IMG/VR virus record: IMGVR_UViG_3300037628_000897
Coordinates: 1 to 46,141 of that record
Length of the DNA: 46,141 nt
From: a virus
Strand: one strand, 5' to 3'
Under the pieces are notes generated by a model, which did no database searches, had not been told where the DNA came from, and was given only the letters and a program-made list of their open reading frames with translations. This document shows positions 1 through 46,141 of the stretch, piece by piece (within the stretch, counting starts at the first letter, position 1; each line of letters starts with the position of its first letter). Both the position numbers and the translations under genes were made by a program.

Positions 1-146
1 ATTATAAGCCCTGTTCTAAATGCATATTATAACCGTAAATATACAGTATTACGGGTATATAAATATAAGCTAGTTTTAGAATTAGGCATATTAAGTAAAC
101 ATATTAAAGAGGTTTCTATATCAGATGTTAGAATGTTGGATTTACA
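1..146. repeat. Terminal direct repeat, left copy (circular overlap)
   Basis: Bases 1-146 match 45996-46141 with a single difference (A at 20, C at 46015). The reading frame of a membrane protein continues exactly across the join. The simplest reading is a circular molecule of about 45,995 unique bases with redundant contig ends. The mismatch changes Asn to Thr and could be an end-of-contig error or a real variant. A true short terminal repeat of a linear virion DNA is less likely because it lies inside a gene. Confidence 0.9.
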
Positions 147-291
147 ACAAAAATTCTGGCAAAGGTTGTTAAATATAGGGAATATAGCTATCGCAACTGC
201 TGGCACTTCTGGTTATGAACTTATTGTTAATGGGCTAAGTGAACCTGGTAATATCATAACTAAAATTAATGACATAAAGCATACGCCATGA
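1..291 (+). CDS. bPH2-type membrane protein, C-terminal part (gene continues from 45831 across the cut)
   Basis: This is the 3' part (96 codons) of a gene that begins at 45831 on the other end of the circle; the joined product is about 151 residues. The segment encodes a YdbS/bPH_2-like fold: a short basic stretch after the membrane helices ([20 protein letters not shown]), then [33 protein letters not shown] and a closing strand-helix ending [11 protein letters not shown]. Such domains sit on the cytoplasmic face of the inner membrane and their ligands are mostly unknown. Its stop overlaps the next start as ATGA (288-291), so translation is probably coupled to the lipoprotein gene. The family call is by pattern recognition only. 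Confidence 0.75.
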
Positions 292-1154
292 TACACATAA
301 AATATATTTTATTAGCTCTTATTGTTCTCATCTTCTCCCTGGCTTGCTCCACCCAAAGCACATCCGATGATATCCCCGCTACTACGACAATCTATCAAGG
401 TCCCCTGGGCAGCCCCTATACCGATCAATACGGCATAGAATTTATCTGGATCAATCCAGGTAGCTTCACCATGGGCGATCCTTCCAGGGAAAACGAAAAA
501 GCGCTTCCTTTGCACGAGGTTATAATATCCAAAGGGTATTACCTTGGTAAATATGAGATTACGCAGGAACAAGCCGGTAATATTGAATATGAATATAATT
601 ACTATCAACAATCTTCCAATGAAGGACCTTCGTATCCCATAGATATGCTTGATGCTAGTGATATTGATTTATTTACAGATAATTCAAATGCATACAACAC
701 CACCCACACCTACCTCTATCGTCTCCCCACAGAGGCCGAATGGGAATACGCCGCCCGGGCCGGGACTGATACCCTTTATTATTGGGGGGATGATCCCGAA
801 GGAATCGATAGCTATGAATGGTATTACGATAACTCCGAAGACTCTACCCATGCCGTGGGCGGCTTGCTTCCCAACCCCTGGGGGCTCCACGATATGCTGG
901 GTAACGTTGGTGAATTTGTTTCCGATCTCTATCGCGGCGTAGATTTTAACGATGGCTATGTCGATACAATAAGGGTATACGGAGATCCCGCAACGGATCC
1001 CTGGTATGGTTTTTCCGGTGGTACTCCCGTCATACGGGGAGGCTCTTATAATAAAGGTTCCGTTTATACCTGCGAATGTTCATACCGTTTTCAGTTCGAT
1101 TACCAGGATTATGTCGGTTTGCGTCTTGTATTGGATGTTTATTCCGAAGACTAA
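288..1154 (+). CDS. FGE/SUMF1-domain lipoprotein (probable lysogenic conversion gene)
   Basis: 288 residues. Residues 1-20 are a lipoprotein signal (hydrophobic [17 protein letters not shown], lipidation Cys20). The remainder is a formylglycine-generating-enzyme/sulfatase-modifying-factor fold: [13 protein letters not shown] (58-70), [13 protein letters not shown] (83-95), [16 protein letters not shown] (144-159), [20 protein letters not shown] (196-215), IRGGSYNKG (249-257) and GLRLVL (277-282). Cys262 and Cys264 lie near the usual active-cysteine segment but with CxC spacing, so enzymatic activity is doubtful; many such domains act as C-type-lectin-like binding modules. The expected site is the periplasmic or outer face of a diderm envelope. 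Its start overlaps the bPH2 stop (ATGA), and a recombinase follows 18 bases later. Confidence 0.85.
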
Positions 1155-1172
1155 ATCACCGATAATAATTAC

Positions 1173-2270
1173 ATGTCCAACAACGAAACCCGACTCGCCA
1201 CCAATATCTGGCAGCGCGGTAACCGTGTAGTTATCCGCTTACGCCTCAATAACGTCTCTATCACCCGGACAATCGGGGATATCGACGAACCGGATATATT
1301 GACCAAAGCCGCAAAGGAAATCGCTTCCCTTCGCAATAATAAATCCCATAATAACTCATATACCATATCCCTGACGCTAAACCAGATTATAATCGAGTAC
1401 TGGAATAATCGTAAGCATATCCAGGGTCTTTCCCTAAATACCCTCAAAAACGAACTGTGTCGCCTTCGCTGGCTTCAGAATTACTGGAGCTCCTACAGAT
1501 TAATCGACATTACACCTGTAAAAATAGAGCAGTCACTTTTAGATTTATATGATGTCAAAAAAATAGGTCATGCCTCGGCAAATCTATATCTATCCACGCT
1601 TTCCAGTATCTTTGAGTTTTGCCAAAGCCGTGGATACGTTGCAAACAATCCTGTTTCCAGCGTGAAACGCTATAAAATTAACAACAACCGCCGGCGATAT
1701 CTTAGCCGGGGGGAATATAAATTACTCCTTTTGGCTTGTTCTAAGGCCGTCAGGGCTTCTGATAAACACAAAAGGCTCTACCGTCAGCTTATGCGGATGA
1801 TTATCCTCACAGTCCACACAGGGCTTCGTAAGGGGGAGATTATTAATGTCAAGGTGCAGGATATCGATTTTGAAGCAAGATATCTTACCCTGACTCATAC
1901 TAAAAGCAACAAGGTTCGTAATATTCCCCTGGCCCCCGCCGCCCTGCAGGCTATCGGCCGGGAACTTTACCCCCGCACCCCGGAGTCCAGGGGTTATCTT
2001 TTTATGAGGCACGGCCGGCCCCTGGGGGATATTCAGCAACGCTGGACGCGCGTTCGCCGCCTGGCGGGCCTAGAGGACCTGCATTGGCATGATTTGCGTC
2101 ATACCTATTGTAGCTGGGCAACCATGGCGGGTGTGGATAGCGCCACCATCCAGGCCGTCCTGGGGCATAGCACACCATCTCTCACCGATCGATACACCCA
2201 TCTTTCTTCCAGTCATATCATGTCTTCGGCGGCTACTCTTTCCAAATGGCTTTCTAATAATAGTCCGTAA
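1173..2270 (+). CDS. Tyrosine recombinase (second, non-att-adjacent)
   Basis: 365 residues. An N-terminal arm/SAM-like core-binding domain spans about 65-165 (LTLNQIIIEYWNN to FEFCQSRGYVANNP). The catalytic domain carries the full set: Arg219 (HTGLRKGE), Lys244 (THTKSNKVRNIPL), His306 and Arg309 (HWHDLRHTY), His332 (LGHSTPSLTDRY) and nucleophile Tyr341. It looks intact and active. It is the last gene of the rightward lysogeny operon, 18 bases after the lipoprotein gene, without an obvious Shine-Dalgarno. No tRNA-like att core is visible beside it; the tRNA-Arg attP sits 26 kb away next to another recombinase. It could resolve dimers, provide a second integration specificity or invert or excise a segment; none of these is shown by the sequence. 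Confidence 0.92.
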   Translation: MSNNETRLATNIWQRGNRVVIRLRLNNVSITRTIGDIDEPDILTKAAKEIASLRNNKSHNNSYTISLTLNQIIIEYWNNRKHIQGLSLNTLKNELCRLRWLQNYWSSYRLIDITPVKIEQSLLDLYDVKKIGHASANLYLSTLSSIFEFCQSRGYVANNPVSSVKRYKINNNRRRYLSRGEYKLLLLACSKAVRASDKHKRLYRQLMRMIILTVHTGLRKGEIINVKVQDIDFEARYLTLTHTKSNKVRNIPLAPAALQAIGRELYPRTPESRGYLFMRHGRPLGDIQQRWTRVRRLAGLEDLHWHDLRHTYCSWATMAGVDSATIQAVLGHSTPSLTDRYTHLSSSHIMSSAATLSKWLSNNSP

Positions 2271-2328
2271 TCCCCACAATAACCGTCATTCCCGCGCCGG
2301 CTGTAATCCATTTTCAATTACCATTGTC

Positions 2329-2418
2329 CGTCATTCCGGCGAAAGCCGGGATCCATCTTAAATTATTATTTGCTTGGATTCTTGAAGTGTATAGATTCCC
2401 GCCTTCTCGGGAATGACG
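2329..2418. repeat. REPIN-like inverted pair, copy A
   Basis: Two REP-type palindromes face each other: the left arm GTCATTCCGGCGAAAGCCGG and the right arm GATTCCCGCC..CGGGAATGAC, each able to fold alone. They are joined by a spacer related to those of copies B and C (TCCATCTTA .. AAGTGTATAGATTCC). Length is about 90 bases. REPINs are normally mobilised in trans by a RAYT transposase of the host; no such gene is seen in this window. Confidence 0.8.
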
Positions 2419-2833
2419 GACATTTTTATTGTCGGCAAAATATGCCTGTTAAGAACGAACTTTCATCTATCGGCTAAGTGCGCGTGGTAGTTATGTTAAT
2501 ACACGCCTTTGGTTTCGTTATTGAGAACGGCTATCAACAAGCCTCTTAAATCTGGCTCTATTATTCTATATAGTATATTGTTTTAAACGGATGCTTCTTT
2601 ATATTCTTCTTTAGTGCCAGCCGGTTATCTGGATATATCGACATATTTCCCATACTTTCGGTGTGTCCAGAGCCTCGAACAAATGTCCTATATACTGGAC
2701 TGTAGTCTTTACATAGATTAATATCCGTTCTCCAATGTATACCGGACCGCTTCCAAACCCCGGAATATTGCGATTTATGAAATATTTTACATTAATTTAT
2801 GAAATGGAGTTTATTTTGGATACTTTGAACCAT

Positions 2834-2874
2834 AAAAAAAGCCTATCCGATCGATTATGGCGATCGGATAGGCT
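2834..2874 (-). terminator. Rho-independent terminator of the late operon
   Basis: Read leftward, a perfect 14-bp stem (2874-2861 pairing with 2853-2840) with a 7-base loop is followed at once by seven T residues (2840-2834). It lies about 170 bases beyond the stop of the last late gene (3041) and faces the rightward operon ending at 2270, so it would stop late transcription before it runs antisense into the recombinase gene. Confidence 0.9.
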
Positions 2875-2952
2875 ACCGATTAGCTTTCACGGCCTTCGGC
2901 TGGCCGGCTTATGTGTCGTTGTCATTCCCGCGGAGGCGGGGTCATTCATAAA

Positions 2953-3033
2953 CGTCATTCCCGCGCAGGCGGGTATCCAGTCTTATTGTTTGGATGGTTA
3001 AGTGTATAGATTCCTGCCTTCGCGGGAATGACG
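2953..3033. repeat. REPIN-like inverted pair, copy B
   Basis: An 81-base element ending 8 bases from the 3' end of the late operon: left palindrome GTCATTCCCGCGCAGGCGGG, spacer with TTATTGTTTGGATG and AAGTGTATAGATTCC, right palindrome CTGCCTTCGCGGGAATGAC. It is clearly homologous to copies A (2329) and C (39745), including the centre, so these are copies of one element rather than chance hairpins. Confidence 0.85.
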
Positions 3034-3040
3034 TACATTA

Positions 3041-5821
3041 TTACGGCGCCGGTAAAAGGTCTTTTAGCTTCTTCGTGCTCTCTTCCGGCACGGTTATTGT
3101 ATATTTATTCCCGTCGATGTTCACTACATATTCCGCGGTTTGGATCAGGTCCAGATAGCTATAACCTTCCGAGTTCGATGCTGTCGAGGGCTGGGATTTA
3201 TAAGAAACGATGCTATCGCCGGATATTGTCGGCTCCGCTGTAATTTTTGCCGACCAGGTCTTTCCTACCTCAGCATTTCCGGAGCCGTCAATGCTCCAGT
3301 TTGTTACCCGGCAAAGATCCGGGGCCGTCGGCGTGCCGGGGTCAAAGGCTTCCATGTATTCCTCCTGATCCGTATCCCCACTTACAACCAAGGTAATGGG
3401 ATTGCCTCCTACTGTCTGGAAACCGGTGCCGCGTAAAAACACATGATAGCTGGCATTATCAAGGTCGACATTAACCGTGCCGGCGGACCCTGTTATTAAC
3501 CTGGCTATTGTTGTAGTCTCGCCGGTGTCCATTACCTGAACATCCACCCCGGCAAGAGTCGCCCCAAACTCGTCATCGATCTTTACGGTTATATTAAAGT
3601 TGTTCGCTCCTCCCCCGGCACCCGGAGAAGACCAGGCGATATTCCCGCGTTCAAGTATAGCCTCTTGCGAATGTAAAGCCGGATTATAAGTTCCGCCGAC
3701 ATCCGAAGGTGCGCTTACGTCTTTTCGTGCCAATGCCCGCAAAAAGCCCAGTATAGTATTATCGCTGGCCCCGGTGAAAGCCCCGATCCGGGCCAGAAGA
3801 TCAGCCAGGGTCTTGCCGCTCGTTCCTGCAGAAACATGTCTGGATAAGGCTTCGTTCCAAGTAGTTTCCGCAATTAAGGCATGTGCAAGCTGTGCGTCCT
3901 GATTGACTGTCACATTGCCGGAGGCTTCATCTATAATATGAAATACTCCGGCGATCACTATGGTGCCGCCATTACAATTAGCATTTATTTTGATAGTTCC
4001 GGCGTTGGAAATAACCAATGTGTCATTGTCTTCCATCTTTTGTATTTCAATATTACCGGACCAATGACGCATTATCGCCCATGCCCCGTTGACTCCGTTA
4101 TAATCCAATATAGGGAATAATCCGCCGCCACAACCACAATAACATTGGTCAAAACGATAATTGTTTATAGCAGCCAATTTCAATGTTGCCCTTAGGGCGC
4201 AGGCATGAAAGTCCCCGTTTTCGGCGGTAACATCATCGATATAACTTCTATCAAATTCAGGTTCGCCGGTGCATATACCGTTTACAATGGCGCCATAAAA
4301 ATAAGAATGATCACAATCTTTGCTGTTTAGATTTAGTACCCAATGTGAATTACCAATCATTTCCCTATGATCGTAATCCGCACTTAAAGTTATGATCGAG
4401 CCGCCTTTTACCTGCATTGTTTTTAATTTGGTAGAAGCCAACAGAGCCATTGCATCAGTGATATTATTCGAAGGCCTTTCAGCAAGGCCATTAAAATTTA
4501 ATACAGTTCCGGTTTCTCCACCCTCTTCTGCTACTGAGTTATACCAAACCGAGGCTAAGGCATAGGCGTTAACTATGGTTGTGACTGTATAACCAACAGT
4601 GAGTTTGTCGATATATATATTAGCATTGGAAAGACCTGAATTTGCATATCTGATTTTTACAATACCCAAATCAGAACCGGAAGTTCCAACATGTGTTGTC
4701 AATAAATCATATGTCTTTTCTATATCAGTAGGTCCACCCTGGCCAGATAATTCTCCTATTTTTTCCCAAGCTCCCTCACCAGTCCAATCATAGGCATAAA
4801 TATTAAGAGTATTTGCCACTGTTGTTAGCCTACCCTTAAACGACAATAAAACCGGCGTTCCAAAAGCCGTAATAGAATAGGGATATTCGATATCTAAAAC
4901 ACCGGCGTCATCCGCTATTTGATGATAAACGCTATTTGTCGTTCGTGTGGCAACATAAGTATTATCTATTTCGGTACCGAAAGTAATTGTTACGCCTGTT
5001 GCAATCTCATTTACAGCGGCCGAACCGGATACTATATTTCCGGCAGTCACCTTGCCATCGCTGTCCACAGCAACCTCTACATTTTCTGGCACGATCGGCC
5101 TTAATAATTTTGAGTTGCCGTATTCACTGTCATTGACTATTGCAAAACTATCCCCGGTCTGGGGGGTCTGTCCGGTTAGTACGTTTACCGTTTCGATGGA
5201 TGAATTGGGCTTATCGTATCCCGTGCCATCATAATCTTTTTCCAGATTTACCGCGGCTGCCGCACCTCCACTTATGGCGGTAACATCGGCCGACACCTGG
5301 TTGGTAACGTCCGTCACAGTCGGTACCGTCGGGTGTGTGCCGTTGGTGTTCGCAAAATCCAGACCAACCGTTCCCCCGGCTTCCACGTCCAGCGTATTGG
5401 CCGGGGTGGTGGCGCGGATCAATTGGGCGTTGCCATAGGTGCCGTCATTCACGATATCGAAAGTATCTTTTTCGACATTGTCGACCAGCTTAATTTCCAA
5501 AGTTTCAGCAAATACCCCCGTAAACCCAATGCAAATTTCTACACTATCGACACCAGCCACAAGGGCGGCATCCGGTACATCCAGACGATATCGCCCTGGA
5601 CATTTAGTTGCGTCTACCTCTTTAAACCCGCCGGATGAATAAACAGAATTTGCAGCGGCAAGCGTGGCGAGCGTTATTGTTGTGGCTACGTCTCCATTTC
5701 TTATATATGAAGCCACAGCGCCAGCGGAATTATAAACTAGACCCGTCTTAGAAGTCCCGTCTGAGGAGTCTCTAAGATGAAAATAAAACTTTTGCGATGT
5801 TGAGCCTTTTTTGATGCTCAT
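3041..5821 (-). CDS. Large fibre-like virion protein
   Basis: 926 residues. The N-terminal domain (about 1-115: KFYFHLRDSSDGTSKTGLVY, AGAVASYIRNG, VDATKCPGRYRLDVPDAALV) resembles a domain that recurs in phage receptor-binding or baseplate-associated proteins. Two related linkers follow (DTFDIVNDGTYGNAQLIRAT and DSFAIVNDSEYGNSKLLRPI), then a beta-rich middle, a carboxypeptidase-regulatory-like beta domain (about 740-825: NITVKIDDEFGATLAGVDVQ) and a C-terminal domain ending KLKDLLPAP. It is the last gene of the late operon, with ATGA overlap to the propeller gene, followed by the terminator at 2834. A host-contact role is inferred from position and composition; no enzymatic motif is seen. Confidence 0.75.
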   Translation of the reverse strand: MSIKKGSTSQKFYFHLRDSSDGTSKTGLVYNSAGAVASYIRNGDVATTITLATLAAANSVYSSGGFKEVDATKCPGRYRLDVPDAALVAGVDSVEICIGFTGVFAETLEIKLVDNVEKDTFDIVNDGTYGNAQLIRATTPANTLDVEAGGTVGLDFANTNGTHPTVPTVTDVTNQVSADVTAISGGAAAAVNLEKDYDGTGYDKPNSSIETVNVLTGQTPQTGDSFAIVNDSEYGNSKLLRPIVPENVEVAVDSDGKVTAGNIVSGSAAVNEIATGVTITFGTEIDNTYVATRTTNSVYHQIADDAGVLDIEYPYSITAFGTPVLLSFKGRLTTVANTLNIYAYDWTGEGAWEKIGELSGQGGPTDIEKTYDLLTTHVGTSGSDLGIVKIRYANSGLSNANIYIDKLTVGYTVTTIVNAYALASVWYNSVAEEGGETGTVLNFNGLAERPSNNITDAMALLASTKLKTMQVKGGSIITLSADYDHREMIGNSHWVLNLNSKDCDHSYFYGAIVNGICTGEPEFDRSYIDDVTAENGDFHACALRATLKLAAINNYRFDQCYCGCGGGLFPILDYNGVNGAWAIMRHWSGNIEIQKMEDNDTLVISNAGTIKINANCNGGTIVIAGVFHIIDEASGNVTVNQDAQLAHALIAETTWNEALSRHVSAGTSGKTLADLLARIGAFTGASDNTILGFLRALARKDVSAPSDVGGTYNPALHSQEAILERGNIAWSSPGAGGGANNFNITVKIDDEFGATLAGVDVQVMDTGETTTIARLITGSAGTVNVDLDNASYHVFLRGTGFQTVGGNPITLVVSGDTDQEEYMEAFDPGTPTAPDLCRVTNWSIDGSGNAEVGKTWSAKITAEPTISGDSIVSYKSQPSTASNSEGYSYLDLIQTAEYVVNIDGNKYTITVPEESTKKLKDLLPAP

Positions 5822-6591
5822 AATCTTGCAATGCCTCCTAAAACGCTATGGCCTATTCCGCCTTTCATATCGCTAAAACGGGGATAAGGAATTAAACCGC
5901 TTATCCCCAATCTGCCGTTCACGTCATCCGTACAAATACCTCGTGGACTAGCATCTACTCCACTAATATCTTCACTGGTTTTCAGTGTTGACGTAAATTG
6001 GCCGGATTGAAGATAAAGCTTAGTATCATTATTGCCACACCAAGGCGTGTTTATTCCATCATAAGATATACCTGTGGGTTGGGTAACTATACCTCCAACA
6101 TACTCACTATCCTTTAACGTTGAGGTAAACTGGCCGGATTGAAGATAAAGCTTATCGTCTGTTAATCCGCACCAGGGGGTGTTGGTGCCATCATAAGACA
6201 TGCCATCTGGAAAAGTATCTATCCCCCCTACATATTCACTTGTTTTTAACGTAGAAGTAAATTGTCCGGATTGAAGATAAAGCTTATCATCATTAGACCC
6301 ACACCAGGGTGTGTTGGTGCCATCCCAAGTAATGTCTTGGATAACTGCATCAATACTATTAATATCTTCGCTGGTTTTCAGTGTTGACGTAAATTGGCCG
6401 GATTGAAGATAAAGCTTATTGCCTATATGACCACACCAAGGCGTGTTTATTCCATCATAAGATATACCTGTAACAGATGCTTCTATACCTCCAACATACT
6501 CACTATCCTTTAACGTTGAGGTAAACTGGCCGGATTGAAGATAAAGCTTATCGTCTGTTAATCCGCACCAGGGGGTCGTTGTAGTAGCCAT
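5818..6591 (-). CDS. Five-repeat beta-propeller-like virion protein
   Basis: 257 residues made almost entirely of five 44-residue repeats, each with PWCG..(D/N)DKLYLQSGQ and FTSTLK(D/T)SE, then a G(I/V)..GISYDG(I/T)NT link to the next. Repeats start near residues 7, 51, 95, 139 and 183; the tail (about 225-257) is unique. The DNA period is exactly 132 bp, and units 1-2 are nearly identical to units 4-5, pointing to recent block duplication. A propeller or solenoid adhesin on the tail is the likeliest role. Its stop overlaps the fibre gene start (ATGA), and a glycosyltransferase lies immediately upstream. Confidence 0.75.
   Translation of the reverse strand: MATTTTPWCGLTDDKLYLQSGQFTSTLKDSEYVGGIEASVTGISYDGINTPWCGHIGNKLYLQSGQFTSTLKTSEDINSIDAVIQDITWDGTNTPWCGSNDDKLYLQSGQFTSTLKTSEYVGGIDTFPDGMSYDGTNTPWCGLTDDKLYLQSGQFTSTLKDSEYVGGIVTQPTGISYDGINTPWCGNNDTKLYLQSGQFTSTLKTSEDISGVDASPRGICTDDVNGRLGISGLIPYPRFSDMKGGIGHSVLGGIARL
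5950..6591. repeat. 132-bp tandem repeat array inside the propeller gene
   Basis: The 21-base segment starting at 6002, 6134, 6266, 6398 and 6530 recurs at exact 132-bp intervals. Units 1 and 4 share one flank type (..GGTTTTCAGTGTTGACGT..) and units 2 and 5 another (..CTATCCTTTAACGTTGAGGT..), giving the order A-B-C-A-B with a 396-bp higher-order period. The third unit is the most divergent. Confidence 0.9.
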
Positions 6592-6594
6592 TAT

Positions 6595-7245
6595 TTAATT
6601 ACCATAAAATTTGGCGAAAGCTTCTATTATTTCAGTAGACCCTATTGTGTCTATATGTTCACACCAATAATCACCATGTGTATATACTTCAAAGCCTCTA
6701 TCCCGCGCTCTTTCACAAAAGGAAATATCATTTCCTTTGTGTACAGTTCCATCACTATTGAGCTTTCTTATAAAAGCCCCTTTTTGCATCTCCTTGTCCA
6801 AGAAAACACGCCGGGATATTAACATACAGCCGCCACCAATAGCGTCAACCTTCTGGATACCTGGTGTTAGCTTATGTTCTTTATATCCTACTTCTCCATC
6901 TGAAGCACAATCATATACATTACAATGATATGGTCGCTCTCCTTTTAAACCTGTGATATGCCATACCGGACAGGGTAAGCCAATTATATCCCGATCATAT
7001 TCAACCAAATTTAACGGGTTGTTTGCTAAAGATATATCATTGTCCAAAGAAAGCCAATAATCATAATTACCGGCTAGAAAATCTTTTATTATATGGTGCT
7101 GGTTGTTCTCTAAAGGGTTATGTGTTGGCAATATCAACTTTCTTTGATATCGTGTATCAGACATTATATTAAACAATGTAGATACAGTCGATTTATGCAG
7201 CCAACCAGTGTTTGGTACTGTTATAAAAACTGATTTATTGAACAA
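6595..7245 (-). CDS. GT-A fold glycosyltransferase in the tail module
   Basis: 216 residues, GT2-like. The DxD-type metal site is LSLDNDIS (Asp68-Asn69-Asp70). Other features are the acceptor/product segment IGGGCMLISRRVF (about 136-148) and a C-terminal ISFCERARDRGFEVYTHGDYWCEH with the terminal His common to these enzymes. It has no membrane segment, so it should act in the cytoplasm. Its position between a conserved tail gene and the propeller adhesin suggests it could glycosylate a virion protein; modification of host surface precursors is the alternative. Its start overlaps the upstream gene by 11 bases. Confidence 0.85.
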   Translation of the reverse strand: MFNKSVFITVPNTGWLHKSTVSTLFNIMSDTRYQRKLILPTHNPLENNQHHIIKDFLAGNYDYWLSLDNDISLANNPLNLVEYDRDIIGLPCPVWHITGLKGERPYHCNVYDCASDGEVGYKEHKLTPGIQKVDAIGGGCMLISRRVFLDKEMQKGAFIRKLNSDGTVHKGNDISFCERARDRGFEVYTHGDYWCEHIDTIGSTEIIEAFAKFYGN

Positions 7246-7753
7246 TTTTCACACCTGTCAATAATTTATAATCAGCCCATATTTTTCTTTTATTTTTGCG
7301 TATCCCCGGCATATCTTTTTCAGGATCTAGAGCCTCCTGTTGACCGGCTGTCAAAGCCAATCCCAGATCCTGCTTGACTTTTATAGCCTGCAAAACATCG
7401 GTGTCCAAAATCTCATCCTGCTCATGGGCATGTGCGCGATTATCATAAAATTCCTGTAGCCCTGTTTCATCTAGCTTGCTGACAAGTTCGGGATACATGC
7501 TTACGGCCTGATCGGCAAACTCTTTGGGCACAATCAAAACCCCCCACTGCATGCCAAAGGGAGAGCTCGCGTCCTCTTCGTTGTGCCCGCATTTTTTATC
7601 GTAATGCCAGCCCAATCCGTAAACATCCACATAACGCGACCAGTCCATACCCGCGTCTTTAACTACCTGCAATTGTGAGAAATCGGGATATTTATGATGT
7701 CCGTTATCGGTCCGTTTCTCTATTTTTACTTTAATTGAAACCAAATCTCTCAT
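7235..7753 (-). CDS. Late-operon protein of unknown function
   Basis: 172 residues, soluble, no family recognised. It has a His/Cys cluster (GLGWHYDKKCGHNEED, about 47-62), then SPFGMQWGVLIVPKEFADQA and a His-rich acidic stretch NRAHAHEQDE. It lies between the M23/104-residue pair and the glycosyltransferase. The MRDLVSIKVKIEK start is reasonable, 27 bases after the preceding stop. Confidence 0.7.
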   Translation of the reverse strand: MRDLVSIKVKIEKRTDNGHHKYPDFSQLQVVKDAGMDWSRYVDVYGLGWHYDKKCGHNEEDASSPFGMQWGVLIVPKEFADQAVSMYPELVSKLDETGLQEFYDNRAHAHEQDEILDTDVLQAIKVKQDLGLALTAGQQEALDPEKDMPGIRKNKRKIWADYKLLTGVKIVQ

Positions 7754-7780
7754 GAGTAAGCCTCTTTTTTTATTTTTAAT

Positions 7781-8095
7781 TTACAGATTTCCATTCCAAA
7801 CAAATTCTAACTCTTGATAAACCATTGTTTCCTGCGGCCGCTCTATTTTGCCGCAGGCAACGGCGGCGGCTGTTTCTATATCCTTAAACAAGGCGTTTAA
7901 ATCGCTGCAAATCTCGGTTTTATTACTGTTTATCATAATTGCCGCTAGATATCTGGTTCTATCTACCAACTGCTCCAGCGCTTTGGGTATATGCCCGCCG
8001 GTGATGATATCCCCAATATCCAACCATTTTAATAATTGGCCGGCATTGATACGAAACGATACGTCAGCCGGTCTATATCTTCGCTCTAACCGCAC
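7781..8095 (-). CDS. Small late protein of unknown function
   Basis: 104 residues, mostly helical (INAGQLLKWLDIGDIITGG, KALEQLVDRTRYLAAIMINS, DLNALFKDIETAAAVACGK). It overlaps the 3' end of the M23 gene by 23 bases, so translation is probably coupled. No family recognised. Confidence 0.65.
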   Translation of the reverse strand: MRLERRYRPADVSFRINAGQLLKWLDIGDIITGGHIPKALEQLVDRTRYLAAIMINSNKTEICSDLNALFKDIETAAAVACGKIERPQETMVYQELEFVWNGNL

Positions 8096-8690
8096 GCAGC
8101 GCCCCCAATATATCGAACACCACCAAAGGCGGTATAAACCCCTTGATCTTACAATCTTCCAGGCGGTATTTATAGCTGTTATAGATACGATTCAGCCAGG
8201 AACACATGACATGGACATGCGGGCCCGTGGAATTGCCCGAGCTCCCCACCCAGGCCACAACATCTCCGGTCTTTGCTTCGTCGCCTTTTTTCAGCTTAAT
8301 ATCTTTGCAATGGCAATAGGTTACATACAACCCGGTCCAATACCCTTCGGTTATCTTTAGGGTTATATAGTTTCCCCAGCCTCGTTTTGATTTTCTTATT
8401 TTGGTAACCACACACCACGCCGGCGCCAATAGATCGGTACCCTCCTGAGCGCTAAAGTCCATACCTAGATGGACTATAAACCTGGCACCGCCATTTATAA
8501 CAACCCGGCGAAAGACGCCGAAATTATCCCAGGGTATAGTTACCTTTGACATATCCATAAAAGGAGGCAACATATCCCCAGGGTAAACGTCATCTTCCTG
8601 GCGTAAGGTTGTATTATTGAGTTCTATTAATGCCTCTTCAGCTTTTCTTTTAATAGCCTCGAGCTTACCGCTTAACATTTCATACATCAC
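8073..8690 (-). CDS. M23-family peptidoglycan endopeptidase (endolysin candidate)
   Basis: 205 residues. Helical N-terminus (1-35), then a LytM/M23 metallopeptidase domain: HLGMD (His74, Asp78) as the first zinc ligands, YCHC (His127) and GPHVHV (His158, His160) as the HxH element, with KKGDEAKTGDVVAWVGSSGNS before it as in the family. All catalytic positions are present. It has no signal peptide, so it would need a holin; the small membrane protein at 8816-9049 is the candidate. A tail-associated wall-penetration role is the alternative. Confidence 0.88.
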   Translation of the reverse strand: MMYEMLSGKLEAIKRKAEEALIELNNTTLRQEDDVYPGDMLPPFMDMSKVTIPWDNFGVFRRVVINGGARFIVHLGMDFSAQEGTDLLAPAWCVVTKIRKSKRGWGNYITLKITEGYWTGLYVTYCHCKDIKLKKGDEAKTGDVVAWVGSSGNSTGPHVHVMCSWLNRIYNSYKYRLEDCKIKGFIPPLVVFDILGALRAVRAKI

Positions 8691-8732
8691 ATAATCCTCG
8701 TCATATCTTCCCGGCCGACATTCGCCTACCAG

Positions 8733-8813
8733 CTCATTCCCGCCCCACCGTCGTCATTCCCGCCGCTTATCGTCATTCCCGCGAAGGCAGGAATCTATAC
8801 ACTTAATAAATCC
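8733..8813. repeat. REP half-units between lysis genes
   Basis: Three fragments of the same palindrome family occur near 8733, 8751 and 8771-8813. The last carries GTCATTCCCGCGAAGGCAGG followed by a reversed piece of the REPIN spacer (AATCTATACACTTAATAAATCC), so it is half of an element in opposite orientation to copies A-C. It occupies the 125-base gap between the M23 and XhlA-like genes. Confidence 0.75.
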
Positions 8814-8815
8814 CC

Positions 8816-9049
8816 TCAATAAGCCTTTGCCACACCGATAACCATAAGTATGAATTGAGCCACTACCAAGCTCAACAACCATTTGTTCAGTGTATAAGAT
8901 GCTTTCATTTCAGCTTGTCTGACTTCGATTCTATGTACCTTTTTATGAAGCTTGGTGACAATAACTTTTAATTCTTCAAAACTCCTGGAAAAAGGATCAA
9001 ACACCAGACTCAAATGTTCCTTCATTGCCTCTAATTCACTATCAGACAT
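8816..9049 (-). CDS. XhlA-like small membrane protein (holin partner candidate)
   Basis: 77 residues. An amphipathic or coiled-coil N-terminal part (SFEELKVIVTKLHKKVHRIE, about 23-42) is followed by a single C-terminal membrane helix (WLLSLVVAQFILMVIGVAKA, about 57-76). This matches the architecture and length of haemolysin XhlA-type lysis proteins. Position upstream of the M23 endopeptidase supports a lysis role. The family assignment is by architecture rather than clear sequence identity. Confidence 0.65.
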   Translation of the reverse strand: MSDSELEAMKEHLSLVFDPFSRSFEELKVIVTKLHKKVHRIEVRQAEMKASYTLNKWLLSLVVAQFILMVIGVAKAY

Positions 9050-9058
9050 CCGTCGCTC

Positions 9059-9658
9059 CTAATTATCGTCATCCGAGGGGTCCAATATTTCCGCGGCCAT
9101 AAGATAGTTCATATAATAAGTTCCGGCCCCGCTGTTATCTTCTCCATCTCTGAAGAATTCCAGCTCAAGATTGCCGCTACCATTTACATATAAATATATG
9201 GCATAGGGTCCGTCTGGAAATCCTGATAATGTCACTAATTGCACTTTGTTCGTATGCGGAGTACCGCTGGAGGCCTGTTGTATTTTAATTACATTCGTCA
9301 TCTGTCCTTGATCAAAACCTGTTAAATCAAAATAGCCTTCGAAAAATTCATAAGTACTGCCTGGAGTCACTCCAAAGTTACCGGCATCTCCGAATTCCAC
9401 GGTGTGGGTTTCATCGTCGAACCATAAGGCAAATACTATTCTTACCCGTTTATCCTGCCAGGTCCTTGTGTCCTCCAGCTCTGTAGTCGCCGAATAATCA
9501 GTTCCTCCTTCATCCGGTATAGCCAGGTTACCGGGCCCGAAGATATGCTTCCGGGCGTATATGGTATTGTTACGCAGGTTCCTTATTATCGTTAGAGTAA
9601 GGGGTTTCCCGGCATTCAGAAGCGCGTTTGTAATTACAGCCCAACTTAGAGACGCCAT
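9059..9658 (-). CDS. Tail-associated structural protein, unknown
   Basis: 199 residues, beta-rich with an acidic end (EILDPSDDDN). ALWFDDETHTVEFGDAGNFG, FEGYFDLTGFDQGQMTNVIK and NGSGNLELEFFRDGED suggest a virion beta-sandwich. It shares one base with the next upstream gene (9658) and so belongs to the tail-tip block. No named family recognised. Confidence 0.65.
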   Translation of the reverse strand: MASLSWAVITNALLNAGKPLTLTIIRNLRNNTIYARKHIFGPGNLAIPDEGGTDYSATTELEDTRTWQDKRVRIVFALWFDDETHTVEFGDAGNFGVTPGSTYEFFEGYFDLTGFDQGQMTNVIKIQQASSGTPHTNKVQLVTLSGFPDGPYAIYLYVNGSGNLELEFFRDGEDNSGAGTYYMNYLMAAEILDPSDDDN

Positions 9659-12495
9659 TAATATAAAACCTTTCCTTCAGTCGTCCCGTCGGGCATCAGA
9701 CCCTTTTCATCGGTAATAAATCCAAAATCATTCTCTTCCTGATCCGTGGCAGAATCCCAATCCGATGTGCCTTCCGGAGAGATAATAAAAGGCGCTTCCC
9801 CCTGAAAATGCGCGTCCGTTATTTCCAGCGTCATCCGCCGGGATTTGATATCATGATTAATCTGTTTACGGATAACCAACATTTTCCTGGCCGTGGCCCC
9901 CTCGCCGTCCTCCGAGGGCATGGCGTCATGTGTCAAAAGTATCGTGTCCGCCGGTTCTATATGGCTGCGGTTTAATAAAACGACAACCTTTACCCTATAG
10001 CGATTACGCCTTTGCCAGTACAAACGCCTTTCGCCCAGCACTCCCGCCTGGACCGAGGCCCCCGCTCCCTTTATCCAGGGCGCCTTTATTTTCATAGTGC
10101 GACCGGGGATTTTATCTTCGTCGTCCTGGGCGTAATAATCCTTTTCCGGATCGATAACCACGACCTTACCCATAAACTTTTCTTCCACCGGGTTGTAATC
10201 GTATTTTATCTCGCACCGGTCATGATAACCTTCGGTATTGTGGTTGACGCTTAGCCCGCCGTCTATAATATGATCCTTTGTCAGTATCTCGGAGACTTCC
10301 GCCGGGATCGGCGGCGCCATAATCCGGCAGCTGAACACCTCCCGCGGGGAAGCTACTATTTCATATTCATCATCAGTATCGAAATCGTTATCCGTCCCGC
10401 CGCTTAGCCCGCCGCCGATGGTTATTTTGATCGAACTCGTTATCTCGGTTATTACTCCGGTACACCCGTCCGTCAGGTTGTTAACCGTATCCCCGACGGC
10501 CACCCCCCATTTTACAAAGTCTGCGGTATCATCGTCCAGGGTGGTGCTGTCGTTACCGCCGTTATGAGTACCCAGGATATCCCGCTTTTGCCCGGTGCGC
10601 ACCCAGCCGCCGCAGGACTTCATAATTTCCCCCAGAACGGTAAAGGCGTCCTTTTCCAAAGAGGGGCGCTGTTCTATATACCAGTCGGATATCCAGTACA
10701 TCTGACGTACTATGTCATAGTAATCCATCTCTGTGTCTTTAATGCCGATCGCCGCTAGCAAATCATAATAAGCATCCGCCGGCGCCCCGCTATAGGTCGT
10801 CTGTAATCCATTTATCACAAGGCCGTCCTGGCGGCTTATATGCACCCTGTCAAGATCGTTTATGACCGAAGATACTCCCGATCCCTGGCCGGTTTCAACA
10901 ACCGAGCAACTAAGTTCAGTCTCCGTTTGCAGGGCATCCCGGACCTTTTGCACGGTGTCATAAGCGCTGCTGGTTAGATCCAGCGATACAAAGGGTTCGG
11001 CGGCGTCGTCTTCCCATATCTTCAAGGTTTCGCCGTCCACGGATATCTCTATCCGGTTCGTACCCAGATAATTAAGATGGAATAATAATGTCGTTTTATG
11101 TGCGGGCTTCATCAACTGGCCCTGGAGCGAATCCAGCCGCAGGTTTACAAGGTCCGTGCCGACAGCCTTGCGCACCACATAACTGCCGCTAAAATCCAGG
11201 TCGGAAGCCGAAAGCGCGGCGCCGGTTTTATACCCTTCGTATACATGCACCTTGGCCCCGTCCCACATTTTCCGGGCCAATAGCTTTTGCAGCCAGCTGG
11301 TTTCCTGCCATTCAATAAGATCCAGATTCAGCCCGCCGATGATACTGGTACCCTTTTCGAAATCTATTTTCTTGTCGATCGCGCTTATTTTCTTTATCAC
11401 CGGCATACATCCCGGCCATAATTGCTCCTGGGTCAACCATAAAGACTCTATATTCGGGTCGTCATCCCAGGTATTGGCTCGGATTACATATCTGTCCCCA
11501 GATTCGAAGCTTATATCAGATGTAGTTTTTAAAGCTGTTATTCCTATGCTTGTAATATCTTTATAAAAATCATCCGTCTCGTTATAAGCCCGGTCCCCGA
11601 CCTGTACCCCCGAATCCACGAAATCCGCGCCGCTGTCTACCAGGGTGGTGCTGCTTCCACCCGTGGCCCGGCCGAAGATGGGTCTATTGGATAGCTCCAG
11701 TTTGCAGGCGAATACGGGTTCGTTTACCCTTTTGTCCCTTTCCTCCGTGCTGTCATATTCGGCGCCGGCGGCCAGGCATTCTTCCATGGATATATCCAGG
11801 CTTACCCTGCCCCGGCCCGTGCCTTTGATCCGTATTTCCGGTTTGGACATCCGCACGAATACCGGCACTCCGCTGCCGTCCCAGTCGAACCAGAAGGGTT
11901 TCGATCCGTTTTCCTTGAATATAGTAACCATCTGATCGGCAAAAGCCTGGGTAGTGCGGTTCAGCTTTACCCTGAATTTCCTGAATGAATATTTCTCCCG
12001 GGTTTCCGTGGCCACCGGGCCCTGCTCCACTACGGCGGATTGTCCCTTTTCCCCCGGGTCGAATCCCGGGATAAACTGCGGAAATACGGTAACACCATTG
12101 CAAAGCCACCATTCCCCCACCTGGGGGTTAACCGTGGCGTTTTGTATCTTTAATTGCCAATATCGTTCCGTTTCATTCGTGAAATCCCGGGCTATATGCC
12201 CGTCGTCGGCCGGGGTGAAGCTGTCGACGGTAACCCAGGACCCTACACCCGTAGCAGATTTTTGCAGGCTTATACTGCATCCGGATAGATTATGGTTACC
12301 CAGTACCAGGCTGGATATGCTCAACGCCGAACCGCAGTCCGCTAAAAGGTGTTGCGTGGCGACCGAATCGGACACCCAGGGATTGGCCAGATCCCTGTCC
12401 ACGGCGCGGGGGGCCTCCGCGCTGTTATGATCCGCGCTAAGCGTGGCGATCGATAATACGTTGTTATGCCGCAATCGGGCTTTTTCTATGGTCAT
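9658..12495 (-). CDS. Large tail-tip/central fibre protein with discoidin-like N-terminus
   Basis: 945 residues. Residues about 20-135 form an F5/8-type-C (discoidin) like module (LLADCGSALSISSLVLGNHN, ERYWQLKIQ, VGEWW) related to the C-terminal module of the 18989-21139 protein. Then come a tail-domain stretch (KFRVKLNRTTQAFADQMV, KPFWFDWDG) and two copies of a short beta motif (SSTTLVDSGADFVDSGVQVG and DSTTLDDDTADFVKWGVAVG). Near the C-terminus a hub-like segment appears (RYRVKVVVLLNRSHIEPADT). It sits directly after the tape measure gene (ATGA overlap), the usual place for distal-tail and hub proteins, so an adsorption-complex role is likely. Confidence 0.75.
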   Translation of the reverse strand: MTIEKARLRHNNVLSIATLSADHNSAEAPRAVDRDLANPWVSDSVATQHLLADCGSALSISSLVLGNHNLSGCSISLQKSATGVGSWVTVDSFTPADDGHIARDFTNETERYWQLKIQNATVNPQVGEWWLCNGVTVFPQFIPGFDPGEKGQSAVVEQGPVATETREKYSFRKFRVKLNRTTQAFADQMVTIFKENGSKPFWFDWDGSGVPVFVRMSKPEIRIKGTGRGRVSLDISMEECLAAGAEYDSTEERDKRVNEPVFACKLELSNRPIFGRATGGSSTTLVDSGADFVDSGVQVGDRAYNETDDFYKDITSIGITALKTTSDISFESGDRYVIRANTWDDDPNIESLWLTQEQLWPGCMPVIKKISAIDKKIDFEKGTSIIGGLNLDLIEWQETSWLQKLLARKMWDGAKVHVYEGYKTGAALSASDLDFSGSYVVRKAVGTDLVNLRLDSLQGQLMKPAHKTTLLFHLNYLGTNRIEISVDGETLKIWEDDAAEPFVSLDLTSSAYDTVQKVRDALQTETELSCSVVETGQGSGVSSVINDLDRVHISRQDGLVINGLQTTYSGAPADAYYDLLAAIGIKDTEMDYYDIVRQMYWISDWYIEQRPSLEKDAFTVLGEIMKSCGGWVRTGQKRDILGTHNGGNDSTTLDDDTADFVKWGVAVGDTVNNLTDGCTGVITEITSSIKITIGGGLSGGTDNDFDTDDEYEIVASPREVFSCRIMAPPIPAEVSEILTKDHIIDGGLSVNHNTEGYHDRCEIKYDYNPVEEKFMGKVVVIDPEKDYYAQDDEDKIPGRTMKIKAPWIKGAGASVQAGVLGERRLYWQRRNRYRVKVVVLLNRSHIEPADTILLTHDAMPSEDGEGATARKMLVIRKQINHDIKSRRMTLEITDAHFQGEAPFIISPEGTSDWDSATDQEENDFGFITDEKGLMPDGTTEGKVLY

Positions 12496-15128
12496 GCCAC
12501 CCTTAACTCCGAGGATTTCACGGTCTCTCCCCGGTCCACCATTTCATTTATTCTTTCGACAATCTTTTCGGCCAGGTCCTCGCCGATCTCCGAGACATTG
12601 TTTCTGTCCAGGTTATCGGCGTTGACGGTTACATTGACGTTATATGTATTCCCGCCGCCGCCGGCCGGGACCTCCACCTGCAAGTTACGACGGTCGTTTC
12701 TGACTACGAATTCCCCGCGGTTAAGCAGCCGCAAACGCTCTTGCCCCCGGCCGGGGCCTTCGCCGTTTACTTCGCCGCCTTCATGCATTTTGGGGGCGAA
12801 CAATCCTGCCGCAACCGTTGCGGCGCTGGTCATTCCGGCGATGGCCGGCGGTGCATTGGCGCCAAAGGAATATAGGGATACCGCCGTCGCCAGGGGTACG
12901 GCGGTTCCGAGCTGTGTGGATTGAGTGGCCATTATTCCTGCAAGATATGTACTTCGAGCAGTTTTTTCAAAAGCATAGGCTATAGTTTTTTGGGCGATAT
13001 AATCCGCCGCCCAGCGCACCATCATCCGTTTAAAGCTCATGCCAAGATCGTGCAATACATCTTTTACATTCTTGCCATCGATTACAAGCTGCTCCATGGC
13101 AGAGCTAAAGGCACCGCGGTACCATCCTATAAAATCTGTGTAGAAACGGAGGGTGAGTTCTTTTAGCGAAGCCATAGAGGTTTGGTAGGACTCCATATAG
13201 GTTTGCAAAAACCCCATCCTGGCCTCGTGCATCGTAGCCTCGGAAGTCTGGTTCAGCTCGATAAGCTCCTGGAAGCGCTGCCGCTGTAGTTCCATCGTGA
13301 CCTGGCCGGTCAGTTTTTCTACTTCTTCTTTTTTGCCTCCCAGGCTTATAAACGCGGACCGCTCCTCGGCCAATAGCTCTTTTTTCTTCTCCAGCGTAAA
13401 ACTATCGGAATTCAGTATCTTTTCTGCATGATCCTTATATAAACCGCTGATTGTTTTTAGATGTTCTTTCCACTTTTTCTTGGCATCGGTATCAATCAAT
13501 GGACTCTCGATCTTTTGGGCTCTGGGAACTTGGCCGGCACCGGCCGGAGTGCCCAGGCTCTCCATAACCTTCGCGCCCGTTTCGGCGGCCGTGGACTGGA
13601 TTCCAGCCAACAAGCCTTTCATATCATCGATAGCCGCATTAAGGGCCTTTTTAGCTTTACCCGAGCTTTGCTCCCAGTTTTTTGAGATCAGAGGATCATG
13701 TAATATTAAAGATAGTAATTTTAATTTATCTTCAGCATTTGATATAACAAGATCGAAGGCAGTCTTATTTTCTTCTTTTGTTATATCCCATTGGCTTTTA
13801 ATGGCCAAACCAGTGGCACTTACTGTTTTCTGGAGTTCATGTGCATAATTTACAACTACCTTTTTTTGTACATCCAAAAGCCCCAGGTTTGTCCCAAGCT
13901 TATTGTTTATAAATGTAACAAAGGTATTGATATGGCCCTTGGCATCCTGCAGGCCGTTAAAGATCCCAGTGCCGATCGCCTTACCCATAATGTCAAACAT
14001 AGCAACAAGGGGAGTTATGATAATAGCCCCCAAATTTTTAAATCCCACAATGGCGCTTAGCAATATATTGCTTATTCCGTCCAGTATAAAATCCCCAAGA
14101 CCAACAATAAGGTTACCCAAATATGTAGGGTCTAATAATATCCTTTGCCAAGCCAGGCGGGCAGTATCGTTTAAAGCATTCCAGGAGGCATCGAAGATAT
14201 CTTTTATGGCCGTCCAGCTGATTTTGACAATCTCAGGGAGTTTAGAGAATGTTTCACCTACCAATAAACCCCATTCGACAATAGTTTCTTTATTTTTGTT
14301 AAACCATTCGGTTACCCCGGTCAGCTTTTCTTTTAGCGTATCGAGTATCCCGAGTTCACCGAGCACGCCTTGCATGGCGGTACCGATTTCGGCCATTGAT
14401 ATTTTAGCCTGAGTACTCAGGGCGGCGACCTGGCCGGCCCATATTTTTGTAAATTGGGCGGCATTGCCGACCATGGCCTCGGTTTCCTCGAATATACCGT
14501 TTATCTCGGCTTGTCGTTTTTGGGCGGTGGTCATTTTGGCCACGGCCAAGCCCTGGGCGGCGGCGTATTCCTTCCACATAACACTGACGTTCTTGGTCAC
14601 GCCGGCGTTATCGACCAAGATACTGTTTTCGTTCTTTAGACCTTCCGTAGCACTTACAATCGCCTGGCCTAATTCCAGCGAACCCTGCCGGCCGAAGACG
14701 GCCGCATCCTTAAAGCGCTTTAATAATCCGATCGATTCCTCCAGCCCGAATCCGCGCTGCAATAGATTTTTCATACTCAACGAGGCTTCTTGTATGGATA
14801 TAAGTCCATCGGCGGAAAGCTCTTCGGCCGCCGCCATGGCTTCCAGGGCGGGGATTCCTTTAAATAGGGCTACGGATACAAGCCCCATCATGGCCGCTTT
14901 GTATTTATCCGCTTCTCTTAAAAATCTATTGGCAGTAAAAGCGGTAGCGGCAATGGTGGCCCATGCACGGAAATTAAAAAACAGCCCCCGAATCCTCCGA
15001 AAAGCACTATTCGCGAATCCTACAAATCGCGACATTGTACGCTTGAAGGTTTTTTGGGCGTTCCGGAGACCGGCTCGCATGCGGCCGGCGTTAAGGTCTA
15101 ATTCTATAAAAGCTCTTGCTTCGGGCAT
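12492..15128 (-). CDS. Tape measure protein
   Basis: 878 residues. The N-terminus is basic and helical (AGRMRAGLRNAQKTFKRTMS) and is followed by hydrophobic helices (FRAWATIAATAFTANRF) and long alpha-helical stretches typical of tape measure proteins. The end carries the common GGEVNGEGPGRGQERLRLLN plus RGEFVVRNDRRN signature. Using the family rule of about 0.15 nm per residue, the tail would be roughly 130 nm, so a long-tailed siphovirus is expected. It follows the G/GT chaperone genes and precedes the tail-tip gene. The 120-base upstream gap holds REP palindromes. Confidence 0.9.
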   Translation of the reverse strand: MPEARAFIELDLNAGRMRAGLRNAQKTFKRTMSRFVGFANSAFRRIRGLFFNFRAWATIAATAFTANRFLREADKYKAAMMGLVSVALFKGIPALEAMAAAEELSADGLISIQEASLSMKNLLQRGFGLEESIGLLKRFKDAAVFGRQGSLELGQAIVSATEGLKNENSILVDNAGVTKNVSVMWKEYAAAQGLAVAKMTTAQKRQAEINGIFEETEAMVGNAAQFTKIWAGQVAALSTQAKISMAEIGTAMQGVLGELGILDTLKEKLTGVTEWFNKNKETIVEWGLLVGETFSKLPEIVKISWTAIKDIFDASWNALNDTARLAWQRILLDPTYLGNLIVGLGDFILDGISNILLSAIVGFKNLGAIIITPLVAMFDIMGKAIGTGIFNGLQDAKGHINTFVTFINNKLGTNLGLLDVQKKVVVNYAHELQKTVSATGLAIKSQWDITKEENKTAFDLVISNAEDKLKLLSLILHDPLISKNWEQSSGKAKKALNAAIDDMKGLLAGIQSTAAETGAKVMESLGTPAGAGQVPRAQKIESPLIDTDAKKKWKEHLKTISGLYKDHAEKILNSDSFTLEKKKELLAEERSAFISLGGKKEEVEKLTGQVTMELQRQRFQELIELNQTSEATMHEARMGFLQTYMESYQTSMASLKELTLRFYTDFIGWYRGAFSSAMEQLVIDGKNVKDVLHDLGMSFKRMMVRWAADYIAQKTIAYAFEKTARSTYLAGIMATQSTQLGTAVPLATAVSLYSFGANAPPAIAGMTSAATVAAGLFAPKMHEGGEVNGEGPGRGQERLRLLNRGEFVVRNDRRNLQVEVPAGGGGNTYNVNVTVNADNLDRNNVSEIGEDLAEKIVERINEMVDRGETVKSSELRVA

Positions 15129-15144
15129 TTTCTCTTTCTTCTAC

Positions 15145-15246
15145 CGTCATTCCGGCGAAAGCCGGGATTCGGCTATTTTCTATAGATTCCCGCCTGCGCG
15201 GGAATGACGTTTATTCCTATAGATTCCCGCCTGCGCGGGAATGACG
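15145..15246. repeat. REP palindrome cluster
   Basis: Three palindromes of the GTCATTCC(C/G)GCG family occur in a row (15145-15168, 15185-15210, 15222-15246). The last two are near-identical tandem units (TATAGATTCCCGCCTGCGCG). They fill the gap between the GT chaperone frame and the tape measure gene. The centre differs from that of REPIN copies A-C. Confidence 0.8.
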
Positions 15247-15248
15247 GT

Positions 15249-15617
15249 TTACTTTTTTACTTTTCCGCCGCTGCGGGGTTTATTTTTATTATCCGGCTTA
15301 TTCTTCTCTTCGTTATAGCGATTTACGGTATCCTCGATTATCATCATCCGGTCAATCAACCTTTCCATTTCCACAGGGCCAAGCTCTTTTTTTAGGCCCA
15401 ACAACTCCAGCCCCCCGGCCCCCAGCAATTTCAATCGCTTGTGGACCGACCAGGCCAGTTCGTTTTCCGGATATAATCGGCCGTATTCCCAATATCCGGA
15501 ATGACATTCATAATCCCTTTTCGGGTTTTCGCAAGTCGGTATAAAATCATCAGGATCTTTATCCGCCAGATTGTAGCAATCTTCACAAGTCGGCTGGCCC
15601 CACAATCCCCAGAGCAC
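15249..15617 (-). CDS. Tail assembly chaperone, T-like frameshift extension
   Basis: 122 residues from a GTG at 15617. The frame is open upstream to the slippery site at 15629-15635, giving LKSA before the GTG codon, so it is best read as the -1 frame extension of the 212-residue chaperone (fusion about 338 residues). It has Cys pairs (CEDCYN, CENPKRDYEC) and a basic tail (NKNKPRSGGKVKK). In lambda-type tails the G and GT products assist tape-measure and tube assembly and are absent from the virion. Independent initiation at the GTG is possible but lies inside the stem-loop. Confidence 0.75.
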   Translation of the reverse strand: MLWGLWGQPTCEDCYNLADKDPDDFIPTCENPKRDYECHSGYWEYGRLYPENELAWSVHKRLKLLGAGGLELLGLKKELGPVEMERLIDRMMIIEDTVNRYNEEKNKPDNKNKPRSGGKVKK

Positions 15618-15635
15618 AGCCGACTTTAGTTTTTT
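15587..15635 (-). promoter_or_regulatory. Programmed -1 ribosomal frameshift signal (A AAA AAC plus stem-loop)
   Basis: Read leftward, the heptamer A AAA AAC (15635-15629) sits in the 0 frame just before the TAA stop of the 212-residue chaperone. A perfect 10-bp stem follows (15626-15617, AAGTCGGCTG, pairing with 15596-15587, CAGCCGACTT; 20-base loop). A -1 slip enters the 122-residue frame. Position between tail tube and tape measure is exactly where lambda G/GT frameshifting occurs. Confidence 0.88.
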
Positions 15636-16264
15636 TCCGCCTCCTCGTCCGCTGCGGGATCTGCGGCATCATCAGGGCTCGCTTCAAGGATATCCGATAT
15701 CACGGACCATGGTAATAGTTCCACTAGTTCGGGGCTATAGGCGACCTCTTTACCCTTATTACAAACCCCTTCCCAGCCTACTATGATTTTCTGCAGCATC
15801 ATCTTTTGCATTCTCTGGCCGGCCTTTTTGTTGCTAAATCCTTTCAAAGAATGTTGCTGCATCGACTGCCGTTGGGTACTTGTTATTTGCTTTAAATGAA
15901 ATACAACATTCGGCAGATCGGTAGAGGCCTTCATTGCAGTAGGGGCGTAGGCTTCCTTTAGCAACCAATCGATTATCTGGAAGCGGAAGCCCTCCAATAA
16001 TTTGGGTTTATAGACCACCGGCTTACCGTCCAGGGTATAACCCTCCCAGCCCTTCACAATCTTTTTAACCAGCGCTATATCGTCCAGATTGCGGCCTGCG
16101 GCCTCGGCCATTTCCGACAGTTTCAACCTACGGAATTTGATAAAAGACCCTTCCTCTCCTTCCGGATGGATAGCGTTAACCTCATCCATATCAACGAGTT
16201 CAACAGGTCCGTTTTGTTCATAATCGTACTCAGGACTTTTGTTTATTCTGTTTAGGTCAACCAT
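15626..16264 (-). CDS. Tail assembly chaperone, G-like
   Basis: 212 residues. It contains an internal duplication: KIVKGWEGYTLDGKPVVYKP (about 68-87) and KIIVGWEGVCNKGKEVAYSP (about 160-179), each followed by a Leu-rich helix, as in tail chaperones built from repeats. The C-terminus is acidic (DDAADPAADEEAEKN) and ends at the frameshift heptamer. It lies between tail tube and tape measure genes. Family identity is inferred from order, repeat and frameshift. Confidence 0.8.
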   Translation of the reverse strand: MVDLNRINKSPEYDYEQNGPVELVDMDEVNAIHPEGEEGSFIKFRRLKLSEMAEAAGRNLDDIALVKKIVKGWEGYTLDGKPVVYKPKLLEGFRFQIIDWLLKEAYAPTAMKASTDLPNVVFHLKQITSTQRQSMQQHSLKGFSNKKAGQRMQKMMLQKIIVGWEGVCNKGKEVAYSPELVELLPWSVISDILEASPDDAADPAADEEAEKN

Positions 16265-16272
16265 CTTTACCC

Positions 16273-17325
16273 CTATGCCGTGATATTAGTATCTCTGGTG
16301 TTGATTAGTTCGATTTGGATCGGACTGGTTATAGCGTCCATGCCGGTCGGCAGGTTGCTGGTAATCACCCGGAATTCGATCACGGGTGCAACGTTTTCGG
16401 GGCCTCCGACTGTGTTGGTGTAATTGGTGATTTCCGCCCGGGGTATCAATATGGTGAATTTGTAATCATCCGTCCCGATCGAGGGGCCAGTGGCAGTCAG
16501 ATCAAATTTGACATGATCGTTATCCTGGAATCTGTTGTCCCAGGAATCATCGTTCTGCTTGGTCAGTGTTCCTTCGAACATAACCTCCCAGAACCCGTCC
16601 GGCTCTGCATCCTGCCGGGTATTGCTGCCGGTGGCGAAGATATCAACCTTTTTACCCCTTGTTATCGTTATAGACCAGGTACTCAGGGCCAGTATGTCCC
16701 CGGAATCGAGGGCGCCGTCGTCATTGTCGTTCACCCTGAAAACAGTATCCTGATTATATAGCTTGCCTTTCAGCGGGCTCGGGAAATTCTCCATCGCGGT
16801 ATTAACGCTCGAATCCAGGATACGTGTTTTGCCGTTGACGGTGAGTTCGTAAACAACCTTACCGGCCCCATCGCCGGTTATCTTAAGTTCGGTAGTATCA
16901 ATCCCGGTAAAGACATGCACTCCATTGGTACAAACCGGTCCCGCATAAGCCGGGTTATAATCAGCCAAGGTCATAGTATATTGACCATCGCCGACGGTAT
17001 AAACCTGCTTATATCCGTCGCTCTGAATATCCGGATTAGCAAGGGCCCCCATGACCTGGGCCAGGGCTATTTCAAACATCTGATCTTCATACCTGGTATC
17101 AACCGGGCCGATGGATCCTTCGATAGTAATGGCCCCCTGGTCGCTGGGTTCCTTGAAAACATTACCCCTTAATCCCACGTCCTCTATCATTTCGGAGGTG
17201 AATACCACCCCGAAAGCATCCGGGTGAACCCGGGCTATGGAAACGGAAGCGTCGGCCTCATTTCCAAAGGAACTTTCCAGAGCGGCGCCATATTCATTTC
17301 TTAAACCTACTAATCCATCGCCCAT
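16273..17325 (-). CDS. Major tail tube protein
   Basis: 350 residues, beta-rich. GLVGLRNEYGAALESSFGNE near the start, GAITIEGSIGPVDTRYEDQM (about 63-82), KVVYELTVNGKTRI and a C-terminal Ig-like stretch (VAPVIEFRVITSNLPTG). Order (connector, terminator, this gene, G/GT, tape measure) is that of the main tube subunit. It is longer than the roughly 150-250 residues of minimal tube proteins, consistent with an added surface domain. Confidence 0.8.
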   Translation of the reverse strand: MGDGLVGLRNEYGAALESSFGNEADASVSIARVHPDAFGVVFTSEMIEDVGLRGNVFKEPSDQGAITIEGSIGPVDTRYEDQMFEIALAQVMGALANPDIQSDGYKQVYTVGDGQYTMTLADYNPAYAGPVCTNGVHVFTGIDTTELKITGDGAGKVVYELTVNGKTRILDSSVNTAMENFPSPLKGKLYNQDTVFRVNDNDDGALDSGDILALSTWSITITRGKKVDIFATGSNTRQDAEPDGFWEVMFEGTLTKQNDDSWDNRFQDNDHVKFDLTATGPSIGTDDYKFTILIPRAEITNYTNTVGGPENVAPVIEFRVITSNLPTGMDAITSPIQIELINTRDTNITA

Positions 17326-17336
17326 CTTACTATCTC

Positions 17337-17843
17337 CTAAAAGTCTATTTTGTATCTTATTACTAATCTTTTCTTATATAGGGTTGTTATTGTCGGATCT
17401 TCTTCAGTACCGGTGGGTATTTCCCAGCCTTCAGCCGATTCCACCCTAAGGGGCAGGGCGTGATATACTTCCGAATCACTATCAAACCTATATTCCCAAA
17501 GCAAATCTATTATTTTCGCCGCCATCTCCGGTAAACCGTTCTGGCCAAATCTACCTTGGGCCGTGTCTCCTTCGTCTACATATTCGTTATAGATACAGAA
17601 AGGAACATCAACAACCATCGTTCCCGTATTCCCGACTTTTTCGTCATAGTCACTTACGGGATCTCCTATTATTACAAAAGGATAACTGGCCTCCATATTG
17701 GGATAACATTCCCCTGTATCGCCGATAAATACGTCACATTCCTGGGCGCCGGTGCTTATATCGCTTTTATTGCTATCCAAGCGTTCGTATATGGCTGCTA
17801 TCAGCCCTTTCACATCGGTTATCGCTGCCATTTGGGAGCCCAT
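17337..17843 (-). CDS. Tail terminator-like protein
   Basis: 168 residues. ITDVKGLIAAIYERLDS at the start and EASYPFVIIGDP (about 52-63), followed by beta strands (TMVVDVPFCIYNEY; KKRLVIRYKIDF), fit the lambda gpU / tail-terminator type. It lies between the Mu gpG-like gene and the tube gene. The start at 17843 overlaps the upstream gene by 25 bases; Met5 (17831) is an equally good start. Confidence 0.65.
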   Translation of the reverse strand: MGSQMAAITDVKGLIAAIYERLDSNKSDISTGAQECDVFIGDTGECYPNMEASYPFVIIGDPVSDYDEKVGNTGTMVVDVPFCIYNEYVDEGDTAQGRFGQNGLPEMAAKIIDLLWEYRFDSDSEVYHALPLRVESAEGWEIPTGTEEDPTITTLYKKRLVIRYKIDF

Positions 17844-18496
17844 GCCCTTCTTATTAAGAGATCCGTTAAGGCGTCCTCCGCCATATCTTTCAGGATTCGC
17901 ATATCTTCAGTACTCAAAATAAAATAGATCGGCCTGGGCGGTGTTTTCCGCCGGGTGCCGTGGATTTTTGTCATTTCCCGGAATATCCACCAATAAAAAG
18001 GATTGGCCTTGCCGCCAACTTTGCGGGCTATATTTTTATTCAGCACATGTTTGTAATATCCCGTGAACTTAAAGTCCTCTATGAATCCTTTATGGTGGTC
18101 TATGACAAGCTTGTTTGTTGTGCCTACCCTCACATAATCTTTTCCGAATTCTACCTTACGGGTAATTTCTTTTCCCAACCCAGTACCCATAGGTTGAGTA
18201 TTGAGCGGCACAAAGTTATGTGTCCTGGAGGACAATTCGGAGAAATTCCTTATTTTTCCTCTTTCACCCTGGCGCCGCAAGGCTCCGGTTATCCAGTGCA
18301 GGGGCACCCAACCCCCGACTTTACCCCCTCCGGTAATAAAGTTTCGTTCGATCTGGGCCTTTATATGGCCGGCAGCGGCCCTGAGAAAGCTTTTAACTTC
18401 AGGTTCGAACTTAAATTTATCCAGCCTTTGGAAAAGGGCGTGGACTTTGCTTTCTTCGATAAATAGGTATTCTGACTTTGAATATGGTAAAACCAT
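17819..18496 (-). CDS. Phage virion morphogenesis protein (Mu gpG/phage tail S-like)
   Basis: 225 residues. LRAAAGHIKAQIERNFITGG, GWVPLHWITGALRRQGERGK, KVEFGKDYVRVGTTNKLVI and the C-terminal PPRPIYFILSTEDMRILKDM resemble the virion morphogenesis family that completes the head-tail joint. It follows the DUF1320-like connector gene, as in Mu-type head modules. The ending DLLIRRAWAPKWQR overlaps the next gene. Confidence 0.75.
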   Translation of the reverse strand: MVLPYSKSEYLFIEESKVHALFQRLDKFKFEPEVKSFLRAAAGHIKAQIERNFITGGGKVGGWVPLHWITGALRRQGERGKIRNFSELSSRTHNFVPLNTQPMGTGLGKEITRKVEFGKDYVRVGTTNKLVIDHHKGFIEDFKFTGYYKHVLNKNIARKVGGKANPFYWWIFREMTKIHGTRRKTPPRPIYFILSTEDMRILKDMAEDALTDLLIRRAWAPKWQR

Positions 18497-18509
18497 TTCT
18501 TACCTTGTT

Positions 18510-18989
18510 TTAAAAATGATGCAATGTGCCTCGTTTGATCAAAGTACCTGTATCTCTATCCCTTTCATCCAGAGACATAGTCGGCTTTTTATTTGTGGAC
18601 CATATCTTACTGGAAGATTCATCCTGGGTTGCTCCCTCAAGATCTGCTTTCCCATCCGCTATATCCTGCAATAGTTGCATGGCCTGTTTATATTCTTTGG
18701 CAATCTTTCCGGGCGGCGTTCTTCCTTTTCGGGCGTAATATTCATAGATAGTCAATTGATCCGATATCAATTCAACCATTTCATGCGGTTCGGTTTCCCA
18801 AGCCGTAAATTGATCGCTATAACGCCTACTTAATTTATGCCGTATAATTATGCCGACATTGCCGTTAACGGCGGCAAAGATATCATCATCGGGCAGTAGG
18901 TCGTCTTTCCTATCATCCAATAACAGATTGATTATTTTTGCAGGATAAGTCAGCCTCATGGACTCCAGCTCGCTATAGCCTACAGCCAT
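18510..18989 (-). CDS. Head-tail connector, DUF1320/Mu gp36-like
   Basis: 159 residues. Helical: LESMRLTYPAKIINLLLDD, DDDIFAAVNGNVGIIIRHKL, HEMVELISDQLTIYEYYARK and KIAKEYKQAMQLLQDIADGK, the sequence pattern of DUF1320 connectors that bind beneath the portal. Its start shares one base with the upstream beta-helix gene stop. Order agrees with Mu-like modules. Confidence 0.78.
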   Translation of the reverse strand: MAVGYSELESMRLTYPAKIINLLLDDRKDDLLPDDDIFAAVNGNVGIIIRHKLSRRYSDQFTAWETEPHEMVELISDQLTIYEYYARKGRTPPGKIAKEYKQAMQLLQDIADGKADLEGATQDESSSKIWSTNKKPTMSLDERDRDTGTLIKRGTLHHF

Positions 18990-21139
18990 CAGGTAACCTC
19001 CCTATAATCCAACCGGGGGGACCTGGTCGTCCCTTTTACCGGATTATATATTTCATTTTCCAATAGAGCGTAAAAGACATCGCCCGGGGCGGTTTCAGGG
19101 GCCAGGCAGATAAAGATTTTCCCGGTCCGGCCCTCTTCCCGGAGTTCGTCTACCTTAAGGTCGTTATCATCTCCATATATCATATTACCCAGCAACAAGC
19201 GGCCCTCTCTCATTTGGGGCCCTTCGTGCATTTGATCCTTGCCGTTTTCGGTAGCATGGGTTGAGGATAGATCCCTGGCCCTATAATAATCCGAGCCATC
19301 ACCAAGTTGCCGCGGCGCTATAAGGGGATCGTATATACCCCAGTGGCCGATTATCGGGGCGGTAGTGATGCTTGTTAGCTTTATCCGCCAATAGCGGCAA
19401 GTCCTTTCCGGCAGGCGTACAAGCACAGGTCCGGCGGTTATCTGGGTCCAGGCGGCAAGAGTATTCCAACCAGTGCCGTTATAGGAATACTCAACCAAGA
19501 TATCCACTCCGGTAAGGTCGACGAACTCTCCTGATATCAACATACGGGAGGCTGTCACGGATTGTCCGCAATCGGCGGTTATTGTTTGATCGGATGTATC
19601 TGCCGCTTTCCAATTCGCCCATAACGCCTCTTTGGCTATATTTTCTATTGGGAAGTCTTCATCTTCGTTGGTCGAGTTGATTGTGGCGGCGGCCAAATGA
19701 TTATTGTAATAGATTTCGGGATAATCATCTAAATCCAGCGGGGGAGGTATATACCCGGAGAAAGCCCCAATCGAAGGCGCAGCCGGCGGCCAGGGTGTGC
19801 CCATAATATCCAAGTCATTATCTTCTAAGATATCATTCACACCGACGGCGTAAAAATCGGAAGTCGGATCTATTTTGGCAAAGTCATCGTCCGCGATATC
19901 GATCGAAAGAAAATCCGCGGATGTTATGCCGGCAGTGATACAATCCTGTTCTACCAGATCGGCAACGTCGGTTATACCGCGTCGGGCACAATTTATTAGT
20001 TTCCAGGTCGCATCATCCGGCTGCAAATAGGGATTCCTAATTGCATTTTTTGAATCGTCGTCGCAATACATTATGTTGTTTCTTAGGGTATATGTTTGGC
20101 CGCTGTTATTTGAATAAACCTGAATACAAACCGGATTTACTCCGGTGCCTTTATAAATCACAGTGTTATTTTCAATGAAGATATTAGCATCCCAATAAGC
20201 AGTAGTCAGATCGTTATGATTAGCGTTTATATTAAGCCCTACAACACTATCGTCAACTTCTCTATATATTACATTATCATATACCTCTGTTGGCTTTATG
20301 CCACCGGATAGATATACGCTTATCGGATTTCCATCAATGTTATCACTTTCTGCAATATTACGTCTTATAATGGTTTTTCGAGTACTTGAGCTTCCGGGGG
20401 TGGATTCAATATTCAAGTAATTAACTCTTATTGTTTCCACTAAATAATTCCCGGGATGTCCCATATTAAAGGATTTTGTATCGCCGTCCGTTGCTATTAT
20501 AGGCGTATCAATACCACCGTAATCCGAGGTAGATCTTATAATTACCCATCCTGTTGCATCAGTTATAGTATTCAAGGATACATGATTATTCCCTACGCTG
20601 TTATTGGTTCTAACCTCCCCTATTACGGTGTTACTTCCTATATCGTTTGCAATATCCAAAACAAACAATAACAGATTAGAATATTCCTGATCTATACCGA
20701 TAGGATGCGTACCGTCTGTTATAGAGCCATGTACAAAAGATTTATCCAGCCGTTTTTTATCGATACGATAATCGGAAAGATCGGCCAGATTCAGGATATC
20801 AATAGGGTGGACTTCTTTATCATGATCCCTATATTCGGCCACGGCGGCCGTTGTAAATACCTTTTCCAGGTCTATAAAATAATTAGTTTTGCGCCCTCGC
20901 TTATAGGCGTTTGAATTCTTGCGGGGCAGCTTAAACAGCTCTTTGATTTTATCTTCTGATTCCAAGACCCGGACTATGATATATCCCTTGCGATCCCCGG
21001 GGCCGATATACCTTTTTTGCCCAAAGCAATCTTTTCCGGCAACAGGCTTACAATAGACAGGTTCTCCGTCCTTATAACCGTCGCCAGGATGCTGATCGCC
21101 TATTTTAAAATAGACATCCAAGTATATTTTTTCAGCCAT
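18989..21139 (-). CDS. Head-module fusion: N-terminal phage domain, beta-helix, discoidin-like domain
   Basis: 716 residues in three parts. Residues 1-145 are a charged N-terminal domain (MAEKIYLDVYFKIGDQHPGD, GYIIVRVLESEDKIKELFKL). Residues about 150-440 are Asn/Ile/Val-rich and read as a right-handed parallel beta-helix (NSVGNNHVSLNTITDATGWV, IFIENNTVIYKGTG, YTLRNNIMYCDDD). Residues about 475-600 are a discoidin-like module (ITADCGQSVTASRMLISGEF, RTCRYWRIKL). A C-terminal domain of about 110 residues closes it. The gene lies between capsid and connector, where tailspike-like folds are unexpected; a capsid-surface decoration or neck appendage is the inference. No polysaccharide-lyase active site is recognised. 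Confidence 0.7.
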   Translation of the reverse strand: MAEKIYLDVYFKIGDQHPGDGYKDGEPVYCKPVAGKDCFGQKRYIGPGDRKGYIIVRVLESEDKIKELFKLPRKNSNAYKRGRKTNYFIDLEKVFTTAAVAEYRDHDKEVHPIDILNLADLSDYRIDKKRLDKSFVHGSITDGTHPIGIDQEYSNLLLFVLDIANDIGSNTVIGEVRTNNSVGNNHVSLNTITDATGWVIIRSTSDYGGIDTPIIATDGDTKSFNMGHPGNYLVETIRVNYLNIESTPGSSSTRKTIIRRNIAESDNIDGNPISVYLSGGIKPTEVYDNVIYREVDDSVVGLNINANHNDLTTAYWDANIFIENNTVIYKGTGVNPVCIQVYSNNSGQTYTLRNNIMYCDDDSKNAIRNPYLQPDDATWKLINCARRGITDVADLVEQDCITAGITSADFLSIDIADDDFAKIDPTSDFYAVGVNDILEDNDLDIMGTPWPPAAPSIGAFSGYIPPPLDLDDYPEIYYNNHLAAATINSTNEDEDFPIENIAKEALWANWKAADTSDQTITADCGQSVTASRMLISGEFVDLTGVDILVEYSYNGTGWNTLAAWTQITAGPVLVRLPERTCRYWRIKLTSITTAPIIGHWGIYDPLIAPRQLGDGSDYYRARDLSSTHATENGKDQMHEGPQMREGRLLLGNMIYGDDNDLKVDELREEGRTGKIFICLAPETAPGDVFYALLENEIYNPVKGTTRSPRLDYREVT

Positions 21140-21209
21140 TTCACGGCCTTATTTAAAGATCCCGGAGCTCCGTTTCCGAAGCTCCGGGACCATGGTATAG
21201 GGGGCGTGT

Positions 21210-22250
21210 TTAGGGAATTGTAGTGAGCACGTAAACTGCTTTTGGCTGCCGTATAAGTGGCATGTAATTACATTCCACAAATATCTCTATGGCCGGGGGA
21301 TCGTTGAGAACTTCCATATAGGCCACAATACCATTGCCCATATTCTGCAGCTTTATGCTTTTATTCAGAGTTTGGAGCATTTCCAACTCGTTTGGACATG
21401 AGTACTCTCGGAAGGCACCGGGTATCCCTTCAGCGATATAAACAACCTTATTATCCGCGACAAACGAGGTCATCACTCCGGCGGCATTTTCTGCCCGCGT
21501 AAAATGGTTAAACCATTGGGCACCAAGAAAATCCTGGATTGTATTTGTGCGGAGTATCTCATTACGAATAAGAGCACCGGCGCCATGCTGCAACTTGGTG
21601 TTGTTAAATATGTTGCGCATAACGTTTTTACCGCAATAGGCTTTGATGTTGGCATCACCGACGTTTTCCTCAAACCAGTACATGGCAATATCATGGTCGG
21701 CTATAATATCGGTTGTGGCGGTGGCCCAGGACGTGCTGACGGTTCTGGTTTGATCGTTATGAAAACCAACGTCCACCTCCTGGGAGGTGCCGTCATCATA
21801 TTCGAACGTGGCCTTGCCATCGTCAAGAAAGTCCCATCGCTCGAACTCTTTTGTGATTTTATACTGGGTGACAATGTCTTCCAGTTCATTACGGATATAT
21901 TCCTCGTAGGCTTCTTTGCCCACGAGTATTTGGCCGTTATTCGCCAGTACCCCGGCGTCTTTGAGGTTTTTCATGGTTATACGCTTCTTATCGTATAACC
22001 GGGCCGCCCTGATTGTTTCGGCATCGATACCTGAACGCTTTTGCAGATTTGCTTTTGCGCCGGGGGCGTTGTGGTAAACCGAGGATCTTACATTCTTGAT
22101 TTCCGCTTTTTGGATGATACTCGAGGGGTGTGGTTTGGGCTTCCCGAATATTTCCTCTCCCTTCATTTTAATTCCAGGGTATGTCCGAATCATACCCGTT
22201 ATCCAGGCAGGATTCAGATAAAGTTCGGTGGGTATTTGAGCTCCCGGCAT
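21210..22250 (-). CDS. Major capsid protein, lambda gpE family
   Basis: 346 residues, close to lambda gpE length. Typical segments: RAARLYDKKRITMKNLKDAG (about 82-101), TKEFERWDFLDDGKATFEYD (about 133-152), WATATTDIIADHDIAMYWFE and PNELEMLQTLNKSIKLQNMG. It sits after a decoration protein and a protease/scaffold gene, as in lambda. HK97 fold expected. Confidence 0.9.
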   Translation of the reverse strand: MPGAQIPTELYLNPAWITGMIRTYPGIKMKGEEIFGKPKPHPSSIIQKAEIKNVRSSVYHNAPGAKANLQKRSGIDAETIRAARLYDKKRITMKNLKDAGVLANNGQILVGKEAYEEYIRNELEDIVTQYKITKEFERWDFLDDGKATFEYDDGTSQEVDVGFHNDQTRTVSTSWATATTDIIADHDIAMYWFEENVGDANIKAYCGKNVMRNIFNNTKLQHGAGALIRNEILRTNTIQDFLGAQWFNHFTRAENAAGVMTSFVADNKVVYIAEGIPGAFREYSCPNELEMLQTLNKSIKLQNMGNGIVAYMEVLNDPPAIEIFVECNYMPLIRQPKAVYVLTTIP

Positions 22251-22307
22251 TTCTTATCTCCTATTACTTTATATTTATTTAATATTATTTTTAGCCTTAA
22301 TACTTGC

Positions 22308-22727
22308 TTAAGGCGTTAGGTTGAACTTGGAACCTCTTGGTAACATATCCACTATTGCAGCGTCATCCAGACCATGCAATCCAGCTTCACTGAAAGTACA
22401 ACCCCAGCCGACAAGCGCTAACGTTGCAACGCTGACCTGATAAATAACGTCGTTCATCAGCACCGCCCTGGCATCTTCCCGGCCGTCGCTCTTGGTGTCG
22501 TCATACTCCATATAACTTCCGTCGGCATCCAGGATAGCAAGCATCAAGCCCGCACGGAGTTCATAGGCATTCACAGAAGCATTTTCTACATCAATGGTCA
22601 TCTCTTTAAGATTGACCGTTTTGGTTGCCAGGCCTTCGGCGTTGGCTATAAAATCCTGATGTACTGTACTTTCGAGCGATCTATCCGGAAACGATGATCC
22701 GGTTACCATTTTTTGTGTCGTACTCAC
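22308..22727 (-). CDS. Head decoration protein (lambda gpD-like)
   Basis: 139 residues. VNAYELRAGLMLAILDADGS and AVLMNDVIYQVSVATLALVG are typical of gpD/head-stabilisation proteins that trimerise on expanded capsids. It lies between the protease/scaffold and capsid genes. Confidence 0.82.
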   Translation of the reverse strand: MSTTQKMVTGSSFPDRSLESTVHQDFIANAEGLATKTVNLKEMTIDVENASVNAYELRAGLMLAILDADGSYMEYDDTKSDGREDARAVLMNDVIYQVSVATLALVGWGCTFSEAGLHGLDDAAIVDMLPRGSKFNLTP

Positions 22728-22784
22728 CTTAATATCTCCTTTAACTTTACAAGTAAGCGTTATTTATTATTTATTGTTTTTATT

Positions 22785-23303
22785 TCACCTTTTATGTACA
22801 GCGGCGCCGGCCTCGAAATCCTTTTGAATCTCGTTTTTACCGTCTCCCGTGACATTTATCTCAGAGAAGTTAAGAGGCTTGGCCTCTGCAACTCTCTTGA
22901 TAAGAACCCCAAAACCATCCAGGATGTTTTGGGATTCACATTCGGCGAATTTCACAACCTGCGATTCGGGATCGGCCAGAGCGGTACCATAAGTCTTGAT
23001 ATCTTCCATCAAGGCCGGTGCAAGACCCTTCATTACACCGCCGACATCGCGCTCTTTCAGGCTTTCGAGCAATTCTCCGAATCTTACAACCCTTTTATTG
23101 CGATCTTCCGTATCCCTTCGCGTGATATCGGTATTGAGCCTATCGAATTCCGCCTGGTCTTCCGGGGTTCTCTCCGGGGGCGCGTCTTTTTTGGCGAATT
23201 CGGCAAACTGCGCAACGATACCAGTCTGGATATCTTTTCCAAGGCCACTCATAGCGGCCTTTATTGAGTCCGCCACTAACTTTTTGATATCATCGTCGTT
23301 CAT
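22785..23303 (-). CDS. Nested scaffold protein from internal start
   Basis: An in-frame ATG at 23303 (residue 199, MNDDDIKKLVADSIKAA) has AGGAGG 8 bases upstream, the best Shine-Dalgarno in the neighbourhood. The 172-residue product is charged and coiled (FAEFAKKDAPPERTPEDQAE, RNKRVVRFGELLESLKERD). Nested scaffolds in the protease gene are established in lambda (C/Nu3) and Mu (I/Z). Confidence 0.65.
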   Translation of the reverse strand: MNDDDIKKLVADSIKAAMSGLGKDIQTGIVAQFAEFAKKDAPPERTPEDQAEFDRLNTDITRRDTEDRNKRVVRFGELLESLKERDVGGVMKGLAPALMEDIKTYGTALADPESQVVKFAECESQNILDGFGVLIKRVAEAKPLNFSEINVTGDGKNEIQKDFEAGAAVHKR

Positions 23304-23897
23304 AGAATCTTCCTCCTGAATTTCTTTATATTCGCTAAAGTTAAGTGTACATACTTCGTCTTTTTCTTCGCAAAAGCTAAGATTAGACGCTTCTTTTTCC
23401 TCTCCTTCACTGAATAGAGAGGAATATATATCCATTGGTGACTGGCCTTTCATCGCAGGCGGTACCATACCTTGAAAAGCGGCCGCTCTTAACATGGGGC
23501 CCTGGCCTTCATAATCCGGTACTATTTCCGCGGACACAGCGGGAAATCCACCGCCTTTATACATCCTATAAAATCCATCCGGGATGTTTTCTATGTCTGT
23601 AAATAGCCCTGTGACTCTTGCCCCCTTATATGTCATATCCCTTGCTCTTGCCTTCTTTATATCGCCGACAGAAGGAACGTCGGTATGCTTTACAAGGGTG
23701 TTTCCATGCCCCGCTTTCATTATCTTTTTGTGAAATAATACGCCGGCTTTCGGTAGGTGTTCAGAGCTGAAACTATTGATGTTATCAGCCATCTTGTTTA
23801 TACCTTCCGGAGTTAATTTAAGTCGCCTTCCACTAATAGAAGTATGGTCCCCGGAGTAGCATATTAAGAGATCATTTATGCCGTGTTTATTTCTCAT
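22785..23897 (-). CDS. Prohead protease with C-terminal scaffold (Mu gpI-like)
   Basis: 370 residues. The N-terminal part (1-165: GINDLLICYSGDHTSISGRR, LTPEGINKMADNINSF, LPKAGVLFHKKIMKAGHGNT, GGGFPAVSAEIVPDYEGQGP) is protease-like and contains His and Ser residues in the expected region; I cannot assign the triad with certainty. Residues 199-370 are charged and helical, as scaffolds are, and begin at an internal ATG with its own ribosome binding site. The 5' leader is a copy of the one before terS. Confidence 0.78.
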   Translation of the reverse strand: MRNKHGINDLLICYSGDHTSISGRRLKLTPEGINKMADNINSFSSEHLPKAGVLFHKKIMKAGHGNTLVKHTDVPSVGDIKKARARDMTYKGARVTGLFTDIENIPDGFYRMYKGGGFPAVSAEIVPDYEGQGPMLRAAAFQGMVPPAMKGQSPMDIYSSLFSEGEEKEASNLSFCEEKDEVCTLNFSEYKEIQEEDSMNDDDIKKLVADSIKAAMSGLGKDIQTGIVAQFAEFAKKDAPPERTPEDQAEFDRLNTDITRRDTEDRNKRVVRFGELLESLKERDVGGVMKGLAPALMEDIKTYGTALADPESQVVKFAECESQNILDGFGVLIKRVAEAKPLNFSEINVTGDGKNEIQKDFEAGAAVHKR

Positions 23898-23940
23898 GTT
23901 TTACTTATCGGAGGGGGTGCACTTTTGGGGTGCATTTTGG
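23895..23940 (-). promoter_or_regulatory. Duplicated leader element, copy 1 (before protease gene)
   Basis: This segment ends in the protease ATG and matches 28169-28214 before terS almost base for base. Read leftward it holds a TGCAC / GTGCA hairpin with loop CCCAAAA, then CCCCCTCCGATAA, then the ATG. There is no purine-rich Shine-Dalgarno; CCTCC resembles the 16S anti-SD instead. Read rightward it shows a direct repeat GGGGTGCA at 13-base spacing. Confidence 0.75.
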
Positions 23941-23951
23941 AGGATATGGTA

Positions 23952-24839
23952 TTAAAACCGCATTCTTTCCGCTGGGAAATCGCCGATCGCATATCCACGG
24001 GCGCCGAATCCCGGGCCGGGGATTACCGTATTGCCCGTCTCCGGATCTATCGGTATTCCTATGGTTATTTTGCGGCCGCTACCTCTGTAATTGGCCACAA
24101 CCGTACATCTGCAGTTATAATCGATGGGGGGTAAATATTTATCCCAGAACGGATCATCTATACGTTTTGTGGTATTATTTAATGCCAAATGTCCAGGTCT
24201 AGCAGTTTTAAGTGATAAATAAGTTAAACTCTCTATCCAGCCGTCCGCGGCTTGTTCTTTATACTCGGCAAACTTACCGTCAATATATGCCGTCTGGGCG
24301 TTTGTCTTAAATATGGTTTCTAAATGCCAGGCCTCAAAGTTGTGTTTCTCTTTTTTAAGCGCCTTTAAAAGAGCTTTACCCCAATCCGTTCTTATCAACA
24401 AATCAGGATCATTTGGGATATGTCCGTTCTCTGCTATAAACCTTGTCAAGACACTCTTGGCAAGTTCCAGACTGGTTTCGTGTTCTACCCAGGCGATAGT
24501 CCAGGCCTGGCGTTTTGCGGCTCCGGATAATAATTCGAAATTAAATTTATGGAAATTGGTTTTTTTCCAAATAAATTCCGCGGCGATATCGGAAGAGAAA
24601 TCCTTCCATATTATATCTTTGCCAACTCTGAATCCCTTTTCGGCGGCTCCCGCTGCGGCCCTGTAACGCCCCTGCAGGTTCGAATCTACCAACAACTCAT
24701 ACATTGCATTGGCCGCGTCTTCCAATTCAATGGGTACTATTTTGTCGATAGCATCTAATATTTCATCAGTAGAGAGGGTGATTCGAGGAGGTAGATCGTC
24801 GTTTTCGGCAAATAAATAGAATTCGAGGGCGTCAATTAC
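23952..24839 (-). CDS. MuF-like minor head protein, probably expressed by -1 frameshift from the portal gene
   Basis: The frame is open from the A-tract at 24840-24848 and reads VIDALEFYLFAENDDLPPRI before the first non-canonical start (TTG 24725). That gives 295 residues if read from 24839 and 257 from the TTG. The C-terminal part has the MuF signature: KTNAQTAYIDGKFAEYKEQA, HLALNNTTKRIDDPFWDKYL, PPIDYNCRCTVVANYRGSG. These proteins enter the capsid and attach near the portal. There is no ATG, GTG or TTG in the first 38 codons, an in-frame TAA lies at 24849-24851, and the frame is exactly -1 to the portal at A AAA AAG. Confidence 0.8.
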   Translation of the reverse strand, partial: VIDALEFYLFAENDDLPPRITLSTDEILDAIDKIVPIELEDAANAMYELLVDSNLQGRYRAAAGAAEKGFRVGKDIIWKDFSSDIAAEFIWKKTNFHKFNFELLSGAAKRQAWTIAWVEHETSLELAKSVLTRFIAENGHIPNDPDLLIRTDWGKALLKALKKEKHNFEAWHLETIFKTNAQTAYIDGKFAEYKEQAADGWIESLTYLSLKTARPGHLALNNTTKRIDDPFWDKYLPPIDYNCRCTVVANYRGSGRKITIGIPIDPETGNTVIPGPGFGARGYAIGDFPAERMRF

Positions 24840-26308
24840 TTTTTTTTTTTATCATCAACCGGTTCAGGTTGCAATCCGCGGCTTGCCCTATCAAGGGCAC
24901 CCATTATCAATTCCGGCAATTTAGCGGTAACTTTTTTATAGTTTTCGCTATATTTATGTATAAAACCTTCCGTGTCTTCCAGGCCTATATTGGTTCTGGG
25001 ATTGTTTCTCGTTTCGCTAAAACTATCGCTATTATCGTCGTCGTCTTCTTCCCCTGGAGGCGGAGGGGGTCTTCCTGATCCTTGTTGAAATACTATGACA
25101 TCATCACCCTCTTCGGGAACGGTAAGTCCATGAGCTTCATAGGCTTCTACTTTTTTTATTGGTAAACCATCTAAGAAAGCAGTATGTATCCTATCCGATT
25201 TTTTGTCTTGATCTTCCGGTTTTTCTGTTATTATGCTGAACTCAGGATATCCCCGCCCTGGATAATTCCACTCGACAAGCAACGGTATTAATTGCCGTTG
25301 TACGGCTCCGGATATTTCCTGGCCATCTACCTGGTTATATTCGCTCAATATCTGCTTATGCACCACGGATTGAGCTCTCGTTGAAAATTCGGAGGTCCCC
25401 GTTGCTAGTGTCTGCCCCACCAATATTTCTACGCACATATCTCCACAAAAATTAATATAATCCTTAAATCCGGTTTTCCCACTAGATGCAGCTGTTAATA
25501 TATCAATTATTACACCTTTTGGTACTCTTACCGAATATCCTGAATTTATATTTTCAACTGCTTTTTCCAATTCCACTTTTTCTTCAGCACTTAAAGTTCC
25601 CTCAACTTTTGCTATTGCTATAGGTGTTCCAAATCTATCGAGATGAGCACTCCAAAAGCCCATCCCATTTTTGAAAAACCAGTGGTACCATATTAGGGGA
25701 ATAAAAAGCGAAGTTCCCATCGGTTTATTGGCCGTTGGTTCATGGGTATATACTAAAAAGTTTTCAGCATCATAATTTTTATTGCATATATTAAATGATA
25801 TTAATTCTTTATTTATTAATACAGGTTCCGCCTGCATTCTATTTATAGGCATCAACCATTTTAAACCTACTTTACCAGCCCAAGGTCCTGTTTTAATATA
25901 TTTCGGTATTATCTGCAATAGTTCAAATTCATCCCTAATAGCATACATCAACCATCTTAAGGAATGTTCAAGGGTCTGCACTTTAATATTTTTTAAAACA
26001 TATTTGACAAAGCTTGCTACTTCTTTATCTATTTCTTCTGAGGTTGCCGGTTCCACCTTCCAACCGAAAGATAGCATACCTATTCTACGGTTGCGGAAAT
26101 TGGAATTTATTTTCGGGTTTTTTGCTTCTATTTCTTCATAATTGTCTAATGTTAAATTTGATGCATATAATTCAAAAGCATTGAACATATTCATAGCAGC
26201 ACTATAGGCATAGCTATGACCATCGTCTATTGGTTCAGTACTGACTTTATTACCCGATGGTAATTTTATATTTTTCAATGCTTTTTTTATCTTGCTAAAT
26301 ACAGCCAT
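24836..26308 (-). CDS. Portal protein, Mu gp29/DUF935-like
   Basis: 490 residues. RRIGMLSFGWKVEPATSEEI (about 74-93), EFELLQIIPKYIKTGPWAGK, GLKWLMPINRMQAEPVLINK, FLVYTHEPTANKPMGTSLFI and FGTPIAIAKVEGTLSAEEK are the DUF935 portal pattern. The C-terminus is low-complexity (GSGRPPPPPGEEDDDDNSDS) and ends in a lysine run encoded by the A-tract. It forms the dodecameric DNA channel. It shares one base with the terL stop and may be extended into a portal-MuF fusion by frameshifting. Confidence 0.88.
   Translation of the reverse strand: MAVFSKIKKALKNIKLPSGNKVSTEPIDDGHSYAYSAAMNMFNAFELYASNLTLDNYEEIEAKNPKINSNFRNRRIGMLSFGWKVEPATSEEIDKEVASFVKYVLKNIKVQTLEHSLRWLMYAIRDEFELLQIIPKYIKTGPWAGKVGLKWLMPINRMQAEPVLINKELISFNICNKNYDAENFLVYTHEPTANKPMGTSLFIPLIWYHWFFKNGMGFWSAHLDRFGTPIAIAKVEGTLSAEEKVELEKAVENINSGYSVRVPKGVIIDILTAASSGKTGFKDYINFCGDMCVEILVGQTLATGTSEFSTRAQSVVHKQILSEYNQVDGQEISGAVQRQLIPLLVEWNYPGRGYPEFSIITEKPEDQDKKSDRIHTAFLDGLPIKKVEAYEAHGLTVPEEGDDVIVFQQGSGRPPPPPGEEDDDDNSDSFSETRNNPRTNIGLEDTEGFIHKYSENYKKVTAKLPELIMGALDRASRGLQPEPVDDKKKK
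24839..24850 (-). promoter_or_regulatory. Candidate -1 slippery site at portal 3' end (A AAA AAG in an 11-A tract)
   Basis: The portal ends GAT GAT, eleven A, G, TAA. The last two sense codons, AAA AAG preceded by A, form the dnaX-type heptamer A AAA AAG (24845-24839). A -1 slip gives GTA ATT GAC.. in the MuF frame. I see no strong downstream stem. Transcriptional slippage adding one A, or a sequencing error (true tract of 12 A), would produce the same fusion. Confidence 0.6.
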
Positions 26309-27729
26309 TAAAAATTACCTATATATTTTTTATTATCATAATTTTTCCTGCCGCCCATATAGGCAGTAACAACCTCTTTCGTAGCTGATTTAGGCTTATA
26401 TGTTTCTATTTCTGACATATCAACATGCTCTTTCCACTCACTATATATCGCGTAAGTAACAGCATCTATGGCATGGTTGACGGAATTATTGGCTATATCC
26501 TCACAATATTTATTCGATGTACCAGGTATTTTTCTCTTTTTAAGACCCAGAACCTCTTCGCCAAATATCATGCATTGCAGAATATCATAATAAAAAGTAG
26601 GGTATCCCGTATCCGGTCTTATATGGATAAGATTTCTCAGCTTTCCCAGCCTGCCCTGTACGGATCCCTTATCTTTTATTGATGATCTTGCGTCCAGTCC
26701 TGCTTTTACAAAAGCGGCAACCATATTGGGCTCGGCCGCATCTACCCATAATGTCGTATAATTCCATTTATCATGTAATCTTACTGCTTCTGATACCCAC
26801 CATATTTGATCTTTGCCGGGTGTATAAACTATATCTAACAACCAGTAAGTCTTGTCCTTTATTCCAATAACCCCAATGCAACCTGGATCTGTATATCCAA
26901 TATCACAGCCGGCTATAATGTAATCAAAAGACTCAGGGGCCCTTGTTATTCCCAAGACATTATCAGGGCCGAAACCATGTGCTTTTTTAGAGAATTCGGG
27001 AAAGGCTTTTCCTAAAGATTCTACCCTTTTGCCATCCAGATATTTTAATTGTTCGTTTTCATCATAAGTTAGACGTAAATTGGGCTCATAATTATCAGGT
27101 AAATTTTCTTTATTATCTTTGGTTTGGGAAAAATAGGCTTTGAAATACGGGTTATCTTTTTGTAGATCGAATAATTTAGCAACCTGGGAATCTTCTTCGG
27201 GGTTCGTGGGATATAGAAGACACCTAAAAGGTATACCTGGCTGTCTTAGCCGGCCCAAAAGCATATTATTAACCGATTGGGTGATATTAGAGGCCTCTTC
27301 TACCAGTATCGCTCCATATTGAGGACCTTTTACTTTTGGCGCCTCGGCCAATTGCCTGAATCGTATTTCAGAACCGTTTTTCAAATAGATATTTTGGGGA
27401 TGTGATTTTTTGTAAGTCTCGATGGTTTCCGGCGGTAATATTTCTAAGATCTGAGGTATTACGAGATCCTGTACAACAGGGTAGGTTGCAGCTCCAGCCA
27501 ATCCCAGATTACCCGGAAAGGCAAAAAGCAACAATATAAAGACATAGGCACAGATAAAACTTTTACCCGATCCCAGGCCACCTTCACATAATATATATTG
27601 AACCATATCGGCAACGCGGGCATCCCCTGAGTTTTTAATACACTGAAAAATAAAATGCAGCATATTTATTTGCCACTTTACATTCAGCTTTATAGGAAGG
27701 ACATCGATATCTAATTTATTATCAATCAT
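26308..27729 (-). CDS. terL: Terminase large subunit
   Basis: 473 residues from the ATG at 27729, chosen because it overlaps the terS stop (AATGATTGA); a longer start at 27762 would overlap terS by 41 bases. ATPase: Walker A GGLGSGKS (50-57), Walker B YGAILVEEA. Nuclease: AGCDIGYTDPG, LWVDAAEPNMV and NHAIDAVTYAIYS supply the acidic metal ligands. It packages DNA through the portal encoded next. Confidence 0.93.
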   Translation of the reverse strand: MIDNKLDIDVLPIKLNVKWQINMLHFIFQCIKNSGDARVADMVQYILCEGGLGSGKSFICAYVFILLLFAFPGNLGLAGAATYPVVQDLVIPQILEILPPETIETYKKSHPQNIYLKNGSEIRFRQLAEAPKVKGPQYGAILVEEASNITQSVNNMLLGRLRQPGIPFRCLLYPTNPEEDSQVAKLFDLQKDNPYFKAYFSQTKDNKENLPDNYEPNLRLTYDENEQLKYLDGKRVESLGKAFPEFSKKAHGFGPDNVLGITRAPESFDYIIAGCDIGYTDPGCIGVIGIKDKTYWLLDIVYTPGKDQIWWVSEAVRLHDKWNYTTLWVDAAEPNMVAAFVKAGLDARSSIKDKGSVQGRLGKLRNLIHIRPDTGYPTFYYDILQCMIFGEEVLGLKKRKIPGTSNKYCEDIANNSVNHAIDAVTYAIYSEWKEHVDMSEIETYKPKSATKEVVTAYMGGRKNYDNKKYIGNF

Positions 27730-28171
27730 TAGCTTTTGCTTTTTTCGCGACTGCCTGTTCAAGGCTTTCGAAATTGATATTGATCACTGTCGGCTTTTTA
27801 TCTTCTTCCCCGGTAGCCAACAAATCTTTCATAAGCCATTCGGGCGCTCTTTTTCTTGTCACTGTTTTTATGTCGTGTTTTGTTCCGATCTTATCCAGAG
27901 CTTGGGAGTCTACTATTTCCGTAACCGAGCCGTCATCGGATAGCAACTCATCACGGATATGATTCACTCGGTTTATCAATGACTCCCGTTTATTCTGGCG
28001 CCAATAAGCCCGGGCTTTTTTTACCAGTTTCGCAAATTCAGGCTTATTTTTTAACCATTTTGACCAGGTTGATTTTGTAACACCGGCAGCTTTTATGCCT
28101 TCTTTTGTATCGCCGGTGTTCTCCAACACAATACGGACGTCGTACAGAGTTTCGGTATTATATTTCGACAT
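27722..28171 (-). CDS. Terminase small subunit
   Basis: 149 residues. N-terminal helix-turn-helix (TKEGIKAAGVTKSTWSKWLK, about 22-41), a helical middle (KKARAYWRQNKRESLINRVN) and a C-terminal tail (VININFESLEQAVAKKAKAN) likely to contact TerL. It is the first gene of the late operon. Its leader duplicates the element before the protease gene. Confidence 0.82.
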   Translation of the reverse strand: MSKYNTETLYDVRIVLENTGDTKEGIKAAGVTKSTWSKWLKNKPEFAKLVKKARAYWRQNKRESLINRVNHIRDELLSDDGSVTEIVDSQALDKIGTKHDIKTVTRKRAPEWLMKDLLATGEEDKKPTVININFESLEQAVAKKAKAND

Positions 28172-28214
28172 GTTCTATTTATCGGAGGGGGTGCACTTTT
28201 GGGGTGCATTATTG
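28169..28214 (-). promoter_or_regulatory. Duplicated leader element, copy 2 (before terS)
   Basis: Same element as 23895-23940: start codon, CTCCGATAA-type spacer, C-rich run and a TGCAC/GTGCA hairpin, with three or four differences over about 46 bases. Its outer edge overlaps the stop codon of the 28209-28571 gene. Confidence 0.75.
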
Positions 28215-28571
28215 GGGATTGTTTCGCAAAGTTGGGGCAATAGCCTTTACTCTAATGAGTTCAGCGAGTGAATATAGATTTACTCCTTTTTCATTTTTTT
28301 TCATTTTAATATTGTATCTTTCTCTTAAATGTCTTAGCTGTCTTTCAGTTCTTATTCCTAAATATTCTATGGCTTCTTCTTTGTTTAAATCTTCCTTTTC
28401 CTCTATTTTGTTTTGTATTTTTAATTTCACTTCCCATACATTCAAGGCCTCGCGTCCCTTTTCTATCAACTCATTGTATTTATAAGTTGTGAATCCATCT
28501 CGTAATCTTAAATCAAGATATTCCAATAATATATTAGAATCCACCAAGCCGATTAATACTTCAGCAGCCAT
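28209..28571 (-). CDS. HTH protein beside attP and terS (possible packaging or recombination accessory)
   Basis: 120 residues. The N-terminal part is helical and acidic. Residues about 60-110 look like a winged-helix/MerR-type DNA-binding domain: EDLNKEEAIEYLGIRTERQL, RHLRERYNIKMKKNEKGVNL, YSLAELIRVKA. It lies between terS and attP, so either a recombination directionality factor or a terminase-associated DNA binder fits; the sequence does not decide. Confidence 0.65.
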   Translation of the reverse strand: MAAEVLIGLVDSNILLEYLDLRLRDGFTTYKYNELIEKGREALNVWEVKLKIQNKIEEKEDLNKEEAIEYLGIRTERQLRHLRERYNIKMKKNEKGVNLYSLAELIRVKAIAPTLRNNPQ

Positions 28572-28632
28572 CCTTATTCTTTCATTTTTATTCCCAATTC
28601 TTAAAATTTTAAATACTCCGACTAATAGTTAG

Positions 28633-28651
28633 TGTGCAGTAATTGTGCAGT
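28633..28651. repeat. Putative integrase arm-type repeat, left
   Basis: TGTGCAGTAATTGTGCAGT is two TGTGCAGT units in tandem. A near-identical 19-mer lies at 28852-28870 on the other side of the attP core, in the same orientation. Paired flanking direct repeats suit integrase arm sites. Confidence 0.45.
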
Positions 28652-28759
28652 AGAGTTATCCCACTTCCCCCCTATTTCTCCTTATTACTTTATTCTATAT
28701 CTTTATATTTCTGCTACTTACCTATTTCCCCGTATATTCCCATATACTGTTTTATATTT

Positions 28760-28802
28760 CCTAAACCGGAGGTCGGAGGTTCGAATCCTCTCGGGCGTAC
28801 CA
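28760..28802 (+). other. attP core: 3' half of tRNA-Arg (CCU)
   Basis: The segment runs from the anticodon CCT (28760-28762, preceded by T33) through the anticodon stem 3' arm, variable loop AGGTC, T arm GGAGG-TTCGAAT-CCTCT (775-791), acceptor 3' strand CGGGCGT, discriminator A and CCA (28800-28802). No 5' half of the tRNA is present, as expected for an attP that restores a host tRNA-Arg gene on integration. The integrase stop is 15 bases away. Confidence 0.88.
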
Positions 28803-28816
28803 ATTGTATCAGGTAG

Positions 28817-29905
28817 TTATGCTATTTTTGACTTTCCTTTTTCTGGCTTGCTGTGCAGTAATTGTGCTGTTGGGACGTTGTTCATTTTGTTGTCGAGGTG
28901 ATTTAGGGCGTGCACCTTGTGGCTGGGGGCCAGGTGGGCATAGCGTAGGGTCATGGATACTGATTTATGGCCTAATATCTCTTTTGCTGTTGTTAGATCG
29001 ACCCCGCTCATTATCAGTTGTGAGGCGAAGGTGTGCCGGATATCGTGAAAACGGAAGTCACATATCCCGGCTTTTATCAATGCGGTACGGAACGATTTTT
29101 TTACATCTTTGTAACGGCGGCCGTACTTATCTGCAAAGACGTAAGGGCTTTGTTTGTTTTTTTGTAGCTCTTTTAGGGTGACAAGCAAGGTTTTGTTGAT
29201 TGGTATTTCGCGACGATCGCCGTTTTTTGTTACCTCGAGGAGTATAAAACCGTGGTGTAGATCGATATTTTTGTACCATCGTAGCGATAGTATCTCTTCT
29301 TTTCGCATCCCTGTGTTGAGGGCGGTTATCACTATGGGTTTTAAATGAGGCGAGCAGGCTTTTATTAGGGTTCTGCATTCTTCGAAAGATAGATATCTTA
29401 GTCGTGTGTTTTCTTCGGGCAATAATTTAGCTTTACGAACCCGCCGAAGGACTTCGCCGTCCGTCATATCCCAGTCGACCGCTTTGGTGAACATGTGTTT
29501 TAGCACGGCTATATATCTGTTATTTGTTGCGGGTGCCTTTTTTTCATTTATAAGTTTTGTTTGATATCTTTCTACTATCAGAGTGTTGAATTGATTCAGT
29601 GGCAAATCCCGGAAATGCTCGAACAACTTATTTACAATACGAACCTTGGTATAATAATTTTTCTGGCGCTCTATCCATTCGGCATATTGATCTTTTAGCT
29701 CTTCGAAGGTGTTGCTCTTTGCACGCATCATCAACAGGGGATCTTTGCCCTCAAGGACGGCCTGGCGGCGCTGGGTGAGTATATTTATCGCCTCGCGGTG
29801 TTTCGTGCCGTCCCCAGTTGATTCTCGGCGTAGAATGCCATCAGGTCCATTATATCGTATCCACCAGATATTACCGCGTTTATAGACGCCTCTTATTTTC
29901 GGCAT
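28817..29905 (-). CDS. int: Phage integrase (tyrosine recombinase) at attP
   Basis: 362 residues. A short AP2-like N-terminus (RGVYKRGNIWWIRYNGPDG), a core-binding domain (about 65-155) and a catalytic domain with Arg201 (NTGMRKEEI), Lys227 (VTKNGDRREI), His287 and Arg290 (HDIRHTFAS), His313 (LGHKSVSMTLRY) and nucleophile Tyr322. All residues are present. Its 3' end abuts the tRNA-Arg attP core, so this is the site-specific integrase of the element. A second intact recombinase lies at 1173-2270. The first codons of int are duplicated at 30123-30146. Confidence 0.95.
   Translation of the reverse strand: MPKIRGVYKRGNIWWIRYNGPDGILRRESTGDGTKHREAINILTQRRQAVLEGKDPLLMMRAKSNTFEELKDQYAEWIERQKNYYTKVRIVNKLFEHFRDLPLNQFNTLIVERYQTKLINEKKAPATNNRYIAVLKHMFTKAVDWDMTDGEVLRRVRKAKLLPEENTRLRYLSFEECRTLIKACSPHLKPIVITALNTGMRKEEILSLRWYKNIDLHHGFILLEVTKNGDRREIPINKTLLVTLKELQKNKQSPYVFADKYGRRYKDVKKSFRTALIKAGICDFRFHDIRHTFASQLIMSGVDLTTAKEILGHKSVSMTLRYAHLAPSHKVHALNHLDNKMNNVPTAQLLHSKPEKGKSKIA
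28852..28870. repeat. Putative integrase arm-type repeat, right
   Basis: TGTGCAGTAATTGTGCTGT, 18 of 19 bases identical to 28633-28651. It lies within the last codons of the integrase gene, so part of the likeness could be fortuitous. Confidence 0.4.
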
Positions 29906-29906
29906 T
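29883..29906. repeat. 24-bp direct repeat, copy at int start
   Basis: It covers the int start codon and next codons and matches 30123-30146 at 23 of 24 positions. The two copies bracket the 68-residue zinc-ribbon gene with a 240-base offset, suggesting a duplication or insertion event. Confidence 0.8.
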
Positions 29907-30111
29907 ATTCAATCATACTTATTTGATGGGAACAATATGAGCAGATATATGTGCCTTTTGCTTCTTCTTGTTCTTCCAATGCTATTGAGTATAATTCTTT
30001 CATATTATACTTATGTCTCATTGTTTTGCCACATTGACATGGCATGGTTTTCTTCATTCTTTCTCTATCTTTAGCTTCTATATCAACATAAAACTTTTGT
30101 ATATCCATCAT
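29905..30111 (-). CDS. Small zinc-ribbon-like protein (inserted between direct repeats)
   Basis: 68 residues with CQCG (about 25-28) and CSYC (about 57-60), a probable four-Cys zinc site, around a charged helix (NMKELYSIALEEQEEAKG). It lies between the two 24-bp direct repeats, immediately before int (shared base at 29905). Function unknown. Confidence 0.65.
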   Translation of the reverse strand: MMDIQKFYVDIEAKDRERMKKTMPCQCGKTMRHKYNMKELYSIALEEQEEAKGTYICSYCSHQISMIE

Positions 30112-30122
30112 ATTTCCGATTT

Positions 30123-30146
30123 TAGACGCCTCTTATTTTCGACATT
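30123..30146. repeat. 24-bp direct repeat, distal copy
   Basis: Second copy of the int-start segment, now read out of frame at the end of the 93-residue gene (..KKQCRK stop). A likely relic of an earlier junction where int directly followed that gene. Confidence 0.8.
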
Positions 30147-30414
30147 GTTTTTTACTGTTCCTAAGGCCAGGCCATAAAGGAGCATAAAATTCATCGCCTA
30201 GGCAATCGCACCAATGTGTTATTTTAATATCTTCTGTTCTAATAACTCCTCCAGTCAAAAAATATGGGCTGCCCTTATCTCCTGCAGCATATTTAAGATA
30301 GCCCACAGAAACAGAAGGAGCTATTGTAGCAGTACCTGACGCCTGTACCAATACACACCTATATGTTTTTGGTAGTCCTTTGGTTTCAGCTCCTTTAAAT
30401 TCTTTCCATTCCAT
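30133..30414 (-). CDS. DUF551-like small phage protein
   Basis: 93 residues: MEWKEFKGAETKGLPKTYRC, YLKYAAGDKGSPYFLTGG and ITHWCDCLGDEFYAPLW resemble the short DUF551 type found in early phage operons. The last codons fall in the 24-bp repeat, so the C-terminus may have been replaced by the insertion event. Function unknown. Confidence 0.6.
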   Translation of the reverse strand: MEWKEFKGAETKGLPKTYRCVLVQASGTATIAPSVSVGYLKYAAGDKGSPYFLTGGVIRTEDIKITHWCDCLGDEFYAPLWPGLRNSKKQCRK

Positions 30415-30439
30415 AATTTATATCCTGCAAAAGTTAATG

Positions 30440-30919
30440 TTAAGGGAGAAAGCGAATAGTTTTTTTCGTTCCACATGTTGCATCATCCTCAACAGTCACA
30501 GTAAAAGCGCAACTGTCAAATCTGTCAGGTGCGTTCTCTTTTGATACAATAAATCCAGATTCGCTGTGCTTATCTCTGATTGTATAAGTATGGCCTGGAT
30601 TATTTTGCAACTCTTCCTCCGGAGTATAATTAAAATGTGGCCTTATGGCTTCTATTTGCTTTGCTGTCAACTTCCAAAAGCCTTGATTTTCATGTACTGC
30701 TAGATCACCTTTATGATCCCGGATAAAATACATATCGCTTCCAAAGGCTCCCCATTTTTCCCTGATTTGAACTACATAGCCGACAAATTGTTGCCCGGTT
30801 GTCGTTAAACCAGAAAGCAAGTAATCTCCATATTTTATGTTTTTTGGGATCCCTGTTAATCCAGTAATGAATCGAGAATGATCTAATTCTCCTACTAGTT
30901 TTACAATAATATCTTCCAT
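30440..30919 (-). CDS. Early protein of unknown function
   Basis: 159 residues from ATG 30919 (TTG 30934 and ATG 30925 are alternatives). Beta-rich: MEDIIVKLVGELDHSRFITG, GYVVQIREKWGAFGSDMYFI, AFTVTVEDDATCGTKKTIRF. No family recognised. Confidence 0.6.
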   Translation of the reverse strand: MEDIIVKLVGELDHSRFITGLTGIPKNIKYGDYLLSGLTTTGQQFVGYVVQIREKWGAFGSDMYFIRDHKGDLAVHENQGFWKLTAKQIEAIRPHFNYTPEEELQNNPGHTYTIRDKHSESGFIVSKENAPDRFDSCAFTVTVEDDATCGTKKTIRFLP

Positions 30920-30968
30920 AATCATCCAATACAAAAAATTAGTCTAATAGCAGATAATTCCAAACATC

Positions 30969-31262
30969 TTATTTTTTACCTATTCCCGCAGGCAATGGAT
31001 TCAATGCGGGATAGGTTTGTTTATCCAGCATTGAATCTATATCGCTTTTTCTGTATCTTATGGAATTGCCAACTTTTACAAAAGGGATTTTACGGTTTTG
31101 TTTTGCGTCATATACCCAATCCCGTGATACTTTCAGATATGCCGCCAGTTCATCGGCGTTAAACAATACGACGCTTTCTGTGCTCTTTGGCATGGCCTTT
31201 ACTATGCGGTCGACTACCCTATCCGCAAGCTCTTTTATAAATTCTTCGTCGAATATTGACAT
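30969..31262 (-). CDS. Excisionase-family helix-turn-helix protein
   Basis: 97 residues. The region ELAAYLKVSRDWVYDAKQNR, KIPFVKVGNSIRYRKSDIDS is the helix_turn_helix_17/excisionase signature (recognition helix, wing, then RYRKSDID). Such proteins act as recombination directionality factors or early regulators. Two intact integrases are present, so it could serve either. Confidence 0.82.
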   Translation of the reverse strand: MSIFDEEFIKELADRVVDRIVKAMPKSTESVVLFNADELAAYLKVSRDWVYDAKQNRKIPFVKVGNSIRYRKSDIDSMLDKQTYPALNPLPAGIGKK

Positions 31263-31263
31263 T

Positions 31264-31671
31264 TTAGCACTTTCCTGCTTTTTTGCTAATATATTTTAGA
31301 TTGGGAGTTTGCTTTCCATAGCAGCTTTCGCATAACATCCGGCCTGGCTGGCCCTGTCGTCTATAGGTACCTTTTTTGCAAGCATCGCAAATATATCTAG
31401 GGCCAGGCGGCAATGGTGTTAGCTCGCTTTTATTCACTATCTTCCGCATGATCGTTCTAAATGCATCTATGTACGCCAGGTATTTTTCTGGGCTTATACG
31501 GCGGACACCACGTATATAAGTAGCCAACTCGCTATGATTATAACCTAGATATTTATCTACTCTTTTCGTTGGTATCCTGGATATTGTAATCAGGTCCACT
31601 AATCCCTTTGGATCCCTTTTGTTGAGATAAAAACACCTCCTGTTGCTGTTTTGTCTTACTGCTCTATCCAT
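31264..31671 (-). CDS. Early protein with HTH-like N-terminus and zinc ribbon
   Basis: 135 residues. RIPTKRVDKYLGYNHSELAT looks like a helix-turn-helix (about 32-51); CDACKKG and CESCYGK (about 94-120) form a two-pair Cys site. It overlaps the O-like gene end by 8 bases. A DNA-binding role is plausible but not shown. Confidence 0.65.
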   Translation of the reverse strand: MDRAVRQNSNRRCFYLNKRDPKGLVDLITISRIPTKRVDKYLGYNHSELATYIRGVRRISPEKYLAYIDAFRTIMRKIVNKSELTPLPPGPRYICDACKKGTYRRQGQPGRMLCESCYGKQTPNLKYISKKAGKC

Positions 31672-32563
31672 TAGCCAGACCCCCTTCCAGTGCTTCCAGC
31701 CTTTCCGTTTGTTGGGGCGTTAATGCGTCGACTTCTCCACGTTTTGCCCATGCTCTATGGGAACGCAATATAGACAATTCCTTCTCTTCCGGCGTTCTTT
31801 CTTTTGGCTCGTGAGCTCCTACTTTGGACTGAGCGGCCAGTATTTCATCATTATCCGGAGGTTTTTTTGCTCTTGCCAAATCGTAAAATCGGGGGTAATT
31901 AACCGGTTTCATGATCCAATCGAAACCAGCTACCCATTTACTTGGGTTATAACCCTGGTGATGTCGGGAATCCGTAAGAGCTTTAAATATTTGCTCCCAA
32001 TCATCGTAATTATCATAATCTTCCCAGGCTTTTTTAATTGCTTTTTTACGGCTGTTGCTAAGCTTATTCGGCCGGCGGATTACTGGTATATTTTCCGTTA
32101 TGGTTTTGTTCCATAATTCCGCGAGTCGACAGTAGTTTCTTTTTTCTTTTGTAAGAGTTTCTTTAATTCTACTAATAGAAAGGCGATTATCATTATTGAT
32201 AACGCCCGTTATCTTTTTTGATAACGCTTTTTTTACCGTTATCTTTTTTGATAACGGCTTCCATTCTTCTAAGTCCTTGTTAATGCTATATTTTCTTATG
32301 CTAACGTTATCAATATTGATAACGATTATCTTTTTTGATAAAAGGTTGTTTAAAGCCCTCTTAATGTTAGGTTTTTTTATGTTTGTCAGCATTTCAAATT
32401 GTCCCAATGAAATGGCGTCTTCGCTCTTTCCCCAGCCATATGTTTTCCGTAAAATAACCCAAAGACATTGGACCTCTTCACCCGATATTCTTATCCCTGC
32501 CAGGGCTTCGATTATCGGGTTTGCAATCCTGGTATAACCATCATCAAGTTTTGGGGACTTCAT
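31664..32563 (-). CDS. Replication initiator, lambda O-like
   Basis: 299 residues. The N-terminal domain is a phage replication O winged helix: DGYTRIANPIIEALAGIRIS, GEEVQCLWVILRKTYGWGKS, AISLGQFEMLTNIKKPNIKR, ALNNLLSKK. The middle (about 75-135) has repeated LSKKI peptides because it is encoded by the iteron array. The C-terminal part (WAGFDW-type: NPSKWVAGFDWIMKPVNYPR) resembles the initiator tail that recruits a helicase loader. Neighbours include a DnaA-domain protein and Xis-like genes. This is the best candidate for the phage origin-binding protein. Confidence 0.85.
   Translation of the reverse strand: MKSPKLDDGYTRIANPIIEALAGIRISGEEVQCLWVILRKTYGWGKSEDAISLGQFEMLTNIKKPNIKRALNNLLSKKIIVINIDNVSIRKYSINKDLEEWKPLSKKITVKKALSKKITGVINNDNRLSISRIKETLTKEKRNYCRLAELWNKTITENIPVIRRPNKLSNSRKKAIKKAWEDYDNYDDWEQIFKALTDSRHHQGYNPSKWVAGFDWIMKPVNYPRFYDLARAKKPPDNDEILAAQSKVGAHEPKERTPEEKELSILRSHRAWAKRGEVDALTPQQTERLEALEGGLANG
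32185..32343. repeat. Iteron array inside the O-like gene (probable replication origin)
   Basis: Five copies of a 20-bp pseudo-palindrome, consensus CGTTATCTTTTTTGATAACG, at 32185-32204, 32207-32226, 32237-32256, 32305-32324 and 32324-32343. The inverted core GTTATC..GATAAC is conserved while the centre varies. A T-rich gap lies at 32262-32300. Iterons within the initiator gene are the lambda ori arrangement. Confidence 0.85.
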
Positions 32564-32820
32564 TTATATTTTTTCAGAATTGGTATCTTTTCCATGACAG
32601 CCCTAAGCTCTTTTTTTTGACGATCCCAGAATTCCCAATGGCTTATATCTTTTTCGCTATAAAATATAAGCAATTCCAGATTTTTTTTTCTTTCTATTGT
32701 TCTTTCAAGATCCTTTTGTAGTTTATATTTATATCGTTCAGAGACAGCGAGTCTGTCCCCTATAGACCTATACTTCGTTAGGTTAATCGTTTTATTATTT
32801 TTTCCCCATAGTCTCATCAT
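32560..32820 (-). CDS. Small coiled-coil early protein
   Basis: 86 residues from Met at 32820 (a longer frame opens at 32853 inside the upstream gene). Charged helical: ERYKYKLQKDLERTIERKKN, DISHWEFWDRQKKELRAVME. It overlaps the upstream gene end (ATGA-type region) and ends 4 bases inside the O-like gene start. Unknown function. Confidence 0.6.
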   Translation of the reverse strand: MMRLWGKNNKTINLTKYRSIGDRLAVSERYKYKLQKDLERTIERKKNLELLIFYSEKDISHWEFWDRQKKELRAVMEKIPILKKYK

Positions 32821-33259
32821 ATTCCATAAATACCTGATTACGGTTGAGGCCACACTTACAACGCATAACCTTAGTGCTTATCGGTTGTTTGCTCTTAGAT
32901 GATAGTTTATTATACCATTTTGGGGGTTCTTCACCAGGCAACCTATATTCATAGTTATATATATCTGTATAAAGTTTTACAATAATCAGTCCTGTGTTTC
33001 CGCATATATCACAAGCCTGTATAGCCCCAGAGCTTCTTAATGATCTTTTCTTGGCATATAGTGCGTTTTTAAATTGCAAAGGCGTAGGGGGCCTCTTAGC
33101 GTTTAGCATAAACCCGTCAATTACGTCGGTTACCATTCCGCTGTTTTCTCTATTTAGATAGTATTCTTTATATACCCTCGTTATAAGGCTTTTTCTCCAG
33201 GTTTTACCTAGAACATCACCGATAGATTCTATAAGTTTTTCAAATTCGAAGTTCGTCAT
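32795..33259 (-). CDS. Early protein with Cys-pair site, unknown
   Basis: 154 residues. The N-terminal helical part (KLIESIGDVLGKTWRKSLIT, RVYKEYYLNRENSGMV) is followed by CDICGNTG (about 83-90) and MRCKCGLNR (about 132-140), together a likely zinc site. It sits between the DnaA-like and O-like genes, so a replication accessory is possible. Confidence 0.65.
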   Translation of the reverse strand: MTNFEFEKLIESIGDVLGKTWRKSLITRVYKEYYLNRENSGMVTDVIDGFMLNAKRPPTPLQFKNALYAKKRSLRSSGAIQACDICGNTGLIIVKLYTDIYNYEYRLPGEEPPKWYNKLSSKSKQPISTKVMRCKCGLNRNQVFMEYDETMGKK

Positions 33260-33590
33260 GATTGTCCAGGGTTAAATCGTAATGGTTATTTGGTCTGAAC
33301 TCTTTTTGTAATTCTTTTACAAGTATCTTATCCAGATCATAGAGGATTGTTTTGTATTGTTCGTCTTTACCTATTGTTTTACAGGCATATACTATATTCG
33401 TATGGTGTTTACCGAATGCCCGGCCCAGGGCCGGGTGAGATAGCCCGGTATATTTATAGGCCAGAAACATAGCTATCTGCCGTGGTTTAGCTAAATGGCG
33501 TTGGCGGCCTCCTTTCAATATGTCTTCTTTATCGACGCCGAAATATTCAGATATGATATCGAGTATTTTATTTACGGTTATGATGTTCAT
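33240..33590 (-). CDS. Stand-alone DnaA domain IV-like DNA-binding protein
   Basis: 116 residues. Nearly the whole protein matches the DnaA C-terminal duplex-binding domain: ILDIISEYFGVDKEDILKGG, RHLAKPRQIAMFLAYKYTGL, SHPALGRAFGKHHTNIVYAC. It has no AAA+ domain. Such proteins bind DnaA-box-like DNA without ATP-driven melting, so it could be an initiator helper or a regulator that competes with host DnaA. It overlaps the next gene by 20 bases. Confidence 0.88.
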   Translation of the reverse strand: MNIITVNKILDIISEYFGVDKEDILKGGRQRHLAKPRQIAMFLAYKYTGLSHPALGRAFGKHHTNIVYACKTIGKDEQYKTILYDLDKILVKELQKEFRPNNHYDLTLDNHDELRI

Positions 33591-33596
33591 TGCCGC

Positions 33597-33788
33597 TTAC
33601 TTATCTTCCTCTTTATTCTTTAAAAGGCGAGGCGGTATATAAGGCAAAGTAAATCTATGATGTAATCTACCGGGCGACTGAGTAACAGTTCCAGCTCCCT
33701 CAGCGTTTATATTGCCTGGCCCCCAATGTTTATCGATTTCTTCCATAGCTTCCTTACTTACAAAGCAATCGTTTATCCAGACTTTCAT
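33597..33788 (-). CDS. Small early protein, unknown
   Basis: 63 residues, basic C-terminal half (LHHRFTLPYIPPRLLKNKEE). Tight spacing to neighbours supports it as a gene; no family recognised. Confidence 0.55.
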   Translation of the reverse strand: MKVWINDCFVSKEAMEEIDKHWGPGNINAEGAGTVTQSPGRLHHRFTLPYIPPRLLKNKEEDK

Positions 33789-33802
33789 CTTTTGCCATTT
33801 TA

Positions 33803-34084
33803 TTATTGTCCGTATCCGAGCCCCTGGGTCTTAATCTTCTTCACTCTAACGGTCTTACTTCCCCAACCATAAGCAATAGCCTCTTGGGGTATCTCATCAT
33901 CCCTTAACAACCCCAATTCGATCGCTATAATAGGGGGTATCACCACAAAAGCGACTTTATTGCCTTTTACAATGGCATAAGCGAGATCTTTATTACTTTT
34001 AAGCTGCTCACAACAATCCTTGTTTTCGCGCTTAAATAGATCGCTTAATATGTATTTGATTTTCAATACCGCCCTCATCCTCAT
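33803..34084 (-). CDS. Small early protein, unknown
   Basis: 93 residues. LKIKYILSDLFKRENKDCCE, AIVKGNKVAFVVIPPIIAIE and a basic end (SKTVRVKKIKTQGLGYGQ). It may begin at Met3. No family recognised. Confidence 0.55.
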   Translation of the reverse strand: MRMRAVLKIKYILSDLFKRENKDCCEQLKSNKDLAYAIVKGNKVAFVVIPPIIAIELGLLRDDEIPQEAIAYGWGSKTVRVKKIKTQGLGYGQ

Positions 34085-34116
34085 ATTGTATATAGATAAT
34101 TACAAAATAGATTATG

Positions 34117-34191
34117 TTATTGTTTTCGACGTTCACTTATAATAGCCTTGGCTTGTTTTATTGGCCTTAACAAACACCCTAAAATACTCAT
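34117..34191 (-). CDS. Tiny basic ORF coupled to the DUF3326 gene
   Basis: 24 codons (MSILGCLLRPIKQAKAIISE..RRKQ) starting in an ATGA overlap with the DUF3326 stop. It fills part of the only gap in this stretch. The overlap is typical of coupled phage genes, but the length makes it tentative. Confidence 0.35.
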   Translation of the reverse strand: MSILGCLLRPIKQAKAIISERRKQ

Positions 34192-35189
34192 CCCAATATG
34201 ACAGTTCTTTTTAATGGTCTTTTTATTGATTCCAGGGTTACGCCTGCTTTTCTGGCGCATATTATTCCTGCAACTTCTAAATAATTTTTAGCTATAATAA
34301 AACTTTCCGGCATTTCATCTTTAAGCACAGTTTTATTATCTTCTACTGCTATTACAGGTATGTTTGCCTCCATACATGCGGTATGTGGCCTTCCTAATAC
34401 ATTTATAGGGGTAACCAGATAATCTATATCCTCCTTTCTATATGCTCCTTTCTTAAAGGATATCTTTGGGGCTACATGTCCTCCTTTTAAACAGCAATGT
34501 AGATAACAAACGGACACCATCTCGGCGGCTTTACGTGGGTCTACTACTTCTCTAAATGTTTTAAATACTTCATTATTTTCTATAGGTGCATGTATCACTG
34601 GTTTACCTAATGCCTCAGACATTAATTTTGATAGTTGGGCTTCTACGCCACCCCAGACATTTACTCCACCTTCTTTTTTTAAATATTCTTCTACCTCCCA
34701 ATCCTCGCTTTGTATTGGTGTATTCACGACCACAACATCATATTCATATTTCCGTAGCTGATTTAATGCTTCTCGTACATTATAAATATTGCCCGACGCT
34801 CTTCCCTTCACGATAGACGCTGTCATTTCTAAGGGTTTATTGAGCTCCGCTATTTCTATTTCTGCCCCTATGGTTGCCCGGGCGGCAGACACTGCATTAA
34901 TAATATCTGTACTTACTGGCTTATTTACTATAAGCAATATTTTATTACTGTATACTTCTTCAAGACCATATTTACCCTCCAGGAAGTTATCAAGCATTGA
35001 ACCTTCAACATATAACATATTATCTGTCATCTCATTAATATCAGAAGCGTTTACTATGTTTGGGTGTATAAACAACCTGTCACATACAGAGGCTATTAAT
35101 TTTGCTGCTGGTGTAGCATCTCCAGCATGGCCACCAATCTCGGCCCCTATTCCTGTAGGTACTATAAAAACTACGTTCACGTCGGCCAC
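34188..35189 (-). CDS. DUF3326-family protein
   Basis: 333 residues. VVFIVPTGIGAEIGGHAGDA (6-25), FIHPNIVNASDINEMTDNML, YVEGSMLDNFLEGKYGLEEV, KGGHVAPKISF, HTACMEANIPVIAVEDNKTV and the ending AGIICARKAGVTLESIKRPL agree with my knowledge of DUF3326, a conserved family of cyanobacteria, plants and some archaea and bacteria with no assigned reaction. The Gly-rich start suggests nucleotide or phosphate binding, as inference only. It overlaps the Gp37-like gene by 13 bases, so the two are probably expressed together. Rare cargo for a phage. Confidence 0.8.
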   Translation of the reverse strand: MADVNVVFIVPTGIGAEIGGHAGDATPAAKLIASVCDRLFIHPNIVNASDINEMTDNMLYVEGSMLDNFLEGKYGLEEVYSNKILLIVNKPVSTDIINAVSAARATIGAEIEIAELNKPLEMTASIVKGRASGNIYNVREALNQLRKYEYDVVVVNTPIQSEDWEVEEYLKKEGGVNVWGGVEAQLSKLMSEALGKPVIHAPIENNEVFKTFREVVDPRKAAEMVSVCYLHCCLKGGHVAPKISFKKGAYRKEDIDYLVTPINVLGRPHTACMEANIPVIAVEDNKTVLKDEMPESFIIAKNYLEVAGIICARKAGVTLESIKRPLKRTVILG

Positions 35190-36154
35190 TCCCTATAAAT
35201 TTTCCCGTCAAGCTGATAACGGGCGGGATCTTTTTTATCTTTCCAGCGACACCATTTGCCGTAACTGAAATCAAAGGGCATGTATTCGCCCCAGGATTTA
35301 AAGAAGAAGAGGACTTCGGCGGCCTGGCATTGATCCCGAAGCGATCGCGCCCACTCGGGGTTCATCGGCCTGGCGCCGGGGCCGGTTTCGGCACCGGCTA
35401 TTACCCAGTTTATTCGTTCACCGTTTACGTCAGGATTGCTTTCTAAGAAACCAAAACCGCCGCAGTTTTCACTGGCTCCACATTCAGGACAAGCCATATC
35501 TTCATCATCATTTTCCGCTTCCTCATCACGGGCGCTTTCAGCGCCGACATAGCCACAGGCCATGCAATCGTACGGCCCCACAAAGGGGGTTATATCAATT
35601 TTCTCCAGCATCGGCTCCACGCTCACAAAGCGTTTTGCCGCGGGTATATCTAGTAGGATCGGGATACGTTCGTTGGCGGCCGCCTGGTTTTCGGCCGTGA
35701 CGCCCAGCCAGAGGTTGGGGAGACATTGAAGAAGATGTTTATCTCCTTGAGAATCTATTTTATATGGCCATATTGGAGAAAAAGATTTAAAGCCAACAAT
35801 CACATCCCGCATTATCCCTGGTCTTTTCGTTAACAATATGAATGTGTGGCGCGGATTGTCTCTGATTTTGGCTAACACTAAATATCGAAAGCCTATGGGC
35901 ACCCCTGAATGAAATAGATCCCCCATACTACAAACAAATATTTTACGTGGCCTTTTCCATTCCTGAGGTTGTTTTAACCGATTATGATGTACTGTAATCC
36001 CAAAAGGATCTTCTTTTCTGTATCCGCAATGTCCCCTGAGCCTGGTCTCTGCCATCCGTTTGGCATAGCAATTTTGGCAGCCGGCGGATATTGGGGTGCA
36101 GCCGGTTACGGGATTCCACACGTAATCTGTCCAGTCGATATTGGATTTAGCCAT
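35177..36154 (-). CDS. Phage Gp37/Gp68-family protein (DUF5131) with inserted zinc ribbon
   Basis: 325 residues. The family core is present: SNIDWTDYVWNPVTGCTPIS, GCQNCYAKRMAETR (three-Cys cluster about 18-29), VCSMGDLFHSGVP, FILLTKRPG, NLWLGVTAENQAAANERIPI, RFVSVEPMLEKID and WVIAGAETGPGARPMNPEWA, RSLRDQC. The CxxxxxxxCxxC arrangement recalls a radical-SAM-like cluster, but activity is unproven. An insertion at about 197-232 (CMACGYVGAESARDEEAEND, ..MACPECGASENCG) adds a zinc-ribbon pair. Common in phages; role unknown. Confidence 0.88.
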   Translation of the reverse strand: MAKSNIDWTDYVWNPVTGCTPISAGCQNCYAKRMAETRLRGHCGYRKEDPFGITVHHNRLKQPQEWKRPRKIFVCSMGDLFHSGVPIGFRYLVLAKIRDNPRHTFILLTKRPGIMRDVIVGFKSFSPIWPYKIDSQGDKHLLQCLPNLWLGVTAENQAAANERIPILLDIPAAKRFVSVEPMLEKIDITPFVGPYDCMACGYVGAESARDEEAENDDEDMACPECGASENCGGFGFLESNPDVNGERINWVIAGAETGPGARPMNPEWARSLRDQCQAAEVLFFFKSWGEYMPFDFSYGKWCRWKDKKDPARYQLDGKIYREWPT

Positions 36155-36552
36155 TAAAAGCCCTCAAACTCTTTCAGATTATTGTAATCTTCTGCTGTCA
36201 TTGAGTTTGTTTTTATATTTATCTCTACTTCTTCCATTCCTTCTAGCCATTCCTTAACGACATCAACAATATCAACAATCGTTTCCTTTTCGTCTCTTTT
36301 ATATACAATTGCTCCGTTGTATGCCCCTTCTATTCTTACTTCAACAATATTAATAAATTCCTCGTCGGGATCTATTTCCTTACTCTTTCTTGATGTATTG
36401 GCCTGTATCTCATTCCATGTGGTTATCGCGTCCTTAGCAGACAAACATAGACCAGTCGAGCTGTCACACCTTCCGCATTTAACAAACAGCATATTATTAT
36501 TTTCTATCTCTAAGCCAGCCTTGCCACCACATACACAATTAGATATGTCCAT
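36154..36552 (-). CDS. Lar-like restriction alleviation protein with acidic tail
   Basis: 132 residues. CVCGGKAGLEIENN (7-20), FVKCGRCDSSTGLCLSAKDA and ITTWNE form the Lar-type zinc domain. The C-terminal half is acidic (IDPDEEFINIVEVRIEG; VKEWLEGMEEVEINIKT), which could be a DNA-mimic-like or partner-binding region, as inference only. It shares one base with the Gp37-like gene. Two more Lar-like genes lie at 42210 and 42508. Confidence 0.75.
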   Translation of the reverse strand: MDISNCVCGGKAGLEIENNNMLFVKCGRCDSSTGLCLSAKDAITTWNEIQANTSRKSKEIDPDEEFINIVEVRIEGAYNGAIVYKRDEKETIVDIVDVVKEWLEGMEEVEINIKTNSMTAEDYNNLKEFEGF

Positions 36553-36804
36553 TTATCCCCTCCAACCAGGATTATCTCTTGGCTTTTTGAAATAATCATT
36601 ACCGCAACCGATCGCCACTTTGGCATCATGTACCATTACGGCTTTCCAACATTGCTGCATCTGTTTTCTTTCGCCGCATCCCGACTTAGAGCAATTATTA
36701 TGTCTCTTAATCATATATGTACCATAAGGACATCCGCCAATCTCTCCGCAAGCTTTATCCAGTGCTTTATTTAATATCCGCAAAGCTTTTTTGGCGTCTT
36801 TCAA
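36553..36804 (-). CDS. Cys-rich small early protein
   Basis: 83 residues with CPYGTYM, CSKSGCGERKQMQQC and GCGNDYF, suggesting a metal site. It lies immediately upstream of the Lar-like gene and downstream of the ASCH-like gene (1-base gaps). Unknown function. Confidence 0.65.
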   Translation of the reverse strand: MKDAKKALRILNKALDKACGEIGGCPYGTYMIKRHNNCSKSGCGERKQMQQCWKAVMVHDAKVAIGCGNDYFKKPRDNPGWRG

Positions 36805-36805
36805 C

Positions 36806-37282
36806 TTATCGCTCCATCCAGGCCATCGCCCCTATATCAACTTTTATATCGCTCCATTTAATTAGTTGGCCCCTGAATATATTCTTATCCTTTTTCGGTC
36901 CACTTCTTTTAAGAGGCGCTATATATTGCATAAACCCCATAAGATTTTCAAAACCATCGGCAACTGCCGCGGCATCGGCTTCAAATAGGTTTAATACTTT
37001 ACCTCCTATAACAACAAGCCAATATCCATAGCGGGACACACAGGTCCATTGACTATCTGTCCGCCAATGATCGATATGGTTTTCTACTCGCGAATCAATC
37101 GCTTCCGTGCAAACGGAGTCGCCCAGCTTCTTTCTTACTCCCGGGAGATAAGCGCCGGTGTAAAACTGCAAGTCGTCACCTACTCTGTACAGTCGCTTTT
37201 TTTTACCATACGCCCGGAATGATTGTCGCTTTCTCCCGTCAAGTACATCGGGAACGAATTGTTTATGGACTCCTATGAGCAT
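36806..37282 (-). CDS. ASCH/PUA-like small protein
   Basis: 158 residues. VHKQFVPDVLDGRKRQSFRA (5-24) is the ASCH-type opening (pocket with DGRKRQ.FR), followed by GDDLQFYTGAYLPGVRKK as the barrel strand. Known ASCH proteins bind RNA or modified nucleosides; substrate unknown here. It overlaps the next gene by 10 bases. Confidence 0.65.
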   Translation of the reverse strand: MLIGVHKQFVPDVLDGRKRQSFRAYGKKKRLYRVGDDLQFYTGAYLPGVRKKLGDSVCTEAIDSRVENHIDHWRTDSQWTCVSRYGYWLVVIGGKVLNLFEADAAAVADGFENLMGFMQYIAPLKRSGPKKDKNIFRGQLIKWSDIKVDIGAMAWMER

Positions 37283-37530
37283 AGCTTACATCCCTCCTTC
37301 GGCCCTGTGTGCAACTCAGCTTGATGATAGAGCTCGCAATATTCACAAGACCAGGTCACCTGATATTTACCCCCGGCTGTAACTCCGAATATAAACGATC
37401 GATCACAACCACAGCAGGCCTCGGGCTCTTCGAGCCAGTCGAATTCCCCGTCGTAATCCTTGCCGTTGGGATGGATATTGAATATCGATCCGGCCGGGGT
37501 GTGGTAGAGGCCGGGTAGTATGTCATCCAT
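37273..37530 (-). CDS. Cys-rich small early protein
   Basis: 85 residues: ACCGCDRSF (about 38-46), CEYCELYHQ (about 62-70), CKLCS at the end. Probably binds zinc. Overlaps both neighbours. Unknown function. Confidence 0.6.
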   Translation of the reverse strand: MDDILPGLYHTPAGSIFNIHPNGKDYDGEFDWLEEPEACCGCDRSFIFGVTAGGKYQVTWSCEYCELYHQAELHTGPKEGCKLCS

Positions 37531-37816
37531 GGTTTAACCTCGTAATCCATCTACGATTGTTTAAATAACCGCCATTATATTCTTTCAGCCCTTGATCTTT
37601 GGGCCGGAAAGCTTTCAATATTATCTTTTGTTTACGGCAAGGTAAAACATCAACAATCTCTACACAAAAATAGTCTTGATTATTACAAATACATAGCACC
37701 TTAAATTTCTGCTCTCTGGGAAATCCATATTCGTTGTTTCTTATGTAGCTTTGGCCTACAATTAAATCATCAATTAGCAACCTTTCCGGGTGAGGATCTT
37801 GAAAATATTTATTCAT
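37523..37816 (-). CDS. Small early protein, unknown
   Basis: 97 residues. LLIDDLIVGQSYIRNNEYGF then KFKVLCICNNQDYFCVEIVD suggest a small beta barrel; the DLIVGQSYI..N motif resembles DLVEGQTYI in the 42731-43036 protein, so the two may be distant paralogues. The start overlaps the 57-residue gene (ATGAATAA). Confidence 0.6.
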   Translation of the reverse strand: MNKYFQDPHPERLLIDDLIVGQSYIRNNEYGFPREQKFKVLCICNNQDYFCVEIVDVLPCRKQKIILKAFRPKDQGLKEYNGGYLNNRRWITRLNHG

Positions 37817-37982
37817 TCTTTTCCCTATGCCATACCCTGCAGACTTTCCGCATAACTACCAGCGGTATTTTCAATATCTCCGCCGCCCGGCCTAGCGATA
37901 TTTCTTCGAGTTCAAGAAGTATTTTGACGTTTTTGGCGGTTTTTCCATTTGTGTCGATGGTGGATGCGTATTCGATTATCAT
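37809..37982 (-). CDS. 57-residue helix-turn-helix-like protein
   Basis: A short gene below the usual size cut: MIIEYASTIDTNGKTAKNVK then LLELEEISLGRAAEILKIPL plus VVMRKVCRVWHREKNE. The segment ISLGRAAEILKIPLVVMRK has helix-turn-helix character (compare UPF0175-like). It starts in an ATGA overlap with the preceding gene and overlaps the next start, so it fills the gap exactly. Confidence 0.65.
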   Translation of the reverse strand: MIIEYASTIDTNGKTAKNVKILLELEEISLGRAAEILKIPLVVMRKVCRVWHREKNE

Positions 37983-38164
37983 TCTCCAATATCATCCAAA
38001 CTACAGCCGATTATTATTTCACAGCTACTATTGCCTGGAGGAACGTTCACATATGCCCGGCCTCCTCTATGGTTTACTGCTGGTCTGATCGCTGATTCTT
38101 TTGGCCAACCACAATATATTTCTTTTTGGCAAGTAATGCAGTATGCAGTCCAATATATTTTCAT
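37979..38164 (-). CDS. Small CxxC protein
   Basis: 61 residues from ATG 38164, which overlaps the methyltransferase stop (GGATGA) and has GGTGGAAGG just upstream; the longer start at 38197 is less likely. MKIYWTAYCITCQKEIYCGW carries the Cys pair, with two later Cys. Unknown function. Confidence 0.6.
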   Translation of the reverse strand: MKIYWTAYCITCQKEIYCGWPKESAIRPAVNHRGGRAYVNVPPGNSSCEIIIGCSLDDIGE

Positions 38165-38955
38165 CCTTCCACCTCTCCAATCCTCTCCCCGATCCATCGC
38201 GCCATGGGGACGGGGACGGCGTTGCCTAGCATTCTCGCGCGTGCTGTCTTAGAAAATCCAGAAGTCCAGCCTCGGGGGAATCCCTGGAGGGCTTCTCGTT
38301 CTTCGCAAGTGAGATATCTAAGCCCGAGGCCTTCTTCGTAACAGTAATTGTCCATTGTTTCCAATGTGCACCATTTCGCATGAAGACACGTGGTATATTG
38401 CAGGTCGTTGACCAACTTCTTTGGGTTGACCTCAATAGTCCTTTTACAGCTCTCTGCGTTAAATATATCGCTCCTGAAGTCGGCGGCTTTTTCTCCAGGA
38501 CATCCGACAACGATTTGCCTGGGCCTATTTTGGGCCGTAAAATCTCGGGCGTTAAGCTCAATAATAACCGCAGCGTATCCGAGCAGCTCCAATCCCGCCG
38601 CGAAGTAGCTAACATCTGGTGCACAAACATTCTCGCGGACCACCCACCCAAGCGATAATCGTCCGACCAGGGCAAGGAAGTATCCGGAGAGGTCGGGATG
38701 TTTGCTTTTCCGGTTTCCTTTTGCCTTAGATCGAGAGGGACAGGGATCACCTCCGAAAATAATGTCAACTGGCGCAAGATTGCTCATCTCCTCTTGATCC
38801 GTCACGTCCCAATACTTCGGGACGTTCGGCCATTTATCCCTTAATAACTTCTGGCAGCTATGGTCTTTTTCCACCTGCCACTTGATCTCAATCCCGGCCC
38901 GCTCCATCCCCAGGTCTAACCCGCCGCAACCGGTGAATAGGCTACCGCCGGTCAT
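38161..38955 (-). CDS. C5 cytosine DNA methyltransferase
   Basis: 264 residues. Motif I SLFTGCGGLDLGMERAG (5-21), motif IV FGGDPCPSRSKAKGNRKS with catalytic Cys72, motif VI VRENV (107-111 region), motif VIII AQNRPRQIVVG (141-151), a short target-recognition region, YLTCEEREALQGFPRGW and motif X GNAVPVPMARWIGERI. All key residues are present; length is below the usual 330-400, mainly through a short recognition domain. No partner endonuclease is seen, so protection against host restriction is the likely role. A 183-codon frame is open inside it in the +1 frame. Confidence 0.92.
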   Translation of the reverse strand: MTGGSLFTGCGGLDLGMERAGIEIKWQVEKDHSCQKLLRDKWPNVPKYWDVTDQEEMSNLAPVDIIFGGDPCPSRSKAKGNRKSKHPDLSGYFLALVGRLSLGWVVRENVCAPDVSYFAAGLELLGYAAVIIELNARDFTAQNRPRQIVVGCPGEKAADFRSDIFNAESCKRTIEVNPKKLVNDLQYTTCLHAKWCTLETMDNYCYEEGLGLRYLTCEEREALQGFPRGWTSGFSKTARARMLGNAVPVPMARWIGERIGEVEG

Positions 38956-39255
38956 TTATAAGCCATTATGTAGATAATTGGGTAACTCGCGTCCTGTGCG
39001 TCGAAGCCATCCTGCTAACGATTCTACAAAACTCCAACAGTCATCAAAGCCAGGAAATATCCAATCACAAAAATCACCATAATCTGGCCAGTGTTCATCG
39101 CATATTGCATGGGCCTTGTATTCAGAATACCCGTCATTGTCGATATGATCCCATGGACGTACAGTTGCATATTTGTATATTTCAAAAGGCCTTATGATGC
39201 ATCCGCACAAAACACATTTATGTATTTTTCTTGCTTTTCTCGTCACTATATTCAT
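38956..39255 (-). CDS. Zinc-binding small early protein
   Basis: 99 residues: VTRKARKIHKCVLCGCIIRP, a treble-clef-like knuckle, then HAICDEHWPDYGDFCDWIFP. It lies 1 base before the methyltransferase start. Unknown function. Confidence 0.65.
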   Translation of the reverse strand: MNIVTRKARKIHKCVLCGCIIRPFEIYKYATVRPWDHIDNDGYSEYKAHAICDEHWPDYGDFCDWIFPGFDDCWSFVESLAGWLRRTGRELPNYLHNGL

Positions 39256-39316
39256 ATAGTTTACCTTTTGGCCAGGGCTATTTCCCTATCTCGGAGAATA
39301 TCAAGGCGACGCACAA

Positions 39317-39556
39317 TTACTCTCTGCCACCATTTCTTTCCATCATTGCGAAGCGCAATGCTTGTTCTGGATTATTATGTAGAGCATCTTTGGGAACAGG
39401 CTTACCACTATTTGAAATATGAATAGCCTCCGCCTCAACATGTGGAACCAATATCAGTGTATATTCGCGGCCAGACATCCTTTCGAAAGAGCATAGTTCG
39501 TCGTTCAATCTTATAAGTGCAGTCTCACAATTTTGATCGATATGCCATTCACCCAT
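39317..39556 (-). CDS. Small early protein, unknown
   Basis: 79 residues: WHIDQNCETALIRLNDELCS, EYTLILVPHVEAEAIHISNS. No family recognised. It follows the structured gap 39557-39857. Confidence 0.55.
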   Translation of the reverse strand: MGEWHIDQNCETALIRLNDELCSFERMSGREYTLILVPHVEAEAIHISNSGKPVPKDALHNNPEQALRFAMMERNGGRE

Positions 39557-39857
39557 AATCTTTTCCCTTTGTATTGAATGTTCTTTCCAATCTTCAACGC
39601 TGAGCCCGAACCATTACCCGGCCGGGGGTTGCCTTTTGCTCGTCAGCGGCGCCTAACACAGCGATCGTTGATAAACTCCATAATTAAGGATCCATTATCA
39701 CATCCACTATTTCGTTGCTCAGGCTCAGCCCTGAATATTGGAAATACTTCCCGCGCAGGCGGGAATCCATTATTTGTTTAGATGCTTTAAGTGTATAGAT
39801 TCCTGCCTTCGCGGGAATGACGCACTATAATTAATTCAGTATTACCCTGGAGTGGTG
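39557..39857. other. Structured intergenic segment with imperfect long inverted repeat and REPIN
   Basis: No gene is seen. Two 23-base arms, 39583-39605 and 39721-39743, are inverted copies of each other at 20 of 23 positions, enclosing about 115 bases that include a CCGGCCGG palindrome and TGATAA/TTATCA. REPIN copy C follows directly (39745-39821). Confidence 0.6.
39745..39821. repeat. REPIN-like inverted pair, copy C
   Basis: CTTCCCGCGCAGGCGGGAAT, a spacer with TCCATTATTTGTTTAGATG and AAGTGTATAGATTCC, then CTGCCTTCGCGGGAATGAC. Homologous throughout to copies A and B; the first bases of the left arm are trimmed at the junction with the inverted-repeat element. Confidence 0.85.
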
Positions 39858-40100
39858 TTAATTATGCTTAAAATGAGTATTGTTCATCCGTCTTCTAATT
39901 GTATTAAGCCCTATATTCCGGGGGATACGTTTTAAATCCGTGCGGTTTTCGGGTTTATCCCCGGCAAAACAGGTTATAATCTTCCCGGCCGGGGTACGCC
40001 CCATGATCTTTGCTTTCTGTTTCCGGCGTACTTTGCGGCCCAGTTTGAGACAATCAGGCCTTTTATGCCAGTCGCAGTGTTGGCATTGTTCAGATATCAT
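39858..40100 (-). CDS. Small Cys-containing early protein
   Basis: 80 residues from ATG 40100, chosen for the GAGG 9 bases upstream and because a longer frame runs into the next gene. MISEQCQHCDWHKRPDCLKL then a very basic stretch (GRKVRRKQKAKIMGRTPAGK). Possible nucleic-acid binding. No family recognised. Confidence 0.6.
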   Translation of the reverse strand: MISEQCQHCDWHKRPDCLKLGRKVRRKQKAKIMGRTPAGKIITCFAGDKPENRTDLKRIPRNIGLNTIRRRMNNTHFKHN

Positions 40101-40125
40101 AATATCCTCATTAATATTTATTAGG

Positions 40126-40485
40126 CTAATCCTCGAATATATCCCCAGCCGCATTCTTAAGCCCGCGGTGTAGATGCTCCATGTAAGCCTTTTTGTTATA
40201 TTTGAGCACCTGGCAGATGGCGTAGAGCTTCGCTCTTTCGATAGCCAACACTCTTTTTGTGCGCTGTTTACCGTCATCAATTAGATGGATTTCCGGTATC
40301 CCGTCGTCTTTAACGCTTTCGTGCAACCTTCTGACGTTGACCTGCTGGTTTAATCTTTTCACTTCTTCTTTTAAACGAGCCTCAGACAACTCCTTTTTCC
40401 TGTCCTTTGTTATTTTTTGTTTCTCCGATCTTGTTGTTGCTTTTGCCAGTTCTTTATCATAATGTCTAGGTTGTTCCTGTATCAT
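40126..40485 (-). CDS. Charged helical early protein
   Basis: 119 residues: KATTRSEKQKITKDRKKELS, EARLKEEVKRLNQQVNVRRL (coiled coil), then IPEIHLIDDGKQRTKRVLAI and LKYNKKAYMEHLHRGLKNAA. No family recognised. Confidence 0.6.
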   Translation of the reverse strand: MIQEQPRHYDKELAKATTRSEKQKITKDRKKELSEARLKEEVKRLNQQVNVRRLHESVKDDGIPEIHLIDDGKQRTKRVLAIERAKLYAICQVLKYNKKAYMEHLHRGLKNAAGDIFED

Positions 40486-40495
40486 AAATACCTCA

Positions 40496-40783
40496 TTAAT
40501 AAATGTTATTATTTATGTCTGGCCTTTCATCCATAAAACTAGTAATTGTCCTATCAATCTTTTGCTCTTTCTCCTCTAATTCCTTTATTAACCAATTCAG
40601 ATATTCCCGTGCTTTTTTAAAATCCTCCAGGCCGCCTTTATATATGGCCCTTAGAATGTATTTAATGATGTTGCCATGCAGATATGACCCGTAGTCCTTT
40701 ACTGAAGCCTTAATAACTTCTATGGTCTCCACGGGGCCTTTGTTATAATGCTCGGGGTGTTTAACGTTATCGTGTTCGTTCAT
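40496..40783 (-). CDS. DUF3310-family phage protein
   Basis: 95 residues from ATG 40783, overlapping the upstream stop. NVKHPEHYNKGPVETIEVIK, GNIIKYILRAIYKGGLEDFK and KAREYLNWLIKELEEKEQ are the DUF3310 signature. The family is common in phage early regions; biochemical role not settled. Confidence 0.85.
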   Translation of the reverse strand: MNEHDNVKHPEHYNKGPVETIEVIKASVKDYGSYLHGNIIKYILRAIYKGGLEDFKKAREYLNWLIKELEEKEQKIDRTITSFMDERPDINNNIY

Positions 40784-40974
40784 TCTTCCATCTTTATATG
40801 ATATATACCTACGCAATTGCCGTCTTTTATCTTATTTGCTACTGTCATATACGTTTCCGCTATTTCGTTGGCTTTTAATTGCACCATTGCGGGATCCACT
40901 GTCTTTTCAGTAAAAGAACAATGGGCTACGTCAAGACATATAAGGCTGTATGCTATCCCCAGTTCTTTGCTCAT
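40780..40974 (-). CDS. Small early protein, unknown
   Basis: 64 residues; MVQLKANEIAETYMTVANKI and a short beta end. Overlaps both neighbours by 4 bases, which supports it as a coupled gene. Confidence 0.55.
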   Translation of the reverse strand: MSKELGIAYSLICLDVAHCSFTEKTVDPAMVQLKANEIAETYMTVANKIKDGNCVGIYHIKMEE

Positions 40975-41402
40975 AACCTTAGACCGTCCCTGGCCGTTTC
41001 GTGCTCTTTTAGCGCCCGGGACGGATCCCTTTTATGGTGGATACCTTTATTTAGATCCTCTTTATATATCAAAACCTTTCCATAAAACGAGGTTCGAGTA
41101 AAATCATTAAGATGATGATATATTTGATGGTAAGTCGCTCCCAACTCGCCGGCGGCTTCCTTTATAGTAATCCAGATATCCGGCTCTAAAATAACCCTGG
41201 GCACGGCTCCGCCGGGATAAACAATTACATTCCTACTAAGTTCTTTCCAAATCTCCGTATGATCCACCCTAAGAACGCCATAGCTTCTAATACTGGTGAG
41301 CTTGCCTCTTTCCCTTGCCAGCCTCCAGATAGTCGTATAGGACGTTTTACAGAGCGCCGCGGCCTCTTTGAAACTCAGCATATTATCCCGTTCTATTTCC
41401 AT
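40971..41402 (-). CDS. Tandem winged-helix (excisionase/MerR-like) protein
   Basis: 143 residues with two related HTH units: MLSFKEAAALCKTSYTTIWR (8-27) with a wing ending LRVDHTEIWKEL, and ITIKEAAGELGATYHQIYHH (about 78-97) with a wing ending VLIYKEDLNKGI. Two recognition helices in one chain could bind a direct repeat. Possible early regulator or directionality factor. Confidence 0.72.
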   Translation of the reverse strand: MEIERDNMLSFKEAAALCKTSYTTIWRLARERGKLTSIRSYGVLRVDHTEIWKELSRNVIVYPGGAVPRVILEPDIWITIKEAAGELGATYHQIYHHLNDFTRTSFYGKVLIYKEDLNKGIHHKRDPSRALKEHETARDGLRL

Positions 41403-41562
41403 GTCCTTTAGGTGGCGGATAAAGCCATGTTGCTAAAAAATGGCTGCGTGTTACTATATCCAGCCCATCCGCAGGATTACGGGCGGCGTATTTATTTGCG
41501 GTTATGATATCGAGATTATTATTTATCGATCCCTGGGAGTTCTTTTTCGGTTTTATTATCAA
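41383..41562 (-). CDS. Possible 59-residue gene with TTG start
   Basis: The frame from TTG 41562 reads (M)IIKPKKNSQGSINNNLDI then ITANKYAARNPADGLDIVTR and SHFLATWLYPPPKGHGNRTG. AGGAGG lies about 9 bases upstream. It fills the gap 41403-41518 and overlaps both neighbours. Composition looks coding; the TTG start keeps confidence low. Confidence 0.4.
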   Translation of the reverse strand: MIIKPKKNSQGSINNNLDIITANKYAARNPADGLDIVTRSHFLATWLYPPPKGHGNRTG

Positions 41563-41767
41563 CCTTCTTCTCCTCCTTGAGCTTCATTATCAGATACTTT
41601 TCCCAACATTCCAATTCTCTTTCTATCTCATCCGGGAAATATTCAACACCACATTCTTTGCATTTGTTTATATCGCAGCCATACAATGTATTTGGGCAAA
41701 CGCCGGTTATCTTTATTATCTCCGTCAATGCCCTTACATATAGCTTTACATCAACCTTCTTTGCCAC
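41519..41767 (-). CDS. Cys-rich small early protein
   Basis: 82 residues from GTG 41767 (GGAG 8 bases upstream). CPNTLYGCDINKCKECGVEY (about 24-43) is a likely metal site; helical tail (ERELECWEKYLIMKLKEEKK). Unknown function. Confidence 0.6.
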   Translation of the reverse strand: MAKKVDVKLYVRALTEIIKITGVCPNTLYGCDINKCKECGVEYFPDEIERELECWEKYLIMKLKEEKKVDNKTEKELPGIDK

Positions 41768-41776
41768 TACATTCTC

Positions 41777-41875
41777 CTAACCGTATGTATAAACCAATAT
41801 TTGTAAAAGTCCTATCATTCCCAGGAAGGCTACCAGATATATTAATATTAAAGACATTACGCCTATATCTCTCAT
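41777..41875 (-). CDS. 32-residue single-span membrane peptide
   Basis: Below the usual size cut: MRDIGVMSLILIYLVAFLGM plus IGLLQILVYTYG, one membrane helix. It starts in an ATGA overlap with the upstream gene and stops 10 bases before the next start, so it fits the operon. Function unknown. Confidence 0.6.
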   Translation of the reverse strand: MRDIGVMSLILIYLVAFLGMIGLLQILVYTYG

Positions 41876-42213
41876 TGATAAACACCTTCAATGGCTTCTT
41901 TTACTACCAGTTTTAAATAAACCATAAATACTTTAATCAACTTCATTAATTTATCGATATGTTCCAATTGCAGTTTGTTTTGCTCTTCACAGCGGGAGCA
42001 ATCGCTTACATGTCCCTTTCTGTATATCTGCATAAAACATTCATATGGATCCGCACAGCCTGGGTGTGCCCCCAACTCTTCCGGGGCGAACATCAATATA
42101 TCGCCGTCTTCGGTCTCTGCCTCGTACATTATGTGTAAACCGGTAAGCCTTACGGGAGTATATAACCCCAGTCCTTCTCTGCTGGCTTTAATAACTATTA
42201 GAGGTACGTTCAC
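41872..42213 (-). CDS. Small early protein, unknown
   Basis: 113 residues: PLIVIKASREGLGLYTPVRL, EDGDILMFAPEELGAHPGCA, CFMQIYRKGHVSDCSRC and a helical tail (DKLMKLIKVFMVYLKLVVKE). No family recognised. Confidence 0.6.
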   Translation of the reverse strand: MNVPLIVIKASREGLGLYTPVRLTGLHIMYEAETEDGDILMFAPEELGAHPGCADPYECFMQIYRKGHVSDCSRCEEQNKLQLEHIDKLMKLIKVFMVYLKLVVKEAIEGVYQ

Positions 42214-42440
42214 TTATTGCTTACCCTTTTATTCCAGGATTCGATCAATTTGTCTAATTCATCTTTGAAATATAGTCTACTTGCTAATAAATTGGCGAGA
42301 ATACAATCTGTAGTCTCATCCTTTAACCAATATATTTTATTATTATCATCATAACCTGGATCATATGCAGTATGCAGCGATGGCACTGCTCCACAAAAAG
42401 GACATGGCTTTAATCTAATTTGATTTTCTACTTCGTTCAT
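42210..42440 (-). CDS. Lar-like zinc protein, paralogue 1
   Basis: 76 residues. KPCPFCGAVPSLHTAYDPGY, a middle TTDCILANLL and the terminal IESWNKR are Lar-type (restriction alleviation) features. It is a tandem paralogue of the 42508-42738 gene, with recognisable DNA identity at both ends. Confidence 0.75.
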   Translation of the reverse strand: MNEVENQIRLKPCPFCGAVPSLHTAYDPGYDDNNKIYWLKDETTDCILANLLASRLYFKDELDKLIESWNKRVSNK

Positions 42441-42460
42441 TTATGTTCCAGCTTACTTAT

Positions 42461-42498
42461 AGTATCGATACTGCCTCGAGCTGCTCCAGTAGCTCTAC
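42461..42498 (-). pseudogene. Fragment of the CII-like gene 3' region
   Basis: 38 bases matching 43073-43110 at 35 positions; in the matching frame it would read V-x-LLEQLEAVSIL as in the CII-like protein. It lies in the 67-base spacer between the two Lar-like genes, so it is a relic of the duplication that produced them. Confidence 0.65.
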
Positions 42499-42507
42499 GA
42501 GTTACTT

Positions 42508-42738
42508 TCACTTATTATTCTTTCTTTTATTCCAGGATTCAATCAAAGCATCTTTATCTAAATCATTCATTACAACATAAGTGTCCAATAGATCCTCTAA
42601 AAAGCAACCATCCGTATTACAAACCAGCCAAGAAATAGGCTCAACATCATTATGTCCTTCGAATTCAGACAATAACTCAGGAACGGCCCCACAGAACGGA
42701 CATGGCTTTAATGCTGTTTTATTTAATTCATCAGACAT
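42508..42738 (-). CDS. Lar-like zinc protein, paralogue 2
   Basis: 76 residues. KPCPFCGAVPELLSEFEGHN, WLVCNTDGCFLEDLL and IESWNKRKNNK. Same architecture as paralogue 1, with a better preserved second Cys pair. Likely role: modulate host type I restriction, by family analogy. Confidence 0.78.
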   Translation of the reverse strand: MSDELNKTALKPCPFCGAVPELLSEFEGHNDVEPISWLVCNTDGCFLEDLLDTYVVMNDLDKDALIESWNKRKNNK

Positions 42739-43036
42739 TATTTGACTTACACTCTTTTACCCAGTTAAAAAGATTCCATTTACCATTTTCAATTGGCTTA
42801 AGACCACAATCTCCATAATAATGATGATCTTCGTTTTTTGTCTTATCCGACAAATGTTTCAATACCCTAAATGTCTTTTTATCTATATGTCCGAGGAATT
42901 TAAATATCCTGCCCTCTCTATTTTCATGCATAAATATATAAGTTTGGCCTTCAACTAAATCTGTGTATTTATCAATCTGGCCTTTTCGTAGCGCCGGTCT
43001 TTCGCCATATGCCTTTCTAAAACCGCTAATTACCAT
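42731..43036 (-). CDS. Small early protein, unknown
   Basis: 101 residues from ATG 43036 (TTG 43039 is the alternative), overlapping the CII-like stop as TGATG. DLVEGQTYIFMHENREGRIF, KFLGHIDKKTFRVLKHLSDK suggest a small beta barrel; see the 37523-37816 protein. Confidence 0.6.
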   Translation of the reverse strand: MVISGFRKAYGERPALRKGQIDKYTDLVEGQTYIFMHENREGRIFKFLGHIDKKTFRVLKHLSDKTKNEDHHYYGDCGLKPIENGKWNLFNWVKECKSNNV

Positions 43037-43566
43037 CAATATTGCTCCATCTTCTTATTGGTTAATCCAAGCAGTATCGATACCGCCTCGAGCTGCTCAA
43101 GGAGCTCTACCTGGATATTCTCCAACTCTTTTTGGGTTATATCCCCATCGGATATAGCTGCGGCCGCGACGCTTATAACGTCGGCGCTCTCTTTTTGGTT
43201 TTTGGCTACTGCCTGGAAAAAATCCATACTGGATATATCTATATTCAGGGAAGGGGCATAAGGATATAAACAAAAGCCGGCTTCGTGGGCTAAATATGTA
43301 AGTGGGGAAAGGACACTCGGCGCGTCGGGGTCTTTGTTATCGGGAATGTTATAGTATTCAACAAAAGCGGCCAGGACAAAGGCGGGCATGTGATGGTTGG
43401 TTTCGATATCCGAAACCCATCTGTTTACGGTGCTCATCGAAGGACTTATTTTAAGTTTTTCCGAAAGGTAGGTCCTAAAACCCTTACGGTCTTTATCCGT
43501 ATTGTTTTTGTGATAATTGACTACATTGTAAATCAATCGATCTACATTCGGTATCTTACCCCACAT
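43036..43566 (-). CDS. CII-like phage regulatory protein (CP76 type)
   Basis: 176 residues. RTYLSEKLKISPSMSTVNRW (about 31-50) is the DNA-binding helix pair; HHMPAFVLAAFVEYYNIPD, SPLTYLAHEAGFCLYP and a C-terminal helical part (QKELENIQVELLEQLEAVSI) match phage regulatory protein CII/CP76. It likely controls the lysis-lysogeny choice and leads an early transcription unit behind a candidate promoter at 43640-43667. AGGGGGG lies before its ATG. Confidence 0.82.
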   Translation of the reverse strand: MWGKIPNVDRLIYNVVNYHKNNTDKDRKGFRTYLSEKLKISPSMSTVNRWVSDIETNHHMPAFVLAAFVEYYNIPDNKDPDAPSVLSPLTYLAHEAGFCLYPYAPSLNIDISSMDFFQAVAKNQKESADVISVAAAAISDGDITQKELENIQVELLEQLEAVSILLGLTNKKMEQY

Positions 43567-43918
43567 AGCAACCCCCCTATAGAGCTGTAATAGGTTTTAG
43601 TATGCCCTTTACACAGTGCGTTCAGCGCTATCAAGGCATATACTATTTATAGATAACCACCAGGCAAGCGGCCTCCCGGAGACGGTCAAGTTTAAAGAGA
43701 CCGTTTACCCAGTGGGTTAAATCTGTTATTATCACCCTTGAGGCCCGACCCCTTGCTCTTCGTCATTCAAGGGGCCGGACCGCTTGGGCTATGCGCCGCA
43801 ACCAAAAAGGGACTACATTTATCCGTGCTTGCCCAGCAAAATAATAGAGTCACCCTGAGTCTGCGTGGCGCAATCCGCTTGGTAAAACTACTAAAACCTA
43901 AGCGGAGTTTCTTTTAAA
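43567..43918. other. 352-base noncoding region with several hairpins (leader or small RNA)
   Basis: No gene is seen on either strand. Inverted repeats: TATGCC/GGCATA (43601-43606, 43635-43640), ACGGTC/GACCGT (43682-43687, 43699-43704), CCCCTTG/CAAGGGG (43749-43755, 43768-43774) and TCCGCTT/AAGCGGA (43874-43880, 43900-43906); the last is followed rightward by GTTTCTTTT, terminator-like. The region lies between two early genes, so an antisense RNA, attenuator or operator complex is possible. Confidence 0.5.
43640..43667 (-). promoter_or_regulatory. Candidate promoter of the CII-like operon with operator-like 12-mer
   Basis: Read leftward: TTGCCT (43667-43662), 16 bases, TAGTAT (43645-43640). 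The spacer contains ATTTATAGATAA (43645-43656 on +), an inverted copy of the 12-mer at 44493-44504 by the early promoter. Confidence 0.5.
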
Positions 43919-44101
43919 CTATGGATTATCTATATCTTCTTCTATGGATTCCATGGATTCAGAATTGATAATCGAATATCTGTCTAATCTTGTTTTAATA
44001 AAATCCAACACCCGTCGGCCGTTGGCAGGACTCAAACCGTTTAGATGCGGTATGATAACAGAGGCGTATTTTTCCATTTCTTCGACGTCTGGTCTTGACA
44101 T
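43919..44101 (-). CDS. Small early protein, unknown
   Basis: 60 residues from ATG 44101. AGGAGTGCTTGCCC precedes it, identical to the leader of the 40-residue gene at 44297-44419. Helical: MSRPDVEEMEKYASVIIPHL, NGLSPANGRRVLDFIKTRLD, acidic end. Possibly an antirepressor-like or Cro-position protein; no recognisable HTH. Confidence 0.6.
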   Translation of the reverse strand: MSRPDVEEMEKYASVIIPHLNGLSPANGRRVLDFIKTRLDRYSIINSESMESIEEDIDNP

Positions 44102-44248
44102 GGGCAAGCACTCCTAAAAAGTGTTAGTTATCCCAGTCTCTCCTAGGAGTCAAGTCTTGCGTACAATGGATCTGAGACTTTTAACCGTAATGCCTGTAAG
44201 TACGCACCAGGGTCAACCTTATTTGCCTTGGGGTCAACTGAAGCCAAT

Positions 44249-44267
44249 TCCGAGGTCCGACCTCGGA
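44249..44267. promoter_or_regulatory. Perfect palindrome, operator candidate
   Basis: TCCGAGGTC-C-GACCTCGGA: two perfect 9-base arms with a 1-base centre, too tight for an RNA hairpin loop but well suited to a dimeric protein. It lies in the leader between the first two early genes. Confidence 0.5.
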
Positions 44268-44296
44268 GTATGTGACAACGCTTACTATATCTATTA

Positions 44297-44419
44297 TTAT
44301 CCTCGAAGCTTTTTTCTTTTCTTATTCGAGTGAATACGGCAATAACAATTATGACAAATAGTTTTACGATAAAGTAGCATTCCGCAGATCCGACATAAAG
44401 TGAGAGTATTCTTTAGCAT
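44297..44419 (-). CDS. 40-residue zinc-ribbon-like peptide, first early gene
   Basis: Below the usual size cut: MLKNTLTLCRICGMLLYRKT then ICHNCYCRIHSNKKRKKLRG. Two CxxC pairs make a small zinc knuckle with a basic tail. AGGAGTG lies 8 bases before the ATG. It is the first gene after the leftward promoter at 44507-44535. Confidence 0.6.
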   Translation of the reverse strand: MLKNTLTLCRICGMLLYRKTICHNCYCRIHSNKKRKKLRG

Positions 44420-44506
44420 GGGCAAGCACTCCTTTGGAATGGACCCGGCCCCCCTGGATGGTCAAGAGGACCGGGCTTTCTTTGGATGGATTTTATCTAT
44501 AAATAA

Positions 44507-44535
44507 AAAATAGTGTCTACAACTACATTTGTCAA
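44507..44535 (-). promoter_or_regulatory. Leftward early promoter
   Basis: Read leftward: TTGACA (44535-44530), 17-base spacer, TATTTT (44512-44507). It faces the early genes and starts 16 bases upstream of the repressor ATG, so repressor and early transcription diverge here. The 12-mer TTATCTATAAAT (44493-44504) lies at the expected start of transcription. Confidence 0.72.
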
Positions 44536-44550
44536 GTAAAAAATCATCTT

Positions 44551-44988
44551 ATGAAAGAATTTAATTCAAATATTTTTGTCAGTAGGTTGAAAACCCTACT
44601 AAACAATGATTCTCGACCCAAAGGTGAGTTTTATAAAACCGTAGCGGCTTCAGGTATTGTATTTAATTGGAATAAACGGGGATCAGCTCCCCAAGCGGAT
44701 AAACTGCTGGCTATAGCTCAGTATTTCAATGTCACTGTCGATTACCTTGTCGGCCTGAGCGATGATCCCGGGCCACATAAACCCAAGGTTACCTACCCGA
44801 TACCTCAAAGAAATGACGAACTACGATTCGAATCGCCGCCGGATAAACAATATGGCATATCTAATCCGGAAGTATCAGAGGCCATATGTCAGGTCAAGCG
44901 CATCTTTAATAGGCGGGGATCTCGAGATATTGACAAATTAAAGCTATTTCTTTCCGCCCTGGACCCCGGTGATGATGTAAATGAATAA
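44551..44988 (+). CDS. XRE-family repressor (CI-like)
   Basis: 145 residues. HTH domain about 8-72: FVSRLKTLLNNDSRPKGEFY, TVAASGIVFNWNKRGSAPQA, DKLLAIAQYFNVTVDYLVGL, the usual XRE pattern. The C-terminal part (78-145) lacks a LexA/CI-type Ser-Lys protease, so induction would not be by self-cleavage. It diverges from the early operon and is followed by the radC cassette. No clear Shine-Dalgarno precedes its ATG. Confidence 0.85.
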   Translation: MKEFNSNIFVSRLKTLLNNDSRPKGEFYKTVAASGIVFNWNKRGSAPQADKLLAIAQYFNVTVDYLVGLSDDPGPHKPKVTYPIPQRNDELRFESPPDKQYGISNPEVSEAICQVKRIFNRRGSRDIDKLKLFLSALDPGDDVNE

Positions 44989-45007
44989 AAAATTATGTAA
45001 TTATAAC

Positions 45008-45035
45008 TTGAAACGCTTTTCCCTTGATCTATAAT
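45008..45035 (+). promoter_or_regulatory. Promoter of the radC lysogeny cassette
   Basis: TTGAAA (45008-45013), 16 bases, TATAAT (45030-45035), a near-consensus sigma70 promoter 20 bases after the repressor stop and 39 before the radC GTG. It would give the cassette its own transcription in the prophage. Confidence 0.72.
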
Positions 45036-45073
45036 ATAGTCTTTTAGACATATTGTAGTATTTGGAGTATGGC

Positions 45074-45829
45074 GTGATAAATAAAAAAAATGACAAAGTT
45101 AAGAATCGTGTATATAATCTTAAAAGAGGCAATGGCACCGATTTCATAGAAGAACCGGCCCTTCGCCATTGGCCGGCCCAGGAAAAGCCCAGGGACAGGC
45201 TCCTGGATAAAGGGGAAGACAGCCTGGCGCCGTCCGAGCTTTTGGCTATTCTCTTTCGCACGGGTATTAAAGGTAAAAATGTCGTAAGCTTTTCGCGGGA
45301 AATACTTATCAATTTCGGCAGCATCCGCGGCCTTTTTGATGCTTCAAATGAGGAGCTTTTGGAAATAAGGGGCATTGGCAGGGCCAAGCTTACTACAATA
45401 AGAGCGGCCCTGGCCTTTGGCCGTTTATATGCCGAAGAGATTATAAGGGAGTCCACCCCCCTGATCGACCCGGAAATGGTATACAGCCTCCTCCTTCATC
45501 CCCTAAGGGATAAAAAAGAGGAGGAAATCTGGCTTCTGGCCCTGGACGGCGGGAACCGCTATAAAAACAAGGTGGTTCTTAATAAGGGTGGCTATGGCAA
45601 TGTTGCAATTTGGGCGGGCAATGTTATCAAAAAGGCTCACTCCATGGATGCGGCCGCTATCATACTGGCCCACAACCATCCAAATGGAAAGGCCGCTCCC
45701 ACCCCGGCGGACAGGATAGCTACTACTAAGCTCCGGGATATCTGCGATAGCCTTGGTATTCACCTCCAGGATAATATTATTGTAGGCATGAATGGTTATT
45801 TTAGTTTTAAGGAACAAGGATTAATTTAG
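45074..45829 (+). CDS. radC: RadC-family JAB/MPN protein
   Basis: 251 residues from GTG 45074 (GGAG 8 bases upstream); a TTG at 45062 is the alternative. The N-terminal helix-hairpin-helix includes LAPSELLAILFRTGIKGKNV and IRGIGRAKLTTIRAALAFGR. The JAB/MPN+ domain has EEIWLLALDGGNRY and ILAHNHPNGKAAPTPADR (His200, His202, Asp213), so the metal site is complete. RadC proteins are frequent on mobile elements; the reaction in bacteria is unresolved and the old DNA-repair role is doubtful. Here it heads the cassette radC, bPH2, FGE-like lipoprotein, recombinase. Confidence 0.92.
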   Translation: MINKKNDKVKNRVYNLKRGNGTDFIEEPALRHWPAQEKPRDRLLDKGEDSLAPSELLAILFRTGIKGKNVVSFSREILINFGSIRGLFDASNEELLEIRGIGRAKLTTIRAALAFGRLYAEEIIRESTPLIDPEMVYSLLLHPLRDKKEEEIWLLALDGGNRYKNKVVLNKGGYGNVAIWAGNVIKKAHSMDAAAIILAHNHPNGKAAPTPADRIATTKLRDICDSLGIHLQDNIIVGMNGYFSFKEQGLI

Positions 45830-45830
45830 T

Positions 45831-46141
45831 ATGAACGATATAATATTAGAAGCCCGACCTTCTTGGTGGAATTATATTTCAGATATCATTACTACTTGGA
45901 TTATTGCTATTATATTGTTAATGCTGGCTTTAGCTTTTGTCTTACCAGAATCACAGGAATACAGCATTATCGTATTTACTTCTTTATTTATAATTATTAT
46001 AAGCCCTGTTCTAACTGCATATTATAACCGTAAATATACAGTATTACGGGTATATAAATATAAGCTAGTTTTAGAATTAGGCATATTAAGTAAACATATT
46101 AAAGAGGTTTCTATATCAGATGTTAGAATGTTGGATTTACA
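45831..46141 (+). CDS. bPH2-type membrane protein, N-terminal part (runs off the window, completed at 1-291)
   Basis: The ATG lies 1 base after the radC stop, so the two genes are co-transcribed and probably translationally coupled. Residues 1-17 are a short cytoplasmic lead. Two hydrophobic helices follow (about 18-35, IITTWIIAIILLMLALAFV, and about 42-58, YSIIVFTSLFIIIISPVLTA). The PH-like domain then continues at window base 1. Small two-helix plus bPH2 proteins of about 150 residues are a common bacterial architecture of unsettled function. In this phage it is part of the rightward lysogeny operon, so a surface-conversion or superinfection role is possible but unproven. Confidence 0.75.
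   Translation, partial: MNDIILEARPSWWNYISDIITTWIIAIILLMLALAFVLPESQEYSIIVFTSLFIIIISPVLTAYYNRKYTVLRVYKYKLVLELGILSKHIKEVSISDVRMLDL
45996..46141. repeat. Terminal direct repeat, right copy (circular overlap)
   Basis: Second copy of the 146-base overlap described at 1-146. It lies inside the bPH2-type gene that starts at 45831 and ends at 291 across the junction. Confidence 0.9.

Follow-up and report, generated by a model that had tools for sequence, protein, structure and literature searches.

Four genes lie directly behind the cI-like immunity repressor of what is, judged by its sequence, a temperate siphophage: radC; bPH2, which encodes a bPH_2-domain protein; a gene for a probable lipoprotein of the FGE/C-type-lectin fold (the ‘FGE gene’); and int2, which encodes a tyrosine recombinase. 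We think the chances about even that they constitute moron-type cargo, that is, cargo of the lysogenic-conversion kind. The phage is IMG/VR virus record IMGVR_UViG_3300037628_000897, the whole of which (46,141 nt) was analysed and is termed ‘the window’ here. Its first 146 positions repeat its last 146 (45996-46141) with only one mismatch, at position 20, and because of this near-identity we take the genome to be a circle of 45,995 bp. The bPH2 gene crosses the join, and its frame remains open with either copy of the overlap; the mismatch, which specifies N62 or T62 in bPH2, is possibly a polymorphism of the sampled population. Structural genes are present for portal, terminase large subunit, minor head, major head, tape measure, minor tail protein and head protease, a set that identifies a tailed temperate phage; taken as a whole, the sequence is that of a circular one.

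Read through the join, the order on the plus strand is cI, promoter, radC, bPH2, FGE gene, int2 (Table 1). The minus strand holds nearly every other gene of the record. The cI-like protein resembles the Phage_CI_repr (2.7e-3) and RstR (5e-4) profiles, in both cases under the cut-off. The first-pass annotation placed the four genes correctly, with a 1-base gap between radC and bPH2 and an ATGA overlap between bPH2 and the FGE gene, and Pfam supports each of them; a further 18 bp separate the FGE gene from int2. It also gave the block a near-consensus promoter of its own, separate from the repressor. The promoter itself is plausible, and better than chance for its gap: sites of at least 11/12 arise there in about 0.25% of Markov shuffles (P about 0.0025), and the whole window contains only three on both strands. 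Its separateness is another matter, for the interval between cI and radC yielded no terminator-like site, and read-through from cI is therefore possible. We infer that the cargo is expressed in lysogens, as we do the surface location and function proposed below; transcription would probably start at this promoter, and perhaps also reach the cargo from cI.

Table 1. Features of the block, of the join and of the int1 region, in window coordinates
Feature	Position	Strand	Remarks
cI-like HTH repressor	44551-44988	+	Weak profile matches and position; directly upstream of cargo
Sigma-70-like promoter	45008-45035	+	TTGAAA-N16-TATAAT, 11/12; inside the 85-nt cI-radC gap
radC	45074-45829	+	GTG start; UPF0758_N (HhH) and JAB domain
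bPH2, first part	45831-46141	+	Two TM helices, start of PH domain; resumes at 147-291 on the circle
bPH2, last part	1-291	+	Includes the second end-overlap copy (1-146)
FGE/C-type-lectin-fold protein	288-1154	+	Signal sequence; probable relaxed lipobox, C20
int2, XerA-like tyrosine recombinase, complete	1173-2270	+	R219, H306xxR309, H332, Y341
Probable attP	28758-28802	+	tRNA-Arg(CCU), anticodon loop to CCA end; TTCCTAAACCGGAGGTCGGAGGTTCGAATCCTCTCGGGCGTACCA
int1, recombinase, complete	28817-29905	-	Outside cargo; tRNA-Arg 3' half adjoining
Excisionase-family protein	30969-31262	-	Upstream of int1; TIGR01764, 37.3 bits (cut-off 28.8)

The repressor and int2 stand in the order cI … int on one strand, as is common in phages, and int2 has intact catalytic residues and matches Phage_integrase at 2.6e-30 (Pfam). 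The block might then be an ordinary lysogeny module, in which int2 is the lysogeny integrase and the other three genes, lying between cI and int, are cargo. We consider this rather improbable, because it is int1 that has an attP-like tRNA-Arg sequence at its end and an excisionase gene nearby, because the same layout occurs in an Erwinia and a Proteus phage, and because there was no sign beside int2 of a tRNA fragment or of another candidate att site. The 3' half of the tRNA-Arg(CCU) lies fourteen bases past the 3' end of int1. Rfam scores it as a 5'-truncated tRNA (25.6 bits, E 8e-4), and it is 82% identical to what is annotated in actinophage RP3 as the ‘core of attP’. Erwinia phage vB_EhrS_59 and Proteus phage vB_BPM-V3 each have a similar stretch, with the same orientation, just past the integrase gene. 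Two Rfam matches, one to mir-205 and one, on the minus strand over the tRNA half, to HPnc0260, fell below the gathering score and were dismissed. From these sequence features, int1 is probably the lysogeny integrase of the phage, acting at a tRNA-Arg(CCU) gene. The recombinase of the block, int2, earlier listed as an integrase within a lysogeny cassette, probably does not have that role; from the layout, we regard int2 as an accessory recombinase. The correction matters for annotating the integration site of this phage.

Do the four genes belong together? Their tight spacing and single promoter, and the lack of a convincing PADLOC match between the block and any known system, would suit one dedicated, co-adapted system, as yet unnamed, that serves superinfection exclusion or defence, for example. 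In the loci searched, the order radC-bPH2-FGE showed no conserved linkage. None of the best 80 viral radC loci has bPH2, and one has an FGE domain, ~7 kb from radC; bPH2, FGE and int2 are absent from 43 genomic radC loci within the fetched flanks (up to 10 kb); and among 79 viral FGE loci none has radC or bPH2 and one has an integrase match, the searches reaching close or pattern-sharing relatives, on contigs many of which are short. The base composition of the genes is also uneven. The bPH2 gene is 30.0% GC (z = -3.5 against the phage backbone), whereas radC, the FGE gene and int2 all fall within one SD. The absence of conserved linkage in these loci and the composition of bPH2 leave a single system without support, and we think it distinctly unlikely.

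An outlier among neighbours that are not outliers fits a patchwork, rather than arrival in one piece, and this bears on a further possibility: that the four genes form a small mobile island, and that int2, its own recombinase, imported radC, bPH2 and the FGE gene. Two circumstances are in keeping with an island—int2, with which the block ends, is intact, and the phage apparently has another integrase with an attP-like site of its own—but no direct repeat of at least 10 bp links 44400-45090 with 1100-3060, radC and int2 do not share the composition of bPH2, and no island of this kind turned up near the 43 genomic radC relatives. We judge an island unlikely. If the genes are moron-type cargo, as we prefer, they would have been assembled piecemeal, from different origins, and would not form one machine. 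The adjacency of cI, the opposed strand, the plausible promoter and the types of protein encoded all fit the earlier proposal of cargo for the lysogen; what finds no support is a single system. No phage relatives with the same or an alternative cargo set were found, and cargo swapping at this site is thus not visible.

The first gene, radC, is preceded by a Shine-Dalgarno sequence, GGAG, six bases upstream of its GTG. Its product was first described as a ‘nuclear-type’ JAB protein. This is a misnomer: it is an ordinary, full-length bacterial RadC, scoring 186.5 with NCBIfam NF000642 (cut-off 180), 87.5 bits with PF20582 (UPF0758_N) and 102.9 bits with PF04002 (RadC; 1.4e-29). The JAMM residues HxH...D are intact (H200, H202 and D213; HNHPNGKAAPTPAD at 200-213). 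In these residues and in its full domain order the protein is like the RadC/UPF0758 proteins of prophages and islands; it differs in standing behind a phage repressor, and none of the well-covered relatives found exceeds about 38% identity to it. RadC domains in phages and mobile elements are thought to function in nucleic-acid or nucleotide processing (PMC5512222), and the protein here probably serves the phage as an accessory in nucleic-acid processing.

The second gene product matches PF03703 (bPH_2) with 35.2 bits (cut-off 22; 1.5e-8), and its hydropathy indicates two hydrophobic helices followed by the bPH_2 domain. YdbS/YdbT-like bPH_2 proteins have this same arrangement, two TM helices and then the domain; in contrast to them, the protein here is a single short one, in a phage. 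Its matches are weak and generic, and occur in plasmids and in 5/247 Spirochaetota genomes. At the sensitivity used, there were none in phages or viral contigs. A weak PADLOC match to HamB (2e-3) was taken as chance. A published report links bPH_2 proteins to bacteriocin transport (PMC8657885).

The third product contains an FGE-sulfatase domain (PF03781; 112 bits, 4.3e-32) and begins with a hydrophobic signal followed by C20, in a non-canonical lipobox, S-L-A-C; with this N-terminus, it is a probable lipoprotein, and its gene comes after cI and radC-bPH2. The active-site cysteine pair of FGE is found in a C-terminal GGSY-x-C...C segment. In the protein here, going by the motif as generally known rather than by an alignment, the pair appears to be absent, which makes formylglycine-generating activity unlikely. 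The protein has in common with FGE and PvdO the fold (TM 0.6-0.7) and the FGE-sulfatase domain, and departs from them in apparently lacking the cysteine pair and in possessing an N-terminal, lipoprotein-like signal. Among solved structures its best match in sequence is TvpA of Treponema denticola (2y3c; E 2e-13). Its AlphaFold2 model (mean pLDDT 75.8) fits PvdO, TvpA and human FGE to much the same degree, with a TM of 0.60-0.62 for human FGE.

TvpA-type proteins of Treponema are variable lipoproteins of the FGE/C-type-lectin fold, predicted to be at the surface (PMC4891356), and the protein here resembles them in its FGE domain, signal sequence and predicted fold. It is possible, then, that it serves the bacterium rather than competition between phages, as a conversion adhesin or ligand-binder like treponemal TvpA. 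We allow this a small chance, though one of some weight. The sequence match to TvpA speaks for it; set against this, PvdO and FGE equal TvpA as matches to the fold, and neither of the elements of a diversity-generating arrangement is present. The RVT_1 profile (PF00078) has zero matches in the whole record, so no reverse transcriptase was found, and no 60-nt stretch of the FGE gene has a near-repeat in the window that could be a template, the best having 23 mismatches. These results give no support to the FGE gene having come from a DGR. The gene differs from those of the TvpA type in these respects, and in being phage-borne and near a repressor. A separate observation concerns the ‘Spirochaetes bacterium’ isolate Th196P1bin3, the 3.5-Mb genome of which has 108 matches to the FGE protein, a large paralogous expansion.

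As moron-type cargo, the block would act on the host mainly through two likely effectors: the bPH_2 protein, with its two TM helices in the inner membrane, and the FGE-fold lipoprotein, the fold of which is like that of TvpA and similar putative ligand-binding surface lipoproteins. An altered lysogen surface would be the likeliest effect. Superinfection exclusion heads the candidates for it, a guess drawn from an analogy in position and topology. The model for it is Ltp of Streptococcus thermophilus phage TP-J34, a lipoprotein of the lysogeny module that is expressed from the prophage and excludes other phages (PMC3952083). Like the FGE gene, the gene for Ltp lies in a lysogeny region, near the repressor; unlike Ltp, the protein here has an FGE/C-type lectin domain, its part in exclusion is a proposal by analogy, and RadC and bPH2 have no known counterpart in TP-J34. 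That the bPH_2 protein and the lipoprotein jointly form a new superinfection-exclusion pair, the first on an FGE/C-type-lectin scaffold, we consider a long shot. Genes of the FGE type are usually discussed as enzymes or as DGR targets, and here one that encodes a probable lipoprotein occurs near a repressor, in a phage for which the collections searched gave no close relative. Should the protein alter phage adsorption or entry, the FGE/lectin scaffold would join the known exclusion lipoproteins.

Single-protein scans of viral_contigs with RadC, terminase and bPH2 returned zero relatives, and those with int2 and the FGE protein returned relatives of low identity only. A spirochaete host was considered because the RadC scan and the FGE matches were rich in spirochaetes; it is disfavoured, since none of 393 Spirochaetota genomes contained the tRNA-Arg half when up to 3 mismatches were allowed. 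The half was also missing, with up to 2 mismatches allowed, from 120 sampled Pseudomonadota genomes, and it had no exact match in viral_contigs. A 33-base version of a dRS3-like motif that recurs in the phage was searched for in genome_contigs, again with the host in mind, and was not found.

This motif, an inverted repeat (ATTCCYGCCTTCGCGGGAATGACG), has seven copies between genes at up to 3 mismatches, where 0 are expected. The sites are 2316-2421, 2940-3036, 8758-8813, 15144-15259 and 39730-39825, and in three places the copies resemble a paired, MITE-like unit. Adjoining the tail genes, positions 5818-6591 encode a protein composed of five 132-bp repeats (LYLQSGQFTSTLK...), the family of which is not clear. 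Finally, a 51-bp repeat, 90% identical between its copies at 23895-23945 and 28169-28219, lies at the start codons of two minus-strand genes: the head protease gene (22785-23897) and the gene at 27722-28171.
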